Positions 1 to 64,000 of a stretch of DNA of 64,000 bases are shown one piece after another. Within the stretch, counting starts at the first letter, position 1. The number at the start of each line of letters is the position of its first letter. The stretch comes from Streptococcus infantarius subsp. infantarius ATCC BAA-102 (GTDB taxonomy: Bacteria; Bacillota; Bacilli; Lactobacillales; Streptococcaceae): the NCBI RefSeq assembly GCF_000154985.1, contig NZ_DS572693.1, positions 62,001 through 126,000 of the forward strand, given 5' to 3'. The position numbers and the translations under genes are program-made. Below the pieces are notes generated by a model. That model worked only from the letters and a program-made list of their open reading frames with translations, was not told the DNA's origin and did no database searches.

Positions 1-261
1 ATTTTTACCTCAGTCGTCATTGTGTTCTTGAATAACTTGTTTAGTAGTTATATTCTAAGAACCTTTGAACGAATGGTTGACATTAAAACATTTGGATCAG
101 TTGTGATTTTTGTATTAATGTTATGGTTTATCTTTCTTGCCCATATCTTGATTTTAGGAGCTATTTTTAACGCTACTTATCAAGAACTGCGTCAAGGAAA
201 AATGGAAAGTAGACGAGGCGATTTGTTGTCACTTTTGGCACAACGAGGCAAAAAAAAATAA
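1..261 (+). CDS. YihY/BrkB-family membrane protein, C-terminal fragment
   Basis: The reading frame is open from the first base of the window, so the start lies upstream. About 86 residues remain. They hold one or two strongly hydrophobic segments, including a stretch ending AHILILGAIFNA, followed by a basic tail ending RGKKK. The hydrophobic end with a small-residue turn and a short charged tail is what YihY/BrkB (UPF0761) inner-membrane proteins look like at their C-terminus. The biochemical role of that family is unsettled. The stop overlaps a hairpin shared with the convergent gtrA gene. Family assignment rests on a fragment and is moderate. Confidence 0.6.
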   Translation: MFTSVVIVFLNNLFSSYILRTFERMVDIKTFGSVVIFVLMLWFIFLAHILILGAIFNATYQELRQGKMESRRGDLLSLLAQRGKKK

Positions 262-283
262 CACCTTCTGGGTGTTATTTTTT
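252..283. terminator. Bidirectional intrinsic terminator between yihY-like gene and gtrA
   Basis: AACACC (260-265) pairs with GGTGTT (271-276). An A-run lies on the left and a T-run on the right, so the hairpin can terminate both converging genes. It overlaps both stop codons. Confidence 0.75.
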
Positions 284-700
284 GTCTTTGAAAACTAACA
301 GCTTGCTAAGAGCATAATTCAGCACAATGATTAAGACTTGAGAAAAGAGAGTTTCAATAGCATTAACCATTGAAAGATTGTCATTTACAAATTGTCCGAT
401 GATATGCGGGAATTTTGTGACCAAGAAGAATGCCAAAGCTAAATCTAAAATGAGTGTTGACAAACGTGCAATGGTGAATTTGACTAAACGCTCAAACCAA
501 CCTTTACGAACTTGATTGAAAACAAAATAATCATTGGTAAAGAAGGCAAATAAAATAGCAACAATATTAGCAATAACAGCTGAGAAAGTTGCAGAACTTG
601 TCAGTGAAAAGATAACTAAACGTGTTCCCATGTAGACAAGAGTTGTTAGAACACCAAAAAAGAGATACTTAAAAACTTCGCTTGTGATTAATTTTTTCAT
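275..700 (-). CDS. GtrA family membrane protein
   Basis: This 141-residue protein has four predicted membrane helices and the layout of GtrA/DPMS family proteins. Those are small polytopic proteins thought to help flip undecaprenyl-linked sugars during cell-surface glycan modification. An early FGVLTTLVYMGTR stretch and a later NYALSKLLVF segment fit the family. No glycosyltransferase partner lies next to it, so its substrate cannot be inferred. The ATG has no Shine-Dalgarno sequence. It lies 6 nt after an extended -10 (TGATATAGT on the minus strand), so the mRNA is probably leaderless. Confidence 0.8.
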   Translation of the reverse strand: MKKLITSEVFKYLFFGVLTTLVYMGTRLVIFSLTSSATFSAVIANIVAILFAFFTNDYFVFNQVRKGWFERLVKFTIARLSTLILDLALAFFLVTKFPHIIGQFVNDNLSMVNAIETLFSQVLIIVLNYALSKLLVFKDKK

Positions 701-706
701 AGGTCT

Positions 707-715
707 ACTATATCA
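707..715 (-). promoter_or_regulatory. Extended -10 promoter of gtrA, probable leaderless start
   Basis: Minus-strand TGATATAGT ends at 707, six bases before the ATG of gtrA at 700. Transcription would start at or next to the A of the ATG. No purine-rich ribosome site is present. Confidence 0.55.
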
Positions 716-730
716 AATTTTAGAAAAATG

Positions 731-739
731 TGCTATACT
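731..739 (+). promoter_or_regulatory. Extended -10 of the queT transcription unit
   Basis: TGCTATACT (731-739) is an extended -10 about 22 nt before the conserved riboswitch core. The -35 region is weak, as is common for extended -10 promoters in streptococci. Confidence 0.6.
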
Positions 740-758
740 TTTAAGCGTTGTCTTGACG

Positions 759-836
759 ACCCTTGGTGCTTAGTTCCCTTTCGCCAAGCATATTACAAAC
801 GTTGAAACCTAAGCTTTCAAACGTCAAAGGAGAAGA
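759..836 (+). ncRNA. preQ1-II riboswitch (COG4708 RNA)
   Basis: The leader contains CTTGGTGCTTAG (762-773), then CGCCAAGCATATTAC (782-796) and a second stem AAACGTTGAAAC..GCTTTCAAACGT ahead of AAAGGAGAAG. Pairing of CTTGG with CCAAG, the conserved A-rich/TTAC linker, and overlap of the last helix with the Shine-Dalgarno AAGGAG are the hallmarks of the COG4708 RNA found upstream of streptococcal queT genes. Known members bind pre-queuosine1 and block ribosome access. The gene behind it is the expected COG4708 transporter, which supports the call. Confidence 0.9.
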
Positions 837-838
837 AA

Positions 839-1348
839 ATGGAAAAATTCACTATGCGTGATTTTGTTCGAGTTGCCATTGTTGCAGCACTTTATGTTGT
901 TTTAACAATCACACCGCCTTTAAATGCGATTTCTTACGGTGCTTATCAGTTCCGAGTATCTGAAATGTTAGTATTTTTGGCTTTTTATAATCGTAAATAT
1001 ATTATCGGCTTAACAGCAGGTTGTATGATTGCTAATTTATATAGTTTTGGTCTCATCGATGTCTTTGTCGGTGGTAGCCAGACTTTTGTTTTCTTGATGC
1101 TAGGTGTAACCTTGTTTGACCGCTATAAAGATCAATATCTCTTTAATGGTTTATTTAACAAAGCATTCTTTTATTTCTCACTATTATTTGCGGCTTCAAT
1201 GTTTACCATTGCTACAGAGTTGCATATTGTCGCTAACGCACCTTTCTTGATGACATGGTTTACATCAGCTGTGGGAGAACTTGCATCACTTCTAATCGGC
1301 TCACTTGTCATGGATAAATTAGCCAGTCGTATTGAATTGACTGCTTGA
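839..1348 (+). CDS. queT: QueT family queuosine-precursor ECF transporter S component
   Basis: This 169-residue polytopic membrane protein belongs to the QueT (COG4708) family. These are substrate-binding S components of energy-coupling-factor transporters that import queuosine precursors for tRNA modification. Five to six hydrophobic helices are visible, with the family segment GAYQFRVSEMLVFLAFYNRKYIIG split around residues 40-65. The shared ECF ATPases and T component are not here and must be encoded elsewhere. The ATG follows AAAGGAG, which is part of the riboswitch expression platform, so uptake is controlled at translation. A terminator at 1,359-1,388 closes this single-gene unit. Confidence 0.9.
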   Translation: MEKFTMRDFVRVAIVAALYVVLTITPPLNAISYGAYQFRVSEMLVFLAFYNRKYIIGLTAGCMIANLYSFGLIDVFVGGSQTFVFLMLGVTLFDRYKDQYLFNGLFNKAFFYFSLLFAASMFTIATELHIVANAPFLMTWFTSAVGELASLLIGSLVMDKLASRIELTA

Positions 1349-1358
1349 TATACCAAAA

Positions 1359-1388
1359 GAATTTCCAAAAGTGGAAGTTCTTTTTTTC
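1359..1388 (+). terminator. Intrinsic terminator of queT
   Basis: GAATTTCC (1359-1366) pairs with GGAAGTTC (1373-1380), with one G-T pair. Eight T residues follow. Confidence 0.85.
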
Positions 1389-1421
1389 TATATAATATCT
1401 TCAAAAAATGATAAGTTTTAA

Positions 1422-3416
<1,995 letters not shown>

Positions 3417-3436
3417 TCTTTTTGAGGTAATATAAA

Positions 3437-4462
3437 ATGGTCAAAAAACAAAAACGAGCACGTTTAATCTATAATCCGACCTCTGGCCAGGAAATTATGA
3501 AGAAAAATGTTGCCGAAGTTCTAGATATTTTAGAAGGCTTTGGTTATGAAACTTCTGCCTTTCAAACAACACCCGAAGAAAATTCAGCTCGCAATGAAGC
3601 TGAGAGAGCAGCAAAGGCTGGCTTCGATTTAGTCATTGCTGCAGGTGGTGATGGAACGATTAATGAGGTTGTTAACGGAATTGCTCCGCTAGAAAAACGA
3701 CCAAAAATGGCAATTATTCCAACAGGTACGACAAATGACTTTGCGCGTGCCCTTAAGATTCCTCGTGGAAATCCCGTTGAAGCTGCAAAAATTATTGGTA
3801 AAAACCAACTGATTCACATGGATATTGGTCAAGCGCGTGAGGATACGTATTTTATCAATATCGCTGCTGCAGGTTCATTCACAGAATTGACTTACAGTGT
3901 GCCAAGTCAGTTGAAAACCATGTTTGGTTACCTAGCTTATTTGGCAAAAGGGGTTGAGCTTCTACCAGGAATTCGTACGGTTCCAGTTCGCATCAAACAT
4001 GAAAAAGGTGTCTTTGAAGGTGATGTGTCAATGATTTTTGCAGCCATCACTAATTCAGTAGGTGGCTTTGAACAAATCGCTCCAGATGCTAAACTTGATG
4101 ATGGTAAGTTCACTTTGATTTTAGTGAAAACAGCTAACTTGATTGAGATTTTACATTTGATTCGACTAGTTCTTGATGGTGGTAAACATATCGGTGATAA
4201 GCGCATTGAGTACATCAAGACAGACTTCTTGGAAATTGAACCTCTATCAGACAAGAAAATGATGATTAATTTGGATGGTGAGTACGGTGGTGACGCGCCA
4301 ATCGTGCTTCGTAATCTTAAAAATCATATTACTTTCTTTGCTAACACGGATGAAATTTCAGATGATGCCTTAGTTTGGGATCAAGAAGATTTAGCGCTAG
4401 AAGCCATTGCTCAAAAATTTGCTCATGAAGTTGAAGACTTAGATGAGTCAATGGACAAATAA
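3437..4462 (+). CDS. Diacylglycerol/lipid kinase family protein (DgkB/YegS type)
   Basis: This 341-residue cytosolic or peripheral lipid kinase carries the DAGK catalytic signature. AAGGDGTINEVVNG (about 68-81) is the nucleotide-binding loop, and IPTGTTNDFARAL (about 94-106) follows. The C-terminal half holds the two-layer beta fold with NLDGEYGG. In Gram-positive bacteria, soluble DgkB recycles diacylglycerol released by lipoteichoic acid synthesis. Exact substrate is inferred from family. A GAGGT site at 3424-3428 sets the start. It follows ligA by 20 nt. Confidence 0.88.
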   Translation: MVKKQKRARLIYNPTSGQEIMKKNVAEVLDILEGFGYETSAFQTTPEENSARNEAERAAKAGFDLVIAAGGDGTINEVVNGIAPLEKRPKMAIIPTGTTNDFARALKIPRGNPVEAAKIIGKNQLIHMDIGQAREDTYFINIAAAGSFTELTYSVPSQLKTMFGYLAYLAKGVELLPGIRTVPVRIKHEKGVFEGDVSMIFAAITNSVGGFEQIAPDAKLDDGKFTLILVKTANLIEILHLIRLVLDGGKHIGDKRIEYIKTDFLEIEPLSDKKMMINLDGEYGGDAPIVLRNLKNHITFFANTDEISDDALVWDQEDLALEAIAQKFAHEVEDLDESMDK

Positions 4463-4619
4463 TTCACACTTTAAATAGTAGAAAGTGTTTTCAAAATCAT
4501 ATGTAAAATTAACTATGAAAGCAGTTTCTAGATATTATGTCCAAAAACGTGTTTTCCAACATCATTTGTATAGAAAATCTATCATAAAATGTTAGTAAAT
4601 AAGGCTCATAAAGCCTAGA

Positions 4620-4650
4620 GGAAAGCGGATTTGACCGTTTTCCTTTTATT
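4620..4650 (+). terminator. Intrinsic terminator downstream of the lipid kinase gene
   Basis: GGAAAGCGG (4620-4628) pairs with CCGTTTTCC (4635-4643), with one G-T pair, followed by TTTTATT. It isolates the ATPase operon from ligA-dgk readthrough. Confidence 0.75.
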
Positions 4651-4686
4651 ATTGTTCAAAAACTAAACAAAGGTTAAGTATAGTTT

Positions 4687-4700
4687 GAGAAAACGTTTCC
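4687..4700 (+). promoter_or_regulatory. cre-like site upstream of the ATPase promoter
   Basis: GAGAAAACGTTTCC resembles the catabolite-responsive element core (AANCGNTT). It lies 16 bp upstream of the -35. A CcpA link is inference only. Confidence 0.35.
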
Positions 4701-4716
4701 GAAAACGGTGATTTCG

Positions 4717-4745
4717 TTGACAATTCCTTAAAATAGGACTAAAAT
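4717..4745 (+). promoter_or_regulatory. Promoter of the atp operon
   Basis: TTGACA (4717-4722), a 17-bp spacer and TAAAAT (4740-4745). This near-consensus sigma-A promoter suits a highly expressed operon. Confidence 0.85.
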
Positions 4746-4780
4746 AACGAAGTAAAAAATTTTAAAAGGAGATTCATATC

Positions 4781-4984
4781 ATGTTGAATTTAAAAATCTT
4801 AGCACTTGGTCTTGCCGTACTAGGAGTTAGTATTGGTGAAGGTATCCTCGTTGCCAACATTGCAAAATCTGCAGCACGTCAACCTGAAATGTTCAGTAAA
4901 TTGCAAACACTTATGTTCCTTGGAATAGCCTTCATCGAAGGTACATTCTTCGTCCTTCTTGCATGTACATTCTTCGTTGGATAA
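4781..4984 (+). CDS. atpE: F0F1 ATP synthase subunit c
   Basis: This 67-residue proteolipid forms the rotating membrane ring. Two hydrophobic helices are joined by a polar loop with RQP (33-35). The proton-carrying carboxylate is Glu53 in the second helix (AFIEGTFF). The protein is shorter than the 70-80 residues usual elsewhere, but streptococcal c subunits are typically this short. An AAAGGAG site precedes the ATG. It opens the eight-gene operon in the streptococcal order c-a-b-delta-alpha-gamma-beta-epsilon. In fermentative streptococci the complex chiefly hydrolyses ATP to export protons and resist acid. Confidence 0.95.
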   Translation: MLNLKILALGLAVLGVSIGEGILVANIAKSAARQPEMFSKLQTLMFLGIAFIEGTFFVLLACTFFVG

Positions 4985-5022
4985 TTCTAACTAAGAACTT
5001 TTAAAAAGAAGGAGGGATAAAG

Positions 5023-5742
5023 TTGGAAACATCCGTAAATCCAACAGCGCATGTCTTTGGTATTGAGTTTGACTTAACCATTTTAGCGATGTCTCTCTTG
5101 ACGGTGATTATTTCCTTCGGTATCATTTTTTGGGCAACTCGAAAAATGACTTTAAAACCTAAAGGAAAACAAAATTTCATTGAGTATGTCTACGAGTTCG
5201 TACAAAATACGATTAAACCTAATCTTGGAGAATACACTCCTAAGTACAGCTTGTTGATGTTCACATTCTTCTTTTTCATTCTGATTGCTAACAACCTTGG
5301 TTTGCTAGTTAAATTGGAGTCTGAAGATTATAACTTTTGGACATCTCCAACATCAACTTTCATGGTCGATTTTACTTTGTCTTTAATCGTCGCGATTGTT
5401 GTCCATGTTGAAGGTGTTCGAAAGAAAGGTGTCAAAGCATATTTGAAAGATTACTTGAGTCCTTTCCCAATGATGCTTCCAATGAACATCTTAGAGCAAT
5501 TTGCTAACGTTTTGTCACTTGCTCTACGTTTATTTGGTAACATTTATGCTGGTGAAGTTGTTACTGCTTTGATTGTAGGATTTGGTACAAAAAGCTTGAT
5601 TTTTGCTCCATTTGCCTTTGTCCTTAACTTGGCTTGGGTTGCTTTCTCAGCCTTTATCGGATGCATTCAAGCGTACGTATTCACTATTTTGTCATCTAAA
5701 TATATCTCAGAAAAACTCCCAGAAGATGAGGATGAATCTTAA
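5023..5742 (+). CDS. atpB: F0F1 ATP synthase subunit a
   Basis: This 239-residue multispanning subunit forms the proton half-channels beside the c ring. The essential arginine is Arg169 in LALRLFGNIYAGEVV. Several long hydrophobic helices (about 18-38, 75-95, 115-135, 180-230) are evident. The start codon is TTG, set by AAGGAGGG about 7 nt upstream. Starting further in would remove the N-terminal helix. It lies 38 nt after atpE and 14 nt before atpF. Confidence 0.95.
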   Translation: METSVNPTAHVFGIEFDLTILAMSLLTVIISFGIIFWATRKMTLKPKGKQNFIEYVYEFVQNTIKPNLGEYTPKYSLLMFTFFFFILIANNLGLLVKLESEDYNFWTSPTSTFMVDFTLSLIVAIVVHVEGVRKKGVKAYLKDYLSPFPMMLPMNILEQFANVLSLALRLFGNIYAGEVVTALIVGFGTKSLIFAPFAFVLNLAWVAFSAFIGCIQAYVFTILSSKYISEKLPEDEDES

Positions 5743-5756
5743 GAAAGGAATAATCA

Positions 5757-6254
5757 ATGGAAACACTAATCAATAGTACAAGTATTGGTAATATTATTAT
5801 TACTGCTGGTTCAGTGATCCTTTTGTTGGTTCTCATCAAACTTTTTGCTTGGGAACAATTGACAGGGATCTTTACCGCTCGTGAAGAAAAAATTGCTAAT
5901 GATGTTGATGGTGCAGAAGCAGCGCGTAAAGAAGCAGAAGCTCTTGCTGCTAAACGCCAAGAAGAGTTAGCTGGCGCTCGTACTGAGGCAACTCAAATTA
6001 TTGATGATGCCAAAGAAACTGGTAAAATTCAAGAGGTTAAAATTCTCGCTGAAGCACGCGAAGAAGCTAGCCGCTTGAAAGCTAAAGCTAATCAAGATAT
6101 AGAACAAAGTAAAGCAGAAGCTCTTTCAAGTGTTAAAGGTGATGTCGCTGATTTGACTGTCCTTTTGGCAGAAAAAATCATGACAGCTAATCTTGACAAA
6201 GAAGCTCAAAGCAATCTCATTGATAGCTATCTTGACAAGCTAGGAGATGCCTAA
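5757..6254 (+). CDS. atpF: F0F1 ATP synthase subunit b
   Basis: This 165-residue peripheral-stalk subunit has one N-terminal membrane helix (about 10-28, [18 protein letters not shown]). A long charged, alanine-rich coiled coil fills the rest (about 40-150) and reaches the F1 head. Length and layout match the family. AAGAAAGGAA precedes the ATG. The stop codon overlaps the atpH start (TAATGG), which indicates translational coupling and equal stoichiometry within the complex. Confidence 0.94.
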
Positions 6255-6790
6255 TGGATAAAAAGACACAAGCTCTTGTTGAGCAATATGCGAAAAGTCT
6301 CGTAGAAATTGCTATTGAAAAAGACAGTTTAGCTGAACTCCAATCAGAAACAGAAGCTTTGTTGTCTGTTTTTGAAGAGACAAACTTAGCTGACTTCTTG
6401 TCAAGTTTAGTCGTTTCACGTGATGAAAAAGTAAAACTTGTTAGGTTGCTTCAAGAGTCTAGTTCAGTTTACATGAACAATTTTCTTGAGGTAATTTTAC
6501 AAAATGAACGAGAAGCGTTCTTGAAAGCCATCTTAGAAGGTGTTCAAAAAGATTTTGTTATTGCTACAAATCAACACGATATTGTTGTGAGAACCGCAGT
6601 AGTTTTAACTGATGAACAAAAAGATCGTATCCTAGCTTTAGTTGCTGAAAAATTCGGTGTTAAAGCTGGAAAACTCGTTGAAAACATTGACGAATCAATC
6701 CTTGGAGGTTTTGTCATCAATGTTAACAATAAAGTAATTGACACAAGTATTCATCGTCAATTGCAAGAATTTAAAATGAATTTGAAATAG
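6254..6790 (+). CDS. atpH: F0F1 ATP synthase subunit delta
   Basis: This 178-residue subunit joins the F1 head to the b stalk. The N-terminal half is helical (ALVEQYAKSLVEIAIEKDSL). The C-terminal part carries the family signature VDESILGGFVI-like segment (NIDESILGGFVINVNNKVID, about 142-161). It starts inside the atpF stop codon, so translation is coupled, and the alpha-subunit gene follows 15 nt later. Confidence 0.95.
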   Translation: MDKKTQALVEQYAKSLVEIAIEKDSLAELQSETEALLSVFEETNLADFLSSLVVSRDEKVKLVRLLQESSSVYMNNFLEVILQNEREAFLKAILEGVQKDFVIATNQHDIVVRTAVVLTDEQKDRILALVAEKFGVKAGKLVENIDESILGGFVINVNNKVIDTSIHRQLQEFKMNLK

Positions 6791-6802
6791 AAAGTGGTGT
6801 GA

Positions 6803-8311
<1,509 letters not shown>

Positions 8312-8325
8312 GAGGGAGGTAGCAT

Positions 8326-9204
8326 ATGGCAGGCTCTCTTAATGAAATCAAAGAAAAAATTATTTCAACTCAGAAAACAAGTCATATCACTGGAGCTATG
8401 CAAATGGTATCAGCTGCAAAATTGACTAAATCTGAGCAAGCAGCACAAGATTTCCAAATCTATGCTTCAAAAATTCGCCAAATTACTACGGATTTATTGA
8501 AATCAGAACTTATTAATGGTTCAAAAAATCCAATGTTAGCCGCACGTCCAGTTAAAAAGACAGGTTACATTGTGATTACATCTGATAAAGGACTTGTTGG
8601 TGGGTATAATTCTAAAATCTTGAAAGCTATGATGGATCTTATTCAAGAATATCATGCTAAGGACGATAGTTATGCCATCATTGCTATTGGTGGTATTGGT
8701 GCTGATTTCTTTAAAGCTCGTGGTATGAATGTTGTATTTGAATTGCGTGGTTTGGAAGATCAGCCATCATTTGAACAAGTCGGCAATATCATTTCAAAAT
8801 CTGTTGAAATGTATAAAAACGAATTGTTTGATGAATTATATGTATGTTACAATCACCATGTGAACAGCTTGACAAGTCAAGTTCGTGTCCAACAAATGCT
8901 TCCAATTGCAGAATTAGATGCTGATGAAGCGGCAGAAGAAGGGACAACTGGTTTTGAGTTAGAACCAAGTCGTGAATTGATTTTGGAACAACTCTTACCA
9001 CAATATACTGAAAGTCTCATTTATGGTGCCATTGTTGATGCGAAAACCGCTGAACATGCAGCTGGTATGACAGCTATGCAGACAGCTACTGATAATGCCA
9101 AAAACGTTATTAACGATTTTACTATTCAGTACAACCGTGCGCGTCAAGCTGCTATTACGCAAGAAATTACTGAAATTGTAGCAGGTGCTAACGCACTAGA
9201 ATAA
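8326..9204 (+). CDS. atpG: F0F1 ATP synthase subunit gamma
   Basis: The 292-residue central rotor shaft consists of N- and C-terminal helices that form the antiparallel coiled coil, with a Rossmann-like middle. The family C-terminus is clear ([20 protein letters not shown] followed by [17 protein letters not shown]). N-terminal [29 protein letters not shown] is also typical. AGAGGGAGG precedes the ATG by 7 nt, a strong ribosome site. Sixty-four nucleotides separate it from atpD, the largest gap in the operon. Confidence 0.95.
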
Positions 9205-9256
9205 TGTGAGTGCTTCTTAGCCTCATAAAAAGGGAGAAAATCCCTAAAAAATCTAA

Positions 9257-10675
<1,419 letters not shown>

Positions 10676-10687
10676 TGAGGTGATACC

Positions 10688-11104
10688 ATGACATTTATGA
10701 CTGTTCAGGTAGTAACACCAGATGGTATTCGCTATGATCACCATGCTAATTTTATTTCAGTAAAAACACCGGATGGTGAGATGGGGATTTTGCCAGAACA
10801 CATTAACCTCATTGCTCCGCTAACCGTTCACGAAATGAAAATCCGTCGTACAGATGATGATAATCACGTGGATTGGGTAGCTATCAACGGTGGTATTATT
10901 GAGATTAAAGACAATCTTGTGACAATTGTTGCAGATTCTGCAGAACGTGAACGCGATATCGATGTTAGCCGTGCAGAACGTGCTAAACTTCGTGCAGAAC
11001 GTAAATTGGAACAAGCTCAAAGTACTCACGATATCGACGAAGTACGTCGTGCACAAGTTGCACTTCTCCGTGCTTTGAACCGTATCAGTGTTGGTAACAA
11101 ATAA
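10688..11104 (+). CDS. atpC: F0F1 ATP synthase subunit epsilon
   Basis: This 138-residue subunit forms the rotor foot and can inhibit ATP hydrolysis. The N-terminal beta sandwich contains [36 protein letters not shown] (split here at about 10-45). Two C-terminal helices are rich in Arg, Ala and Glu (about 85-135). ATGAGGTGATACC gives an overlapping stop-region ribosome site 12 nt after atpD. An intrinsic terminator follows at once and ends the operon. Confidence 0.94.
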
Positions 11105-11110
11105 ACATAA

Positions 11111-11142
11111 AAAGTCTGAGATTTTATCTCAGGCTTTTTTGT
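11111..11142 (+). terminator. Terminator of the atp operon
   Basis: AGTCTGAGAT (11113-11122) pairs with ATCTCAGGCT (11126-11135) across a three-base loop. TTTTTTG follows. Confidence 0.85.
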
Positions 11143-11233
11143 TTTTGGAACTAGTTATTTTGATGGATTTTTGATGATAGTTTGGTGAAGAAATTTTAGA
11201 CTAGTGAAGTTTTTTGTTGTCGAAAATGAAATC

Positions 11234-11242
11234 TGATATAAT
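11234..11242 (+). promoter_or_regulatory. Extended -10 of the DUF1146 gene, probable leaderless start
   Basis: TGATATAAT (11234-11242) ends six bases before the ATG at 11249. There is no ribosome site between them. Confidence 0.6.
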
Positions 11243-11248
11243 AGTTCT

Positions 11249-11485
11249 ATGGAAATTTTAAATAGTTCAGTGACTTTGATTAGTCACCTTGTTTTTATTG
11301 CAATGACACATCAAATTCTTCGAAATTTATTTGATTGGTCAAAATTGATTAAAAATACGTCTGAGAATATCGGTCGCCTTAAGGTATTTATTCTTTTGGT
11401 TAGTATTGCACTTGGTTATATGGTAAGCCATTTTATTTTAGAAATCATTACAGTTAGTCAGACTTTCTTCTTTGGTTTTCAATAA
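11249..11485 (+). CDS. DUF1146 family membrane protein (YwzB-like)
   Basis: This 78-residue protein has two hydrophobic helices (about 8-25 and 48-72) separated by a short basic loop (NLFDWSKLIKNTSENIGRLK). Size, topology and position between the ATPase operon and murA match the DUF1146/YwzB family, which occupies the same place in many Firmicutes. Function is unknown. The ATG follows an extended -10 by six bases and has no Shine-Dalgarno sequence, so a leaderless transcript is likely. Confidence 0.85.
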   Translation: MEILNSSVTLISHLVFIAMTHQILRNLFDWSKLIKNTSENIGRLKVFILLVSIALGYMVSHFILEIITVSQTFFFGFQ

Positions 11486-11505
11486 AAGCAATAATCGCTA
11501 AACTA

Positions 11506-11514
11506 TGATATAAT
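11506..11514 (+). promoter_or_regulatory. Extended -10 upstream of murA
   Basis: TGATATAAT (11506-11514) lies 33 nt before the murA TTG start. It leaves room for a short leader containing the GGAG ribosome site. Confidence 0.55.
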
Positions 11515-11546
11515 TTTGATATTATAATATAAGAATGGAGTTCATT

Positions 11547-12821
11547 TTGGATAAAATTATTATTGAAGGCGGTAATACACGCCTAGAAGGAGAAGTAATC
11601 ATTGAAGGAGCAAAGAATGCGGTTCTTCCTCTTCTTGCAGCGACAATTTTACCGAAGGAAGGAAAGACAGTTTTAACAAATGTCCCAATCCTTTCAGATG
11701 TCTTTACGATGAATAATGTTGTCCGTGGTTTAGATATTCAAGTTGATTTTGATGAAGCAAAGAACACCATTGAAGTGGATGCCTCAGGAGATATTTTGGA
11801 TATTGCCCCATATGAATATGTTAGCAAAATGCGTGCTTCAATCGTTGTTTTAGGACCAATTTTAGCGCGTAAAGGTCATGCAAAAGTATCAATGCCTGGT
11901 GGCTGCACGATTGGTAGTCGTCCAATTGACCTTCACCTTAAAGGTTTGGAAGCTATGGGGGCAAAAATCACACAAGCTGGTGGTGATATCACAGCGACTG
12001 TCGATGGGAAACTTAAAGGGACAACAATTTACATGGATTTCCCATCAGTTGGTGCAACACAAAACTTGATGATGGCAGCAACTTTGGCAGAAGGTGTGAC
12101 AGTTATTGAAAATGTAGCACGTGAGCCTGAAATCGTTGATTTGGCTATGTTGCTTAATAAAATGGGTGCTATCGTTAAAGGTGCTGGTACAGAGACTTTG
12201 ACCATTACTGGTGTTGATAGCCTTCATGGTGCTGAACACGATGTGGTTCAAGACCGTATTGAAGCTGGAACTTTCATGGTAGCGGCAGCTATGACATCAG
12301 GTAATGTTCTTGTTAAGGATGCTATCTGGGAACACAATCGTCCTTTGATTTCAAAATTGATTGAGATGGGTGTGACCGTTATTGATGAACCTGAAGGGAT
12401 TCGTGTTATTGCTGATACAGCAAAATTGAAACCTGTAACGGTTAAAACACTTCCTCACCCAGGTTTCCCAACTGATATGCAAGCGCAATTTACAGCTTTG
12501 ATGGCAGTTGTCAATGGCGAATCAACAATGATTGAAACGGTCTTTGAGAATCGTTTCCAACATTTGGAAGAAATGCGCCGTATGGGCTTGCAGTCAGAAA
12601 TCATGCGCGATACAGCTATGATTCATGGTGGGCTAGAGCTTCAAGGTGCTCCAGTTATGTCAACTGACCTTCGTGCTAGTGCAGCCCTTGTTTTAACAGG
12701 GATGGTGGCAAAAGGAACAACAACAGTTGGTCGCTTGAATCACCTAGACCGTGGATATTACAAATTCCATGAAAAATTGGCTAAACTCGGTGCAAATATT
12801 AAACGTGTAAGTGAGGCTTAA
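11547..12821 (+). CDS. murA: UDP-N-acetylglucosamine 1-carboxyvinyltransferase (MurA)
   Basis: This 424-residue enzyme transfers enolpyruvate from PEP to UDP-GlcNAc, the first committed step of peptidoglycan synthesis. The catalytic, fosfomycin-sensitive cysteine is in [11 protein letters not shown] (Cys120). [12 protein letters not shown] (21-32) is also diagnostic. I start it at TTG 11547 (MDKIIIEGG), with GGAG six bases upstream, as in other streptococcal MurA proteins. An in-frame ATG at 11535 overlaps that ribosome site and would add only four residues. Streptococci usually carry a second murA paralogue, and this one is the copy linked to the ATPase operon. Confidence 0.95.
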
Positions 12822-12824
12822 AAA

Positions 12825-13013
12825 ATGACAAGTGGCTGGAAATACGTAGCAAAACAGTTAGGATTAGTTCTAGTGGTTGCTCTTTTGGCTTGTTTATTTT
12901 TAGCAGTTGGATTGATGATTGGATATGGTGTCATTGGTGACGGTAAAGATCCACTCTCAATTTTATTGCTTGATAAATGGCAAGCAATTATTGGCAAATT
13001 TACAGGTCAATAA
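12825..13013 (+). CDS. epuA: EpuA-like small membrane protein (DUF RNA polymerase beta-related family)
   Basis: This 62-residue protein has one strong hydrophobic helix (about 13-37, GLVLVVALLACLFLAVGLMIGYG is split here) and a short soluble tail. It begins 4 nt after the murA stop and precedes endA. This is the murA-epuA-endA order known from pneumococcus, where the gene is named epuA. Databases often label the family DNA-directed RNA polymerase subunit beta because a domain is shared, which is misleading for so short a protein. Function is unknown. Confidence 0.8.
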   Translation: MTSGWKYVAKQLGLVLVVALLACLFLAVGLMIGYGVIGDGKDPLSILLLDKWQAIIGKFTGQ

Positions 13014-13050
13014 GCTATTTGTATTTTAGAGCAGCTTGACGAAAATGTAG

Positions 13051-13103
13051 AAGTGGGATAATCGACTTTATGATTTTGATAAAGCACGATGTTCCACTTT
13101 TTT
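13051..13103 (+). terminator. Large imperfect terminator hairpin between epuA and endA
   Basis: AAGTGG and CCACTT close a long stem whose inner parts also pair (ATCG/CGAT, CTTTA/TAAAG). TTTTTTAG follows. It lies 15 nt before endA, so endA expression may depend on readthrough or on an unseen promoter. Confidence 0.65.
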
Positions 13104-13117
13104 AGTGAAAGGATTTT

Positions 13118-13984
13118 ATGGCAAAGAAATCAAAACTGTCTAAACAGACAAAATCATTTATTTCTTTATTAGTTTTATTGGTTAGTATTGGTGCGGGTTG
13201 GCTGACAACTTCAGATTCAAGTGATCCTGTTAATCAAGTTATTTCCTTGATTACGGGAGAATCATATTCAAAGATTGTGTCAAATCAGTCTTCTGCTAAT
13301 CAAGCAACACCAAGTCAAGAATTGGCTGAAACAGTTTTGACAGATAATGTTAAGGCTCAGCTTGGTTCAAATTTAGAATGGAACGGTGCGGGAGCTTATT
13401 TGGTTAACGGAAATAAAACCGATTTGAATGCAAGAGTAGCCAGTAAACCTTATGCCAATAACAAAACAAAAATTGTGCAAGGTCAGACTATTCCAACGGT
13501 CGCAAATGCTTTGTTGAGTAAGTCGACACGTCAATATAGAAGCCGTGAGGAAACTGGAAATGGCTCAACTTCATGGACACCAGCGGGCTGGCACCAAGTG
13601 CAAAATCTTTCTGGAACATACAGTCACGCCGTGGACCGTGGGCACTTGCTCGGCTATGCTTTAGTTGGTGGCTTAAAAGGCTTTGATGCTTCAACAAGCA
13701 ACCCTGAAAATGTAGCCACTCAGACAGCCTGGGCAAATGAAGCTAGTTCAGAAGACTCAACGGGTCAAAATTACTACGAGGGTCAGGTCAGAAGAGCGCT
13801 TGATCAGAATAAACGTGTTCGTTACCGCGTGACCTTGATTTATGATGGCGATAATATTCTTGCTAGCGGGACACATTTGGAAGCAAAATCATCTGATGGT
13901 AGTTTAGAGTTTAATGTTTTCATTCCGAATGTGCAAAGTGGTTTAAGCTTTGATTATTATTCAGGTCAGGTTAGTGTGAATTAA
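13118..13984 (+). CDS. endA: DNA/RNA non-specific endonuclease, EndA competence nuclease
   Basis: This 288-residue membrane-anchored nuclease degrades one strand of incoming DNA in streptococcal transformation. The basic N-terminus and one signal-anchor helix (about 13-29) place the catalytic domain outside the membrane. The beta-beta-alpha-metal motif is visible as [13 protein letters not shown] (173-185, His176 general base), followed by the metal-ligand region [12 protein letters not shown] (193-204). An AAAGGA site lies near the ATG. Its neighbour epuA is the same as in pneumococcus. No competence operator was identified. Confidence 0.92.
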
Positions 13985-14000
13985 GCTGCTATATTCAACC

Positions 14001-14029
14001 TTGTCAAATGGCAAAAAATTTGCTAGAAT
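14001..14029 (+). promoter_or_regulatory. Promoter of the pheS T-box unit
   Basis: TTGTCA (14001-14006), 17-bp spacer, TAGAAT (14024-14029) with an upstream TGC. Transcription would start near 14036. Confidence 0.8.
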
Positions 14030-14035
14030 GGGGTG

Positions 14036-14240
14036 TAAATTGAATAGTGTCTTATGAGAATAGTAACCTTATGGCAGTTTAACAGGGAATGGAAGTCGTG
14101 ACTGGAAGCTTCCTAGATGAAAGTTTGGCGAATTCACTCATGTTAAAGACGATGAATTAAGGTCTGCTAGTCAGATAAAAAACGGATGGTACCGCGTGTC
14201 AACGCTCCGCTATTGGAGTGTGGCACGCTTTTTTCGTTTA
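14036..14240 (+). ncRNA. T-box riboswitch controlling phenylalanyl-tRNA synthetase
   Basis: The leader has the universal T-box sequence GATGGTACCGCG (14185-14196). A long Stem I region with AGTAAC follows the transcription start. A GC-rich terminator runs from 14194 to about 14236 (GCGTGTC..GGCACGC) and then TTTTTT. A candidate Phe specifier codon TTC lies at 14133-14135. T-box RNAs sense uncharged tRNA and prevent termination. The adjacent pheS fits a tRNA-Phe specificity. The exact specifier register is inference. Confidence 0.92.
14194..14236 (+). terminator. T-box leader terminator
   Basis: GCGTGTCAACGCTCC and GGAGTGTGGCACGC pair with minor bulges, followed by a T-run. The alternative antiterminator uses the T-box sequence. 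Confidence 0.85.
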
Positions 14241-14275
14241 AAAACATTAGGGGTTGCCCCAAGGAAGGAATTTTA

Positions 14276-15319
14276 ATGGATTTACAAGCGCAGTTAGAAG
14301 AATTAAAATCATCTACGCAAGCTAAATTGGCTGAAATGCGTGGAAACAATGCAAAAGAACTTCAAGAATTACGTGTGCAAGTTCTTGGTAAAAAAGGATC
14401 ATTGACAGAATTGTTGAAAGGTTTGAAAGATCTTTCTAAAGAAATGCGTCCAGTTGTCGGAAAACAAGTTAACGAAGTACGTGACGTTTTGACAAAAGCT
14501 TTTGAAGAACAAGCTAAAATCGTTGAAGCTGCTAAAATCAAAGCACAATTGGAATCAGAAAGCTTGGATGTGACTCTTCCAGGACGTCAAGTAAACCTTG
14601 GTAACCGTCACGTTTTGACACAAACAAGTGAAGAAATTGAAGATATTTTCCTTGGTATGGGATTCCAAGTTGTCGATGGTTATGAAGTTGAATCAGATTA
14701 CTACAACTTTGAACGCATGAACTTGCCAAAAGATCACCCAGCTCGTGACATGCAAGATACTTTCTACATCACTGAAGAAATCCTGCTTCGTACTCACACA
14801 AGTCCAGTTCAAGCTCGCACACTTGATAAACACGACTTTTCTAAAGGTCCATTGAAAATGATCTCACCAGGACGTGTGTTCCGTCGTGATACAGATGATG
14901 CGACACATAGTCACCAATTCCATCAAATCGAAGGTCTTGTTGTTGGTGAAAACATTTCTATGGGTGAGCTTAAAGGAACTCTTGAAATGATTATCAAGAA
15001 AATGTTTGGTGAAGATCGTAAAATCCGTCTTCGTCCTTCATACTTCCCATTCACTGAACCATCAGTAGAAGTTGACGTATCATGCTTCAAATGTGGTGGT
15101 AAAGGTTGTAACGTATGTAAGAAAACTGGTTGGATTGAAATCCTTGGTGCTGGTATGGTACACCCTCGCGTTCTTGAAATGTCTGGCGTTGACTCAGAAA
15201 AATATTCTGGATTTGCTTTTGGTCTTGGTCAAGAACGTATTGCGATGCTTCGTTACGGTATCAATGATATCCGTGGCTTCTATCAAGGCGATGTCCGTTT
15301 CTCAGATCAATTTAAATAA
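14276..15319 (+). CDS. pheS: Phenylalanine--tRNA ligase subunit alpha
   Basis: This 347-residue catalytic subunit of the alpha2-beta2 enzyme charges tRNA-Phe. An N-terminal coiled coil (about 1-90) precedes the class II core. Motif 2 is [15 protein letters not shown], and motif 3 is [17 protein letters not shown] near the end. A cysteine-rich insert [17 protein letters not shown] lies between them. I place the start at ATG 14276 with AAGGAAGG 8 nt upstream. An in-frame ATG at 14186 lies inside the T-box and cannot be the start. It is induced by uncharged tRNA-Phe through the leader. Confidence 0.97.
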
Positions 15320-15351
15320 TTAATTAGCAAGAAAAAGAATTGGAGGTCATC

Positions 15352-15876
15352 ATGGCAGAAATCAAAGTTGAAAAAGTGACCTTGGATAAGTTAGATATGT
15401 TACAAAAATTGAGCATCGATACTTTTCGTGAAACATTTGGTTTTGATAACACCGAAGAAGAACTTCAAGAATTTTTCAATGAGAATTATACTTTAGCGCA
15501 ACTTGAAAAAGATGTGACAGATGTAGAATCTGATGTTCGATTTGTCAAAGTTGATGGGCGCGAGGTTGGCTTTATGAAAGTGAACTGGGGCGCAGCACAG
15601 ACAGAGCATGAACTAAAAAATGCCTTTGAAATCCAACGTATTTACATTCTTAGTGAATGTCAGGGACTTGGCTTAGGTAAGAAATTATTTGAGCTGGCGC
15701 TTGATATGGCTAAGGTAGGCGAATTTGATTGGGCTTGGTTAGGTGTCTGGGAAGGCAATATCAAAGCTCAAGGTTTCTACCGTAAATACGGATTTGAAAA
15801 ATTTTCAGAGCACTCATTTAAAGTTGGCGATAAAGTAGACACAGATTGGCTTATGCGAAAAGCCTTAAAAGAATAA
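15352..15876 (+). CDS. GNAT family N-acetyltransferase
   Basis: This 174-residue protein has the GNAT fold, with the acetyl-CoA loop at SECQGLGLGKKLFELAL (about 99-115) and a C-terminal NIKAQGFYRKYGFEKFSEH. Spermidine or amine acetyltransferases of this size are related, but the substrate is unknown. It is sandwiched between pheS and pheT in one transcription unit, as in pneumococcus, so the T-box controls it too. GGAGG at 15342-15346 selects ATG 15352 over the upstream in-frame TTG. Confidence 0.88.
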   Translation: MAEIKVEKVTLDKLDMLQKLSIDTFRETFGFDNTEEELQEFFNENYTLAQLEKDVTDVESDVRFVKVDGREVGFMKVNWGAAQTEHELKNAFEIQRIYILSECQGLGLGKKLFELALDMAKVGEFDWAWLGVWEGNIKAQGFYRKYGFEKFSEHSFKVGDKVDTDWLMRKALKE

Positions 15877-15945
15877 GAGTAGAAAGGGATAAAGAAGCTT
15901 ACCTGTCAAATGTATTTTGACTGCGAAAAGCTTTTAACACATATT

Positions 15946-18351
15946 ATGTTAGTAAGTTATAAATGGTTAAAAGAGCTTGTTGATGTTGATGTTACAACAC
16001 ATGAGCTTTCTGAAAAAATGTCAACAACAGGGATTGAGGTTGAAGGAGTTTCATCACCATCTGAAGGATTGACAAAATTGGTTGTTGGTCATGTTGTTTC
16101 TTGTGAAGATATTCCTGAAACACACTTGCACCTTTGCCAAGTAGATACTGGTGATGATGAATTGCGCCAAATCGTTTGTGGTGCTCCAAACGTTACTGCA
16201 GGTATCAAGGTTATCGTAGCTGTACCAGGTGCACGTATTGCTGATAACTACAAAATTAAAAAAGGTAAAATCCGTGGTATGGAATCACTTGGTATGATTT
16301 GCTCACTCCAAGAACTTGGTTTGCCAGAATCAATCATTCCAAAAGAATTTTCAGACGGTATTCAAATCTTGCCTGAAGATGCTAAACCAGGTGACAGCAT
16401 TTTCCCATACCTTGATTTGGATGATGAAATTGTTGAGTTGTCAATCACACCAAACCGTGCAGATGCCCTTTCAATGCGTGGGGTTGCACATGAAGTAGCT
16501 GCTATCTACGGAAAAGAAGTTCACTTCCCAGAAAAAGAACTTAAAGAAGTTTCTAAAGCTGCAAAAGACGTTATCGATGTTGCTATCGAGTCTGACAAAG
16601 TCTTGACTTACAAAGCACGTGTCGTTGAAAACGTGACTGTTAAATCAAGTCCACAATGGTTGCAAAACCTTTTGATGAACGCTGGTATTCGTCCAATCAA
16701 CAATGTTGTCGACGTGACAAACTACGTGCTATTGTACTTCGGTCAACCAATGCATGCTTTTGATTTGAATAAATTTGAAGACAATAAAATCGTCGCTCGC
16801 AATGCACGTGCTGGTGAAAAATTGGTCACTCTTGATGGTGAAGAACGTGAATTGACAGAAGAAGACCTTGTTATCACAGTTGCTGACAAACCAGTTGCTC
16901 TTGCTGGTGTGATGGGTGGTCAAGCTACTGAAATCGACAACGCTTCTAAAAACGTTGTTCTTGAAGCTGCTGTCTTTGATGGTACAGCTATCCGTCGTAC
17001 TGGATCTCGTTTGAACCTTCGTTCTGAAAGCTCAGCTCGTTTTGAAAAAGGAATCAACTACGCTACTGTTGATGAAGCGCTTGATTTTGCAGCAGCAATG
17101 CTTACAGAATTAGCTGAAGGTGAAGTTCTTTCTGGTCGTGTGAAAGTTGGTTCAGTTCCAACTGAAGATGTTGAAGTATCAACAACACTTGACTATGTTA
17201 ACGTTCGTTTGGGAACAGAATTGACTTTTGCTGATATCGAAGATGTCTTTGCAAAACTTGGTTTTGGTTTGTCAGGAAATGCTGATAAATTCACAGTTTC
17301 AGTACCACGTCGTCGTTGGGATATTGCTATCCAAGCTGACTTGGTTGAAGAAATTGCTCGTATTTACGGTTACGAAAAGCTTCCAACAACACTTCCACAA
17401 GCTGCTGGTACTGCAGGTGAATTGACAGCGACACAAAAACTGCGTCGTAAAATGCGTTCAATTGCTGAAGGTTCTGGATTGACTGAAATCGTCTCATATG
17501 CTTTGACAACACCTGAAAAAGCAACTGAATTCACATTGCAACCAAGCAACTTGACTGAATTGATGTGGCCAATGTCAGTAGAACGTTCAGTTCTTCGTCA
17601 AAATGTTGTTTCTGGTATGCTTGATACCATTGCTTACAACGTTGCTCGTAAAAACAGTAACTTGGCTATTTATGAAATTGGTAAAATCTTTGAACAAAAA
17701 GGTAATCCAAAAGAAGAATTACCAAACGAAATCAGCACATTTGCCTTTGCTATCTCTGGTTTAGTTGCTGAAAAAGACTTCCAAACAAAAGCAACTCCAG
17801 TTGATTTCTTCTATGCAAAAGGTATCGTTGAAGCTATCTTTAACAAACTTGATTTGACAGTTGAATACGTTGCCGAAAAAGGTCTTGAAAGCATGCACCC
17901 AGGTCGTACAGCAAGCATCTACTTGGATGGTCAGTTGGTTGGTTTTGTTGGTCAAATTCACCCACAAACAGCTAAAAACTACAACGTTCCAGAAACTTAC
18001 GTAGCTGAATTGAACTTGGATATCATCGAAGCTGCTCTTCAAGCTGATAAAGCGTTTGTTGAAATCACTAAATTCCCAGCAGTTTCTCGTGATATTGCTT
18101 TGCTATTGCCAGCAACTACTACTCACAAAGAAATCGTTGCTGCTATTGAATCAGCTAAAGTGAAACGTTTAACTGATATCAAGCTCTTTGACGTCTATGC
18201 TGGTGCAAATATTGCTGAAGGTATGAAGTCAATGGCTTACAGCCTTACATTCCAAAATCCAAACGATAACTTGACTGATGAAGAAGTTACTAAATACATG
18301 GATAAAATCACTAAAGTCCTTGTTGAACAACTAGGAGCAGAAGTTCGTTAA
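15946..18351 (+). CDS. pheT: Phenylalanine--tRNA ligase subunit beta
   Basis: This subunit of about 801 residues recognises tRNA-Phe and edits mischarged tyrosine. An N-terminal OB-fold tRNA-binding domain (about 40-150, [23 protein letters not shown] is split here) is followed by B3/B4 editing, B5 and a C-terminal anticodon-binding FDX domain ([14 protein letters not shown]-like, about 705-795). I use ATG 15946 ([12 protein letters not shown]), the family N-terminus. An in-frame ATG at 15910 would add 12 residues, and neither start has a good ribosome site. Its terminator is split by an IS element. Confidence 0.95.
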
Positions 18352-18409
18352 TCATTTGATACAATATTAGGCTATTTTGGTTAATATAGATAAACCACCT
18401 CTACGAAAG

Positions 18410-18450
18410 TGATATGCCCCCTGTCAAGTAGATAGGTTAAATATCTAAAA
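18410..18450 (+). repeat. Left terminal inverted repeat of the IS3 element
   Basis: Begins TGATATG and shares AAGTAGA and CTAAAA blocks with the complement of 20163-20203. Confidence 0.8.
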
Positions 18451-18502
18451 AAGTGTCTGTTTTTGATGGTCAGTCGTACAAAATAAATGTACGGCTGTTT
18501 TT

Positions 18503-19468
18503 TTATGCAGACCACTTAGACTTGTACTTTTCAATTTTGTTATTCTTAGCGATTGGGTATGACAAAGGATGTTCTGATGATAAGGCAACGTTTCTTACTT
18601 CTAGAGGCGTTTTACAGTCATACCTACTTTGTGGACGCTCTTGACAGTAAAATCGGATATAGTCTTTGATGGCATATCGGAGGGAGGCCTCATCTGAAAT
18701 CTCATACATCTGATACATTTCCGATTTTATAATTCCCCAAAAACCTTCTATTGGTCCGTTATCAATACAATGGCCTACTCTTGACATGGATTGAATCATA
18801 TCAGTATCTTTCAGCTTTTTTTGAAAGTTCTTATTGGTATATTGGAACCCTCTATCGCTGTGAAATATAGGCTTCGCTGCGGGATTCTTTTCAATGGCTT
18901 TGTCAAATGTTTTGAAGACTAGCCGATTGTCATTTCGGCCACTTATGACAAAAGCAATAGGATAGCGGTCATATAAATCAAGTATGGCACTAAGATAGAG
19001 TTTCTTATGGGAGTTAGGAATCTTAAACTCTGTAACATCTGTTACCCATTTTTTGTTCGGAGCAGTTGTATAGAAGTTTCTTGCCAACTTATTTTCTGCA
19101 GTTTCTTCAGGTTTAACAGTCTTGTATTTTTTCTTTTTCTTACGGATAACGGCGTGAATATCGAGCTTTTTCATAATTCGGTGAATTCTCTTTTTTGAAT
19201 AGTTCGTATGATTGAAATGATTGATCCAATCGGTCATTCTTCGGTATCCCAAGATATGTGAAAAACGTTCGTCATATTCTTTAATTAACTCCGCAATTTC
19301 GCTGTTTAATTGTTCTTGTTCTGGAACTATTCTATGTTTCCATTTATAAAATGCAGACCTCGTAATGCCGAGCTGATGACACATCCAGCTAATGCCCCAA
19401 CCTTTATTGGTGTTGAAGTCTTCAATCGCTAAGTATTTTGATTCGTGGCGCTGTTTGCCTAGCCTCAC
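18503..19468 (-). CDS. IS3-family transposase OrfB (DDE integrase domain)
   Basis: This 321-residue retroviral-integrase-like transposase has its DDE triad in WVTDVTEF, FHSDRGFQYT and GPIEGFWGIIKSEMY. An N-terminal HTH_21 region (RRMTDWINHFNHTNYSKKRIHRIM) precedes the rve domain, as in IS150-group OrfB. The frame is open upstream of GTG 19468. In IS3 elements the active OrfAB protein is made by -1 frameshifting from orfA, so a free OrfB start may be secondary. It reads toward the 3' end of pheT. Confidence 0.93.
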   Translation of the reverse strand: MRLGKQRHESKYLAIEDFNTNKGWGISWMCHQLGITRSAFYKWKHRIVPEQEQLNSEIAELIKEYDERFSHILGYRRMTDWINHFNHTNYSKKRIHRIMKKLDIHAVIRKKKKKYKTVKPEETAENKLARNFYTTAPNKKWVTDVTEFKIPNSHKKLYLSAILDLYDRYPIAFVISGRNDNRLVFKTFDKAIEKNPAAKPIFHSDRGFQYTNKNFQKKLKDTDMIQSMSRVGHCIDNGPIEGFWGIIKSEMYQMYEISDEASLRYAIKDYIRFYCQERPQSRYDCKTPLEVRNVALSSEHPLSYPIAKNNKIEKYKSKWSA

Positions 19469-20142
19469 ATCCTTCCGAATTCTTTCACTTTTTTTAAGAG
19501 TTCAACAGCCATATCCTTTTCTTCTAACTGACGTTTTAAGCGCACATTTTCTCTTCGTAAACGTTCTAATTCATCAACCTCATCATCTAGTTTGTGATGA
19601 CCCCTTTTGTCAACTAAACCTTCTTCACCATCACTGTCATACTTTTTCACCCACGAATACACTTGGCTATAAGAAACATCATAAAGTGACGCCGTTTCCT
19701 TATAATTGCGATTGTGTTCAATACAATAGTTGACAATCTCTTTGCGTTCATCAATAGTGGTTTTACGTCTTGCTTTTGCCATATAGACCTCCCGTTTTGG
19801 ATTGTAATCCTTAAGTTCTATATTGGCATTATACATCCTAATCCACTTTCTTAAAAGTCCTGAAGAAATATCATACTGATGACCTAAATCAATAGATGAA
19901 GCCTCACCACTAATACATTTTTCTACAAGTTCCATTTTAAATTCTTTTGAATAGGAACGGTTTTTTGTTTTCTTTGTAAATCCTAAAATCCCATATTTTT
20001 TATAGATGGCAGCCCAATCTTGAATCGTTCTTGTGGAAATATGGAGACAATTACATATCTCAGATCTGGAACTATTACCATTAATATAATCGAGACAAGC
20101 TTGTTCTTTCTCGTATGGGGTGAATCTTTCTCTTCTAGACAT
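19465..20142 (-). CDS. IS3-family OrfA, helix-turn-helix protein
   Basis: This 225-residue protein has two or three helix-turn-helix blocks (about 15-50, 65-100, 125-165) that bind the IS ends. A C-terminal leucine-zipper-like segment follows (LRRENVRLKRQLEEKDMAVELLKK). It is about twice the length of a typical OrfA because of the duplicated HTH region. Its last four bases overlap the orfB GTG (ATGTGA). The A7G slippery sequence lies 22 bases before the stop. Confidence 0.9.
   Translation of the reverse strand: MSRRERFTPYEKEQACLDYINGNSSRSEICNCLHISTRTIQDWAAIYKKYGILGFTKKTKNRSYSKEFKMELVEKCISGEASSIDLGHQYDISSGLLRKWIRMYNANIELKDYNPKREVYMAKARRKTTIDERKEIVNYCIEHNRNYKETASLYDVSYSQVYSWVKKYDSDGEEGLVDKRGHHKLDDEVDELERLRRENVRLKRQLEEKDMAVELLKKVKEFGRM
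19488..19495 (-). promoter_or_regulatory. Programmed -1 frameshift site between orfA and orfB
   Basis: Minus-strand AAAAAAAG is the A7G slippery heptamer typical of IS3 elements. A -1 shift here continues as SERIRKDVRLGKQ straight into OrfB without a stop. Confidence 0.75.
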
Positions 20143-20162
20143 AAAAATACCTCTTAAGTAGA

Positions 20163-20203
20163 TTTTAGGTATTTACCTTGTCTACTTAAGAGGTATCATA
20201 TCA
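20163..20203 (-). repeat. Right terminal inverted repeat of the IS3 element
   Basis: The complement begins TGATATGATACC and matches the left repeat ungapped at about 32 of 41 positions. Confidence 0.8.
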
Positions 20204-20253
20204 AAGTAGTGGTGGTTTCTTGTTTATCAAAAAGCCAAACCGATAGCAAAATT

Positions 20254-20262
20254 TGGTATAAT
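20254..20262 (+). promoter_or_regulatory. Extended -10 of rexB-rexA
   Basis: TGGTATAAT lies 33 nt before the rexB start and downstream of the IS. Expression of rexBA should therefore not depend on pheT readthrough. Confidence 0.6.
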
Positions 20263-20294
20263 AGGATTATCTAGTGACATGACGAAGGATTATT

Positions 20295-23200
20295 ATGAAA
20301 TTATTATATACAGATATTCAGTTTGATATGACTGAAATTTTGGCAAGAAAAGCGATGGAAGAGGCTAAAGCTGGTAAGCGTGTTTTCTACATCGCTCCAA
20401 ACTCTTTGTCTTTTGAAAAAGAAAGGGCAGTTCTGGAACTTTTACCTGACCAAGCGTCTTTTGCCATTACCATTACACGTTTTGCTCAAATGGCGCGCTA
20501 TTTTGTCTTAAATGAACCTCAGACCAAAGAAACGATTGATGATAATGGCTTAGCCATGATTTTTTATCGTGCGCTGTCTCATTTTTCTGATACGGATTTG
20601 AAAGTTTTCGGACGTCTAAAACAAGATACGAATTTTATCAAGCAATTGGTTGATTTGTATAAGGAATTAAAAACGGCTAACATGACCGTGCTTGATTTGA
20701 AAGAATTGCATTCAGCTGAGAAGCAAGAAGATTTGGTGAAAATCTTTTTGGCAGTTAATGATATTTTGTTAGCCAATCAGTATGACAATCAGTCAAAAAT
20801 TGCATTTTTTACTAAGCAGGTAGCATCGGGTCATTTGGATGATGCACTTGAAAATGTTGTTTTGGTTATCGATGGCTTTACTCGTTTTTCAGCAGAAGAG
20901 GAAGACTTAGTCAGCCTTTTAGAGGAAAAATGTGCTCAAGTGATTATCGGAACTTACAGTAGTCAAAAGGCTTATAAGGCTACATTTTCAACTGGGAATG
21001 TCTATCAGGCAAGTTTGGATTTTTTGCGTTCTTTGGCTGCTAAATTTCAAACACAGCCAGAGTATGTCGAGAGTTCTCAAAAATCTCAAGAAGCATTTGC
21101 TAAATTGTCAAAACTCTTTGAAGCGAAGCACGACTTTACAACATCAGACATCACTTTAACGCATGATGATAAGGAACATTATGCCATCTGGGATGTTATT
21201 AATCAAAAAGAAGAAGTTGAGCATGTAGCAAAGGCTATTCGTCATAAGCTTCACCAAGGCTATCGTTATAAGGATATTTTGGTACTTTTGGGTGATGTGG
21301 ATAGCTATCGTCTGCAAATCGGCAAAATTTTTGATAAATATGAAATTCCCTATTATTTTGGGAAGGCAGAGTCGATGAGTGACCATCCTTTGGTGCATTT
21401 TATTGATTCCTTGGAGCGTGTGAAACGTTATCGTTTTCGTATGGAAGATGTTGTTAATCTTTTGAAAACAGGGCTATATGGTTCCTTCACTCAAGATGAT
21501 TTAGACCTTTTTGAGCAATATTTGATTTATGCGGATATCAAGGGACAAAGTAAATTTGCCAAGGAGTTCACGATTGCTTACAAGGGTGAAGAACACTTAG
21601 CTTATATTAATGGTATGCGCGAGCAAATTATGGCGCCTTTGCTAACTTTATTTAAGGCACAAAAGCAGCTTGGCTCAAGTTTACTTGAAAAATTGATGAC
21701 TTTCTTACGTGCGATTTCTCTACCTGAGAATTTAGAGCGTACGGTAGCCACTTTCTCAGAAAATGAACAAGAAAAGCACGAGCAAGTTTGGCGAACATTT
21801 ACTGGCATTCTCGAGCAATTTCAAACGATTTTTGGACAAGAAAAATTGTCTTTGGATGAATTTTTAGCTCTTTTAAGAAGCGGTATGTTGGCTGCCCAGT
21901 ACCGCGTAGTGCCAGCAAGTGTTGATGTGGTTTCTGTAAAATCTTATGATTTGGTTGAGCCACATACCAATAAATTTGTCTTTGCACTTGGTATGACGCA
22001 GTCGCATTTCCCAAAAATTGCGCAAAATCGTAGCTTGATTTCAGATGAAGAACGTGCCAAGGTCAATGAAACAACAGCTGACAATCAACGTTTTGATGTG
22101 ATTAGTCGTGAAAATATTAAGAAAAATCATTTTGCTGCCTTGTCACTGTTTAATTCAGCGACGGAAGAACTGGTGCTCAGTTTGCCACAAATTGCTAATG
22201 AGTCAGAAGATAAGGAATCTTCTTATCTTGCGGAATTAGCTAGCTTTGGTGTGCCTGTTTTGGTTAAGGGACGAAATCGTTTGTCGACAGATGCTGAAGA
22301 CATTGGAAATTACAAAGCGTTCTTATCTCGTGTGATTGAGGTTAATCGCTTGGCTATTGAAGAAGACCGCGAGCTTAGCAAAGAAGAGCAAACCTTCTGG
22401 TCAGTAGCTGTACGTTATCTTCGTAAAAAACTGGCTAACGAAGGTGTTGAATTGCCACTGATTAAGGATAATATGCAGACCAAACCAGTTTCTGCCGAAG
22501 TGATTGAGACACATTTTCCAAGTGATGAGCCGATTAATTTGTCTTCTTCAGCTGTGACAACTTTCTACAACAATCAATACAAATATTTCTTACAGTATGT
22601 CCTTGGTTTGCAAGAGGTTGAAACCATTCACCCTGACGCTAGAAATCACGGAACATACCTTCATCGTGTCTTTGAATTGGTTATGAAAGATGCTTCGGAT
22701 CAAGCCTTTGACGACAAATTAAATCGAGCTATTCAAACAACCAACGCTGAAGATGCTTTCAAATTTGTCTATGAAGAAGACGAGGAAAGCCGCTACTCAT
22801 TGACAGTCTTAGAAGATATTGCTAGAAGCACGGCGACAATTTTACGTCAGGATGCTCAGATTCAGGTGGAAAATGAAGAAGAACCTTTTGAGTTAATGCT
22901 TGCAAATGCAGTACGTATTCGAGGTATTATTGACCGTGTGGACCGTTTGTCAGATGGAAGTCTTGGGGTGGTTGATTACAAATCAAGTCACAATACCTTT
23001 GATATTCAAAAATTCTACAATGGTCTCAACCCACAATTAGTGACTTACATGCAAGCTCTTCGCGATAAAAAAATTAAAAGTGAGTCAGATAAGATTTTTG
23101 GAGCCATGTACCTTCACATGCAAGAGCCAAAAGTGGATTTGTCATCGGTAGCTACTACAGAGAAAATTTTGGAGAATTTGTCTAAAGAGTTGCGTTACCG

Positions 23201-23537
23201 TGGCTTGTTCTTAGAAGATGAAAAAGGCTATTTATCAAATGGAAATTATCATCTTAATGATTCTGTTTACACGCAAGAAGAATTAGATATTTTACTAGCT
23301 TACAATCAAAAATTATTTCTTCAAGCAGCTGAGCAAATTAAACAAGGACACTTTTTGATTAATCCTTACAGTGAAGATGGTAAGACGGTTAAGGGTGACC
23401 AATTAAAAGCTATCACACGCTTTGAAGCGGACCGTCACATGCCATACGCACGTAAGTGGTTTAAATTACCAAGAAAAGATAGACGTCAAGGCTTTTTGAG
23501 CCTGATGCAAGAAGAGGAGGAAAAAGATGACCTTTAA
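20295..23537 (+). CDS. rexB: ATP-dependent nuclease subunit B (RexB/AddB)
   Basis: This 1,080-residue subunit of the RexAB (AddAB-type) helicase-nuclease processes double-strand breaks for RecA-dependent repair. The N-terminus resembles an inactivated UvrD-like helicase fold. The C-terminus carries a RecB-type nuclease motif, [23 protein letters not shown] (key residues Asp, Asp, Lys, about 870-893). Length matches streptococcal RexB. GAAGGA precedes the ATG. Its last 11 bases overlap rexA, so the subunits are translationally coupled. Confidence 0.96.
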   Translation: [1080 protein letters not shown]

Positions 23538-26500
23538 ACCATTTTTAACGGCTGAAGCTATTTCTTCTCTACAGCAAAAAGAGGCTCAGTCATCTAAAGC
23601 GCAAAAACGAACACCTGAACAAATCGAAGCCATTTATAGCTATGGCAACAATATTTTGGTATCAGCGTCGGCTGGTTCTGGAAAAACTTTCGTTATGGTT
23701 GAGCGCATTATTGATAAGATTTTGCGTGGCATTACCGTTGACCGGCTCTTTATTTCGACCTTTACGGTTAAAGCAGCGGGAGAATTAAAGGAACGTCTTG
23801 AGAAAAAAATCAGCCAAGCTTTGCAAAAAGCGACGGATAATGATTTAAAAACTTATCTTAACGAACAGTTGTTAGCCTTGCAGACTGCTGATATTGGAAC
23901 CATGGATGCCTTTACGCAAAAATTAGTTAACCAATATGGCTACACGTTGGGAATTTCACCTACTTTTCGTATTATGACGGATAAGAGTGAACAAGACCTT
24001 GTCAAGAATGACGTTTTTGCAGACCTTTTTGCTGATTACATGACGGGGCAAAATCAAGATAGTTTCCGCAAATTAGTTCGTAATTTTTCAGGTAATCGCA
24101 AGGACAGTTCAGCTTTTAGAGGAATTGTTTACAAAATCTATGATTTCAGTCAAGCAACGGATAATCCTAAGAAATGGCTGGCTGAGGTTTTCTTGAAAGG
24201 TGCTAGAACCTATACTGATTTTTCCGCCATTCCCGACCAAGAAGTTATGGATTTTCTAGCTTGCATGCATGAAACAGCTAATCAATTACAAGATGTGACG
24301 GACTTAGAGGATTATAAGCAGGTTACAGCTAAGGGGACACCTACTGCCAATTATAAAAAACACTTGAATATGATTGAGCATTTGCATGAATGGGCCATGC
24401 ATTTTGAGACGCTTTATGGTCATGATGGTCTTGGTCGTTTGGCTGCTGACGTAGCTGATTTAATTCCGTCAGGTCCAGCAGTGACTGTGGCAGGAGTGAA
24501 ATATCCCGTTTTTAAAACTCTTCAGGAACGTTTGACTGGATTGAAGCATTTAGAAACTATCTTCAAATACCAATCGGAAAGTCTGCCTTTGTTAGAACTT
24601 TTACAAGCATTTATGCAGGATTTTTCTGAGCAATATTTGCAAGCTAAAATCCAAGAAAATGCTTTTGAGTTTTCAGATATCGCGCATTTTGCTATCCAGA
24701 TTTTGGAAGAAAATCCAGATATTCGTGAGCTCTACCAAGATAAATACCACGAAGTCATGGTCGATGAGTACCAAGATAATAACCACACGCAAGAACGTAT
24801 GCTGGAATTATTATCAAATGGTCATAATCGTTTCATGGTGGGGGATATTAAGCAATCGATTTATCGTTTTCGTCAGGCTGATCCGCAGATTTTTAACCAA
24901 AAATTCAAGGATTTTCAAGAGCATCCAGAACATGGAAAATTAATTTTGCTAAAAGAAAACTTCCGTAGTCAATCAGAAGTTCTAGATGCGACAAATAGCG
25001 TCTTTACGCATTTGATGGACGAGTCTGTTGGGGAAATTTTGTATGATGGCATGCACCAGTTGGTGGCAGGTAGTCCTGCACAAAAAGAAGCTCATCCAGA
25101 AAATAAAACACAAGTTCTAATTTACGACACTGATGACAGTAGTGAACTTGCAAGTAGTCCAGAAGAGGAGCAAATCAATCCGAACGAGGTTAAGCTGGTA
25201 GCTAAAGAAATCATTCGTTTGCATAATGAGGAAGGCGTTGCCTTTGAAGATATCACCTTATTAGTATCATCACGTACGCGTAATGATGGCATTTTACAGA
25301 CCTTTGAGCATTATGGTATTCCTTTGGTAACTGATGGCGGTGAGCAAAATTACCTCAAATCAGTTGAAGTAATGGTGATGCTTGATACGCTTAGAGCCTT
25401 GGATAATCCGCTCAATGACTATGCTTTGGTAGCTCTTATGCGTTCACCAATGTTTTCTTTTAACGAAGATGACCTTGCTCGTCTTGCTCTTCAAACCAAT
25501 GAAGATGAGACTAGAGCTAATCTTTACCAAAAACTAGAACATGCTTTGGCTAATCAAGGGCAACATGCAGAGCTAGTCACACCAGCTTTACGTCAAAAAT
25601 TAAAAGTTTTTATGACTTGCTTTAGCAAGTGGCGTGATTTTGCCAAATGGCATTCGCTTTATGATTTGATTTGGAAGATTTATAATGAGCGTTTCTATTA
25701 TGATTACGTGGGTAATCTTCCCCGTGCCGAGCAGCGTCAAGCCAATCTTTACGCCCTTGCCCTTCGTGCTAATAATTTTGAAAAGACCGGCTTTAAAGGC
25801 TTATCACGTTTTATTCGCATGATTGATCGTGTCTTAGAAAGCGAAAATGATTTGGCTGACGTTGAAGTGGCTCTTCCAAAACATACTGTGAATTTGATGA
25901 CTATCCACAAGAGTAAGGGACTTGAATTTAAGTATGTCTTCATTTTGAATATTGACAAGAAATTCAGTATTCAAGACATGATGTCACCGTTAATCTTGTC
26001 ACGTCAAAATGGAGCAGGAATTAAATATTTGGCTGACATGCGAGAAGAGTTAGATACGGATGTTTTTCCAACTGTTAAAGTCAGCATGGACACTTTGCCT
26101 TATCAGCTTAATAAACGTGAACTGAGACTAGCAACCTTATCTGAACAAATGCGTTTGTTCTATGTTGCCATGACCCGTGCTGAGAAGAAATTGTATCTAG
26201 TTGGAAAAGGAAGTTCTGAAAAATTGGTTGATAAATACAGCGGTAAGTCTGAAAATAATCACCTTCCAGTTGCAGAACGAGAGGCTTTCATGACTTTCCA
26301 AGATTGGATGTTAGCCATTCACGAAGCATATAAAAACTTGCCATTTAAAGTCAAATTTGTCACAGATGAAGACCTGACAGAAGAAAAAATCGGTCAGATC
26401 GAAGTCAAATCAGCTATTAAACCTGATGATTTGTCAAATAACCGTCAGTCTGAAAATATCGCAGAAGCTTTGGAGAGACTTGAGGCAGTTGAAGAGTTGA

Positions 26501-27153
26501 ATGCCAAATATCAATCAGCCATTAACTTACCAAGCTTAAGAACACCTAGTCAGGTCAAGAAACTTTATGAGCCTGTCATGGATACTGATGGTGTTGATGT
26601 GATGGCTAAGACTGACCACGTAAAACCAAGCTTTGCCTTACCTGATTTTTCGAAAAAAGCTAAAGTCGAAGCAACAGCGATTGGTTCTGCCATGCATGAG
26701 CTCATGCAGCGAATTTTCTTGTCTCAAAAAGTGACACTAGAGGATATTTCGACAGCTCTAGCACAAGTTTCAGCTGAAGATGAGGTTAAAGCGCGCATTC
26801 GTCTAGAAAATGTTTTGGATTTCTTTGAAAATTCAACTCTTGGACAATTGATTCAGCAAAATACTGACAAAATCTACCGCGAAGCTCCATTTGCCATGCT
26901 AAAAGAAGACCCTGAGAGCAAAGAAAAATTCGTTGTTCGTGGGATTGTCGATGCTTATCTTCTTTTAGAGGATCGTTTGGTTCTTTTAGATTACAAGACT
27001 GATAAATACACAAACAGCGAGGAAATCAAAGACCGATACCAAGGCCAAATGGCACTTTATGCCGAAGCACTTAGCAAGTCGTATCATATTGATCAAGTTG
27101 ATAAATACCTTGTTTTACTTGGTGGAGAGCGTCTGGAAGTAGTTAAACTTTAA
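23527..27153 (+). CDS. rexA: ATP-dependent helicase/nuclease subunit A (RexA/AddA)
   Basis: This 1,208-residue UvrD-family helicase with a C-terminal nuclease domain is the motor of RexAB. Walker A is SASAGSGKTFVMVERI (about 50-65), motif II is MVDEYQDNN (about 410-418), and motif VI is RLFYVAMTRAEKKLYLVG. The nuclease motif VVRGIVDAYLLL..LVLLDYKTDKY lies near residues 1137-1162. It overlaps rexB by 11 nt with AAGAGGAGG as ribosome site. A weak terminator follows. Confidence 0.97.
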   Translation: MTFKPFLTAEAISSLQQKEAQSSKAQKRTPEQIEAIYSYGNNILVSASAGSGKTFVMVERIIDKILRGITVDRLFISTFTVKAAGELKERLEKKISQALQKATDNDLKTYLNEQLLALQTADIGTMDAFTQKLVNQYGYTLGISPTFRIMTDKSEQDLVKNDVFADLFADYMTGQNQDSFRKLVRNFSGNRKDSSAFRGIVYKIYDFSQATDNPKKWLAEVFLKGARTYTDFSAIPDQEVMDFLACMHETANQLQDVTDLEDYKQVTAKGTPTANYKKHLNMIEHLHEWAMHFETLYGHDGLGRLAADVADLIPSGPAVTVAGVKYPVFKTLQERLTGLKHLETIFKYQSESLPLLELLQAFMQDFSEQYLQAKIQENAFEFSDIAHFAIQILEENPDIRELYQDKYHEVMVDEYQDNNHTQERMLELLSNGHNRFMVGDIKQSIYRFRQADPQIFNQKFKDFQEHPEHGKLILLKENFRSQSEVLDATNSVFTHLMDESVGEILYDGMHQLVAGSPAQKEAHPENKTQVLIYDTDDSSELASSPEEEQINPNEVKLVAKEIIRLHNEEGVAFEDITLLVSSRTRNDGILQTFEHYGIPLVTDGGEQNYLKSVEVMVMLDTLRALDNPLNDYALVALMRSPMFSFNEDDLARLALQTNEDETRANLYQKLEHALANQGQHAELVTPALRQKLKVFMTCFSKWRDFAKWHSLYDLIWKIYNERFYYDYVGNLPRAEQRQANLYALALRANNFEKTGFKGLSRFIRMIDRVLESENDLADVEVALPKHTVNLMTIHKSKGLEFKYVFILNIDKKFSIQDMMSPLILSRQNGAGIKYLADMREELDTDVFPTVKVSMDTLPYQLNKRELRLATLSEQMRLFYVAMTRAEKKLYLVGKGSSEKLVDKYSGKSENNHLPVAEREAFMTFQDWMLAIHEAYKNLPFKVKFVTDEDLTEEKIGQIEVKSAIKPDDLSNNRQSENIAEALERLEAVEELNAKYQSAINLPSLRTPSQVKKLYEPVMDTDGVDVMAKTDHVKPSFALPDFSKKAKVEATAIGSAMHELMQRIFLSQKVTLEDISTALAQVSAEDEVKARIRLENVLDFFENSTLGQLIQQNTDKIYREAPFAMLKEDPESKEKFVVRGIVDAYLLLEDRLVLLDYKTDKYTNSEEIKDRYQGQMALYAEALSKSYHIDQVDKYLVLLGGERLEVVKL

Positions 27154-27161
27154 AAGTAATT

Positions 27162-27201
27162 AAAAAAACGTCCGTTTAGCATAAAGCTTGCGGCCGTTTT
27201 T
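27162..27201 (+). terminator. Terminator after rexA
   Basis: AAACGTCCG and CGGCCGTTT form an imperfect stem with an inner AGC..GCT pair, then TTTT. The A-rich left side could also serve the convergent metE-like gene. Confidence 0.55.
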
Positions 27202-27255
27202 GGTATAGTATATTGTATTATTGTATATTGAAAAAATAAAGGCGAGTTGATTGGA

Positions 27256-28401
27256 TTAACTCCAGAATTTAGCGGCGATGTCTTGACCTTGCTTGATTTT
27301 AGCCCATTGTTGTGGGATGGCAAGTTCATTTCCTGAATCACATGAAGCAAAACCACATTGGTGAGAAAGGAAAAGACGGTCTTTAGGGATGATTTGGCTA
27401 GCTTCTTCAAGCATTTTAAGCGCACGTTCTTCATCGTCAAGATCAGTTGTTTTACTTGAAAGAAGTCCAAGAACAACTTCAGCATCTGAGTCTTTCAAGC
27501 TTTCAAGAGCTTTGAGGTCACCAGCCACTTCGCTATCCCATTCAAGGAAGAAACGGTCATAGTGTTGGTCTTTTAAGAATTTTGTTGCGATAGCTTCGTA
27601 AGTACCACCAGCAGCAGAACGACTTTCGTAGTTACCACGGCAGTTGTGAGTCCAAACTTGCAAACCAAGCTCATGACCATAGTCAGCAACATCGTTATTT
27701 ACTGCGATGAATTCGTCAGCAAGGTTAGCAAGAGCGCTATTTCCTTGAGCAAAGAAACCAGCTGGGTTTGTTTCGTCGAAAAGTTCCCAGAGGCAGTCGT
27801 CAAATTGAATGATTTCTCCGCCAGCTTCTTTGTATTCTTTCAAGAATTCTTTATAGGCATTTGTAAGACCAGCTTTTAGTTCTTCTTTAGTTTTGTAAAC
27901 TTGGTCTTCGCCAACTAATTGATTAAAGACTGTGAATTCTGTGTAGGCGTGAGCAGGTCCCCAGATAGTCAATTTTGTATCTGAGTCTCCAGCTTCTTCC
28001 TTAAGCAAATTAAAGATATCAAGGAAGTGGTGGTTCTTACCTGAAAGTGGCTCTGTGATGCGGATACCAATGTCTTTACGTGTTTCGAAGTGACCACCAT
28101 CATGGTCTTTGAAAGTATAACCGTGGTCTGCAATGTAGCGTTCAATCCCTTTTAGTCCCCAGACGAAGTCAAGGTGCCACATTGATTTTGAAAATTCACC
28201 ATCAGTTAAGACATCAATACCATTTGCTTTTTCTTTAGCGATAACTTTTTTGATGTCAGCCTTTTCTGTTTCACGATAGCCATCAAAAGCATCGTAGAAT
28301 GGGTATGTGATATCATCACGATGTTCGATTGTGATTTTATATTCGCGTAAATCTGCTGGTCGTAGAAGCGAACCAACTAATTGAAATCTTGATTTTTCCA
28401 T
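27256..28401 (-). CDS. MetE-like cobalamin-independent methionine synthase family protein, single domain
   Basis: This 381-residue protein corresponds to the C-terminal catalytic half of MetE. Zinc and thiol ligands are visible as HNC in VWTHNCRGN, Glu in FFLEWDSE and Cys in SHQCGF. The N-terminal GSLLRPADLRE matches the family start of short MetE-like proteins. Full-length MetE has about 750 residues, so the methyl donor of this half-size form is uncertain. Other methylated compounds have been proposed for such proteins. A perfect MET-box lies upstream, so it probably serves methionine synthesis. Confidence 0.85.
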   Translation of the reverse strand: MEKSRFQLVGSLLRPADLREYKITIEHRDDITYPFYDAFDGYRETEKADIKKVIAKEKANGIDVLTDGEFSKSMWHLDFVWGLKGIERYIADHGYTFKDHDGGHFETRKDIGIRITEPLSGKNHHFLDIFNLLKEEAGDSDTKLTIWGPAHAYTEFTVFNQLVGEDQVYKTKEELKAGLTNAYKEFLKEYKEAGGEIIQFDDCLWELFDETNPAGFFAQGNSALANLADEFIAVNNDVADYGHELGLQVWTHNCRGNYESRSAAGGTYEAIATKFLKDQHYDRFFLEWDSEVAGDLKALESLKDSDAEVVLGLLSSKTTDLDDEERALKMLEEASQIIPKDRLFLSHQCGFASCDSGNELAIPQQWAKIKQGQDIAAKFWS

Positions 28402-28433
28402 TTCGTATACCTCGTTTGTTTTTTGTGATTCCT

Positions 28434-28439
28434 ATTGTA
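28434..28439 (-). promoter_or_regulatory. -10 element of the metE-like gene
   Basis: Minus-strand TACAAT. Inferred transcription start is near 28427. The -35 is weak, as expected for an activator-dependent promoter. Confidence 0.5.
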
Positions 28440-28485
28440 GCGGAGCTTTGCCATTTTGAAAAATAGTTATTTTTTTAGGACTATG

Positions 28486-28502
28486 TATAGTTTTAAACTA
28501 TA
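28486..28502. promoter_or_regulatory. MET-box (MtaR/CmbR-type LysR regulator site)
   Basis: TATAGTTTTAAACTATA is a perfect 17-bp palindrome that matches the streptococcal MET-box consensus TATAGTTTNAAACTATA. It centres about 67 bp upstream of the inferred start of the metE-like gene, the standard activation position for LysR-type regulators. It lies in the divergent region with the cytidine deaminase pseudogene. Confidence 0.85.
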
Positions 28503-28584
28503 ACTAAAAAAATCAAAATCTCTGTCTAATTAACAGAAAATTTGATATACTAAGAAAATACAGATAATTATAAGGAGATTTAGA

Positions 28585-29028
28585 ATGGATCTTTGGGAAA
28601 AGTTATATCAAGCAGCAAAAAAGGATTATAATCCTCATTATGTGACGCCATTTATCTATTCAAATCATGTGGTTGCAGCAATTGAAGCAGAAGATGGTCA
28701 GATTTTTATAGGCTATTGTTTTGAAGCGACTTCTGGTGTTTTTCATCTTTGTGCGGAACGCGCAGCAGCTTTTAACATGTTTCAACAATCTGGTCAAACC
28801 ACTATCAAACGTATTATTGCATTTTGGGATAAGCCGCCTTATGGTGAAGGTTCAGGAATGACTTGCGGAGCTTGTCGCTAGTTCTTGATGCAATTGTCTC
28901 CGAAAAATAAAGATTTGGAATTTATGCTTGATTATGAGAAACGTGAAACCATTACCTTAGGTGAATTGATGCCTTTATGGTGGGGGACAGAGCGCATGGG
29001 AGCAGGCGTTGAAGACTTAGAAGATTAA
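28585..29028 (+). pseudogene. Cytidine deaminase-like gene with an in-frame amber stop
   Basis: Codons 1-98 encode a cytidine deaminase-like protein with the zinc motifs CAERAAAF (His replaced by Cys in HAE/CAE type) and MTCGACR. A TAG then stands at 28879-28881, where the family has Gln (CGACRQ). The frame stays open for 48 more codons (FLMQLSPKNKD to GVEDLED) up to TAA 29026. A single C-to-T change of CAG explains the break. The truncated product keeps the zinc cysteines but loses the last third. AAGGAG precedes the ATG. The PHP phosphatase gene follows at once. Confidence 0.85.
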
Positions 29029-29047
29029 TAACAAAGCGAGGGATAGG

Positions 29048-29782
29048 ATGCGAGATAATCATTTACACACACATTTTTCTTATGATTCAGATGCTCGGTT
29101 TGAAGATTATTTAGACCATTATACAGGGGATATTGTGACGACTGAGCATTATGATTTGTCAAATCCATATACCAAGCAAGATGATGTGCCAGATTATGAG
29201 GCTTACTCACGTGAAATAGCTAAGCTTAATCAAAAATACGGCAATCGCATTAAAAAAGGCATTGAAATTGGTTATTATCAGCCACGTGAAGCGGATATTC
29301 TTGCTTATTTGGCGGATAAGGACTATGATTTGAAACTCTTATCAGTTCACCACAACGGGACAAATGATTACCTTGATGATGAAGTGGCTGATATGGATAA
29401 GGATACCATTATTCAAGAGTATCTGGACAAATTAGAATATGCCATTGGTCGTGTGGAGGCTGATATTTTAGCTCACTTTGACTATGGTTTTCGTATTTTT
29501 GATTTGACTGTTGATGACTTAAAAGCTTACGAGCCACAATTAAAACGTATTTTCCAAAAGATGATTGATTATGATTTAGCTTTTGAACTAAACAGTAAAT
29601 CAATGTATCTATATGGAAAAGAACCTATTTACCGTTATGCTTTAGGCTTGGTTAAAGAATTAGGTTGCCACAAGTATTCTATCGGTTCAGACGGTCATAA
29701 GTTAGAGCATTTTCGTCTAGCTTTTGATAAAATCCAAGATTTACTTGATGAATTTGGCATTGAAGATTGGGAAATTTTGTAA
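29048..29782 (+). CDS. PHP-domain phosphatase, histidinol-phosphatase (HisK) type
   Basis: This 244-residue PHP-domain protein has the metal-binding motifs DNHLHTHFSYDSD (3-15) and TTEHYD, then SVHHNG, AHFDYG and GSDGHK in order. Length and motif order match HisK/PHP histidinol phosphatases. No his genes adjoin it, so a general phosphoesterase role is also possible. GCGAGG lies before the ATG. The gene ends at a strong terminator shared with the convergent DUF3042 gene. Confidence 0.85.
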   Translation: MRDNHLHTHFSYDSDARFEDYLDHYTGDIVTTEHYDLSNPYTKQDDVPDYEAYSREIAKLNQKYGNRIKKGIEIGYYQPREADILAYLADKDYDLKLLSVHHNGTNDYLDDEVADMDKDTIIQEYLDKLEYAIGRVEADILAHFDYGFRIFDLTVDDLKAYEPQLKRIFQKMIDYDLAFELNSKSMYLYGKEPIYRYALGLVKELGCHKYSIGSDGHKLEHFRLAFDKIQDLLDEFGIEDWEIL

Positions 29783-29784
29783 AA

Positions 29785-29820
29785 CAAAAAGCCCGTGAGC
29801 ATAAGGCTCAGGGCTTTTTA
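29785..29820. terminator. Bidirectional terminator between the PHP gene and the DUF3042 gene
   Basis: AAAAAGCCCGTGAGC pairs with GGCTCAGGGCTTTTT. Flanking A and T runs let it act on both strands. Confidence 0.85.
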
Positions 29821-29831
29821 ACGTTTAAAAA

Positions 29832-30008
29832 TTAGTGAGAAATACGTTTGCGGGCTGCTTTTTTACGATTTTCTTGAATGAAAGCAGCTTTTTCTTCTTC
29901 AGGCTCAATGATTTTTTTCTTAACTGCGAAAATAGCGCCTGCGACAGTAGCTGCAGTGGCTACAACACCAGTAGCAAGACCTTTAGCGAATGCAAATTTT
30001 TTAGCCAT
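29832..30008 (-). CDS. DUF3042 family small protein
   Basis: This 58-residue protein has a glycine/alanine-rich hydrophobic helix (about 9-30, GLATGVVATAATVAGAIFAV) followed by a charged tail with IEPEEEKAAFIQENRKKAARKR. The pattern of a short membrane anchor plus EPEEEK..ENR..AARKR is that of DUF3042, common in lactic acid bacteria and of unknown function. AGGAGG precedes the ATG by 7 nt on the minus strand. It is too short for common ORF cut-offs. Confidence 0.88.
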   Translation of the reverse strand: MAKKFAFAKGLATGVVATAATVAGAIFAVKKKIIEPEEEKAAFIQENRKKAARKRISH

Positions 30009-30194
30009 AATAATTCCTCCTCACTGATAAGAACAGGGAGTATAAAGAGGTCTTTATACTCTTTTATAGCAGTAGGATTTGTTTTCTTGTCCTACCACCT
30101 TATGTTATAATAATGGTAACGAAAATTGCCTAAAAATTCAAGTGAAAAAGTTATATTTACTAAAAAATCAGGCTTAGGACGGATAAAAAAATAG

Positions 30195-31094
30195 ATGTCA
30201 AAAAAAATAAAACTGCTTGCTGTGGTTGGACCGACAGCTGTTGGAAAAACAGCTTTAGGAATCAAACTCGCCAAGCAATTTAATGGAGAAATTATCAGCG
30301 GTGATAGTCAACAAGTCTACTGTAAGCTGGATATTGGAACGGCTAAGGCAACGCCTGAAGAACAAGCAGCAGCTCCTCACCACTTAATAGATGTGCGTGA
30401 TGTTGAAGAGACTTATTCTGTTTATGACTTTGTGACTGAAGCTAAGGCTGCGATTGACGATATCGTTAGTCGAGGAAAGCTTCCTATTATCGTTGGAGGA
30501 ACTGGCCTTTATCTTCAAAGTTTGCTAGAAGGTTATCATTTGGGTGGTGAGGTTGATCAAGAAAAAGTCCTCGCTTACCGAAAAGAATTGGATTTGTTAA
30601 GTGATGAAGAGCTTTTTGAAAAAATAGCAGAGCAGAAGATTGAGATTCCTCAAATCAACCGCCGTCGTGCCATTCGTGCTTTAGAGTTAGCTAAATTTGG
30701 ACAAGATTTGCAAAATAAAGAAACTAACTATGATGCCTATTTGATTGGTTTAAATGATGACCGTCAAGTGCTTTATGACCGTATCAATCGCCGTGTTGAC
30801 CTTATGGTTGAAAATGGTGTTTTGGATGAGGCAAAATGGCTTTATGACAATTATCGTGAGGTTCAAGCTGCGCGAGCTATTGGTTACAAGGAACTTTTTC
30901 CGTATTTTGCTGGAGAAGATTCTCTTGAAAACTGTGTTGAAAAATTAAAGCAAAACACACGTCGCTTTGCAAAACGCCAGTTAACATGGTTTAGAAACCG
31001 TATGGCAGTTAAGTTTTACAATGTTTCAGAAGCTGATTTTAAAGCTAGTGTTACAAGTGATGTTGATTGTTTTTTAAATGATAAGAAATTGTAA
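30195..31094 (+). CDS. miaA: tRNA dimethylallyltransferase MiaA
   Basis: This 299-residue enzyme adds the isopentenyl group to A37 of tRNAs that read U-starting codons. The P-loop is [12 protein letters not shown] (about 11-22), followed by [20 protein letters not shown] and [11 protein letters not shown]. The C-terminal [16 protein letters not shown] is diagnostic. It opens a cluster with hflX, a hypothetical gene, rnz and an SDR gene, as in other streptococci. No good ribosome site is seen before ATG 30195, and the preceding bases are A-rich. A terminator separates it from hflX. Confidence 0.96.
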
Positions 31095-31122
31095 GGGAGT
31101 AAAACGCTCCCTTTCACTTTTT
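31093..31122 (+). terminator. Terminator after miaA
   Basis: AAGGGAG and CTCCCTTT form a stem with a short loop, followed by CACTTTTTG. Confidence 0.65.
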
Positions 31123-31134
31123 GTAGAAATTTTA

Positions 31135-31143
31135 TGATATAAT
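31135..31143 (+). promoter_or_regulatory. Extended -10 of hflX
   Basis: TGATATAAT (31135-31143) lies 36 nt before the hflX start. Confidence 0.55.
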
Positions 31144-31179
31144 GAGATTTACGGATTAATTAAGAAGAGGGGTGAGTGC

Positions 31180-32418
31180 ATGATTGAAACAAGCGAACAT
31201 CAAGAGCGCGTGATTTTACTAGGTGTTGAGCTGCCAGACACTGAAAATTTTGATATGTCTATGGAAGAGTTAGCTTCGCTAGCTAAAACAGCAGGAGCGC
31301 AGGTGGTTTCATCTTATCGCCAAAAACGCGAAAAATACGATAGTAAATCATTGATTGGCTCAGGAAAATTAGCCGAAATTAAAGCGATTGTTGACGCTGA
31401 TGAGATTGACACTGTTATTGTTAATGACCGTTTAACACCCCGTCAAAATGTTAACTTAGAATCAGAACTTGGGGTTAAAGTGATTGACCGCATGCAGCTG
31501 ATTTTGGATATTTTTGCCATGCGTGCTCGTAGTCACGAAGGGAAATTGCAAGTTCATCTAGCTCAACTCAAATACATGTTGCCACGCCTTGTCGGTCAAG
31601 GGGTTATGCTAAGCCGTCAAGCAGGTGGAATTGGTAGCCGTGGACCTGGTGAAAGTCAATTGGAATTGAACCGCCGTTCGATTCGTAATCAGATTTCAGA
31701 TATTGAACGCCAATTGAAGGTGGTTGAAAAGAATCGTGAAACTGGTCGTGAAAAACGTACAGAATCACAAGTCTTTAAAATTGGACTCATTGGTTATACA
31801 AATGCTGGTAAATCAACCATTATGAATGTCCTAACCAATGATAAACAATACGAAGCTGATGAATTATTTGCAACTTTGGATGCGACAACTAAGCAGATTT
31901 ACTTGCAAAATCAATTTCAAGTGACGCTTACAGATACGGTTGGTTTTATTCAAAATTTGCCAACTGAGTTGGTGGCGGCCTTTAAGTCAACCTTGGAAGA
32001 AAACCGTCATGTTGATTTGTTGCTACACGTGATTGATGCCAGCGACCCAAATCATGCGGAACACGAAAAAGTTGTTTTAAATCTGCTAAAAGATCTAGAT
32101 ATGTTGGATATTCCGCGTTTAGCTGTTTATAACAAGATGGATGTGGCGGAGCACTTTGCAGCGACAGCTTTTCCAAATGTGCGTATTTCTGCGCGTGATA
32201 AAGATGCTCGTTCACTTTTGCGCCGTTTGATTATCAATGAAATGCGTGAGATTTTTGAACCATTTAGTATTCGTGTTCACCAAAATCAAGCCTATAAGCT
32301 ATACGATTTAAATAAAATCGCGCTGCTTGATCGTTATGATTTTGTTGAAGAATACGAAAATATCACTGGTTACATTAATCCAAAAAATAAATGGAGACTA
32401 GAAGAATTTTATGACTGA
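31180..32418 (+). CDS. hflX: GTPase HflX
   Basis: This 412-residue ribosome-associated GTPase rescues stalled or heat-damaged ribosomes in other bacteria. The N-terminal HflX domain contains IGSGKLAEI and RPRQN-like LTPRQNVNLE. A glycine-rich linker GIGSRGPGESQLE follows, then the G domain. G1 is GYTNAGKST (about 209-217), G3 DTVGF, and G4 NKMD. GGGGTGA precedes the ATG. The last eight bases overlap the next gene. Confidence 0.95.
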   Translation: MIETSEHQERVILLGVELPDTENFDMSMEELASLAKTAGAQVVSSYRQKREKYDSKSLIGSGKLAEIKAIVDADEIDTVIVNDRLTPRQNVNLESELGVKVIDRMQLILDIFAMRARSHEGKLQVHLAQLKYMLPRLVGQGVMLSRQAGGIGSRGPGESQLELNRRSIRNQISDIERQLKVVEKNRETGREKRTESQVFKIGLIGYTNAGKSTIMNVLTNDKQYEADELFATLDATTKQIYLQNQFQVTLTDTVGFIQNLPTELVAAFKSTLEENRHVDLLLHVIDASDPNHAEHEKVVLNLLKDLDMLDIPRLAVYNKMDVAEHFAATAFPNVRISARDKDARSLLRRLIINEMREIFEPFSIRVHQNQAYKLYDLNKIALLDRYDFVEEYENITGYINPKNKWRLEEFYD

Positions 32419-33049
32419 TTATATAAGCTTAGCTTTAAAATATGGTGGCTTTACGTCACTAGATAAAGTGTATTTGCAAAATGTTTTGGAGGATTTAACA
32501 GATGAACAAAAATTGAGTTTCATCACACCACCTCCAAGTGTTATCAATGCTTATTTTGCAGAAATGTATCAAAAACAATCTCCGCAAGCAGCAACGGATT
32601 ATTATTTTGAACTATCAAAAGAATTGCACTTGTTAAATAATAAGCCATCTTTTGACGAACGCAAGCCTTTTATTCGTTTGAATTTATCAGGGAAATCATA
32701 TGGTTTCACTTATGAAAATGATAAAGAGGTTGCTCTTGTCTTTTCTGAAAAAGATGAAGCTTTGACAAGAGATGTCTTGTTTGAATTGGCTCAAGTTTTT
32801 CCTCAATATAAAATTTATGTTGAAGATGGCAAAATCAAAATGTCAAAATTGACTTTTGATGACCAAGAACTTGAAGACCTTACACCAGAAAGTAGTCTGC
32901 TCAGCCATGTTTCAAAATTAAAAGGAAATATGGTTAAGCTAAAAAGTTTTAATCGCGATGAATTGTCAGACTTGCTAGCTCATTACCAAGGGCAAGTTTA
33001 TTACACGTTTGATCAACGTGAATTTATCGCTTATGTAAAAGTATCGTAA
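32411..33049 (+). CDS. Conserved streptococcal hypothetical protein
   Basis: This 212-residue soluble protein has no recognised catalytic motif. The N-terminal 80 residues are helical (LALKYGGFTSLDKVYLQNVL). The rest looks like alternating beta strands with a short repeat of hydrophobic and charged residues. Homologues at this place in streptococci are sometimes labelled cystathionine beta-lyase, for which I see no PLP-binding motif. Its start overlaps hflX by eight bases, so translation is coupled. The next gene is rnz. Confidence 0.75.
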   Translation: MTDYISLALKYGGFTSLDKVYLQNVLEDLTDEQKLSFITPPPSVINAYFAEMYQKQSPQAATDYYFELSKELHLLNNKPSFDERKPFIRLNLSGKSYGFTYENDKEVALVFSEKDEALTRDVLFELAQVFPQYKIYVEDGKIKMSKLTFDDQELEDLTPESSLLSHVSKLKGNMVKLKSFNRDELSDLLAHYQGQVYYTFDQREFIAYVKVS

Positions 33050-33089
33050 TAGGAAGGATAAGTAAAAACTTCGGTTTTTATAGGTATAT

Positions 33090-34019
33090 ATGGAATTACA
33101 ATTTTTGGGAACAGGAGCGGGTCAGCCCTCAAAGTCACGTAATGTGTCAAGCTTAGTGTTAAAGTTACTTGACGAGATTAATGAGGTGTGGATGTTTGAC
33201 TGTGGCGAAGGCACACAACGTCAGATTTTAGAAACAACTATCCGTCCTCGTAAAGTGAAACGCATTTTTATCACGCACTTGCACGGTGATCACATTTTTG
33301 GTCTTCCTGGCTTTTTGGCAAGTCGTGCTTTCCAAGCAAATGAAGAACAAACTGACCTTGATATTTATGGTCCTGTGGGTATTCGTTCATACGTTTTGAA
33401 CAGTTTGCGCTTGTCTGGTGCTCGTTTGCCATACCGTATTCATTTTCATGAATTTGACGAAAACAGTCTGGGCAAAGTAATGGAAACTGACAAGTTCGTG
33501 GTATATGCTGAAAAATTGGACCACACGATTTTCTGCATTGGTTACCGTGTGATGCAAAAAGATTTGGAAGGAACACTTGATGCAGAAGCGTTGAAAGCTG
33601 CAGGTGTGCCATTTGGTCCATTATTTGGAAAAATCAAGAGCGGTCAAGATGTTGTCTTAGAAGATGGGACAAAAATCATTGCCAAAGATTACATCTCAGC
33701 ACCGAAAAAAGGAAAAGTTATCACTGTTTTAGGTGATACACGTAAGACTGATGCTAGTGTGCGTCTTGGTTTGGGAGCTGATATCTTGGTTCACGAATCA
33801 ACATATGGCAAAGGTGATGAGAGAATCGCCCGCAAGCACGGACACTCAACAGGAACTCAGGCTGCCCAGATTGCTAAAGAAGCGTCAGCTAAATGTTTAT
33901 TGCTTAATCACATCAGTGCTCGTTTCTTGGGACGTGAATGCAAACAAATCGAAAACGATGCTCAAGAAATTTTTGAAAATACACACTTGGTTAAAGATTT
34001 GGAAGTAATTAGCTTATGA
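33090..34019 (+). CDS. rnz: Ribonuclease Z
   Basis: This 309-residue metallo-beta-lactamase-fold endonuclease trims tRNA 3' trailers. The zinc site is [12 protein letters not shown] (about 63-74). The conserved downstream histidines lie in [11 protein letters not shown], and motif GDTRKT is followed by HESTYG and LNHISARF. Length matches the short bacterial RNase Z. The start has a weak ribosome site (TATAGG). Its stop overlaps the SDR gene by four bases (TTATGAG). Confidence 0.95.
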
Positions 34020-34774
34020 GAATTATTGCTATTACAGGAGCAACAGGTGGACTTGCCAAAGAAATTGTCAAACAGTTACCATCTGATGACTTTGTGATTG
34101 CCTTAGGACGTAATGTAGAAAAACTTGAAGCCTGTTATGCTGAACGTCCTAACACAGTTTGCTACAAACTTGATATGTCAAGTGATGAAGCGATTGGGGC
34201 AATGGTTGAAAAACTATATGCTGAACATGGTCACATCGATGTCTTTATCAATAACGCTGGTTATGGTGATTTTAGTGAGTTTGATGCTTATACAACCGCT
34301 GAAATCCGTGATATGTTTGATATCAACACCTTTGCGACGATGACTTTTTCACGTTTGGTTGGGCATAAGATGAAGAAATCTGGGCATGGTCATATTGTCA
34401 ATATTGCCAGCATCGCTGGTTTGATTGCTTCAGCAAAATCATCAGTTTACTCTGCAACAAAATTTGCGGTGATTGGTTTTTCAAATGCTCTGCGTTTAGA
34501 ATTAGCTGATAGCAATGTTTATGTGACGACGATTAATCCTGGACCGATTGCAACAAGCTTTTTTGACAAGGCAGATCCATCTGGAGAATACTTAAAGAGT
34601 GTTGGACGTTTTGTTTTGCAACCAGAAGAAGTTGCCAGACGTACGGTTGCTATTTTAGGTAAGAACAAACGTGAGGTGAATATGCCATTTTCAATGGCAG
34701 TAGCTCATAAATTCTATACACTTTTCCCAAAAGTTGCTGATTTTTTAGCACGAAAAGTGTTTAACTACAAATAA
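34016..34774 (+). CDS. SDR family NAD(P)-dependent oxidoreductase
   Basis: This 252-residue short-chain dehydrogenase has the Rossmann motif [10 protein letters not shown] (about 6-15), then NNAGYGDF (about 80-87). The catalytic Ser of IASIAG and the YSATK motif (about 143-147) follow. The substrate is not apparent. The pattern is that of the DltE/YdfG-like classical SDRs with a C-terminal membrane-facing hydrophobic tail. It overlaps rnz by four bases, and recJ starts 36 nt later with GAAGTGAG. Confidence 0.9.
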
Positions 34775-34809
34775 CCTCCTTTCAATTCTACGTAAGAAGT
34801 GAGAAGTGA

Positions 34810-37014
34810 ATGATAACAAGTAAATACAATTGGAAAAACATTGAAAAAGAGCCAGATGATGGCTTTTTTGAAGTGACAAAAAAAGAAAATATAACGGCAT
34901 TAGCCAGCAAAATTCTATTCAGTCGAGGCATTGATAATGGCGAAAAACTAGCTCAATTTTTATCAAATGATTTATCACAACTTCATGATCCATATTTGTT
35001 GCATGATATGGACAAGGCAGTTGCTCGCATTCGTCAAGCTATTGAAAATTACGAACAGATTCTAATCTATGGTGACTATGATGCCGATGGTATGACTAGC
35101 GCTAGCATTATGAAAGAAGCGTTGGAAATGCTTGGGGCTGAGGTTCAAGTCTATCTTCCTAACCGATTTGTTGATGGCTATGGACCAAATGAATTGGTCT
35201 ATAAATACTTTATTGAGCAACAACAGGTTTCTTTGATTATTACGGTGGACAATGGCGTAGCTGGGCATGAAGCTATTAGCTATGCACAAAGTCAAGGAGT
35301 AGATGTCATTGTTACTGACCACCATGGCTTACCAGCAGAGCTTCCAGACGCATTTGCCATTGTACATCCAGAGCACCCGGAAGCGGATTATCCGTTCAAG
35401 TATTTAGCAGGATGTGGTGTAGCTTTCAAAATAGCTTGTGCCTTGTTGGAATCAATTCCTACAGAAATGCTAGATTTAGTTGCTATCGGAACCATTGCTG
35501 ATATGGTTAGCCTAACAGATGAAAATCGTATCATGGTTAAGGTTGGCCTTGAAATGCTCAAGCAGACCGAACGCATTGGTCTCATGGAGCTTATGAAAGT
35601 ATCTGATATTGACATGTCAGATGTTAATGAGGAAACTGTTGGGTTTAAAATTGCACCGCAGCTAAATGCTCTTGGTCGTCTAGATGATCCCAATCCAGCT
35701 GTTGAGTTATTGACTGGCTTTGATGATGAAGAAGCGCTAAGCATTGCGCAAATGATTAATGCCAAAAATGAAGAACGTAAAGAAATCGTTCAAAAGATTT
35801 ATGACGAAGCCATGGGCATGGTTGACCTTGATAAGCCTGTTCAAGTGTTAGCAAAAGAAGGCTGGCATCCAGGTGTTCTTGGGATTGTCGCTGGTCGTAT
35901 TTTGGAGCATATTGCTCAGCCAGTTATTGTCTTAAACATTGAAGACGGCATGGCAAAAGGTTCTGCTAGAAGTACTGAGGCTATCAATATCTTCCATGCG
36001 CTTGATGAACATCGTGATTTATTTGAAGCCTTTGGTGGACATGCTGGCGCAGCTGGGATGACCTTGCCCGTTGATAACTTAGAGCAATTGTCACAGGTCT
36101 TGTGCGATTACATTGCTGAAAATGATATTAATTTAGCTCAGAAAAAGACTTTGATCATTGATGAAGTGCTAGACTTGTCAGAAATCGACTTGGACACTGT
36201 TAAAAGTCTTGATAAGATTGCACCTTTTGGGATGGATAATGCTAAGCCAGTCTTTGAAATCAAAGACTTTACCGTTAAACAAGCACGTACCATGGGGCAA
36301 AATGATGCCCACTTGAAGTTAAAAATTGCTCAAGGAAGCACGGCAGTTGACCTTGTTGCCTTTAACCAAGGTCATTTGGTACAAGAACTTCAACAAGCAC
36401 AGAATCTCTGTCTTGCGGTTACCTTGTCAATCAACAAATGGAACGGGCAAACCACTGTTCAGTTGATGCTTGAAGATGCGCGTGTTGACGGCGTTCAGTT
36501 GATTGATATTCGTGCTAAAAATGCCAGCCTTCCTGAACGTGTTCCTGTTTTGAGTGAAGACACTAGTGCCAGTGAAGTGGTTGTTCTGGACATCCCTGAG
36601 AAGGCTGAAGAACTCAAATCACTTTTTGTTGGGCGACAATTTGATGCTGTTTATTTTAAAAACCACATCAAACGTGCCTATTATTTGACAGGCTATGGAA
36701 CTCGCGAACAATTTGCTAAATTGTATAAAACCATTTACCAATTCCCTGAATTTGATGTTCGTTATAAACTAAAAGACTTGAGTCAATACCTTAATATCCC
36801 AGATATTTTGCTGGTGAAAATGATTCAAATCTTTGATGAATTAGACTTCGTAACCATCACAGATGGTGTTATGGTTGTTAACAAAGATGCTCAAAAACGT
36901 AGCATCTCAGATAGCCAAATTTATCAAAACCTGAAACAAGAAGTGAAGTACCAAGAACTCATGGCACTTGGTACCCCACAAGAAATTTATGATTGGTTAA
37001 TGGATAATAATTAA
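34810..37014 (+). CDS. recJ: Single-stranded-DNA-specific exonuclease RecJ
   Basis: This 734-residue 5'-3' exonuclease is used in RecF-type repair and mismatch repair. The DHH phosphoesterase motifs are YGDYDADGMTSASI (about 90-103), TVDNGVAG and TDHHGLP. The DHHA1 domain has GGHAGAAGMT (about 412-421). An OB fold and a long C-terminal extension typical of Firmicutes RecJ end the protein. A strong terminator lies immediately after the stop. Confidence 0.96.
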   Translation: MITSKYNWKNIEKEPDDGFFEVTKKENITALASKILFSRGIDNGEKLAQFLSNDLSQLHDPYLLHDMDKAVARIRQAIENYEQILIYGDYDADGMTSASIMKEALEMLGAEVQVYLPNRFVDGYGPNELVYKYFIEQQQVSLIITVDNGVAGHEAISYAQSQGVDVIVTDHHGLPAELPDAFAIVHPEHPEADYPFKYLAGCGVAFKIACALLESIPTEMLDLVAIGTIADMVSLTDENRIMVKVGLEMLKQTERIGLMELMKVSDIDMSDVNEETVGFKIAPQLNALGRLDDPNPAVELLTGFDDEEALSIAQMINAKNEERKEIVQKIYDEAMGMVDLDKPVQVLAKEGWHPGVLGIVAGRILEHIAQPVIVLNIEDGMAKGSARSTEAINIFHALDEHRDLFEAFGGHAGAAGMTLPVDNLEQLSQVLCDYIAENDINLAQKKTLIIDEVLDLSEIDLDTVKSLDKIAPFGMDNAKPVFEIKDFTVKQARTMGQNDAHLKLKIAQGSTAVDLVAFNQGHLVQELQQAQNLCLAVTLSINKWNGQTTVQLMLEDARVDGVQLIDIRAKNASLPERVPVLSEDTSASEVVVLDIPEKAEELKSLFVGRQFDAVYFKNHIKRAYYLTGYGTREQFAKLYKTIYQFPEFDVRYKLKDLSQYLNIPDILLVKMIQIFDELDFVTITDGVMVVNKDAQKRSISDSQIYQNLKQEVKYQELMALGTPQEIYDWLMDNN

Positions 37015-37053
37015 GAAAACTATGACAAGTTTTAGCTTGTCATAGTTTTCTTG
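37015..37053 (+). terminator. Terminator after recJ
   Basis: GAAAACTATGACAAG pairs perfectly with CTTGTCATAGTTTTC around a TTTTAG loop. The 15-bp stem starts right after the stop codon. Confidence 0.88.
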
Positions 37054-37082
37054 TCGAATAAAAGTAATCGATTGCTAAATAT

Positions 37083-37111
37083 TTGTTTTTCTATTGAGAC
37101 AGAACTATAAT
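37083..37111 (+). promoter_or_regulatory. Promoter of the bile salt hydrolase-type gene
   Basis: TTGTTT (37083-37088), 17-bp spacer, TATAAT (37106-37111). Confidence 0.7.
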
Positions 37112-37185
37112 ATGGTTATGTAGGGATGACTCGCTACAAAAATATTTAATAACTTATGAATTTTCTTGTAATAAGGAGGTTTCTT

Positions 37186-38163
37186 ATGTGTACTGCGATT
37201 ACTTATACAACTAAGGACAGTTACTTCGGACGTAATCTTGATTTGGATTTTTCTTACAATGAAACGGTGACCATTTGTCCTAGAACTTACCCATTCTCGT
37301 TTAAGCACAAAGGTGAAAATAAGGACCACTATGCCATGATTGGTATGGCAACTGTGGTGGCCGATTATCCGCTTTTTTATGAAGCTGTAAATGAAAAAGG
37401 AGTTGGTATGGCAGGGTTGAATTTCCCTGAAAATGCTGACTATAAAGAAGTAGCAAAAGGTAAAGATAATGTTGCTTCCTTTGAATTGATTCCATGGCTT
37501 TTATCTCAGTGTGATTCTGTTGCACAAGTTAAAGAACTTTGTCAAAATCTTAACGTCACAAATGAAGCATTTAGTGATGATTTTCAACCAAGTCCTTTGC
37601 ACTGGTTGATTGCAGATCGCAATGAATCTATTGTGTTGGAATCTGTGGCTAGTGGTCTTAAGGTTTATGACAATCCAACTGGTGTTTTGACTAATAATCC
37701 AACTTTTGATAAACAATTGTTTAACTTGAACAACTACCGTCACCTTTCACCAAAAGTTTCCGACAATCTTTTCTCTACAGAAATTCAATTAGATACCTAT
37801 AGTCGAGGAATGGGTGGCTTAGGTTTGCCTGGTGATTTGTCATCAATGTCACGCTATGTTAAAGTGGCATTTACTAAATTAAATTCGGTAGCAGAAGATA
37901 CTGAAGCATCCAGTGTTAACCAATTTTTCCATATTTTGAAATCCGTTGAACAACAAAAAGGATTGTGTTATGTGGATGAAAGTGGTAAATACGAATATAC
38001 TATTTACAGTTCATGTATCAATGCTGATAAGGGAATTTACTACTACACAACTTATGATAACTCACAAATCACTGCAGTAGATATGCATAAAGAAAATTTG
38101 GATGACAGTAAGCTAGTGACTTATCCACTAGTTAAAGATTGGCAAGTAAATTATCAAAATTGA
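37186..38163 (+). CDS. bsh: Choloylglycine hydrolase family protein, probable bile salt hydrolase
   Basis: This 325-residue Ntn hydrolase has the nucleophile Cys2 exposed after Met removal (MCTAITY). Other BSH landmarks are RNLDLDFSY (Arg16, Asp19 region), NEKGVGMAGLNFPENA, VLTNNPTFDKQLFNLNNY and GLGLPGDLSSMSRYVK. Those active-site residues favour bile salt hydrolase over penicillin V acylase, though substrate cannot be proven from sequence. AAGGAGG selects ATG 37186 over an in-frame ATG 30 bases earlier. It deconjugates bile acids in gut streptococci and lactobacilli. No signal peptide is seen, so it acts in the cytoplasm. Confidence 0.88.
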   Translation: MCTAITYTTKDSYFGRNLDLDFSYNETVTICPRTYPFSFKHKGENKDHYAMIGMATVVADYPLFYEAVNEKGVGMAGLNFPENADYKEVAKGKDNVASFELIPWLLSQCDSVAQVKELCQNLNVTNEAFSDDFQPSPLHWLIADRNESIVLESVASGLKVYDNPTGVLTNNPTFDKQLFNLNNYRHLSPKVSDNLFSTEIQLDTYSRGMGGLGLPGDLSSMSRYVKVAFTKLNSVAEDTEASSVNQFFHILKSVEQQKGLCYVDESGKYEYTIYSSCINADKGIYYYTTYDNSQITAVDMHKENLDDSKLVTYPLVKDWQVNYQN

Positions 38164-38211
38164 GTTTTATAAAATTTATCTTCTAAATTCTGTTCCTTTT
38201 TCCAAAAAATA

Positions 38212-38220
38212 TGCTATAAT
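38212..38220 (+). promoter_or_regulatory. Extended -10 of apt
   Basis: TGCTATAAT (38212-38220) lies 45 nt before the apt start, with no clear -35. Confidence 0.6.
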
Positions 38221-38265
38221 GAAATGTAAAACATTTTTTGGCAAAAAGCCCATAGAAAGAAGAAA

Positions 38266-38784
38266 ATGGATTTAAAAAATTATATCGCTACAATTGAAAA
38301 CTATCCTAAAGAAGGAGTCACTTTCCGTGATATTTCTCCTTTGATGGCAGATGGAAATGCTTATAGCTATGCTGTTCGCGAAATTGTACAGTATGCTACT
38401 GACAAGAAGATCGACATGATTGTTGGTCCAGAGGCACGCGGATTTATCGTAGGATGCCCAGTTGCATTTGAACTTGGAATTGGTTTCGCACCAGTTCGTA
38501 AACCTGGTAAATTACCACGTGAAGTAATCTCAGCTGATTACGAAAAAGAGTATGGCATTGATACACTATGTATGCATGCTGATGCTATCAAACCTGGACA
38601 ACGTGTACTTATCGTTGATGACCTTTTGGCAACAGGTGGTACTGTGAAAGCTACTATCGAAATGGTAGAACGCCTTGGTGGTATCGTTGCTGGATGTGCT
38701 TTCCTTGTTGAATTGGACGGATTGAACGGACGTAAAGCACTTGAAGGTTATGATACGAAAGTCTTAATGAATTTCCCAGGATAA
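38266..38784 (+). CDS. apt: Adenine phosphoribosyltransferase
   Basis: This 172-residue purine-salvage enzyme makes AMP from adenine and PRPP. The PRPP-binding motif [16 protein letters not shown] (about 119-134) and the early [16 protein letters not shown] and [11 protein letters not shown] segments are diagnostic. Length is standard. AGAAAGAAG precedes the ATG. It has its own promoter. The next gene, metA, has a separate promoter and no clear terminator intervenes except the long hairpin described below. Confidence 0.96.
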
Positions 38785-38785
38785 T

Positions 38786-38802
38786 TATAGCTAAAAACTA
38801 TA
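38786..38802. promoter_or_regulatory. MET-box upstream of metA
   Basis: TATAGCTAAAAACTATA matches the MET-box consensus at both outer arms and deviates only in the centre. It lies about 66 bp upstream of the inferred metA start, the same geometry as at the metE-like gene. Confidence 0.75.
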
Positions 38803-38824
38803 ACTACCTAAAGAAATTATATAA

Positions 38825-38853
38825 TTGAAAACTATATCTCCATCTTTTATAAT
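38825..38853 (+). promoter_or_regulatory. Promoter of metA
   Basis: TTGAAA (38825-38830), 17-bp spacer, TATAAT (38848-38853). Confidence 0.8.
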
Positions 38854-38887
38854 ATTACTTAAATATAATATTATAGAGTGGAGATAT
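38834..38887 (+). repeat. Long inverted repeat spanning the metA promoter and ribosome site
   Basis: ATATCTCCA (38834-38842) pairs with TGGAGATAT (38879-38887). Inside it, TATAATATTA pairs with TAATATTATA. The left arm lies between -35 and -10 of the metA promoter, so only transcripts coming from apt would contain the whole hairpin. That hairpin would hide the metA ribosome site GGAG. Confidence 0.7.
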
Positions 38888-38891
38888 TTTC

Positions 38892-39836
38892 ATGCCAATA
38901 AAACTTGATAAAGAATTACCGGCCTTAGACATTTTGCGCAAAGAGAATGTCTTCATCATGGATAATAAACGCGCAAAGCATCAAGATATTAGACCGATGG
39001 ATTTTCTCATCGTTAACTTGATGCCAACAAAAGAAGTGACAGAGACACAACTCTTGCGTTTGCTAGCCAACACACCTTTGCAAATTAATGTTGAATTTTT
39101 ATATATGACTAGCCATGAGTCTAAAAATACAACGGTTGAGCATTTAGAAACCTTCTATAAAACTTTTGCGGATGTTAAACACAAGTATTATGATGGGTTG
39201 ATTATCACGGGTGCTCCAGTTGAAACCTTGGCTTATGAGGAAGTGGATTATTGGGATGAATTGTGCCAAATCTTTGATTGGGCAAAATCTCATGTCTATT
39301 CAACCTTGCACTTGTGTTGGGGAGCGCAAGCTGGACTCTATTACAAATATGGTATTAAGAAGGTTTTGCTAGAGGAAAAATTATCAGGCATCTTTTCTCA
39401 AAATGTCAAACAACCTTCCAATCCGATTGTCCGTGGGTTTGACGACTGCTTTATGGCGCCGCATTCTAGATATACAGAAGTTCGTCATGAAGATGTTGCT
39501 AAGATTGATCGATTAGAAGTAATTGCTGAAGGTCCCACAGTTGGTTTGTCTATCGTAGCTAGTAAAGATTTGCGCGAAGTTTATAGCTTTGGACATTTGG
39601 AATATGACCGTGAAACTTTGGATCGTGAGTACAAGCGTGATGTTAAAGTTGGAAAAAATCCTAATGTGCCTGTGCATTATTACGTCAATGACGATCCTGA
39701 GCAAGATGTTCTGATGAAGTGGAACTTAGCGGCAACAACTTTCTTTAGTAATTGGATTAATTATGCTGTTTACCAAGAGACGCCTTATCAGTTGGAGCAA
39801 TTGGAAAAAGAACCATCTTTTTACGGTTACTTGTGA
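38892..39836 (+). CDS. metA: Homoserine O-acetyltransferase (MetA family)
   Basis: This 314-residue enzyme acylates homoserine, the entry step of methionine synthesis. The catalytic cysteine is Cys142 in LHLCWGAQ, and the His/Glu pair lies in SFGHLEYD (His235, Glu237). Residue 111 in GAPVETL is glutamate. In characterised MetA enzymes Glu111 goes with acetyl-CoA use, whereas glycine goes with succinyl-CoA. The name succinyltransferase common in databases is therefore probably wrong here. GGAG lies 8 nt before the ATG. A MET-box upstream suggests activation under methionine limitation. Confidence 0.93.
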
Positions 39837-39914
39837 TGAGATGATTGTCGGTCAAATCTTGCTTTATCTTTGTCAGGTTCAGTTTTAGATGTGATGATTT
39901 TTTAGGAATATATT

Positions 39915-40589
39915 ATGAATTATTTGGAAAATTATAAATCAGGCAATCTTGTATTGCCGAGTGCTCTTCTCTTTCATTACAAAGACATTTTTAAACGTGC
40001 AGATGATTTTTTGATTTGGCAGTTTATTTATCTCCAAAACACGACTAAGATGGATGATTTGGCACCTAGTCAAATTGCTAGCGCGCTGAATAAAACAGTG
40101 GCAGAAGTTAACCGCTCGATTTCTGATTTGACTGCTCAAGGTTTGCTTGATATGAAGACTATTGAACTTGGTAGTGAAATCGAAGTCATTTTTGATCCTA
40201 GTCCTGTTTTAGCCCTTTTGGATAAATTAGTATCTGAACCAAAACAAGTTCCTGAAAAACAAGATGTAAATCCTGTGAAAGAACTTGTCGAAGATTTTGA
40301 ACGTGAGCTAGGTCGTATGCTAAGTCCATTTGAATTGGAAGATTTGCAAAAAACTATTCGTGAGGATAAAACGGATCCAGACCTAGTGCGCGCAGCGCTT
40401 CGTGAAGCTGTGTTTAACGGTAAGACAAACTGGAATTACATCAATGCCATTTTGCGAAATTGGCGTCGTGAAGGCATTACAACTATGCGTCAAGTTGAGG
40501 AACGTCGCAAAGAGCATGAAGATTCAAAAGCAGGTAAAGTCAATGTGTCAGATGACTTTTTGGCTGCAATGGATTTGTGGAGTGACTAA
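39915..40589 (+). CDS. dnaD: Primosomal protein DnaD
   Basis: This 224-residue primosome component has an N-terminal winged-helix oligomerisation domain (about 1-110, SALLFHYKDIFKRADDFLIWQF is split here). The C-terminal DnaB_2-like domain (about 130-205) ends with the family motif TNWNYINAILRNWRREGITT. It acts with DnaB, DnaI and DnaA in loading the replicative helicase. It lies directly before nth with a one-base overlap (TAATGAG), the usual streptococcal pairing. Position and sequence separate it from the phage DnaD-like protein later in the window. Confidence 0.93.
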   Translation: MNYLENYKSGNLVLPSALLFHYKDIFKRADDFLIWQFIYLQNTTKMDDLAPSQIASALNKTVAEVNRSISDLTAQGLLDMKTIELGSEIEVIFDPSPVLALLDKLVSEPKQVPEKQDVNPVKELVEDFERELGRMLSPFELEDLQKTIREDKTDPDLVRAALREAVFNGKTNWNYINAILRNWRREGITTMRQVEERRKEHEDSKAGKVNVSDDFLAAMDLWSD

Positions 40590-41239
40590 TGAGAGTTGGA
40601 CGTGAGCGTTTAAAGAAAATCTTAGCTATTATTGGTGATATGTATCCAGAAGCGCGTGGCGAGTTGGAATGGGAGACGCCATTTCAACTGCTTATCGCGG
40701 TAATTTTGTCTGCTCAAACGACGGATAAAGCAGTGAATAAGGTGACTCCAAATCTTTGGAAACATTACCCAGAAATCGAGGATTTGGCTAAGGCAAATTT
40801 GGTTGATGTTGAGGAATGTTTGCGAACCATTGGACTTTATAAGAACAAAGCTCGAAACATTATTAAGACGGCAAGAGTGATTTTACAAGACTTCGACGGG
40901 CAAGTTCCTAAGACCCACAAGGAGTTAGAAACCTTGCCAGGAGTTGGACGAAAAACAGCTAATGTTGTGTTAGCAGAAGTCTACGGTATCCCATCGATTG
41001 CTGTGGATACGCATGTGTCACGCATTGCTAAGCGCCTGAATATTTCTGCACCAGATGCTGATGTTAAAGAAATCGAAGAAGATTTGATGAAAAAAATTCC
41101 AAAGAAAGATTGGATTTTGACACATCATCGCTTGATTTTCTTTGGACGCTATCATTGCTTAGCTAAAAAGCCTAAATGTGATATTTGCCCAGTTCAAGCT
41201 TATTGCAAATATTATAAAGACAATGCGAAAACTAACTAA
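40589..41239 (+). CDS. nth: Endonuclease III
   Basis: This 216-residue base-excision-repair glycosylase/AP lyase removes oxidised pyrimidines. The helix-hairpin-helix motif LPGVGRKTANVVLAEVYG precedes VDTHVSRIAKRL, giving the catalytic Lys in GRKTAN and the catalytic Asp in VDTHV. The iron-sulfur cluster ligands follow the Cys-x6-Cys-x2-Cys-x5-Cys spacing (CLAKKPKCDICPVQAYC). Its start overlaps the dnaD stop. A terminator follows the stop. Confidence 0.96.
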   Translation: MRVGRERLKKILAIIGDMYPEARGELEWETPFQLLIAVILSAQTTDKAVNKVTPNLWKHYPEIEDLAKANLVDVEECLRTIGLYKNKARNIIKTARVILQDFDGQVPKTHKELETLPGVGRKTANVVLAEVYGIPSIAVDTHVSRIAKRLNISAPDADVKEIEEDLMKKIPKKDWILTHHRLIFFGRYHCLAKKPKCDICPVQAYCKYYKDNAKTN

Positions 41240-41263
41240 GCAGCTCACTTGAGTTGCTTTTGT
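41239..41263 (+). terminator. Terminator after nth
   Basis: AGCAGCTCA (41239-41247) pairs with TGAGTTGCT (41250-41258), followed by TTTG. Confidence 0.7.
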
Positions 41264-41270
41264 TATGCTT

Positions 41271-41299
41271 TTGTAAGGAGAAGTTGTTTTTGATATAAT
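41271..41299 (+). promoter_or_regulatory. Promoter of trmK
   Basis: TTGTAA (41271-41276), 17-bp spacer, TATAAT (41294-41299) with TGA upstream. Confidence 0.75.
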
Positions 41300-41330
41300 T
41301 AAAAAGAATGATATTTTAGAAGGAAGAATT

Positions 41331-42017
41331 ATGCAAACAGTATTATCTAAGCGTCTAGCTGCCGTAGCAGAATTTGTACCGCAAGGAGCACGCTTACTGG
41401 ATGTCGGAAGTGACCATGCTTATTTACCGATTGCCTTGATGGAAGAGGGAAAAATTGATTTTGCCATTGCTGGTGAAGTTGTCAAAGGTCCATATGAATC
41501 AGCAGTTCATAATGTTGCTGGCGCTGGTTTGGCAGATAAAATCGTTGTGCGTTGGGCAGATGGTTTGGCAGCCTTTGAAGCATCAGACCAAGTAACAACG
41601 ATTACGATTTGTGGTATGGGCGGCGGCTTGATTGCTGATATTTTGGCGGCAGGAGTTGAAAAATTAGCAAGTGTAGACCGTCTTATCTTACAACCTAATA
41701 ATCGTGAAGATGAACTTCGTGCTTGGTTGATGAACAATGGCTTCAAACTTGTCACTGAAGAAATTATGACAGAAAATGATAAATTTTATGAAATCATGGT
41801 TGTTGAACACGGACAAATGACTTTGTCAGAGACAGACTTACGCTTTGGTCCTTTCTTGAACCAAGAAAAATCAGCTGTCTTCAAAGCACGTTGGCAACGA
41901 GAATTGAAAAAATTAGAAATTGCTTTGCCTCACGTTCCAGAAAATCGTGTCGATGACCGCGCAGCTATTTCACAAAAAATGACAGCTATCAAGGAGGCTA
42001 TCAATGAAAGCAAGTGA
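41331..42017 (+). CDS. trmK: tRNA (adenine(22)-N(1))-methyltransferase TrmK
   Basis: This 228-residue Rossmann-fold SAM methyltransferase modifies A22 of tRNA. The SAM-binding motif is [15 protein letters not shown] (about 21-35), then [15 protein letters not shown] and the catalytic-loop [13 protein letters not shown] (about 119-131). A C-terminal coiled coil (about 165-228) is typical. AGAAGGAAG precedes the ATG. It overlaps the nif3 gene by 14 bases, as in most streptococci. Confidence 0.94.
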
Positions 42018-42793
42018 AATCATTGAACGCTACGAAGCATACTGTCCACGTGAGCTTTCTATGGAAGGAGATATTTCTGGTCTCCAAATTGGAACTCTTG
42101 ATAAAGAAGTTAGTCGTGTCATGATTGCTCTTGATGTGCGTGAAACGACAGTGGCAGAAGCAATCGAGAAAAATGTTGACTTGATTATCGTTAAGCATGC
42201 TCCCATTTTTCGTCCGCTAAAAGACCTTGCGGCGATTCCCCAAAATCAGATTTACCTTGACTTGGTAAAACATGATATCGCCGTATACGTGAGTCACACA
42301 AATATCGATATTGTGCCAGATGGTTTAAATGATTGGTTCTGTGAGCTGTTAGACATTACCGATACAGAGATTTTAAGTCCTACGGCTGATGGTTACGGGA
42401 TTGGTCGAGTTGGAACGATTGAGGAGCAATTTTTTTCTAGAATTTGCTCTTAAGGTTAAAGAAAAATTCAACTTAGATAGTGTTCGTTTGGTCGCATATG
42501 GAAATCAAGATAAGCTCATTAATCGCGTAGCTATTTGTGGTGGTAGTGGTCAAAGTTTTTACCGTGAAGCAATGGCAAAAGGGGCGCAAGTCTACATCAC
42601 TGGTGATATTTACTATCATACGGCTCAAGAAATGATTACAAATGGCATGCTTGCTATTGATCCTGGGCATCATATTGAGGTGCTCATGGTTGATAAATTA
42701 CTTGAAAAATTTAATGCTTGGAAAAATGACAATCATTGGTCAGTAGATTTCATTGCCAGTGAGGCAGAAACAAATCCGTTTTATCATTTATAA
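42004..42793 (+). pseudogene. Nif3-like dinuclear metal center protein, frameshifted
   Basis: The first 142 codons ([18 protein letters not shown] to GTIEEQFF) match the N-terminal half of Nif3-like NGG1-interacting factor family proteins, with metal ligands in VKHAPIF and VSHTNID. A run of seven T bases (42430-42436) shifts the frame into RICS and a stop at 42453. Removing one T reads [16 protein letters not shown] and continues to the normal end at 42793, including [14 protein letters not shown] and DPGHHIEV. The gene is broken, phase-variable or carries a homopolymer base-call error. Start overlaps trmK. Confidence 0.88.
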
Positions 42794-42794
42794 A

Positions 42795-42822
42795 AAATTA
42801 CTGACATTTGTCAGTAATTTTC
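42795..42822 (+). terminator. Terminator after the nif3-like gene
   Basis: AAATTACTGACA pairs with TGTCAGTAATTT around a short TTTG-containing loop. A and T runs flank it. Confidence 0.8.
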
Positions 42823-42851
42823 GTTAAAAGCTTGTAAAATTAGGAAATTTA

Positions 42852-42880
42852 GTGACAGCATTTGCAAAAAATGATAGAAT
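42852..42880 (+). promoter_or_regulatory. Promoter of the rml operon
   Basis: GTGACA (42852-42857), 17-bp spacer, TAGAAT (42875-42880) with TGA upstream. Confidence 0.7.
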
Positions 42881-42925
42881 AGTTCTGATAATTGATAATT
42901 TATTGACAAAGAGGGAGACCTAACT

Positions 42926-43795
42926 ATGAAAGGTATTATTCTTGCAGGAGGTTCAGGAACACGTTTGTATCCTTTGACTCGTGCGGCTTCAAAACAACTT
43001 ATGCCAGTGTATGATAAACCAATGATTTATTATCCACTATCAACATTGATGTTGGCAGGTATCCGAGATATCTTGATTATCTCAACACCAACAGATATTC
43101 ATCGTTTTGAAGAACTACTTGGCGACGGTTCAGAATTTGGTATTTCACTTTCTTACGCTGTACAACCAAGTCCAGATGGATTGGCACAAGCCTTTATCAT
43201 CGGTGAAGAATTTATCGGAGATGACAATGTTGCTCTTGTTTTGGGAGATAACATTTACCATGGAGCAGGTCTAAGTAAAATGCTTCAAAAAGCAGCAAAC
43301 AAAGAAAAAGGTGCTACTGTCTTTGGTTACCAAGTAAAAGACCCAGAACGTTTTGGTGTTGTTGAATTCGACGAAGATTTCAATGCTATCTCAATCGAAG
43401 AAAAACCAGAACATCCAAAATCACACTACGCTGTAACAGGTCTTTACTTCTACGATAACGATGTTGTAGAAATTGCTAAAAACATCAAACCAAGTGTACG
43501 TGGTGAACTTGAAATCACAGATGTAAATAAAGCTTATCTTGAACGTGGCGATCTTTCTGTAGAAGTTATGGGACGCGGCTTTGCATGGCTTGATACAGGA
43601 ACACACGAAAGCCTTCTTGAAGCAGCTCAATACATTGAAACAGTGCAACGTATGCAAAACCTTCAAGTAGCGAACTTGGAAGAAATTGCATACCGCATGG
43701 GTTACATCACAAAAGAAGATGTTTACAACCTTGCACAACCACTTAAGAAAAACGAATACGGAAAATACTTGCTCCGTTTGATTGGAGAAGACTAA
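42926..43795 (+). CDS. rmlA: Glucose-1-phosphate thymidylyltransferase
   Basis: This 289-residue nucleotidyltransferase makes dTDP-glucose, step one of dTDP-L-rhamnose synthesis. [25 protein letters not shown] is the nucleotide-binding signature (about 7-31), and VLGDNIYHG and EEKPEHPKS follow. Rhamnose is the backbone sugar of streptococcal cell-wall polysaccharides, so the operon is close to essential. GAGGGAGA precedes the ATG. Its stop overlaps the rmlC start by one base (TAATGAC). Confidence 0.96.
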
Positions 43796-44391
43796 TGACA
43801 GAACAGTTTTTTGGTAAAGAATTAGCAGCACGTAAAATCGAAGCCATCCCAGGAATGATTGAATTTGATATTCCTGTTCACGGTGACAACCGCGGATGGT
43901 TTAAAGAAAACTTCCAAAAAGAAAAAATGCTTCCTCTTGGTTTTCCAGAATCATTCTTTGCAGAAGGAAAATTACAAAATAACGTTAGCTTTTCACATAA
44001 AAACGTTTTGCGTGGACTTCACGCAGAACCTTGGGACAAATACATCTCAGTTGCTGACGAAGGTAAAGTACTAGGTTCATGGGTTGACTTACGTGAAGGT
44101 GACAGCTTTGGTCATGTTTACCAAACAGTTATCGATGCTTCAAAAGGTATCTTTGTCCCGCGTGGTGTCGCTAACGGTTTCCAAGTATTGTCTGATAAAG
44201 TATCATACAGCTACTTGGTTAACGACTACTGGGCACTTGAACTTAAACCAAAATACGCTTTTGTAAACTATGCAGATCCAACTCTTGGTATCAAATGGGA
44301 AAACTTGGAAGAAGCAGAAGTTTCTGAAGCAGATAAAAATCACCCACTACTTAAAGATGTTAAACCTTTAAGTAAAGATGATTTGAACTAA
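43795..44391 (+). CDS. rmlC: dTDP-4-dehydrorhamnose 3,5-epimerase (RmlC family)
   Basis: This 198-residue cupin-fold protein of the sugar 3,5-epimerase family acts third in dTDP-rhamnose synthesis. Family features are DNRGWFKENF (about 32-41), VSFSHKNVLRGLHAEPWDKYISV (catalytic His in RGLHAE) and FVPRGVANGFQVLSD. The streptococcal RmlC is slightly longer and more divergent than enterobacterial RmlC, and this protein follows that pattern. Translation is coupled to rmlA. rmlD is not in the window and lies elsewhere. Confidence 0.93.
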   Translation: MTEQFFGKELAARKIEAIPGMIEFDIPVHGDNRGWFKENFQKEKMLPLGFPESFFAEGKLQNNVSFSHKNVLRGLHAEPWDKYISVADEGKVLGSWVDLREGDSFGHVYQTVIDASKGIFVPRGVANGFQVLSDKVSYSYLVNDYWALELKPKYAFVNYADPTLGIKWENLEEAEVSEADKNHPLLKDVKPLSKDDLN

Positions 44392-45618
<1,227 letters not shown>

Positions 45619-45621
45619 TTT

Positions 45622-45671
45622 AAAAAGCCTATCGTATCAAGGGTTACAGCTTGTGCGATTGGCTTTTTTTT
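45622..45671 (+). terminator. Terminator after rmlB
   Basis: AAGCCTATCG pairs with CGATTGGCTT with one mismatch, followed by a run of T bases. Confidence 0.75.
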
Positions 45672-45700
45672 ATAGTTTTGGGGCATTTTTGGGGCATGAA
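45672..45700. repeat. Tandem 11-bp repeat at the prophage left end, probable att/integrase-arm region
   Basis: TTTTGGGGCAT occurs twice in tandem (45676-45686 and 45687-45697) between the rmlB terminator and the integrase stop codon. Directly repeated short sites at this place usually bind the integrase arm domain. The crossover core cannot be set without the other prophage end, which is outside the window. Confidence 0.5.
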
Positions 45701-46840
45701 TTATATTGAATTGAGTATATCGACAACTTCAGTTCGCATATTTTTGGTAATATGGGTGTAAATTTGAATGGTTGTTTTTGAATCAGAATGACCAACCCTG
45801 TCCATAATTGCTTTTAAAGGGACACCCTTTTCAGCCAGGAAACTAACAAGCGTATGCCTAAAAATATGACTTGTTAAATGTTTAGGGATAGGGTTTGAGA
45901 GTCTATTGTTAGCAGCACGGATTGATTTGTTGAATGAGTTGTCTTGAATGGGTATGCCGTTCCTGCTAACGAATATATAACCTGTTTTCTTACAACTTTG
46001 GCTAGTGTCTTCTTCTAATTTATTTAAGAGTTGAACTTCATTTAAAATCTCCCGTTCCCTCTCTGTTAGAAGAGTCTCACGCCAGCTTGAATTTGTTTTA
46101 GGAGTTTGTTTTTGAGAATTTTCATAGCCACTAGTCATGTAATCTAAGGTGCCATGAATTTCTATATACTCTTCTTTAATATTTTCAGGTCGCAATGCAA
46201 TTGCTTCACCAAATCGGCATCCATTGTAAACCATAAATTCTGCAAGCAATGCAATCTTTTTTGAAACACTATGCCTATTCATTTCTTTTAATAGTCTGTA
46301 TAGCTCATCTTTTTCAAGATATTTTTGTGTTATATTTTCAAAATCTTCAATTGTTTTGGGAGGTTTCGAAAGTTTAACGCCAGTTGCAGGATTTTCCGAA
46401 ACATATCCGATACTGATCGCATAATCAAAAGTTTGTTTAAAGATTTGTTTTATACGTTTTTTCTTATCGAAGCTACCTGGGACGTCATCGACTAAGTTTT
46501 GTAAAAATTTAGTAGTTACTTTTGAAAGTAATACCTTTTCATCAATCACTTTCGTCAATCCTTTTACTTTGTACTCAATTGTTTTTTGAGAAGTAGGTTT
46601 AAGGCTTGGTTTGTGATGATTCCACCATTCGTTTATAATATCAACTAACTTTGCATCTGTAGTGGTTAGTTTGGCTAGTTTTTCTTTTATTTTTCTATCA
46701 AGGATTCTTTGTGCTTCTTTGCGCGATCTTGGTGTGTCGCGGTCCATTAAAGTTGAAACTTTTCTCCACTCCCCAGTGTATGGGTGTCTATATCTTTCAA
46801 CAAAATTTATTTTTCCACTTTTATGGTTTTCAATCCACAT
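45701..46840 (-). CDS. int: Phage tyrosine integrase
   Basis: This 379-residue tyrosine recombinase integrates and excises the prophage. The N-terminal arm-binding domain (about 1-60, KINFVERYRHPYTGEWRKVS) and core-binding SAM-like domain precede the catalytic domain. Arg lies in NGCRFGEA, His-x-x-Arg in SHIFRHTL, His in VGHSDSKTT and the nucleophile in QIYTHI (Tyr at about 364). GAGG precedes the ATG on the minus strand. It is the leftmost phage gene, reading toward the host junction. Confidence 0.95.
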   Translation of the reverse strand: MWIENHKSGKINFVERYRHPYTGEWRKVSTLMDRDTPRSRKEAQRILDRKIKEKLAKLTTTDAKLVDIINEWWNHHKPSLKPTSQKTIEYKVKGLTKVIDEKVLLSKVTTKFLQNLVDDVPGSFDKKKRIKQIFKQTFDYAISIGYVSENPATGVKLSKPPKTIEDFENITQKYLEKDELYRLLKEMNRHSVSKKIALLAEFMVYNGCRFGEAIALRPENIKEEYIEIHGTLDYMTSGYENSQKQTPKTNSSWRETLLTEREREILNEVQLLNKLEEDTSQSCKKTGYIFVSRNGIPIQDNSFNKSIRAANNRLSNPIPKHLTSHIFRHTLVSFLAEKGVPLKAIMDRVGHSDSKTTIQIYTHITKNMRTEVVDILNSI

Positions 46841-46870
46841 TTGTTAATACCTCATTTCTATGGTAAAATG

Positions 46871-46912
46871 GGTATAGTAAAGAGGCCTACAGTATGCAGG
46901 TTTTTACTATAC
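46871..46912. repeat. Inverted repeat upstream of int
   Basis: GTATAGTAAA and TTTACTATAC (10 bp each) flank a 20-bp core in the int leader. TTTTTC follows on the plus strand, so it resembles a terminator for leftward-facing flow and includes the int -10 region. Confidence 0.5.
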
Positions 46913-46934
46913 TTTTTCATTGTCTCTACACTCA
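46903..46934 (-). promoter_or_regulatory. Candidate int promoter
   Basis: Minus-strand TTGAGT, an 18-bp spacer and TATAGT. The -35 lies inside the 46,923-46,960 inverted repeat, so a protein bound there could control int. Confidence 0.45.
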
Positions 46935-46966
46935 ATTTTTGGCGAAGGCGAGTGTAGAGATTTTTA
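46923..46966. repeat. Perfect 11-bp inverted repeat, operator or terminator
   Basis: TCTCTACACTC (46923-46933) and GAGTGTAGAGA (46950-46960) with a 16-base spacer, then TTTTTATT on the plus strand. It may be an operator over the int promoter or a terminator. The bases after each hairpin (TTTTTACTATACTTTTTCA and TTTTTATTGTACTTTTTTA) are near-identical direct repeats. Confidence 0.6.
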
Positions 46967-46994
46967 TTGTACTTTTTTAGTGAATGTGTTAAAA

Positions 46995-47000
46995 TATAAT
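46995..47000 (+). promoter_or_regulatory. -10 element of the candidate small RNA
   Basis: TATAAT at 46995-47000 lies about 7 nt before the 5' arm of the small RNA helix. The -35 is poor. Confidence 0.5.
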
Positions 47001-47004
47001 TAAC

Positions 47005-47097
47005 AAGATAACTTGCGAAGGATTAACGTTGTGTTCCCGAATGGGAGTAAGTCAAAGGACGAGAATTCACAGATGCCTGGGGTTATCTTATTTTTTT
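47005..47097 (+). ncRNA. Candidate structured small RNA convergent with the DUF3644/HEPN gene
   Basis: AAGATAAC (47005-47012) at the inferred 5' end pairs with GTTATCTT (47082-47089), which is followed by ATTTTTTT. The closing helix thus doubles as terminator. Inside are a TCCC/GGGA hairpin and a TGTG/CACA helix. A -10 TATAAT lies just upstream. The RNA of about 90 nt ends on the stop codon of the minus-strand DUF3644 gene. No convincing ORF is present. It resembles, in size and placement, the structured RNAs found near abiF-type HEPN genes, but no homology has been shown. Confidence 0.55.
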
Positions 47098-48077
47098 GTC
47101 CTCTTTTTCAAGTTTTCTACGAATGTTTCAGGGTTCCGTTCAATCTCTTCAATGATAAACTCACAGAAAGCTGGAGCGTAGCTATATCGATTACCGATTT
47201 TATAGTGGTAGCAATAGCGTCCATCTTTCTTAATATCGTAAAATGCATTAAATAGTTGTAGGTCGTTTGTTGTAAACGGCCTTTTTTGCTTTTCACCACT
47301 TACTATTTTTGTTAACAAAATCCCTTTCGCTCTTAAACGTTTATTAACAATTTTTATAACTTCCTTAGTAGTCAGTGGGTATACTGCATTTGGGTCTTTA
47401 ATTTCTCGGAGTATGCCGACACTTGTTTCAGCACCATTGTCTAACTTAACTGCTAAATCAGCATCTTGTTTTCGCTTAGTGATATAGAATCGTGTTTCTA
47501 CTGGGACAGCATAGTCAGAATTACTAGCAGAAATTTCACTTTCAATCTTTGCTTGTTCAGCTAGTAAACGTTCTGCCATTTTTGGGGAATATTTAGCTTT
47601 AATTTCTTCCTGATTAAGTTGGTCGATACGGACAGATAAAGTCAGGAAATTTTGTGCAATTTGTTTTGTGATATCTTCCTGGTGGAATTCTTGCATTTTA
47701 GAAATATAATTAGACACACAAGCTTGGAACAATGGCGCATAGATGTGCTCATAATCTTCTGTTATAAAGTGAGTGCTAGTGTTTCTAAGTTCGATAATTT
47801 GGACAAGGTTTTTTCTCAACGATCCATGTTTATCTGGAAATACTGTTTCTACTGCATTTTCCAATGATATAGTTCGGTCTTTGCTGTCCTTAAAGTAGAT
47901 AGCTTCCTCACTGTCATTATTAATGATATGAGCCTTTAACATCAACTCCCAAGCGTTGCAAATAAAGAAACTAAAGCCTTCAATCCGATATTTAATAGTC
48001 GGCTTATTATAGATTTCAAGCCCCATGATAAAAGCTTCAATACTTTTATCGACTAATCGTTTTGCTAAATTTTCCAT
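47088..48077 (-). CDS. DUF3644 domain protein with HEPN ribonuclease motif
   Basis: This 329-residue protein matches the DUF3644 pattern: an N-terminal helical region (FFICNAWELMLKAHIIN) followed by ELRNTSTHF. RNTSTH (98-103) fits the HEPN nuclease motif R-(N/H)-x3-H seen in abortive-infection and Cas13 RNases. The C-terminal half (about 200-329) is basic and looks like an RNA- or DNA-binding tail ending KKRTKK. It sits between int and the repressor, the usual place of prophage defence cargo. GAAAGGAT precedes the ATG. A small RNA candidate lies convergent at its 3' end. Function is inference. Confidence 0.75.
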   Translation of the reverse strand: MENLAKRLVDKSIEAFIMGLEIYNKPTIKYRIEGFSFFICNAWELMLKAHIINNDSEEAIYFKDSKDRTISLENAVETVFPDKHGSLRKNLVQIIELRNTSTHFITEDYEHIYAPLFQACVSNYISKMQEFHQEDITKQIAQNFLTLSVRIDQLNQEEIKAKYSPKMAERLLAEQAKIESEISASNSDYAVPVETRFYITKRKQDADLAVKLDNGAETSVGILREIKDPNAVYPLTTKEVIKIVNKRLRAKGILLTKIVSGEKQKRPFTTNDLQLFNAFYDIKKDGRYCYHYKIGNRYSYAPAFCEFIIEEIERNPETFVENLKKRTKK

Positions 48078-48140
48078 GCTATCCTTTCTGAAATATATTT
48101 AGTTTCATCCATGTGTTCTCCTAAAACCTTAATAATATTT

Positions 48141-48260
48141 TTATTCTTTCCTATTCTCCTCAATCCATTTTTCGATTTTTTCTAATTGTTCATCAGTTAA
48201 TGGATTGTTATCGATATGTTCAAGTAGTTCTTGAACAAGTTCCCTAAAATGGTTAGTCAT
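48141..48260 (-). CDS. Small acidic protein of 39 residues
   Basis: The ORF MTNHFRELVQELLEHIDNNP (1-20) continues with LTDEQLEKIEKWIEENRKE. It is entirely charged and helical and is preceded by AGAAGGGAT at a suitable distance. It lies upstream of the DUF3644 gene on the same strand. A small acidic partner or antitoxin is one possibility, but no family was recognised. Confidence 0.6.
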   Translation of the reverse strand: MTNHFRELVQELLEHIDNNPLTDEQLEKIEKWIEENRKE

Positions 48261-48317
48261 AAATCAATATCCCTTCTAACTGTTTAGCTTAAAAAGAACA
48301 TTTGTACGTTGATAGCT

Positions 48318-49112
48318 TTAATCTTCTAAACTATAATCATTTACTGTAATTTGAATAGTTGAAAAAGTTTTATCTGTTGTAAATTCAAGATTTCGTTTCT
48401 CGTTAGCAGCCCAGTTATTTTCATAAATTGGTTGAGTATCAACGGTAGTTCCCTGATCATCAATTAACTTGATATTTAGAGATAAATATTCAAAATTCAA
48501 CTGAGTAGTATTTTCAGCAGTAGCAGTATAGATATAATATGAAGCAGATTCGTCTGAATTCGCTTCATCCAATGTAAATGTGAGAGAGTCAGCAAATGAT
48601 TTTATTGTATCTTCATTTTTGTTCTTTGTTTGAACTTCTTTTCCAGATGCTAACAATTCGTCTAAAATACTTTGGTTTTTTTCAGATACTTCAATTTTTT
48701 TGATATCATTGATTGTAATTAATTTCGAAGTTCTAGAATCATAATGTTTTTCCCAATTATCATAAAATGAATCTGAACCATACGTTTTAGCAACTTTTAA
48801 ACCATTTTTTAGTTCATTTATATAAGCTAAAGCAGCTTCTTTAAGTTTGCTGTCTTTAAATTTAAGATCTTGATATTTTTCAATAACATCAAGCTCTGTC
48901 TGAGTAGCTGTTTCGTATCCTTCTTCAGTCATTACAACGTCAGCATTTGCTTTATCATCAGTATATGTCCATCTGGCATCTAACGCCTTTCCTAAATCAG
49001 TAACAAAATCATTATCATAATATTTCACTTCTTTTTTGGTTGATGTTGTTCCACAGCCAGCAACAATAATACTAACAAATAATAAAGATATTACTAAAAA
49101 CATTCTTTTCAT
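48318..49112 (-). CDS. Prophage lipoprotein with FxLYD-like C-terminal domain
   Basis: This 264-residue protein has a type II signal peptide (KRMFLVISLLFVSIIVAGC, lipidated Cys20). A helical middle (about 75-150) follows. The beta-rich C-terminus (about 165-264) contains NFEYLSLNIKLIDDQGTTVD, like FxLYD/DUF5067 domains. Lipoproteins encoded between int and repressor in streptococcal phages, such as Ltp of TP-J34, block DNA entry of related phages. This protein is unrelated in length to Ltp, so that role is only suggested by position. GGAG lies 8 nt before the ATG. Confidence 0.75.
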   Translation of the reverse strand: MKRMFLVISLLFVSIIVAGCGTTSTKKEVKYYDNDFVTDLGKALDARWTYTDDKANADVVMTEEGYETATQTELDVIEKYQDLKFKDSKLKEAALAYINELKNGLKVAKTYGSDSFYDNWEKHYDSRTSKLITINDIKKIEVSEKNQSILDELLASGKEVQTKNKNEDTIKSFADSLTFTLDEANSDESASYYIYTATAENTTQLNFEYLSLNIKLIDDQGTTVDTQPIYENNWAANEKRNLEFTTDKTFSTIQITVNDYSLED

Positions 49113-49139
49113 TTTTATTTCTCCTATAATTGATAAAAA

Positions 49140-49343
49140 TTATTTACTTTTAAAGGTTCTACCGCAGTTATTACAGTGCCAGTTGTTTTTTCCGTTCTTA
49201 CCGATAAGTCCAAGTAGGACGAGTGGCCAAGAAATTAAAAATCCAATACAACCAACACAACCATTGAAATTTTTTCTGTCCTGATGCATAAACTGAATAT
49301 TGGTGCTTCTGCAATATGGACAGCGTTTAGCAAACAATCCCAT
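49140..49343 (-). CDS. Small zinc-ribbon membrane protein
   Basis: This 67-residue protein has two CxxC pairs, CPYC (8-11) and CNNC (57-60), likely forming one zinc ribbon. They flank a hydrophobic segment (about 32-48, CIGFLISWPLVLLGLIG). It is translated in the lysogeny block between the lipoprotein and the repressor. The ATG follows GAGAAAAAAAG. Function is unknown; similar zinc-ribbon proteins are common as prophage cargo. Confidence 0.7.
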   Translation of the reverse strand: MGLFAKRCPYCRSTNIQFMHQDRKNFNGCVGCIGFLISWPLVLLGLIGKNGKNNWHCNNCGRTFKSK

Positions 49344-49395
49344 CTTTTTTTCTCCATTCTCAGCTTTTAGTGTGGTTCAGTATTTGCACAATTAT

Positions 49396-49596
49396 TTATT
49401 CTTTTGCCATAGAGGCGATAATGATTTTAGCAACGTTTTCTTTCTCTTTTTCGGTCATCGGTGGCTCGTTATGGTCAGCTACTGAATATTCAATAGGGTG
49501 CCATTCACCGTTGACTTTAATCCATTCACGACGTCTGTTACAATGACAATCTAAGTCATGGCAGGTAACTTCCATTGGTCTAGTTTCTTCGTTCAT
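49396..49596 (-). CDS. Hypothetical phage protein of 66 residues
   Basis: A cysteine/histidine cluster CHDLDCHCNRRREW (about 12-25) and an acidic C-terminal helix (MTEKEKENVAKIIIASMAKE) are visible. GGGAG eight bases upstream picks ATG 49596 over an in-frame GTG nine bases earlier. The start lies just beyond the repressor stop, so the two are cotranscribed. No family was recognised. Confidence 0.65.
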   Translation of the reverse strand: MNEETRPMEVTCHDLDCHCNRRREWIKVNGEWHPIEYSVADHNEPPMTEKEKENVAKIIIASMAKE

Positions 49597-49598
49597 TC

Positions 49599-50381
49599 TT
49601 AACACTCCCTATAGACGTCAACAACTTCGCCGATTGTACGCACATCGTTTTCTTCCGAAAGTTGAATATCATCATATTCTTTGTTAAGTGACTCTAAGCG
49701 GTCGCTTTTTAGTTTCTTGACGTAGTTTTCACCATCAACTTTAAAAATGCCGATTTTGTTTAGGTCAACTTGATTTTTCAATTTAATAAAAAGAAAATCG
49801 CCGTTTTTGATTTTAGGCTCCATTGAATGGCCGACTACAATCGCGATAGTGTCATATTCGCTTTCGTCTGGGATTTCATCTTCGTAGAAATCTACCATAG
49901 TGTCATAGTCGTCCTCTTGCCAGTAGCCAGTACCGGCTGAAACCTTACCGGGAACGGGTAAGCTAACACGCTTTCTAGTTTCGTATTCGGCACGTTTTTC
50001 GCAAATATCAAGGGCTCTACCGTCTTCCTCTGCCAAAAGCTTCTCGGAAACCTGTACAAGCTTATCCTTGCGATTGTCGTTTAACTTATTGTAGTTAGAC
50101 AGTAAAATCGCTTGGCGAGGGTCAAAGTTGATTTTAGATGAAATGTCACTTTTTTCAGATTTATCTTCGATTAAATCAGACTTATTTACATTGAAGTAGT
50201 TTGCCAAAAGTTCTATTTTACCAATCCTTGGATAGGTAATACCTTTCAACCAATCTCTAACAGTAGTATATTTTAAATCTAAATCAGAACAAAGGGTATT
50301 TCTATCAATTCCTTTTTTATTCATATAGTAAGCGAGGTTTTTTGAAAAAATTTCTTTATTTTTGACACTTTTTTGGGTCAT
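49599..50381 (-). CDS. CI-like repressor with S24 (LexA-type) self-cleavage domain
   Basis: This 260-residue lysogeny repressor has an N-terminal XRE helix-turn-helix (about 10-65, DRNTLCSDLDLKYTTVRDWL). The linker leads to an S24 peptidase domain with the Ala-Gly cleavage site in VSAGTG (149-150). The catalytic Ser lies in GHSMEP (Ser186) and Lys in YVKKLKSD (Lys222). It should be inactivated by RecA filaments after DNA damage, inducing the phage. AAGGAGGT precedes the ATG. Its promoter overlaps operator 1. Confidence 0.94.
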   Translation of the reverse strand: MTQKSVKNKEIFSKNLAYYMNKKGIDRNTLCSDLDLKYTTVRDWLKGITYPRIGKIELLANYFNVNKSDLIEDKSEKSDISSKINFDPRQAILLSNYNKLNDNRKDKLVQVSEKLLAEEDGRALDICEKRAEYETRKRVSLPVPGKVSAGTGYWQEDDYDTMVDFYEDEIPDESEYDTIAIVVGHSMEPKIKNGDFLFIKLKNQVDLNKIGIFKVDGENYVKKLKSDRLESLNKEYDDIQLSEENDVRTIGEVVDVYREC

Positions 50382-50402
50382 ATGCTTACCTCCTTGCCTA
50401 GT

Positions 50403-50408
50403 ATTTTA
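50403..50408 (-). promoter_or_regulatory. -10 of the repressor promoter (PRM-like)
   Basis: Minus-strand TAAAAT with a TTTACT -35 17 bp upstream. Operator 1 covers the -10/spacer, so the repressor can control itself. Confidence 0.6.
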
Positions 50409-50422
50409 CGTTAAAAACGCAA
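50406..50422. promoter_or_regulatory. Operator 1 of the lysogeny switch
   Basis: TTACGTTAAAAACGCAA is a degenerate copy of the 17-bp operator (arms TTGCG/CGCAA). It overlaps the repressor promoter. Confidence 0.65.
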
Positions 50423-50447
50423 AAAAGTAAATAAGAAAATAAAAAAA

Positions 50448-50464
50448 TTGCGGAAAAAACGCAA
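50448..50464. promoter_or_regulatory. Operator 2 of the lysogeny switch
   Basis: TTGCGGAAAAAACGCAA has perfect TTGCG/CGCAA arms and a 7-bp centre. It lies between the divergent promoters. Confidence 0.75.
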
Positions 50465-50471
50465 AAAATTC

Positions 50472-50500
50472 TTGACATTGCGGTTTAACCGCAGTATAAT
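50472..50500 (+). promoter_or_regulatory. Early lytic promoter (PR-like) with operator 3 as its spacer
   Basis: TTGACA (50472-50477) and TATAAT (50495-50500) are both consensus. The 17-bp spacer (50478-50494) is exactly the palindrome TTGCGGTTTAACCGCAG. Repressor bound there must exclude RNA polymerase. Confidence 0.88.
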
Positions 50501-50549
50501 AAACTCGTAAGGTTGAGATAGACCTTAACAAAAACAGGAGGTACAGCTA

Positions 50550-50648
50550 ATGGCTAAACATAACAAAAAGCCTAAACGCAAAGAACTAGAAGTCGAAATC
50601 AAGATTCTTTGGTTTAAGCTTAGATTCAAAAACATTATTGAATGGTAG
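50550..50648 (+). CDS. Small basic phage protein of 32 residues
   Basis: The ORF is MAKHNKKPKRKELEVEIKIL followed by WFKLRFKNIIEW. It is the first gene of the early transcript, with AGGAGG 7 nt before the ATG. It is highly basic with an amphipathic C-terminal half. It occupies the cro position but has no helix-turn-helix. Function is unknown. Confidence 0.65.
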   Translation: MAKHNKKPKRKELEVEIKILWFKLRFKNIIEW

Positions 50649-50657
50649 TTCAATAAA

Positions 50658-50686
50658 GGAAGCATAAGCTTCCTCCCCTTCGGGGG
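50658..50686 (+). other. Two tandem RNA hairpins, one with a UUCG tetraloop
   Basis: GGAAGC-ATAA-GCTTCC (50658-50673) is followed directly by CCCC-TTCG-GGGG (50675-50686). UUCG with a C-G closing pair is an exceptionally stable tetraloop. No T-run follows, so this is more likely an RNA-stabilising or folding element than a terminator. It lies 43 nt upstream of the CRISPR-like repeat. Confidence 0.6.
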
Positions 50687-50728
50687 TGTGGTTATAGTTT
50701 AACATATTTAGTTGTACCTTCGCAAGAA

Positions 50729-50764
50729 GTTTTAGAGCTGTGTTGTTACGAATAGTTCCAAAAC
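50729..50764 (+). CRISPR. Solitary type II-A CRISPR-like repeat (36 nt)
   Basis: The 36 bases begin GTTTTAGAGCTGTGTTGTT and end GTTCCAAAAC. They match the type II-A repeat used with S. thermophilus CRISPR3 and S. mutans Cas9 at 34 of 36 positions, as I recall that repeat (differences at repeat positions 20 and 26). There is one copy, with no cas genes and no second repeat nearby. It lies in the early phage transcript, in sense orientation, between a 32-aa and a 52-aa gene and five bases before the ribosome site of the latter. The 20-30 bases upstream occupy the position of a spacer. Confidence 0.85.
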
Positions 50765-50781
50765 AAGAAAGGAGTAGAAAT

Positions 50782-50940
50782 ATGAAATGGAAGAAGTTTC
50801 TTTTTGGTGATATTCATTATAAGAATGAATCAGCAGACGGAAATCAAGAAGTGGAATTCAAATTAAAAGGTGGGTTAATTCCTAATTTGGTTTTGCTAGG
50901 CTTGATTATTGGATTGATTGCATGGATAGTAGTGAGGTAA
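50782..50940 (+). CDS. Small phage membrane protein of 52 residues
   Basis: A charged N-terminus (MKWKKFLFGDIHYKNESADG) is followed by one membrane helix (about 31-50, LIPNLVLLGLIIGLIAWIVV). AAGGAG at 50769-50774 selects ATG 50782. Longer upstream frames run into the CRISPR-like repeat and are not credible. Pairing of the repeat with a host tracrRNA and cleavage there would affect its 5' leader. Function is unknown. Confidence 0.7.
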   Translation: MKWKKFLFGDIHYKNESADGNQEVEFKLKGGLIPNLVLLGLIIGLIAWIVVR

Positions 50941-50946
50941 AAAACG

Positions 50947-51102
50947 ATGGCAATAAACGGAATAATATCTGTAGAAAATGTTAAATTAATAAAAATTACT
51001 TATCGAAAAGGAAACGGAACAAAAGAAAATCCTGCTAGGGTTGTTTCACAATTTTGGAATCAAAAAAATGAAATGGTATTTGAAATTGACCCGGCTTCTT
51101 AA
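50947..51102 (+). CDS. Small phage protein of 51 residues
   Basis: The ORF starts MAINGIISVENVKLIKITYR and ends FEIDPAS. It has alternating hydrophobic and charged residues typical of a small beta protein. GTGAGG precedes the ATG. Its stop overlaps the stop of the opposing DUF4145 gene by four bases, so the two converge without a terminator. No family recognised. Confidence 0.6.
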   Translation: MAINGIISVENVKLIKITYRKGNGTKENPARVVSQFWNQKNEMVFEIDPAS

Positions 51103-51803
51103 TTATCTCGTCTATCAATAGCTTTTCTGTAAGATTCAGGCAAAGAATCATAAACGCTTTTAATTTTTTTAGGCTGTGAAATCCTATTATCAACAATCAA
51201 ATTGACAAAAGTTAGAAGTGAGGCTGCAAGTTCTTTGTTATCTTTCAAGTCAATTTGCCCAGGGTGAACAGCGTTATTTCCGACTACGCGGACGCTATCT
51301 AGCATTTGTTGGATTTCAATTGGCATCCCTTGCCTAACTAAATATCCTATTTTATTGTTTAAATCTTTCCCCTCGGCTTTTAAGTGATCTACAAGTTTTT
51401 CAATAGCTAAACGCGATAGAGCAGCAGAAGAACGTGGGGATTTATCGAGAATTTCACTTGCTTCAATATAGATTTCTTTGACATTATCAGGCATATCTTG
51501 ATTTGGGGAAGGTACTCCTAAAATCTTAATTGGATAAAGTAGTTTTTCGCTATTTTCTAAAACTGATATAGCTTCATTCTCATGTATTGTTTTATTATCG
51601 GTTAACCAAATTGAATATTCTTGACACGCTTGACATTTTGCGATAATCATAAAAGGAGTTTCTATGTTTCTAAATGGATTGAAAAAAACTGATATAGCTC
51701 TCCATTCGTGTGAAGCAAAGCCTCCGCAATTCGGGCAAGTAAACGCTTTGGATTGTTCAATGGTATTGTAAAGATTTATTTCACTGTGATCAAAATATGT
51801 CAT
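51099..51803 (-). CDS. DUF4145 domain protein with zinc ribbon
   Basis: This 234-residue protein has an N-terminal zinc ribbon with CPNC (23-26) and CQAC (57-60). The helical C-terminal DUF4145 domain contains RVVGNNAVHPG (172-182). DUF4145 belongs to the HEPN superfamily and has been linked to RNA processing and restriction accessory roles. The spacing here (Arg-x7-His) differs from the canonical nuclease motif. I start at ATG 51803, where GGAG is 8 nt upstream; the longer frame starts inside its own -10 box. It is transcribed against the early operon. Confidence 0.75.
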   Translation of the reverse strand: MTYFDHSEINLYNTIEQSKAFTCPNCGGFASHEWRAISVFFNPFRNIETPFMIIAKCQACQEYSIWLTDNKTIHENEAISVLENSEKLLYPIKILGVPSPNQDMPDNVKEIYIEASEILDKSPRSSAALSRLAIEKLVDHLKAEGKDLNNKIGYLVRQGMPIEIQQMLDSVRVVGNNAVHPGQIDLKDNKELAASLLTFVNLIVDNRISQPKKIKSVYDSLPESYRKAIDRRDN

Positions 51804-51826
51804 ACTTTTTTCTCCAATCATTTTTA

Positions 51827-51832
51827 TTTCCA
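51827..51832 (-). promoter_or_regulatory. -10 element of the DUF4145 gene
   Basis: Minus-strand TATAAT (51832 to about 51837 region) lies about 30 nt before the chosen start. A dedicated promoter fits a gene expressed in the lysogen. Confidence 0.45.
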
Positions 51833-51860
51833 TTATACCATTTTAGAAAGGGGTGAGAAT

Positions 51861-52067
51861 ATGCAAAAAATGACGTTGAAAATGCTACGAGTAGCGAATG
51901 GATTAAATCAAAAACAAGCTGCTGAATTAGTCGGCGTTTCAGTAGACACATGGGGTCATTGGGAACGTTGCCAAACAGAACCAACTATCAGCATGGCTTA
52001 CCACATTGCCAATAAATTCAATATGAATTTAGATGATATTATTTTTTTACCTAATATTGCGGTTTAA
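51861..52067 (+). CDS. Cro-like XRE family regulator
   Basis: This 68-residue protein is almost only a helix-turn-helix: MLRVANGLNQKQAAELVGVS followed by VDTWGHWERCQTEPTISMAY. It is the best Cro candidate in the early region, though separated from PR by three small genes and the opposing DUF4145 gene. AAAGGGGTG precedes the ATG. Its last codons and stop (GCG GTT TAA) are part of a perfect copy of the repressor operator. Confidence 0.85.
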   Translation: MQKMTLKMLRVANGLNQKQAAELVGVSVDTWGHWERCQTEPTISMAYHIANKFNMNLDDIIFLPNIAV

Positions 52068-52073
52068 CCGCAA
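52057..52073. promoter_or_regulatory. Fourth operator copy on the stop codon of the Cro-like gene
   Basis: TTGCGGTTTAACCGCAA is a perfect 17-bp palindrome, the best match in the window to the operator in PR. It straddles the TAA stop of the XRE gene, 1.57 kb downstream of PR. Confidence 0.8.
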
Positions 52074-52089
52074 AAAGAAAGGAGCAAAC

Positions 52090-52221
52090 ATGAAACCAAA
52101 ACGTTATCCGTATAGCGGAAATAAAAAGCAACCTCATGAAGAGATTGCTGAGTTGAGATATGAGTTGAACGTTTTAAAAAATAATTTGTCAACTTTAGCA
52201 CATCAATTATTCAAAAACTAA
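52090..52221 (+). CDS. Small phage protein of 43 residues
   Basis: The ORF begins MKPKRYPYSGNKKQPHEEIA and continues with a coiled-coil-like segment (ELRYELNVLKNNLSTLAHQL). AAAGGAG lies 6 nt before ATG 52090. The ORF ends within the opposing gene at 52207. Function is unknown. Confidence 0.65.
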   Translation: MKPKRYPYSGNKKQPHEEIAELRYELNVLKNNLSTLAHQLFKN

Positions 52222-52425
52222 GTAACCATCATTGTTATCAATGACTTTATAACCTTGCTTCGAGGCTTCGGTGATAATTTCTGATTTTGACATTTCGTAT
52301 TCATCTAATGAAATTGTCGCACTTTTAGAATTAAGGAAATTAAAGCTAGCTTGTAGTGTTTCATCTAAATCTTTCCAACTCTTAAAAGATGTTTTTCGAC
52401 TTGGTTTTGGACTAAGTTTGCTCAT
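52207..52425 (-). CDS. Hypothetical phage protein of 72 residues, minus strand
   Basis: A basic N-terminus (MSKLSPKPSRKTSFKSWKDL) leads into an alpha/beta C-terminus (ITEASKQGYKVIDNNDGYLV). AAAGGAG precedes ATG 52425 by 8 nt, whereas the longer frame starts within that site. It reads against the early operon, so it is likely expressed in the lysogen. No family recognised. Confidence 0.65.
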   Translation of the reverse strand: MSKLSPKPSRKTSFKSWKDLDETLQASFNFLNSKSATISLDEYEMSKSEIITEASKQGYKVIDNNDGYLVFE

Positions 52426-52530
52426 AAACAGTCTCCTTTCCATAATATTTGACTTGCGATTTTCATAAGGAGGTAAGAGGTCCTATTTAATCGTTTGTCA
52501 TGAATCAATTATATCAGAAAGGATATAATA

Positions 52531-52577
52531 ACACAATATGTTGCGTTTTCAATACAATCAAAAACTATATATTGTGT
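52531..52577. repeat. Inverted repeat ahead of the second XRE gene
   Basis: ACACAATAT (52531-52539) and ATATTGTGT (52569-52577), 9 bp each with a 29-bp spacer. A TATAAT lies just upstream (52524-52529). This is a likely operator for the XRE protein encoded next. Confidence 0.55.
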
Positions 52578-52590
52578 TTTGGGATTGAGT

Positions 52591-52779
52591 ATGAAAAAAA
52601 CTTTAAGCAAGTTACTTATTGACAGAGGAATGACAGTCACAGAGTTAGCTAAAAAGACTGGTATCAGCTATAACACGTTGATGAACATCGGAAAGAGAGA
52701 CCTTTCTTTCAGTAGAATGGTGAAAATCGCTGACGTTTTAGAAGTCAGTTTAGACGAATTCAGAAAGGATAACACATGA
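52591..52779 (+). CDS. XRE family helix-turn-helix regulator
   Basis: This 62-residue protein consists of an XRE domain (KLLIDRGMTVTELAKKTGIS followed by YNTLMNIGKRDLSFSRMVKI). ATG 52591 follows GGGATTGAG. Its stop overlaps the start of the nuclease gene (ATGA), so the two are translationally coupled. The arrangement suggests that it regulates the nuclease cassette through the inverted repeat upstream. Confidence 0.85.
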   Translation: MKKTLSKLLIDRGMTVTELAKKTGISYNTLMNIGKRDLSFSRMVKIADVLEVSLDEFRKDNT

Positions 52780-53336
52780 ATAATTTAATTAACGTAACTT
52801 TAAATGAAAAACAAGAGTTTAGTTCTTTTGAAGAATTGTTTTTGTGGGCAGCTAGAGAAAAGCAAAAATGCAATTACAACTCACAACAAATCAAAAGGTT
52901 AAGAACTTTTATCAAAGATAAATATCTGAATAAGTTTCAAGGAACAATATATCTCATTGACTTTTTAGACTTGGAATTCATTCACGCTCTAGAATGTGAA
53001 AACAGCAGGGAAAATCGTGAAAAGGATATGCAGAGTTATATCTGTCAAAACTTCGAAACACTATTCCCTAATTTTGAATTCGTAAAAAGTGAATTTGTAA
53101 TAAAAAGTGGTCGAATTGACATTTTAGCTGAAGAAAAAAGCAGCAAGAGACCAGTGATTATTGAATTGAAAACAGATAATAAAAATCCGACTATTCAATT
53201 ATTAGCCTATTCAAAAGAATTTATCAATCCAATTTTAATAGGGGTTACCGAGAAGAAACTCGCCAATTCAAAAATGGACGACGATATTACATATTATGTT
53301 ATGAAAAATAAAAAAATGGAAGAGGTGATTAAATGA
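52776..53336 (+). CDS. PD-(D/E)XK nuclease of the NucS/DUF91 type
   Basis: This 186-residue protein has a helical N-terminal half and a C-terminal PD-(D/E)XK core: SGRIDILAEE (Asp115), VIIELKTD (Glu130, Lys132) and Gln141 in NPTIQLLAYSKEF. This matches endonuclease NucS-like domains. It overlaps an XRE regulator upstream and an antirepressor downstream, by four bases each. Role in phage biology is unknown. Recombination, host DNA attack and defence are all possible. Confidence 0.8.
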   Translation: MNNLINVTLNEKQEFSSFEELFLWAAREKQKCNYNSQQIKRLRTFIKDKYLNKFQGTIYLIDFLDLEFIHALECENSRENREKDMQSYICQNFETLFPNFEFVKSEFVIKSGRIDILAEEKSSKRPVIIELKTDNKNPTIQLLAYSKEFINPILIGVTEKKLANSKMDDDITYYVMKNKKMEEVIK

Positions 53337-54049
53337 ATGAGTTAATTCGTATAGATTTCAAAGGTGATAGTGCTACTGTCTCGGCTCGTGACTTATATAG
53401 AAGTTTAGAGGTTAAAACTCGTTTCAGTCAGTGGGTCGAGCAAAACTTCAAAATGTTTAAAGAGAACGAAGATTTTAGCTCTGTAGTTACAACTACACAG
53501 CAAAATCAATATGGCGGAGTTAAAAAATTACAAGATTACGCTGTTAGTATTCGCATGGCTGAACATTTAGCAATGATGTCTAAAACTTCAAAAGGGTACG
53601 AAGTCAGAGAATACTTCATTCAAGTTGAAAAGGACTTCAACAGTCCTGAGAAAATCATGGCTCGAGCTCTTAAAATTGCTGACCGTAAAATTATTAAACT
53701 TGAAGCAACAATTGAAGAGCAAAAACCTAAAGTTATCTTTGCTAACGCAGTCAGCGCAAGTCATACGTCTATTTTAGTCGGTGACTTTGCTAAGCTCATG
53801 CGTCAGAACGGCTTGAATTTTGGTCAGAATCGTATGTTTGCATGGCTGCGAGAAAATGGCTATCTAATCAGTCGCAAAGGCAAAAGTTGGAACATGCCAA
53901 CACAAAAAGCAATGGATTTAGGTCTGTTTGAAATCAAAGAAACGACTATCAATCATTCAGACGGTCATATCAGCATTAACAAGACACCTAAAATTACAGG
54001 TAAAGGGCAATTGTATTTTGCTGATAAGCTACTGAATAACATTGCTTAA
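53333..54049 (+). CDS. Phage antirepressor (AntA/AntB family with KilAC domain)
   Basis: This 238-residue protein has an N-terminal AntA domain (VSARDLYRSLEVKTRFSQWV, about 17-36). The C-terminal KilAC domain (about 140-238) contains VGDFAKLMRQNGLNFGQNRM followed by FAWLRENGYLI. Such proteins inactivate phage repressors by direct binding and promote the lytic cycle. It overlaps the nuclease stop codon (ATGA). A long inverted repeat lies just after its stop. Confidence 0.92.
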   Translation: MNELIRIDFKGDSATVSARDLYRSLEVKTRFSQWVEQNFKMFKENEDFSSVVTTTQQNQYGGVKKLQDYAVSIRMAEHLAMMSKTSKGYEVREYFIQVEKDFNSPEKIMARALKIADRKIIKLEATIEEQKPKVIFANAVSASHTSILVGDFAKLMRQNGLNFGQNRMFAWLRENGYLISRKGKSWNMPTQKAMDLGLFEIKETTINHSDGHISINKTPKITGKGQLYFADKLLNNIA

Positions 54050-54056
54050 TTAACCG

Positions 54057-54236
54057 TGCTTCTCAGACTGGTTGATACGGCTCTAGTAGGTGATTACTCA
54101 TAAATATCAATTTGACTATGTTTGATTTTCCTTTACCAATATAGATTTTTTAATCATTTACACGATAGTATCTCCTATTTATTCTTTAATCGGCTGAAAA
54201 GTGCCTACTAGGGCCATACCAGCCAGTCTGAGAGCA
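54057..54236 (+). repeat. Long imperfect inverted repeat (about 34-bp arms) after the antirepressor gene
   Basis: The left arm (54057-54091) starts TGCTTCTCAGACTGG and ends CTAGTAGGT. The right arm (54203-54236) starts GCCTACTAGG and ends CCAGTCTGAGAGCA. Arms pair over nearly their full length with a few G-T pairs and two bulges. The 111-base centre is AT-rich and non-coding. It could fold as one long RNA hairpin in the early transcript, or be a miniature element. Confidence 0.75.
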
Positions 54237-54237
54237 T

Positions 54238-54264
54238 AAAAAAACGACTGACGGCAATCAGTCG
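54238..54264 (-). terminator. Minus-strand terminator-like hairpin
   Basis: CGACTGA (54245-54251) and TCAGTCG (54258-54264) with seven A bases on the left, which read as a T-run on the minus strand. No minus-strand gene precedes it, so it may stop antisense transcription. Confidence 0.55.
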
Positions 54265-54315
54265 CATAACAAATAAAACTAAAGTAAATTATACCACATT
54301 AAAAAGGAGCACGCT

Positions 54316-54621
54316 ATGCCAAAGGTCGAAATAACTTACAAGGCTGTCGGTGTTAACGAAGATGCTGAATGGGGCGACTATGATCATCTCATGCAACGCT
54401 GGGAGGGCTTAACTAAATCAGTTGCGAAACAATGGGCAGCTGAAATGCGTGAGCATCCAGAATTTAGGAAATATGTCGACAATCCAACGCATAAAATTGT
54501 TTTCATCAATTATGAAGGTTTTGCACTTTTCGTAAAGTGGAAATCACGTAACAGATATTTATCAAAAAAAGAAACGTTAGCTGAAATGCTTAAGAACATG
54601 AAATTAGAAACAGGAGTTTAA
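54316..54621 (+). CDS. Hypothetical phage protein of 101 residues
   Basis: This acidic-basic mixed protein contains a tryptophan-rich segment (GDYDHLMQRWEGLTKSVAKQ) and ends with a helical KKETLAEMLKNMKLETGV. AAAAAGGAG lies 8 nt before the ATG. It opens the replication block after a 266-bp non-coding interval. Similar ORFs occur at this place in streptococcal phages. Function is unknown. Confidence 0.7.
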   Translation: MPKVEITYKAVGVNEDAEWGDYDHLMQRWEGLTKSVAKQWAAEMREHPEFRKYVDNPTHKIVFINYEGFALFVKWKSRNRYLSKKETLAEMLKNMKLETGV

Positions 54622-54622
54622 C

Positions 54623-54799
54623 ATGACACATTTAATTATCGCAGTCGCAGTTTTAGCGTTCGCTGAAGTAACTATATTAACAGTGTTCGGTAAACGAGCA
54701 CGTAAGAAAGAAGAACCAGTCAAACCTAATTATTCAGGTTGGGAAGCGAGTGCAATTGCATACAACCGTGCTCACGGTTTGCCAGACGATACGATTTAA
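54623..54799 (+). CDS. Small phage membrane protein of 58 residues
   Basis: The N-terminal helix (LIIAVAVLAFAEVTILTVFG, about 4-23) is followed by a basic stretch (KRARKKE) and a soluble tail ending NRAHGLPDDTI. AGGAG precedes the ATG, which lies one base after the previous stop. Function is unknown. Confidence 0.7.
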   Translation: MTHLIIAVAVLAFAEVTILTVFGKRARKKEEPVKPNYSGWEASAIAYNRAHGLPDDTI

Positions 54800-54809
54800 G
54801 AGGTACTAA

Positions 54810-54911
54810 ATGGAAAATGAATACTTTGACACAGACGAAATCATGCTAATCGGTTTTGACACAGATGGCTGGCACGGGTGCTGGGGCGCAAAAGAAGAAG
54901 AGGGTGATTAG
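54810..54911 (+). CDS. Small acidic phage protein of 33 residues
   Basis: The ORF is MENEYFDTDEIMLIGFDTDG followed by WHGCWGAKEEEGD. Its stop is directly adjacent to the GTG start of the replisome organizer. AGAGG lies upstream. Net charge is strongly negative. It is a possible DNA mimic or small regulator, without direct support. Confidence 0.55.
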   Translation: MENEYFDTDEIMLIGFDTDGWHGCWGAKEEEGD

Positions 54912-55796
54912 GTGGCTGATAATAAAAAATACTATTACTTAAAACTTAAAGAGAATTTCTTTGAGAGTGATGAAGCTATCATTTTGGAAAGTATGCCAGA
55001 TGGCTACATTTACAGCAATATCCTTTTAAAACTATATCTTAGGAGCTTAAAAAATGACGGCCTATTAATGTTCAATAATTTGATACCTTATAATGCTCAA
55101 ATGTTAGCAACCATTACACGTCATCAAGTTGGTACTGTTGAAAAAGCTATTCAAATTTTTCAGCAATTGAAATTAATTGAAATATTAGACAACGGTGCTA
55201 TCTATATGTCGAATATCCAAAATTTCGTCGGAAAATCAAGTAGTGAAGGCGACAGAAAAAGAGCTAAAAGAGCTCAAAACAGAGCAATCAGACAAACGTC
55301 CGGACAAATGTCCGACAAACGACCACCAGAGATAGAGATAGATACAGAGACAGAAATAAAGAAAGATATAGAGTTAAAGAAAGAGTTAGAACTAGAACCA
55401 GAAAAAGAAGAAAGATTTGTTGACATAGTTGAAGCGAATCTTGGTCGAGGTCTTGTTAAGTTTGAATACGATACGATGAACGATTATTTGATTAACAAAC
55501 ATGTATCAAAAGAGTTATTTCTTGAAGCAGTAAAAGTAGCAGTAGCTAACAATGTTCGCAAATTTAACTATATTAGTCGTGTTCTAGATAACTGGATTGA
55601 GAACGGTATTCAAACGGTAGAGCAAGCTTATCAAGCACAACGAGATTTCAAAGCTAAGAAAGCAAATCGTTATCAAGCAAATCAACCAGCCAAAAGCAAC
55701 GTACCTGATTGGGTCGATGAAGATTACAAACATGAAGCGACAGTAGACGAGCAAGCACAGCTTGAAGCACTAAAAAAATCTATGTTGGAGGACTAA
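54912..55796 (+). CDS. Phage replisome organizer / DnaD-like initiator
   Basis: This 294-residue protein has an N-terminal winged-helix Phage_rep_org_N domain (YYYLKLKENFFESDEAIILE, about 6-25, to about 125). A charged linker rich in Glu and Lys follows. The C-terminal DnaB_2/DnaD domain (about 180-250) contains NVRKFNYISRVLDNWIENGI. It should recruit the host helicase to the phage origin. Start is GTG after GAGGGTGATTAG. The linker-coding DNA is a purine repeat that may be the origin. Confidence 0.9.
   Translation: MADNKKYYYLKLKENFFESDEAIILESMPDGYIYSNILLKLYLRSLKNDGLLMFNNLIPYNAQMLATITRHQVGTVEKAIQIFQQLKLIEILDNGAIYMSNIQNFVGKSSSEGDRKRAKRAQNRAIRQTSGQMSDKRPPEIEIDTETEIKKDIELKKELELEPEKEERFVDIVEANLGRGLVKFEYDTMNDYLINKHVSKELFLEAVKVAVANNVRKFNYISRVLDNWIENGIQTVEQAYQAQRDFKAKKANRYQANQPAKSNVPDWVDEDYKHEATVDEQAQLEALKKSMLED
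55325..55415 (+). other. Purine-rich repeat, candidate phage replication origin
   Basis: Short AGAGATAGAGATAGAT-like and AAAGAAAGAT/AAAGAAAGAG units repeat inside the replisome organizer gene. Temperate siphophages often place their origin in this gene. Iteration is direct and the purine strand bias strong. Confidence 0.4.
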
Positions 55797-55798
55797 TT

Positions 55799-56053
55799 AT
55801 GAATGTGAAAGAAACAATTTTAAACCAACACAAAACTTTGAAACGTATCGAAGAACTACAAGAGTTTATGCACGGAACATCAACGCTAGCAATTGGGTTA
55901 CACAATGATGGGATTATTGAACAGCCAGAAGATAAATTGATATTCTTTGAAACAATGCACGATTTCTCACATATTCTTGAAGATGTGTTGGATGGTAAAG
56001 ATGTAGCAGAGGCAGTAGGTGATACATTATTTCCAGATGAGGACGAAGAGTAA
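55799..56053 (+). CDS. Hypothetical phage protein of 84 residues
   Basis: This acidic helical protein (NVKETILNQHKTLKRIEELQ at the start, ending LFPDEDEE) has no recognised domain. TTGGAGG precedes the ATG by 8 nt. Its stop overlaps the next start (TAATGA). It lies in the replication block between the replisome organizer and recT. Confidence 0.65.
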   Translation: MNVKETILNQHKTLKRIEELQEFMHGTSTLAIGLHNDGIIEQPEDKLIFFETMHDFSHILEDVLDGKDVAEAVGDTLFPDEDEE

Positions 56054-56274
56054 TGAAGATTGAATTATTACATGTAATCAACGGTTATCGCAAGTTACAT
56101 CTTGGTTTTTTCGACGATATGCACCAAGCGATTAAAGCACTCAAAAATCATGCATACGCTTATTCAGCTATTTCAGAACCACGCTTTAGAAAGTCAATGA
56201 GTGGAAATAGCATTCGCATTGATTATGGCGCTAAGACTTGCTATTACTTGCTAGAAGCTAGAAAGGTCAGCTAA
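56053..56274 (+). CDS. Hypothetical phage protein of 73 residues
   Basis: A small basic protein (MKIELLHVINGYRKLHLGFF to YYLLEARKVS) with no recognised motif. Start and stop overlap the neighbouring genes by single bases, so translation is coupled along the operon. Confidence 0.65.
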   Translation: MKIELLHVINGYRKLHLGFFDDMHQAIKALKNHAYAYSAISEPRFRKSMSGNSIRIDYGAKTCYYLLEARKVS

Positions 56275-56408
56275 TGCAACATGGATTATTTGGCGATTTT
56301 GATTACGATAATTGGCTAAGTACGTATGAGGACCACGAAGAAGTATTTCATTGTGATGAAGACGAGGCTTATGACCGCTGGAAAGATGATCAGCTAGAAG
56401 ATTGGTAA
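56274..56408 (+). CDS. Small acidic phage protein of 44 residues
   Basis: The ORF begins MQHGLFGDFDYDNWLSTYED and ends RWKDDQLEDW. About 40 percent of residues are Asp or Glu, and tryptophans are frequent. It starts on the stop of the previous gene (TAATG) and lies 12 nt before recT. Such acidic proteins in early phage operons can be DNA mimics, but nothing here proves that. Confidence 0.6.
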   Translation: MQHGLFGDFDYDNWLSTYEDHEEVFHCDEDEAYDRWKDDQLEDW

Positions 56409-56419
56409 AGAGGAAAAAA

Positions 56420-57358
56420 ATGACAACAGAATTAACGCAAAAACAAATTACATCAAATGTAGCTAACCGAATTGAGGAAATGAAGAGTGAAGGTTTACTA
56501 GTAGCGCCAAATTACAGCGTAAGTAATGCTCTAAGCTCTGCCTATTATGCTTTGACGAATTCAAATAGCGGCAATTTGTTAGGAAAATGTACGCAAGACA
56601 GCATTTACAACGCCTTGCTTGATATGGTTACACAAGGTTTAAGTCCAGCTAAAACTCAATGCTATTTCATTCCTTACGGGAACAAAGTCAAACTAACACG
56701 TTCGTATTTTGGAACAATGAAAGTTGTAAAACAATTACCTGAAGTTAGAGACATTTATGCCGAAGTTATCTACGAAGGCGATAACGTTGAAATTAAAAAC
56801 GTTGAAGGTCGTAAGGTGTTGGTAAAACACGATACTAATTGGCTTAATCAAGACAACCCAATTATCGGTGCTTACTGTATCATTGAAAAATTTGACGGTG
56901 AAAAGATTTTAACAATCATGACCAAAAAAGAAATTGATAAGTCGTGGTCTCAGTCAAAAAACAAAACTGTTCAAAATAATTTCCCGCAAGAAATGGCAAA
57001 ACGTACTGTCATCAATCGCGCCGCTAAACAATTCTTTAACACAAGTGACGATAACGACTTATTTATTGACGCTGTCAATCGAACTACAGCGAACGAATAC
57101 GATAACGATGATGACCGAGGCGTCAAAGATGTAACGCCAGAACAAGATGACGGCGAAAGCATTGATAGTTTTATCGGCGGACCATTGACAGAAGCGGTCC
57201 CTGAAGATCCAAAACAGCCTAAAGATGTGACGCCAAACGAAGACGCCTCTCAGGAGCTCACAGAAGCCCCAGAATCGGCTCAAATTTCAGAACCTGAAGA
57301 ATTACATGAACCAGAGCAAACAGAGCTATTTGAGCAATTAGGAGACCTATATGACTAA
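56420..57358 (+). CDS. recT: RecT family ssDNA-annealing recombinase
   Basis: This 312-residue single-strand annealing protein has the RecT core (about 30-205), with YNALLDMVTQGLSPAKTQCY followed by FIPYGNKVKLTRSYFGTMKV. The C-terminal third is an acidic, proline- and glutamate-rich tail that probably contacts other proteins. I start at ATG 56420 after AGAGGAA. The longer frame reads through the previous stop region. It overlaps the nuclease gene by eight bases, as a RecE/RecT-type pair. Confidence 0.92.
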   Translation: MTTELTQKQITSNVANRIEEMKSEGLLVAPNYSVSNALSSAYYALTNSNSGNLLGKCTQDSIYNALLDMVTQGLSPAKTQCYFIPYGNKVKLTRSYFGTMKVVKQLPEVRDIYAEVIYEGDNVEIKNVEGRKVLVKHDTNWLNQDNPIIGAYCIIEKFDGEKILTIMTKKEIDKSWSQSKNKTVQNNFPQEMAKRTVINRAAKQFFNTSDDNDLFIDAVNRTTANEYDNDDDRGVKDVTPEQDDGESIDSFIGGPLTEAVPEDPKQPKDVTPNEDASQELTEAPESAQISEPEELHEPEQTELFEQLGDLYD

Positions 57359-58181
57359 GCTAACAGATGAGAACTACTATCAAGATAAAACCTACTTGTC
57401 TAATTCACGCTTTAAGCAATATATACAATGTCAAGCCAAAGCTTACGCTGTTGATAACGGCGAATGGATAGAAGACCGAGATGAGACCGCTCTTTTGGTC
57501 GGCAATTACGTACATAGCTACTTTGAATCCGAAAAGGTTCACGACGCTTTTGTTGAAGAAAATAAAGCAAAAATCATTGCCAAGACAGGTAAGAATAAAG
57601 GAAATCTTAAAGCTGATTTCGTTGTCGGTGAAAAAATGATTAACGCCTTAAAAGATGACGACAACTTTAATCGTCTATATCACGGGTATCCAAGTGATGA
57701 CGTCAAAAAAGAAATGATTGTGACCGGTGAAATTGAAGGAGTGCCAATCAAAGGCAAGCTTGACAGTATCAACCTATCTCGTGGCTATTTTGTTGACTTG
57801 AAGACCATGAGGTCGATTTACAACGAAGAGTGGAACTCAGACCTACACAAGAAAGTGCCAGCGGCAGTCAATAATATCTTAAATTTTGGCTATAATGGCC
57901 AACTTGCTCTCTATCGTGAGCTACTGAAACAGATGACAGGTCAAGAGTTTAGGCCGCTTATCGTAGCTGTATCAAAAGAAAATGTTCCGGACAAGGAATT
58001 TATCAAAGTTGATGAAAATTGGCTTGATGAAGGTCTTGATTATATCAAAGATAACGTTAAAGAAGTTTGGAATGTCATTCAAGGCAAGCAAGAACCTAAA
58101 AAATGTGGTCATTGTGACTACTGCAAAGCCCAAAAGAAACTTTCTAAACTCGTAAGTTTAAATGACATGATTGGAGATTAA
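57351..58181 (+). CDS. PD-(D/E)XK exonuclease partner of RecT
   Basis: This 276-residue RecB/Cas4-like nuclease domain protein (DUF3799/PDDEXK_1 type) has KGKLDSINLSRGYFVDLKTM (Asp, Asp-x-Lys core, about 144-163) and GYNGQLALYRELL (Gln motif). A C-terminal cysteine cluster CGHCDYC may bind metal. Such genes next to recT supply the 5'-3' exonuclease that makes single strands for annealing. It overlaps recT by eight bases. Confidence 0.87.
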   Translation: MTKLTDENYYQDKTYLSNSRFKQYIQCQAKAYAVDNGEWIEDRDETALLVGNYVHSYFESEKVHDAFVEENKAKIIAKTGKNKGNLKADFVVGEKMINALKDDDNFNRLYHGYPSDDVKKEMIVTGEIEGVPIKGKLDSINLSRGYFVDLKTMRSIYNEEWNSDLHKKVPAAVNNILNFGYNGQLALYRELLKQMTGQEFRPLIVAVSKENVPDKEFIKVDENWLDEGLDYIKDNVKEVWNVIQGKQEPKKCGHCDYCKAQKKLSKLVSLNDMIGD

Positions 58182-58184
58182 AAA

Positions 58185-58511
58185 ATGCAAATGGAACACG
58201 TTACAGATAGCGTCACTATCTACTCGGACGGAACTAACTTACAGGTCATTCATGACCTTGGTCAGGAATTCGTCTTAGATCTCGAACTCGAAAAAGAACC
58301 AGCTTTCAATATTGATGATTTAGGCAAGACAGGCTACGCTTATCGCTTGAAACTACGATTCAGCGTTTCAGGTTTCTGTTCAAAAGGTGGCGATAACCTT
58401 CACCGATTGCGCTGGGCAATCTTGCAATTTCAGGAATTTGAGCAATACTTAACAGATAATCAAGCAGAAATGCTTGGATGGTATTTCAATCCGAAGGGAG
58501 AAACAGAATGA
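58185..58511 (+). CDS. Hypothetical phage protein of 108 residues
   Basis: This acidic, mostly beta protein (VTIYSDGTNLQVIHDLGQEF to YFNPKGETE) has no recognised family. It starts three bases after the nuclease stop. Its end overlaps the start of the broken small membrane gene by four bases. It is part of the recombination block. Confidence 0.65.
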   Translation: MQMEHVTDSVTIYSDGTNLQVIHDLGQEFVLDLELEKEPAFNIDDLGKTGYAYRLKLRFSVSGFCSKGGDNLHRLRWAILQFQEFEQYLTDNQAEMLGWYFNPKGETE

Positions 58512-58594
58512 TTGATTTTATTAGAGAGGCATGAACAGCCTTCCTTTGGGTCCTCTTAGGCTACCTTATGGGAGAACGTCAAAGCAAAAAATAA
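58508..58594 (+). pseudogene. Small phage membrane protein with in-frame TGA
   Basis: The frame reads MIDFIREA, TGA (58532-58534), then TAFLWVLLGYLMGERQSKK and TAA. The part after the stop is a clear membrane helix with a polar tail. A Trp codon (TGG) in place of TGA would give a normal 28-residue membrane protein. GGGAG precedes the ATG. It is either a nonsense-inactivated small gene or a base error. Confidence 0.55.
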
Positions 58595-58714
58595 GCCTCG
58601 GAAACGGCTCAAAAAGTGACCTAGAAAGTACGTGTCGGTTAACAGGACGACATGTAAAGAATTTCAGCGGGCACAAGCCTTACTCACACTTAAATGTGCC
58701 CGCTTTTGATTTTT
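58595..58714 (+). other. Non-coding interval with three hairpins, last one a terminator
   Basis: AGCC..GGCT (about 58594-58609) and TGTCG..CGACA (about 58633-58652) come first. GCGGGCACA (58667-58675) then pairs with TGTGCCCGC (58695-58703) followed by TTTTGATTTTT. The region may be a small structured RNA or an operon punctuation site ahead of rusA. Confidence 0.5.
58667..58714 (+). terminator. Strong terminator inside the early operon
   Basis: Nine G-C-rich pairs (GCGGGCACA with TGTGCCCGC), 19-base loop, TTTTGATTTTT. rusA beyond it needs readthrough or antitermination. Confidence 0.75.
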
Positions 58715-58725
58715 AAGGAGTAGCG

Positions 58726-59109
58726 ATGAAATTTGAATTTATTTTATCGAATACCAAAAAGCAAAAACAGATGTTAAACGCCAATGACCGTCCGCACTGG
58801 ACGCAAAATGCCAAAATCACCGCATATTTACGTGCCACAGCCGCTAAAGAGGGTCAAAGGTATAATTGTACCCCTTATTCAAAAAAGCGCCCTTGTGGGC
58901 TCGTAGTGACGATTTACGCCCCTACAAAAAGACGGCTTGACCCACCAAATTTTTATCCGACAATAAAAGCGCTCGTTGATGGACTGACAGACGCTGGAAT
59001 TTGGACGGATGACAATTCAGAAGTCATTAAGTTTATGACTTTTAAACGAGGTGGACCAAGCGAAATACCCGGAAAATATAGGGTTAGATTGGAAATAAAG
59101 GAATTATGA
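58726..59109 (+). CDS. rusA: RusA family Holliday junction resolvase
   Basis: This 127-residue crossover-junction endonuclease carries the RusA acidic motif RRLDPPNFYPTIKALVDGLT (Asp at about 72) and DAGIWTDDNSEV (Asp at about 92-98). It resolves branched DNA before packaging. AAGGAG lies 7 nt before the ATG. Its stop overlaps the next gene by four bases. Confidence 0.92.
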   Translation: MKFEFILSNTKKQKQMLNANDRPHWTQNAKITAYLRATAAKEGQRYNCTPYSKKRPCGLVVTIYAPTKRRLDPPNFYPTIKALVDGLTDAGIWTDDNSEVIKFMTFKRGGPSEIPGKYRVRLEIKEL

Positions 59110-59282
59110 CAAGAAAATTTATCGTTAGAGAATACAACCCGAAGATGAAAACAGCGACTTGGTTCGCCATAGCCAAAGATTTTAAGGAAACGGAGTTTAA
59201 AACAAGAAAACAAGCCATTAAATACCTAGAAAAGGCTCGTAAAGAGCCCGGCCAAAAAGAATATTACGAGGTGGGAAGTTGA
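59106..59282 (+). CDS. Small basic phage protein of 58 residues
   Basis: The ORF begins MTRKFIVREYNPKMKTATWF and ends KEYYEVGS. It is basic, alpha/beta in pattern, and overlaps rusA (ATGAC) and the next gene (TTGA). No family was recognised. Tight coupling on both sides supports that it is real. Confidence 0.7.
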   Translation: MTRKFIVREYNPKMKTATWFAIAKDFKETEFKTRKQAIKYLEKARKEPGQKEYYEVGS

Positions 59283-59500
59283 AAGCTGAAAGATACATGT
59301 TTTTAAGTATGTTGTTATCGTTTACAATCATCGTCGCAGTCGTCTTCTTCACGATTGAGCTAGGAATGCAAAAAACTGTTTATAACAATAAAATTACCGA
59401 GTTAAAACTTGAAAACACTAAGCAAAAATATGAAATCAAGCGGTTAAAAGACAATCAAACGATTATCTATCACGCTGATAGCTACGGTGGTAACCCATAA
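59279..59500 (+). CDS. Phage membrane protein of 73 residues
   Basis: One membrane helix (about 7-27, MFLSMLLSFTIIVAVVFFTI) is followed by a coiled-coil segment (ITELKLENTKQKYEIKRLKD). The start is TTG 59279 overlapping the previous stop; GAGGTGGG lies upstream. An in-frame ATG at 59297 is a weaker alternative. Its last codons are part of a tRNA-like fold. Function is unknown. Confidence 0.65.
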   Translation: MKAERYMFLSMLLSFTIIVAVVFFTIELGMQKTVYNNKITELKLENTKQKYEIKRLKDNQTIIYHADSYGGNP

Positions 59501-59533
59501 CGGTATCAGGTCGGTTCGACTCCGACCATGGGT
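59493..59533 (+). other. tRNA-like T-arm plus acceptor-like stem
   Basis: GTCGG-TTCGACT-CCGAC (59510-59526) is a canonical five-pair T arm with a TTCGA loop. It is enclosed by ACCCAT (59493-59498) and ATGGGT (59528-59533), an acceptor-like helix. No full D arm or anticodon arm with U33 fits, so this is not a functional tRNA. It overlaps the stop of the preceding gene. Confidence 0.55.
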
Positions 59534-59868
59534 ATAACCCGAAAATAATTTTTCATATTGGAGGTGGTTAAAGCACTCCTTCTTACACGCTTTGAACTAC
59601 CATTCAAAAATTAGTACGATTAGTTAGCTTTTCGGGTGGTTAACTGTCAAATAGGCTGAAATAAAAAAGAAACGAGGACTTCTTTTGTTGGTTAAACTCA
59701 TTTTAAAACAGCTTATCAGTCGGCTGTGATTATGCAAGGTGCTGCTTTCCTTATGAAATTCAATGTGGGTCGTGCGCCTGCCCATTTTTAATAAAAAAAG
59801 AGCCTGCACACGCAAGCTCGATATGATTTAAAATGCTATAACTATTATATCATATCGGAGGATTGAAA
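59501..59868. other. 368-bp region without a confirmed gene
   Basis: It holds the tRNA-like element and a GGAGGTGG site without a following long frame. Two tiny frames follow, a TTG-started 13-codon frame near 59685 and a 19-codon ATG frame near 59733. A minus-strand terminator lies at 59793-59819. A TGCTATAAC -10-like box about 30 nt before the ArpU-like gene suggests a separate promoter there. Confidence 0.5.
59793..59819 (-). terminator. Minus-strand terminator-like hairpin
   Basis: GAGCCTGC (59800-59807) pairs with GCAAGCTC (59812-59819) with one mismatch. Seven A bases on the left read as T on the minus strand. Confidence 0.5.
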
Positions 59869-60294
59869 GTGAGCAGAGCTAAGACTATTTTGAAAGATTT
59901 AAGAAATTTAGATTTATACATCCAAAGTTTAATCAGACGACGAGATAGACTTAATGCTTCATTGCTCTCAAGTCCTCGATGGTCTGCTGATAAGGTCAAA
60001 GGTGGATTGAATAGAAAGCAAGATGATGTATACGCTGAATTACTTGATTCGATTGATGAGATTGATAATAAGACAGTTGAAGCTATTCAAAAGCGCAGAG
60101 AATTGCAGGATATGATTGATAGTTTGGAAGATACTGCAAGCAGAACTATTTTAAGTCTTGTATATATTGATAAGATGTCGATGTATGAAGTGATGGACGA
60201 AATGGGAATCAGCGAGCGTACTTATTTCAGATTAAAGAAAGCAGCACAAAAGGACCTTGAAAATGCTGACATAAGTAGTCATATCAAGGCATAA
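59869..60294 (+). CDS. ArpU/DUF1492 family late transcriptional regulator
   Basis: This 141-residue protein has an N-terminal coiled coil (about 1-90) and a C-terminal sigma-70 region 4-like helix-turn-helix: TILSLVYIDKMSMYEVMDEM followed by GISERTYFRLKKAAQKDL. DUF1492/ArpU proteins occupy this place in streptococcal and enterococcal phages and activate late genes. CGGAGG seven bases upstream selects GTG 59869 over a TTG at 59863. A candidate late promoter lies just downstream. Confidence 0.87.
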   Translation: MSRAKTILKDLRNLDLYIQSLIRRRDRLNASLLSSPRWSADKVKGGLNRKQDDVYAELLDSIDEIDNKTVEAIQKRRELQDMIDSLEDTASRTILSLVYIDKMSMYEVMDEMGISERTYFRLKKAAQKDLENADISSHIKA

Positions 60295-60321
60295 CAAAAC
60301 ATAATGAGACAGTGCATTGCA

Positions 60322-60353
60322 GTTTCAAAGTGTTATTATAGTATCATCAAGAA
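60322..60353 (+). promoter_or_regulatory. Candidate late promoter
   Basis: TTGCAGTTTC and TTATTATAGT lie between the ArpU-like gene and the HNH gene. A similar conserved stretch follows arpU in related phages. No standard -35 spacing, as expected for an activator-dependent late promoter. Confidence 0.4.
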
Positions 60354-60403
60354 TTGAGGGACGAGGTAGTCAAATACCCCGCCCCTTTTTTGGAGGCATA
60401 CCC

Positions 60404-60754
60404 ATGGCAAAATATACCCGCCCTGATAGACACGGTCCCCACCGCGTCGCATTCGAGAAGAATAAGAAAGTAATATTAAAGACTAGAAACGTTTGTGGTA
60501 TTTGCGGTAAGCCAGTGGATAAGTCATTGAAGTATCCGCATCCACTCAGTCCAGTCATTGACCACATCATTCCAGTTGCGAAAGGTGGTCATCCATCTGA
60601 CATTGATAACTTACAGCTTGCGCATTGGCAATGCAACAGACAGAAGTCAGATAAGTTATACAACGATGAGCCAAGCAAAGGAAAAGGAACGAATGTGATT
60701 GGCAATCGCAATTTGCCTCAAACCATCAATTGGTTAAACTATGTTTCAAAATAA
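60404..60754 (+). CDS. HNH endonuclease
   Basis: This 116-residue nuclease has a CxxC pair (CGICG, about 32-36). The HNH core is SPVIDHIIPVAKGGHPSDID followed by NLQLAHWQCNRQKSD. HNH proteins beside packaging genes assist terminase cleavage at cos in many phages. TGGAGG lies 7 nt before ATG 60404. The GC-rich interval after it may contain that site. Small terminase is not seen next to it. Confidence 0.9.
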   Translation: MAKYTRPDRHGPHRVAFEKNKKVILKTRNVCGICGKPVDKSLKYPHPLSPVIDHIIPVAKGGHPSDIDNLQLAHWQCNRQKSDKLYNDEPSKGKGTNVIGNRNLPQTINWLNYVSK

Positions 60755-60782
60755 TTTTTTTGATTTGGTTTTTAAAAAATCA

Positions 60783-60832
60783 GGTGGGGGCATGGGACCC
60801 CCTCCGCTCTCACGGCCGAGGTTCAAGCCGTC
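60783..60832 (+). other. GC-rich island, candidate cos/packaging site
   Basis: The segment contains GGTGGGGGCATGGGACCCCC and CTCACGGCCGAGG within otherwise AT-rich DNA, between the HNH gene and the portal gene. GGGGG/CCCCC and CGGCCG give dyad symmetry. No gene or T-run is associated. A cos role is inference. Confidence 0.4.
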
Positions 60833-60874
60833 ACTGTACATTTTTTCTCGCGCCAAATTCGAAAGGAGTAAAAA

Positions 60875-62137
60875 TTGAGTTTAAAAGGAATGAATTATTT
60901 GAAGCGCAAGCTTTCAACGGTACGCCCAAGGGTTAAAATTCGGTATAGACAATATGCCATGAAGCATTATGACCCACCAGTTGGTCTTACAATACCGCAG
61001 CACATCATCAGCAAGTATCAAGCGGTTCTCGGTTGGTCAGCAAAAGGTGTTGATAGCTTAGCAGATAGATTAGTCTTCAGAGAATTTGCCAACGACGATT
61101 ATAACGTCAACGCTATTTTTAATCAAAATAACCCGGACGTCTTTTTCGACAGTACCGTTCTATCTGCTTTGATTGGTTCGTGCTGTTTTGTTTATCTTTC
61201 AAAAGATGAGGATGAACGTGTTCGTTTGCAGGTCATTGAGGCAAGCAACGCAACAGGCGTTATAGATCCAATAACTGGACTGTTGACAGAGGGTTACGCA
61301 GTTTTACAACGTGATGATAATGATAATCCAATTTTAGAGGCGTATTTTACTGATGAAGAAACTTGGTTCTATCCCAAAAACGAAACGCCTTTTAGGGTTT
61401 CAAATCCTACAAAAATTCCTTTGTTAGTCCCTATTATCCATCGACCTGATGCAGTTAGACCATTCGGTCGAAGTCGAATTACTCGAGCTGGCATGTATTA
61501 TCAAAGATATGCTAAACGAACGCTTGAACGTGCTGATGTTACTGCCGAGTTCTATTCATATCCTCAGAAATACATTTTAGGAATGGACCCAGATGCAGAG
61601 GCTATGGACACTTGGAAAGCCACGGTATCATCATTGTTGCGAATCGATAAAGATGATGAAGGAGACCACCCGGTAGTTGGTCAATTCACAACTGCGAGCA
61701 TGTCGCCGTTTACTGAACAGTTGCGAACAGCTGCCGCTGGTTTTGCTGGTGAAATGGGGTTAACTTTAGATGATCTTGGATTTGTTTCAGACAATCCATC
61801 AAGTGTTGAAGCAATTAAAGCAAGCCATGAAAATTTACGTTTAGCAGGGCGCAAAGCTCAACGTTCACTTGGAAGCGGTCTGTTAAACGTTGCTTATGTC
61901 GCCATTTGCTTGCAAGATGAATTTCATTATTTGCGTAGTCAGTTCATGAATACGTCTGTCAAGTGGGAACCACTGTTTGAAGCTGACGCAAGCACATTAA
62001 CGTTGATTGGCGACGGAGCTATCAAACTTAATCAAGCTATTCCTGGTTTCGTAGATGGCGAAACAATTCGAGATTTGACTGGTGTTAAAGGCTCTGGAAA
62101 TGTTACTCCAGTAGTAGAGGACAATAACGATGAATGA
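60875..62137 (+). CDS. Phage portal protein
   Basis: This 420-residue protein fits the SPP1-like portal family (Phage_prot_Gp6). Features are YDPPVGLTIPQHIISKYQAV near the N-terminus, a central beta region (VIEASNATGVIDPITGLLTE) and LLVPIIHRPDAVRPFGRSRI. Twelve copies form the DNA channel at one capsid vertex. Start is TTG 60875 with AAAGGAG 6 nt upstream. Its stop overlaps the MuF gene by eight bases. It stands before, not after, the TerL gene. Confidence 0.9.
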   Translation: MSLKGMNYLKRKLSTVRPRVKIRYRQYAMKHYDPPVGLTIPQHIISKYQAVLGWSAKGVDSLADRLVFREFANDDYNVNAIFNQNNPDVFFDSTVLSALIGSCCFVYLSKDEDERVRLQVIEASNATGVIDPITGLLTEGYAVLQRDDNDNPILEAYFTDEETWFYPKNETPFRVSNPTKIPLLVPIIHRPDAVRPFGRSRITRAGMYYQRYAKRTLERADVTAEFYSYPQKYILGMDPDAEAMDTWKATVSSLLRIDKDDEGDHPVVGQFTTASMSPFTEQLRTAAAGFAGEMGLTLDDLGFVSDNPSSVEAIKASHENLRLAGRKAQRSLGSGLLNVAYVAICLQDEFHYLRSQFMNTSVKWEPLFEADASTLTLIGDGAIKLNQAIPGFVDGETIRDLTGVKGSGNVTPVVEDNNDE

Positions 62138-63329
62138 TGACGTATTACCAGAACTTTTAAAAGAGGTTCAAGATAAGTTCGAGCAGGAATTCGGTAAGAG
62201 CGAAGTTATCAAAAACGCCTTCGAAACCTTGAAAGCTAAAAAAGCAACGTACGCAAATGCGAACAACTTTGCTATTGAAATTGGCGAGATACTCTCTAAA
62301 GCTCTGACAACGTCTGTAACAGCTGGAAAACTACCAGACGGTAAATTGTATTACAATATCGCAAAACGTTTACTAGAACCAGTTTTACAGCGAAATCACG
62401 AGCTTGTAGCGGATTATTCAACAGAAGTTCAAACGATTTTGAATGAAAAAGCAAAAATAAGCATTGCTACGCAACCTGTTGAATTAAATCAAGATAGGAT
62501 TAATGGTTTTATCGAACGTTTTTCAAGAGAAGATAAATTTGATGATGTTAAATGGCTTTTAGGTGACCCGATTGTTAATTTTACGCAAAGTATTGTCGAT
62601 GATAGCATTAAGAAAAATGCTGAATTTCACGCAAAAGCTGGGCTACAGCCTAAAATTGTTAGAAAAACGATTGGCCATAGCTGCAAATGGTGTCAAAGTT
62701 TGGCAGGAACTTACAATTACCCAGAGGTTCCTAAAGATGTTTATCGAAGGCATCAAAATTGTCGGTGTACCGTTGACTACAAACCAGGTGACGGAAAGAA
62801 GAAAAATATTTGGTCTAAAAAGGTAACTGCAGACAGTAAAAATAAGCGTGAGCAACGACGCCAAATGAATATTGATATTCGAGACAACAACAGAAAAAGC
62901 GATAGGATTGAATATCTAGAATTTGTAAAAAAACTCGACTCTAAATTCGTGCCTATTTCGCTAGCTAAATTTCAGGAATTGAAGTATAATGACGTTGAAA
63001 GCTATAAGGAGTTAAAAGACCGTGTTGTTTGGAATGAGGCTAAGTTTCCAAGCGAAAAATCTTTCAATGGACACTTTAAATCTCACGGAGATGAATTCAC
63101 AAATATTTCTAAAGAACAATATCAGAAAGCGGCTGCCAGCCTCTTAGCCGAGCCAGTCTCTGAAGATGTTTTAGGATATGACACTGAATTCAGACGAGTT
63201 CGATATGATCATAAAAATAATATATATGCCTTAGGTAATCCTAAGACAAAGAGAATTACGACTATGTTTAGGCCTAAAGAAGGAAAGGAGTATTACGATG
63301 GTGAAGTCTCAAAAGACTTGGGAAATTGA
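62130..63329 (+). CDS. MuF minor head protein with C-terminal toxin-like domain
   Basis: This 399-residue protein begins with a helical MuF head-morphogenesis domain that ends in the Cys/His motif HSCKWCQS..YRRHQNCRCTVDY (183-216). A basic linker follows (about 222-262). The C-terminal 100 residues include FNGHFKSHGDEF (312-323), RRVRYDHKNNIYAL (355-368) and TTMFRPKEG. This order resembles BECR-fold (barnase/EndoU/RelE-like) nuclease toxins fused to MuF in temperate phages. Overlap with a small downstream gene at the toxin end suggests a cognate immunity protein. Confidence 0.82.
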   Translation: MNDDVLPELLKEVQDKFEQEFGKSEVIKNAFETLKAKKATYANANNFAIEIGEILSKALTTSVTAGKLPDGKLYYNIAKRLLEPVLQRNHELVADYSTEVQTILNEKAKISIATQPVELNQDRINGFIERFSREDKFDDVKWLLGDPIVNFTQSIVDDSIKKNAEFHAKAGLQPKIVRKTIGHSCKWCQSLAGTYNYPEVPKDVYRRHQNCRCTVDYKPGDGKKKNIWSKKVTADSKNKREQRRQMNIDIRDNNRKSDRIEYLEFVKKLDSKFVPISLAKFQELKYNDVESYKELKDRVVWNEAKFPSEKSFNGHFKSHGDEFTNISKEQYQKAAASLLAEPVSEDVLGYDTEFRRVRYDHKNNIYALGNPKTKRITTMFRPKEGKEYYDGEVSKDLGN

Positions 63330-63501
63330 TGGCGAGCTATGGCTTAACTGCCCAGTTTGTGGAGCAGAAGTCAGAGACTACGATATTTGTGATAGATGTG
63401 GTTGGCAAAACACAGGCGAAACAAATATCGATGGCGGTCCTAATAAAATGACGCTAGCAGAAGCAAAAGAAGCTTATGCTAAAGGTTTAGAAATTTATTA
63501 A
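63298..63501 (+). CDS. CPCC-type cysteine-rich protein, candidate immunity protein
   Basis: This 67-residue protein has two zinc-binding pairs, CPVCG (18-22) and CDRCGW (32-37). GGPNKMTLAEAKEAYAKG follows, which fits the Cys_rich_CPCC family (PF14206). It overlaps the 3' end of the MuF-toxin gene by 32 bases in another frame, with AAAGGAG seven bases before the ATG. CPCC proteins are common next to polymorphic toxins. The immunity role is inferred from this position. A terminator follows at once. Confidence 0.78.
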   Translation: MVKSQKTWEIDGELWLNCPVCGAEVRDYDICDRCGWQNTGETNIDGGPNKMTLAEAKEAYAKGLEIY

Positions 63502-63537
63502 AGGCACACTAACAAATAGGTTAGAGTGCTTTTTTTA
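63502..63537 (+). terminator. Terminator after the CPCC gene
   Basis: GCACACTAA pairs with TTAGAGTGC with one mismatch, followed by seven T bases. Confidence 0.75.
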
Positions 63538-63624
63538 TACCCAAAAATAGGAGTAAAAATGTTTAATGATAATACATCCCAGCGATAGGGTTATCATGCA
63601 ATTACATGATTGAAAGGAAAAGTT

Positions 63625-64000
63625 ATGGCTGAGATAAAGAAAAAACTTGGCAATCAAAATCCTACTCAATCGGTAATTCTTCCATTTGACAAATCTTTAT
63701 CTCATGAAGCTATCGAGATATACGAAAGAACGGGCTTAAAAAGTTACCCGTGGCAACAAAATCTTCTAAAAAGCGTAATGGGCATTGAAGAAGATGGGCT
63801 TTGGACACACCAAAAGTTTGGTTATTCGATACCTCGACGGAACGGTAAGACAGAGATTATCTACATGCTTGAATTGTGGGGGCTATACCATGGCCTAAAT
63901 ATCTTGCATACTGCACATCGAATAAGTACATCACATTCATCTTTTGAAAAAGTCAAACGATATCTGGAAAAAATGGGGCTTGAGGACGGAAAATCTTTTA
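63625..64000 (+). CDS. Terminase large subunit (TerL), N-terminal part, cut by window end
   Basis: The first 125 residues are visible. The N-terminal NQNPTQSVILPFDKSLSHEA and SYPWQQNLLKSVMG are followed by a Walker A-like SIPRRNGKTEIIYM (about 72-85) and ILHTAHRISTSHSSF, the pattern of phage TerL ATPases of the Terminase_1 type. It powers DNA packaging and cuts concatemers. AAAGGAAA precedes ATG 63625. The nine-codon frame MFNDNTSQR with a GGAG site lies 67 nt earlier and may be a remnant. The rest lies beyond the window. Confidence 0.88.
   Translation, partial: MAEIKKKLGNQNPTQSVILPFDKSLSHEAIEIYERTGLKSYPWQQNLLKSVMGIEEDGLWTHQKFGYSIPRRNGKTEIIYMLELWGLYHGLNILHTAHRISTSHSSFEKVKRYLEKMGLEDGKSF

Follow-up and report, generated by a model that had tools for sequence, protein, structure and literature searches.

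The window analysed here, a 64-kb stretch of DNA, contains the start of a prophage: its positions 45701-56800 are identical to the beginning of Streptococcus phage Javan263 (MK448721.1; 0 mismatches in 11,100 bases), a phage whose source is S. infantarius ATCC BAA-102. The gene order of Javan263 runs from the integrase through a CI/LexA-like repressor and an antirepressor to a replisome organiser and RecT, and the integration site adjoins a gene for a sugar-nucleotide dehydratase rather than an array. A prophage protein encoded at 47088-48077 combines DUF3644 with a restriction-endonuclease-like domain (PF18740) and is a possible defence gene, while the host part of the window holds a preQ1-II riboswitch (RF01054) at 729-841. 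The features considered in this study are as follows.

45701-46840, minus strand: full-length prophage integrase at the left end of Javan263 (domain search)
49599-50381, minus strand: CI/LexA-like repressor (HTH and Peptidase_S24; phrog_4)
50472-50500, plus strand: early, PR-like promoter, TTGACA-17-TATAAT, 12/12 to the sigma-70 consensus (promoter scan)
50537-50550, plus strand: conserved 14-bp helix in the leader, 5' arm, covering the Shine-Dalgarno sequence and start of the 32-aa ORF (17 aligned leaders)
50550-50648, plus strand: 32-aa leader ORF, phrog_31919, unknown function (PHROGs; leader conserved)
50657-50685, plus strand: two short leader hairpins (predicted fold)
50699-50728, plus strand: 30-nt potential guide in the spacer position, consisting of old phage leader (30/30 in 10/10 sibling rows)
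50708-50721, plus strand: 3' arm of the same 14-bp helix, within the potential guide (fold and 17 leaders)
50724-50728, plus strand: AAGAA, left flank of the insertion (same 5-mer after the repeat)
50729-50764, plus strand: solitary type II-A (CRISPR3-class) CRISPR repeat, 36 nt (degenerate-pattern match)
50765-50769, plus strand: AAGAA, right flank, forming with the repeat a 41-nt insertion (sibling comparison)
50782-50940, plus strand: ORF of 52 aa that includes a hydrophobic stretch; phrog_2253, a family of unknown function (AGGAG upstream kept despite the insertion)
51833-51860, plus strand: second early leader, empty in Javan263, with a worn II-A-like repeat in related phages (sibling comparison)

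The solitary repeat, first called in an earlier note on this DNA, is real: a degenerate II-A pattern with at most 3 mismatches matched once in the window, at 50729-50764 on the plus strand, and in 0/100 shuffles. It agrees at 34 of 36 positions with GTTTTAGAGCTGTGTTGTTTCGAATGGTTCCAAAAC, a common streptococcal repeat (differences T20A and G26A), and at 33 of 36 with the C15 repeat of PMC4466440, from which it differs by C15T in addition. The relevant part of that source gives the C15 repeat for S. agalactiae, with perfect matches in S. infantarius, S. lutetiensis and S. gallolyticus. A pattern covering GTTTTAGAGCTGTGTTGTTTCGAATGGTTCCAAAAC was matched by 46 of 247 Streptococcus genomes, with at least two consecutive repeat copies in 9 of the 12 loci inspected. 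The note's further claim that the repeat stands without partner or cas genes was borne out in the window as regards a partner and cas9: no second copy lay within 3 mismatches, and no cas9 was found among ORFs of at least 1000 aa—two only, with AddB and UvrD/PDDEXK (AddA-like) domains.

Beyond the window, an identical copy was present only in Javan263 among 12 GenBank phage records retrieved with the repeat; the four other records covering at least 80% of the query were multi-copy Listeria records at 80.6%. The full degenerate II-A pattern returned 1 IMG/VR contig, which is the same prophage, and half-repeat patterns returned 5 stretches (5' half) and 9 (3' half), unrelated by eye except for one array end. 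These tight patterns missed the worn second-leader copies described below, which a looser pattern scan caught. A genome contig set that may omit records near the window's genome gave 0 exact matches to the repeat and 0 to the guide, and one plasmid record matched the repeat, at 91.7% in 5 places.

As the earlier note had also held, the repeat is sense-oriented with the 52-aa ORF and lies behind an early promoter. Promoter-like sites numbered 3 against 2.1 expected in shuffles, and the one at 50472-50500 alone scores 12/12. The repeat starts 229 nt 3' of the -10 hexamer, past the 32-aa ORF and the two hairpins, and 17 nt 5' of the 52-aa ORF. The sequence GCGGTTTAACCGC, which sits between the promoter hexamers and recurs at 52058-52072, may represent copies of a repressor operator, and in the lysogen this promoter would probably be under repression, a point that counts against a role of the repeat as an RNA anti-CRISPR. 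RNA anti-CRISPRs often have acr genes as neighbours, although this is no requirement; no acr family was named among the neighbour proteins scanned (a subset of ORFs, searched against Pfam, NCBIfam and PHROGs).

Comparison with sibling phages revealed how the repeat came to lie in its present context. Siblings read ...TTGTACCTTCGCAAGAA, after which AGGAAG or AAGGAG comes at once and then the start codon (ATG) of the 52-aa gene, whereas Javan263 carries in between a clean 41-nt insertion, made up of the repeat and a second AAGAA, just 5' of the Shine-Dalgarno sequence of that gene. A 5-nt flank match is expected by chance with a probability of ~0.0014 from base composition, and blastn alignments of the best-aligned relatives end at 50728, immediately preceding the repeat, or close to it. 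At this site the repeat was missing in 24/24 related leader rows, which are non-independent and comprise 7 named phages, 8 places in 6 of the 247 genomes and 9 IMG/VR stretches (L002-L008, L011-L018, L032, L033, L035, L036, L039, L041, L042, L045 and L051). The leader matches 49 phage records, 8 of which were inspected; a 16-nt query found 22 IMG/VR stretches, 10 being the first leader (9 empty, 1 carrier) and 12 unrelated by eye. Rescanning the 24 whole loci at up to 9 mismatches yielded one repeat-like match, in Javan169 (L007), at another place: a second early leader. The conservation among related prophages that the earlier note had called for thus fails at the first-leader site and appears, as worn II-A-like repeats, at the second early leader of the phage group. 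At the junction where Javan263 has its repeat, Javan231 carries several hundred bases of different sequence (L003:1724-2090).

The restriction of the repeat to one lineage at the first-leader site argues against an anti-CRISPR role and fits a neutral relic, namely a host repeat inserted by chance recombination and devoid of function. Such an origin is also consistent with the three substitutions that separate the repeat from that of S. infantarius in the pertinent portion of PMC4466440, with the worn state of the second-leader copies, which suggests decay, and with the observation that lone repeats can be array remnants—as in G225, whose repeat lies between lepA-like and ndk-like genes (by eye), the position of the array in G039. 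However, all 36 nt have been kept in sense orientation behind an early promoter with the Shine-Dalgarno sequence preserved, and the second leader repeats the same anatomy with host-matched bases. We therefore consider a functionless relic doubtful.

The 30 nt upstream of the repeat are not an acquired spacer; they belong to the conserved leader of the phage and do not vary among siblings. They overlap a predicted leader helix of 14 pairs with arms 170 nt apart, in which 99.6% of 238 cells over 17 leaders are paired, against 32-47% in slid controls. By the tool's count no pair of this helix changed on both sides, and shuffles reach the observed values; since the variation is one-sided, the shuffles add no support to the helix. 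No Rfam family was found at gathering score for 50537-50721, and this conserved leader is perhaps a translational or antitermination switch. Its helix partly buries the guide, which speaks against an anti-CRISPR function.

A different role is suggested by what follows these 30 nt. They are identical in 10/10 sibling rows and are followed by AGG in 7 (L033, L035, L036, L041, L042, L051 and SVep1) and AAG in 3 (L039, L045 and Javan227), against GTT in Javan263; L032 was left out of the sibling rows because it shares its IMG genome number with L033, and the Javan231 guide has 2/20 differences. Within the window, the guide has no other site within 3 mismatches. Leader and repeat could accordingly form a one-spacer guide gene, with which a host Cas9 would cut co-infecting siblings that have the insertion-free leader; the carrier would be spared, its PAM having given way to the repeat. 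The PAMs of relatives count in favour: G090, with the PAM motif RKR, has TGG, and protospacers of G039 (motif QSNLR) are followed by AAG, GAA and TAA, the TAA one with 2 mismatches. In the section concerned, PMC10256743 gives NGG as the PAM of S. agalactiae Cas9, and the S. agalactiae repeat is that of G039. Precedents, in the parts of the sources that bear on them, are messenger RNAs whose repeat-like tracts guide Cas9 via tracrRNA (PMC8224270) and viral mini-arrays that target related viruses (PMC6858448), a known kind of element (see also PMC11656645).

A phage mini-array of this type occurs in L118 (IMGVR_UViG_3300046592_000009, 2120-2220), where a repeat of CRISPR1 type, followed by a spacer of 30 nt and a second, truncated repeat, lies between the genes for the small and large terminase subunits. 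Its spacer matches 56 Streptococcus phage records, 31 of them at 99% or more, which lends some support to cutting of kin by Javan263. In the two records inspected, SW3 and P7631, the target spans the beginning of the gene for the small terminase subunit of S. thermophilus phages, with TAAGAAT after it, which fits the PAM NNAGAAW, and the site in L118 itself is changed. Javan263 resembles L118 in carrying a Cas9-class repeat together with a guide for related phages and a changed site of its own; unlike Javan263, L118 has a repeat-spacer-truncated repeat order and lies between terminase genes.

Against a kin-directed guide, the 10 sibling rows represent just 5 distinct leaders, 4 of them with AGG. 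Furthermore, the match to kin follows from the insertion having hit a conserved leader, and the AGG from the adjoining Shine-Dalgarno sequence; lacking an upstream repeat, such a guide would require 5' trimming. Taken together with the mixed flanks at the second leader (see below), these points make a kin-directed guide possible but unlikely. It is nonetheless compatible with an anti-CRISPR role, and both could reside in one molecule.

The earlier note had further proposed that the upstream bases could direct Cas9 elsewhere, with the cas9 and tracr promoters as places to check; redirection to such a promoter found no support. Workman and colleagues (2021) reportedly described a long form of tracrRNA that acts as a repressor of cas genes, by analogy with which the Javan263 guide would act on a host promoter. 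However, no guide seed of at least 9 nt with NGG was found in the window or in the cas loci of four relatives (the G090 contig begins ~300 bases before cas9); the longest seeds, of 7-9 nt, fall inside the range of shuffled guides, which reach 10-13 nt, and no tracr-L-like or scaRNA-like guide to a cas promoter appeared in those four loci. Redirection to a host promoter is accordingly an extremely improbable explanation. Among host spacers, 131 (126 distinct) were compared with the window and 15 phage loci, with 0 matches within 5 mismatches.

The second early leader adds a recurrence. In Javan169 (L007, 2926-2961), the sequence ATTTTAAAGCTATGTTGTTTTGGATAATTCCAAATT lies just 5' of the Shine-Dalgarno sequence of the next early gene and agrees with II-A repeats at 27 of 36 positions, compared with at most 25/36 in 300 simulated 3.2-kb sequences. 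By blastn, a II-A-like 36-mer is also present at this leader in Javan454 (S. pyogenes), Javan132, Javan37 and phiGBSVK-E2_GBSInt11.1 (the last two from S. agalactiae, with an altered 5' end), and the second-leader copies include those at L126:1001-1036 and L127:1001-1036. The IMG/VR pattern scan recovered 24 loci with such repeats in 7 distinct forms, at 24-27/36, including L032, L036 and L041. Compared with empty siblings, which read TTATACCACAGAAAGG, filled leaders read TTATACCACAGAAA, 36 nt, AGAAAGG; the repeat is thus a 36-nt insertion, and 23 of the 24 loci show AGAAA duplicated around it. A II-A-like single repeat closer to the II-A repeat (31/36) lies elsewhere in the satellite phage Javan624 (L128:1000-1035).

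The worn copies also bear marks of their hosts. At positions 12/21 the S. pyogenes phage has A/T, as does the S. pyogenes host repeat. Javan263 and the two S. agalactiae phages have G/C there, like the host repeats given for S. agalactiae and S. infantarius in the repeat comparison of PMC4466440. For each copy, we calculated the percentage of random, equally mutated repeats pairing as strongly with two tracrRNAs. With the S. pyogenes tracrRNA and the G039 tracrRNA, respectively, these values were 1.6% and 0.7% for Javan454, 3.9% and 2.5% for Javan132, and 5.1% and 1.1% for Javan37; the Javan454 and Javan37 copies thus pair better than ~95-99% of equally mutated repeats, which favours an anti-CRISPR role. 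The copies in L036 (15% and 10%) and Javan624 (36% and 18%) pair no better than chance, a result that tells against an anti-CRISPR.

That the same anatomy occurs at two sites lowers the odds of chance and raises those of a common process or advantage. At the second leader, 30 of 47 empty siblings carry the same 20-nt guide, followed by GGG in just 15 and by GGA in the other 15, and these mixed flanks weaken the cutting of kin as a common cause. The recurrence of worn repeats favours the anti-CRISPR idea; together with the flanks, it renders that idea more likely and both the kin-directed guide and the relic less so. The second-leader element also lies upstream of a divergent gene, and a role at the DNA level could be envisaged—as part of the promoter of that gene, or as a place where spacers are acquired or recombination occurs. 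The full-length integrase at the usual end of the prophage and the integration beside a dehydratase gene, not an array, point away from such a role, which we regard as very unlikely.

Relatives of the host differ in whether they have a Cas9 that matches the repeat. When genomes are ranked by their similarity in the dehydratase gene next to the prophage, G001 and G245 (97%) come first, ahead of G039 and G063 (96%), G098 (95%) and G090 (94%). Of these, G001, G063 and G098 have one short Cas9 each (frames of 1137-1157 aa; CRISPR1 class by length), G245 has none, and long Cas9s accompanied by repeats of the Javan263 class occur in G039 and G090. The Cas9 of G039 can be aligned over its whole length with the solved chains of S. 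pyogenes Cas9. No Javan263-class repeat was found in the nearest genome, G001, and this, along with its single short Cas9, argues against an anti-CRISPR. For S. infantarius, the part of PMC8841824 concerned lists II-A and II-C systems. Two further lone, perfect repeats were encountered: one at L098:9428-9463 in G168 (no Cas9 by family search), where it follows the opening codons of a frame that by eye is HTH-like, and one at ~6745-6780 of L101 (G142), beside the tracrRNA gene near cas9 and apart from arrays, which is possibly a regulatory guide.

The pairing with host tracrRNA that the earlier note had suggested holds, as a prediction, for some relatives and not for others. With the tracrRNA of G039, the Javan263 repeat reaches -39.7 kcal/mol, compared with -39.6 for the repeat of G039 itself and -43.9 for the T15 repeat; only 2.6% of 5,000 random repeats with 3 substitutions reach the Javan263 value, and the tracrRNAs of G142 and G015 give the same value as that of G039. 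With the tracrRNAs of G021 (-35.1 vs -41.9 kcal/mol) and G182 (-24.4 vs -32.8), the repeat pairs more weakly than the C15 repeat by 6.8 and 8.4 kcal/mol. The tracrRNA of G090 was not found, its contig beginning too close to cas9 (see above). The idea that the repeat mutated into a better decoy for tracrRNA found no support: with G039, C15T and G26A help and T20A hurts, for a net change of zero, and measured against the T15 repeat the two changes together weaken pairing. T20A, in addition, breaks a pair near the RNase III cut, a further point against an anti-CRISPR.

On balance, we favour the reading that the insertion makes the early transcript a host-matched crRNA mimic that would occupy Cas9, i.e., a type II-A RNA anti-CRISPR, to which we assign a rough probability of 0.42. 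When the early promoter fires, the leader transcript with its repeat would mimic host pre-crRNA; the repeat would then pair with host tracrRNA and be bound, and probably processed, by RNase III and Cas9. Cas9 and tracrRNA would thus be drawn off the host guides that would otherwise attack the phage, and the resulting complex would hold a guide copied from the phage leader, one that could not cut Javan263 because the repeat puts GTT at the PAM position. Evidence for this reading comes from the sequence itself—the near-perfect repeat, unique in the window and in sense orientation, its clean insertion, the promoter, the predicted G039 pairing, and the recurrence of II-A-like repeats with host-matched bases at a second early leader. 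Phage single repeats that act as RNA anti-CRISPRs in types I and V provide a precedent (PMC10651486). Transcription, binding, processing, titration and a cognate Cas9 in the carrier strain are what we infer from this arrangement.

A bolder version would hold that streptococcal phages repeatedly took host II-A repeats into their early leaders, with 5-bp duplications beside the Shine-Dalgarno sequence, thereby gaining in one step a host-matched crRNA mimic whose guide is their own conserved leader—blind to the carrier, whose PAM position the insertion replaces, fitting its kin, and able both to disarm and to redirect Cas9 with no need for spacer acquisition. We put this forward as a speculation of low probability. 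If true, these loci would provide a natural type II-A case of RNA anti-CRISPRs, among which the pertinent text of PMC10651486 reports no tested type II example; one insertion would suffice for a phage to be distinguished from its siblings; and there would be an unexplained process that inserts CRISPR repeats with short target duplications.

The Javan263 repeat can be set beside three known systems. Noncanonical crRNAs (Jiao 2021, PMC8224270, relevant portion) share with it the pairing of tracrRNA with a repeat-like tract in a messenger, from which the upstream bases become the guide, and the 5' end of the repeat, the matching part in that work, is unchanged in Javan263. Unlike those crRNAs, Javan263 has as its tract an almost intact CRISPR repeat, and the transcript is that of a phage. 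Virus-borne mini-CRISPR arrays, in the part of Medvedeva 2019 (PMC6858448) that describes them, resemble Javan263 in that the guide fits close relatives (30/30 in all 10 rows, with AGG or AAG) and not the carrier (GTT). They differ in that Javan263 has one repeat, with no flanking pair and no array leader, and its guide is its own leader rather than an acquired spacer.

A likeness in kind also exists to solitary repeat units (SRUs) and RNA anti-CRISPRs (Racrs), which block CRISPR interference through aberrant Cas complexes. Camara-Wilpert 2023 (PMC10651486) reports 2,103 viral single repeats, with candidates of types I-C, I-E, I-F and V-A tested in the passages concerned. The Javan263 repeat is likewise lone, host-type, intergenic, phage-borne and behind a promoter; it matches a known repeat, and neither a second repeat nor a cas9-sized cas ORF accompanies it. 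Unlike Racrs, it belongs to type II-A, outside the types tested in those passages, and it is a candidate inserted, with a 5-nt duplication, into a conserved leader. Titles and abstracts outside subscription journals and supplements yielded none on a Cas9-class single repeat in such phages, and survey lists may include these loci. From its sequence, the Javan263 repeat may therefore be a variant of the known SRU/Racr kind, in type II-A.
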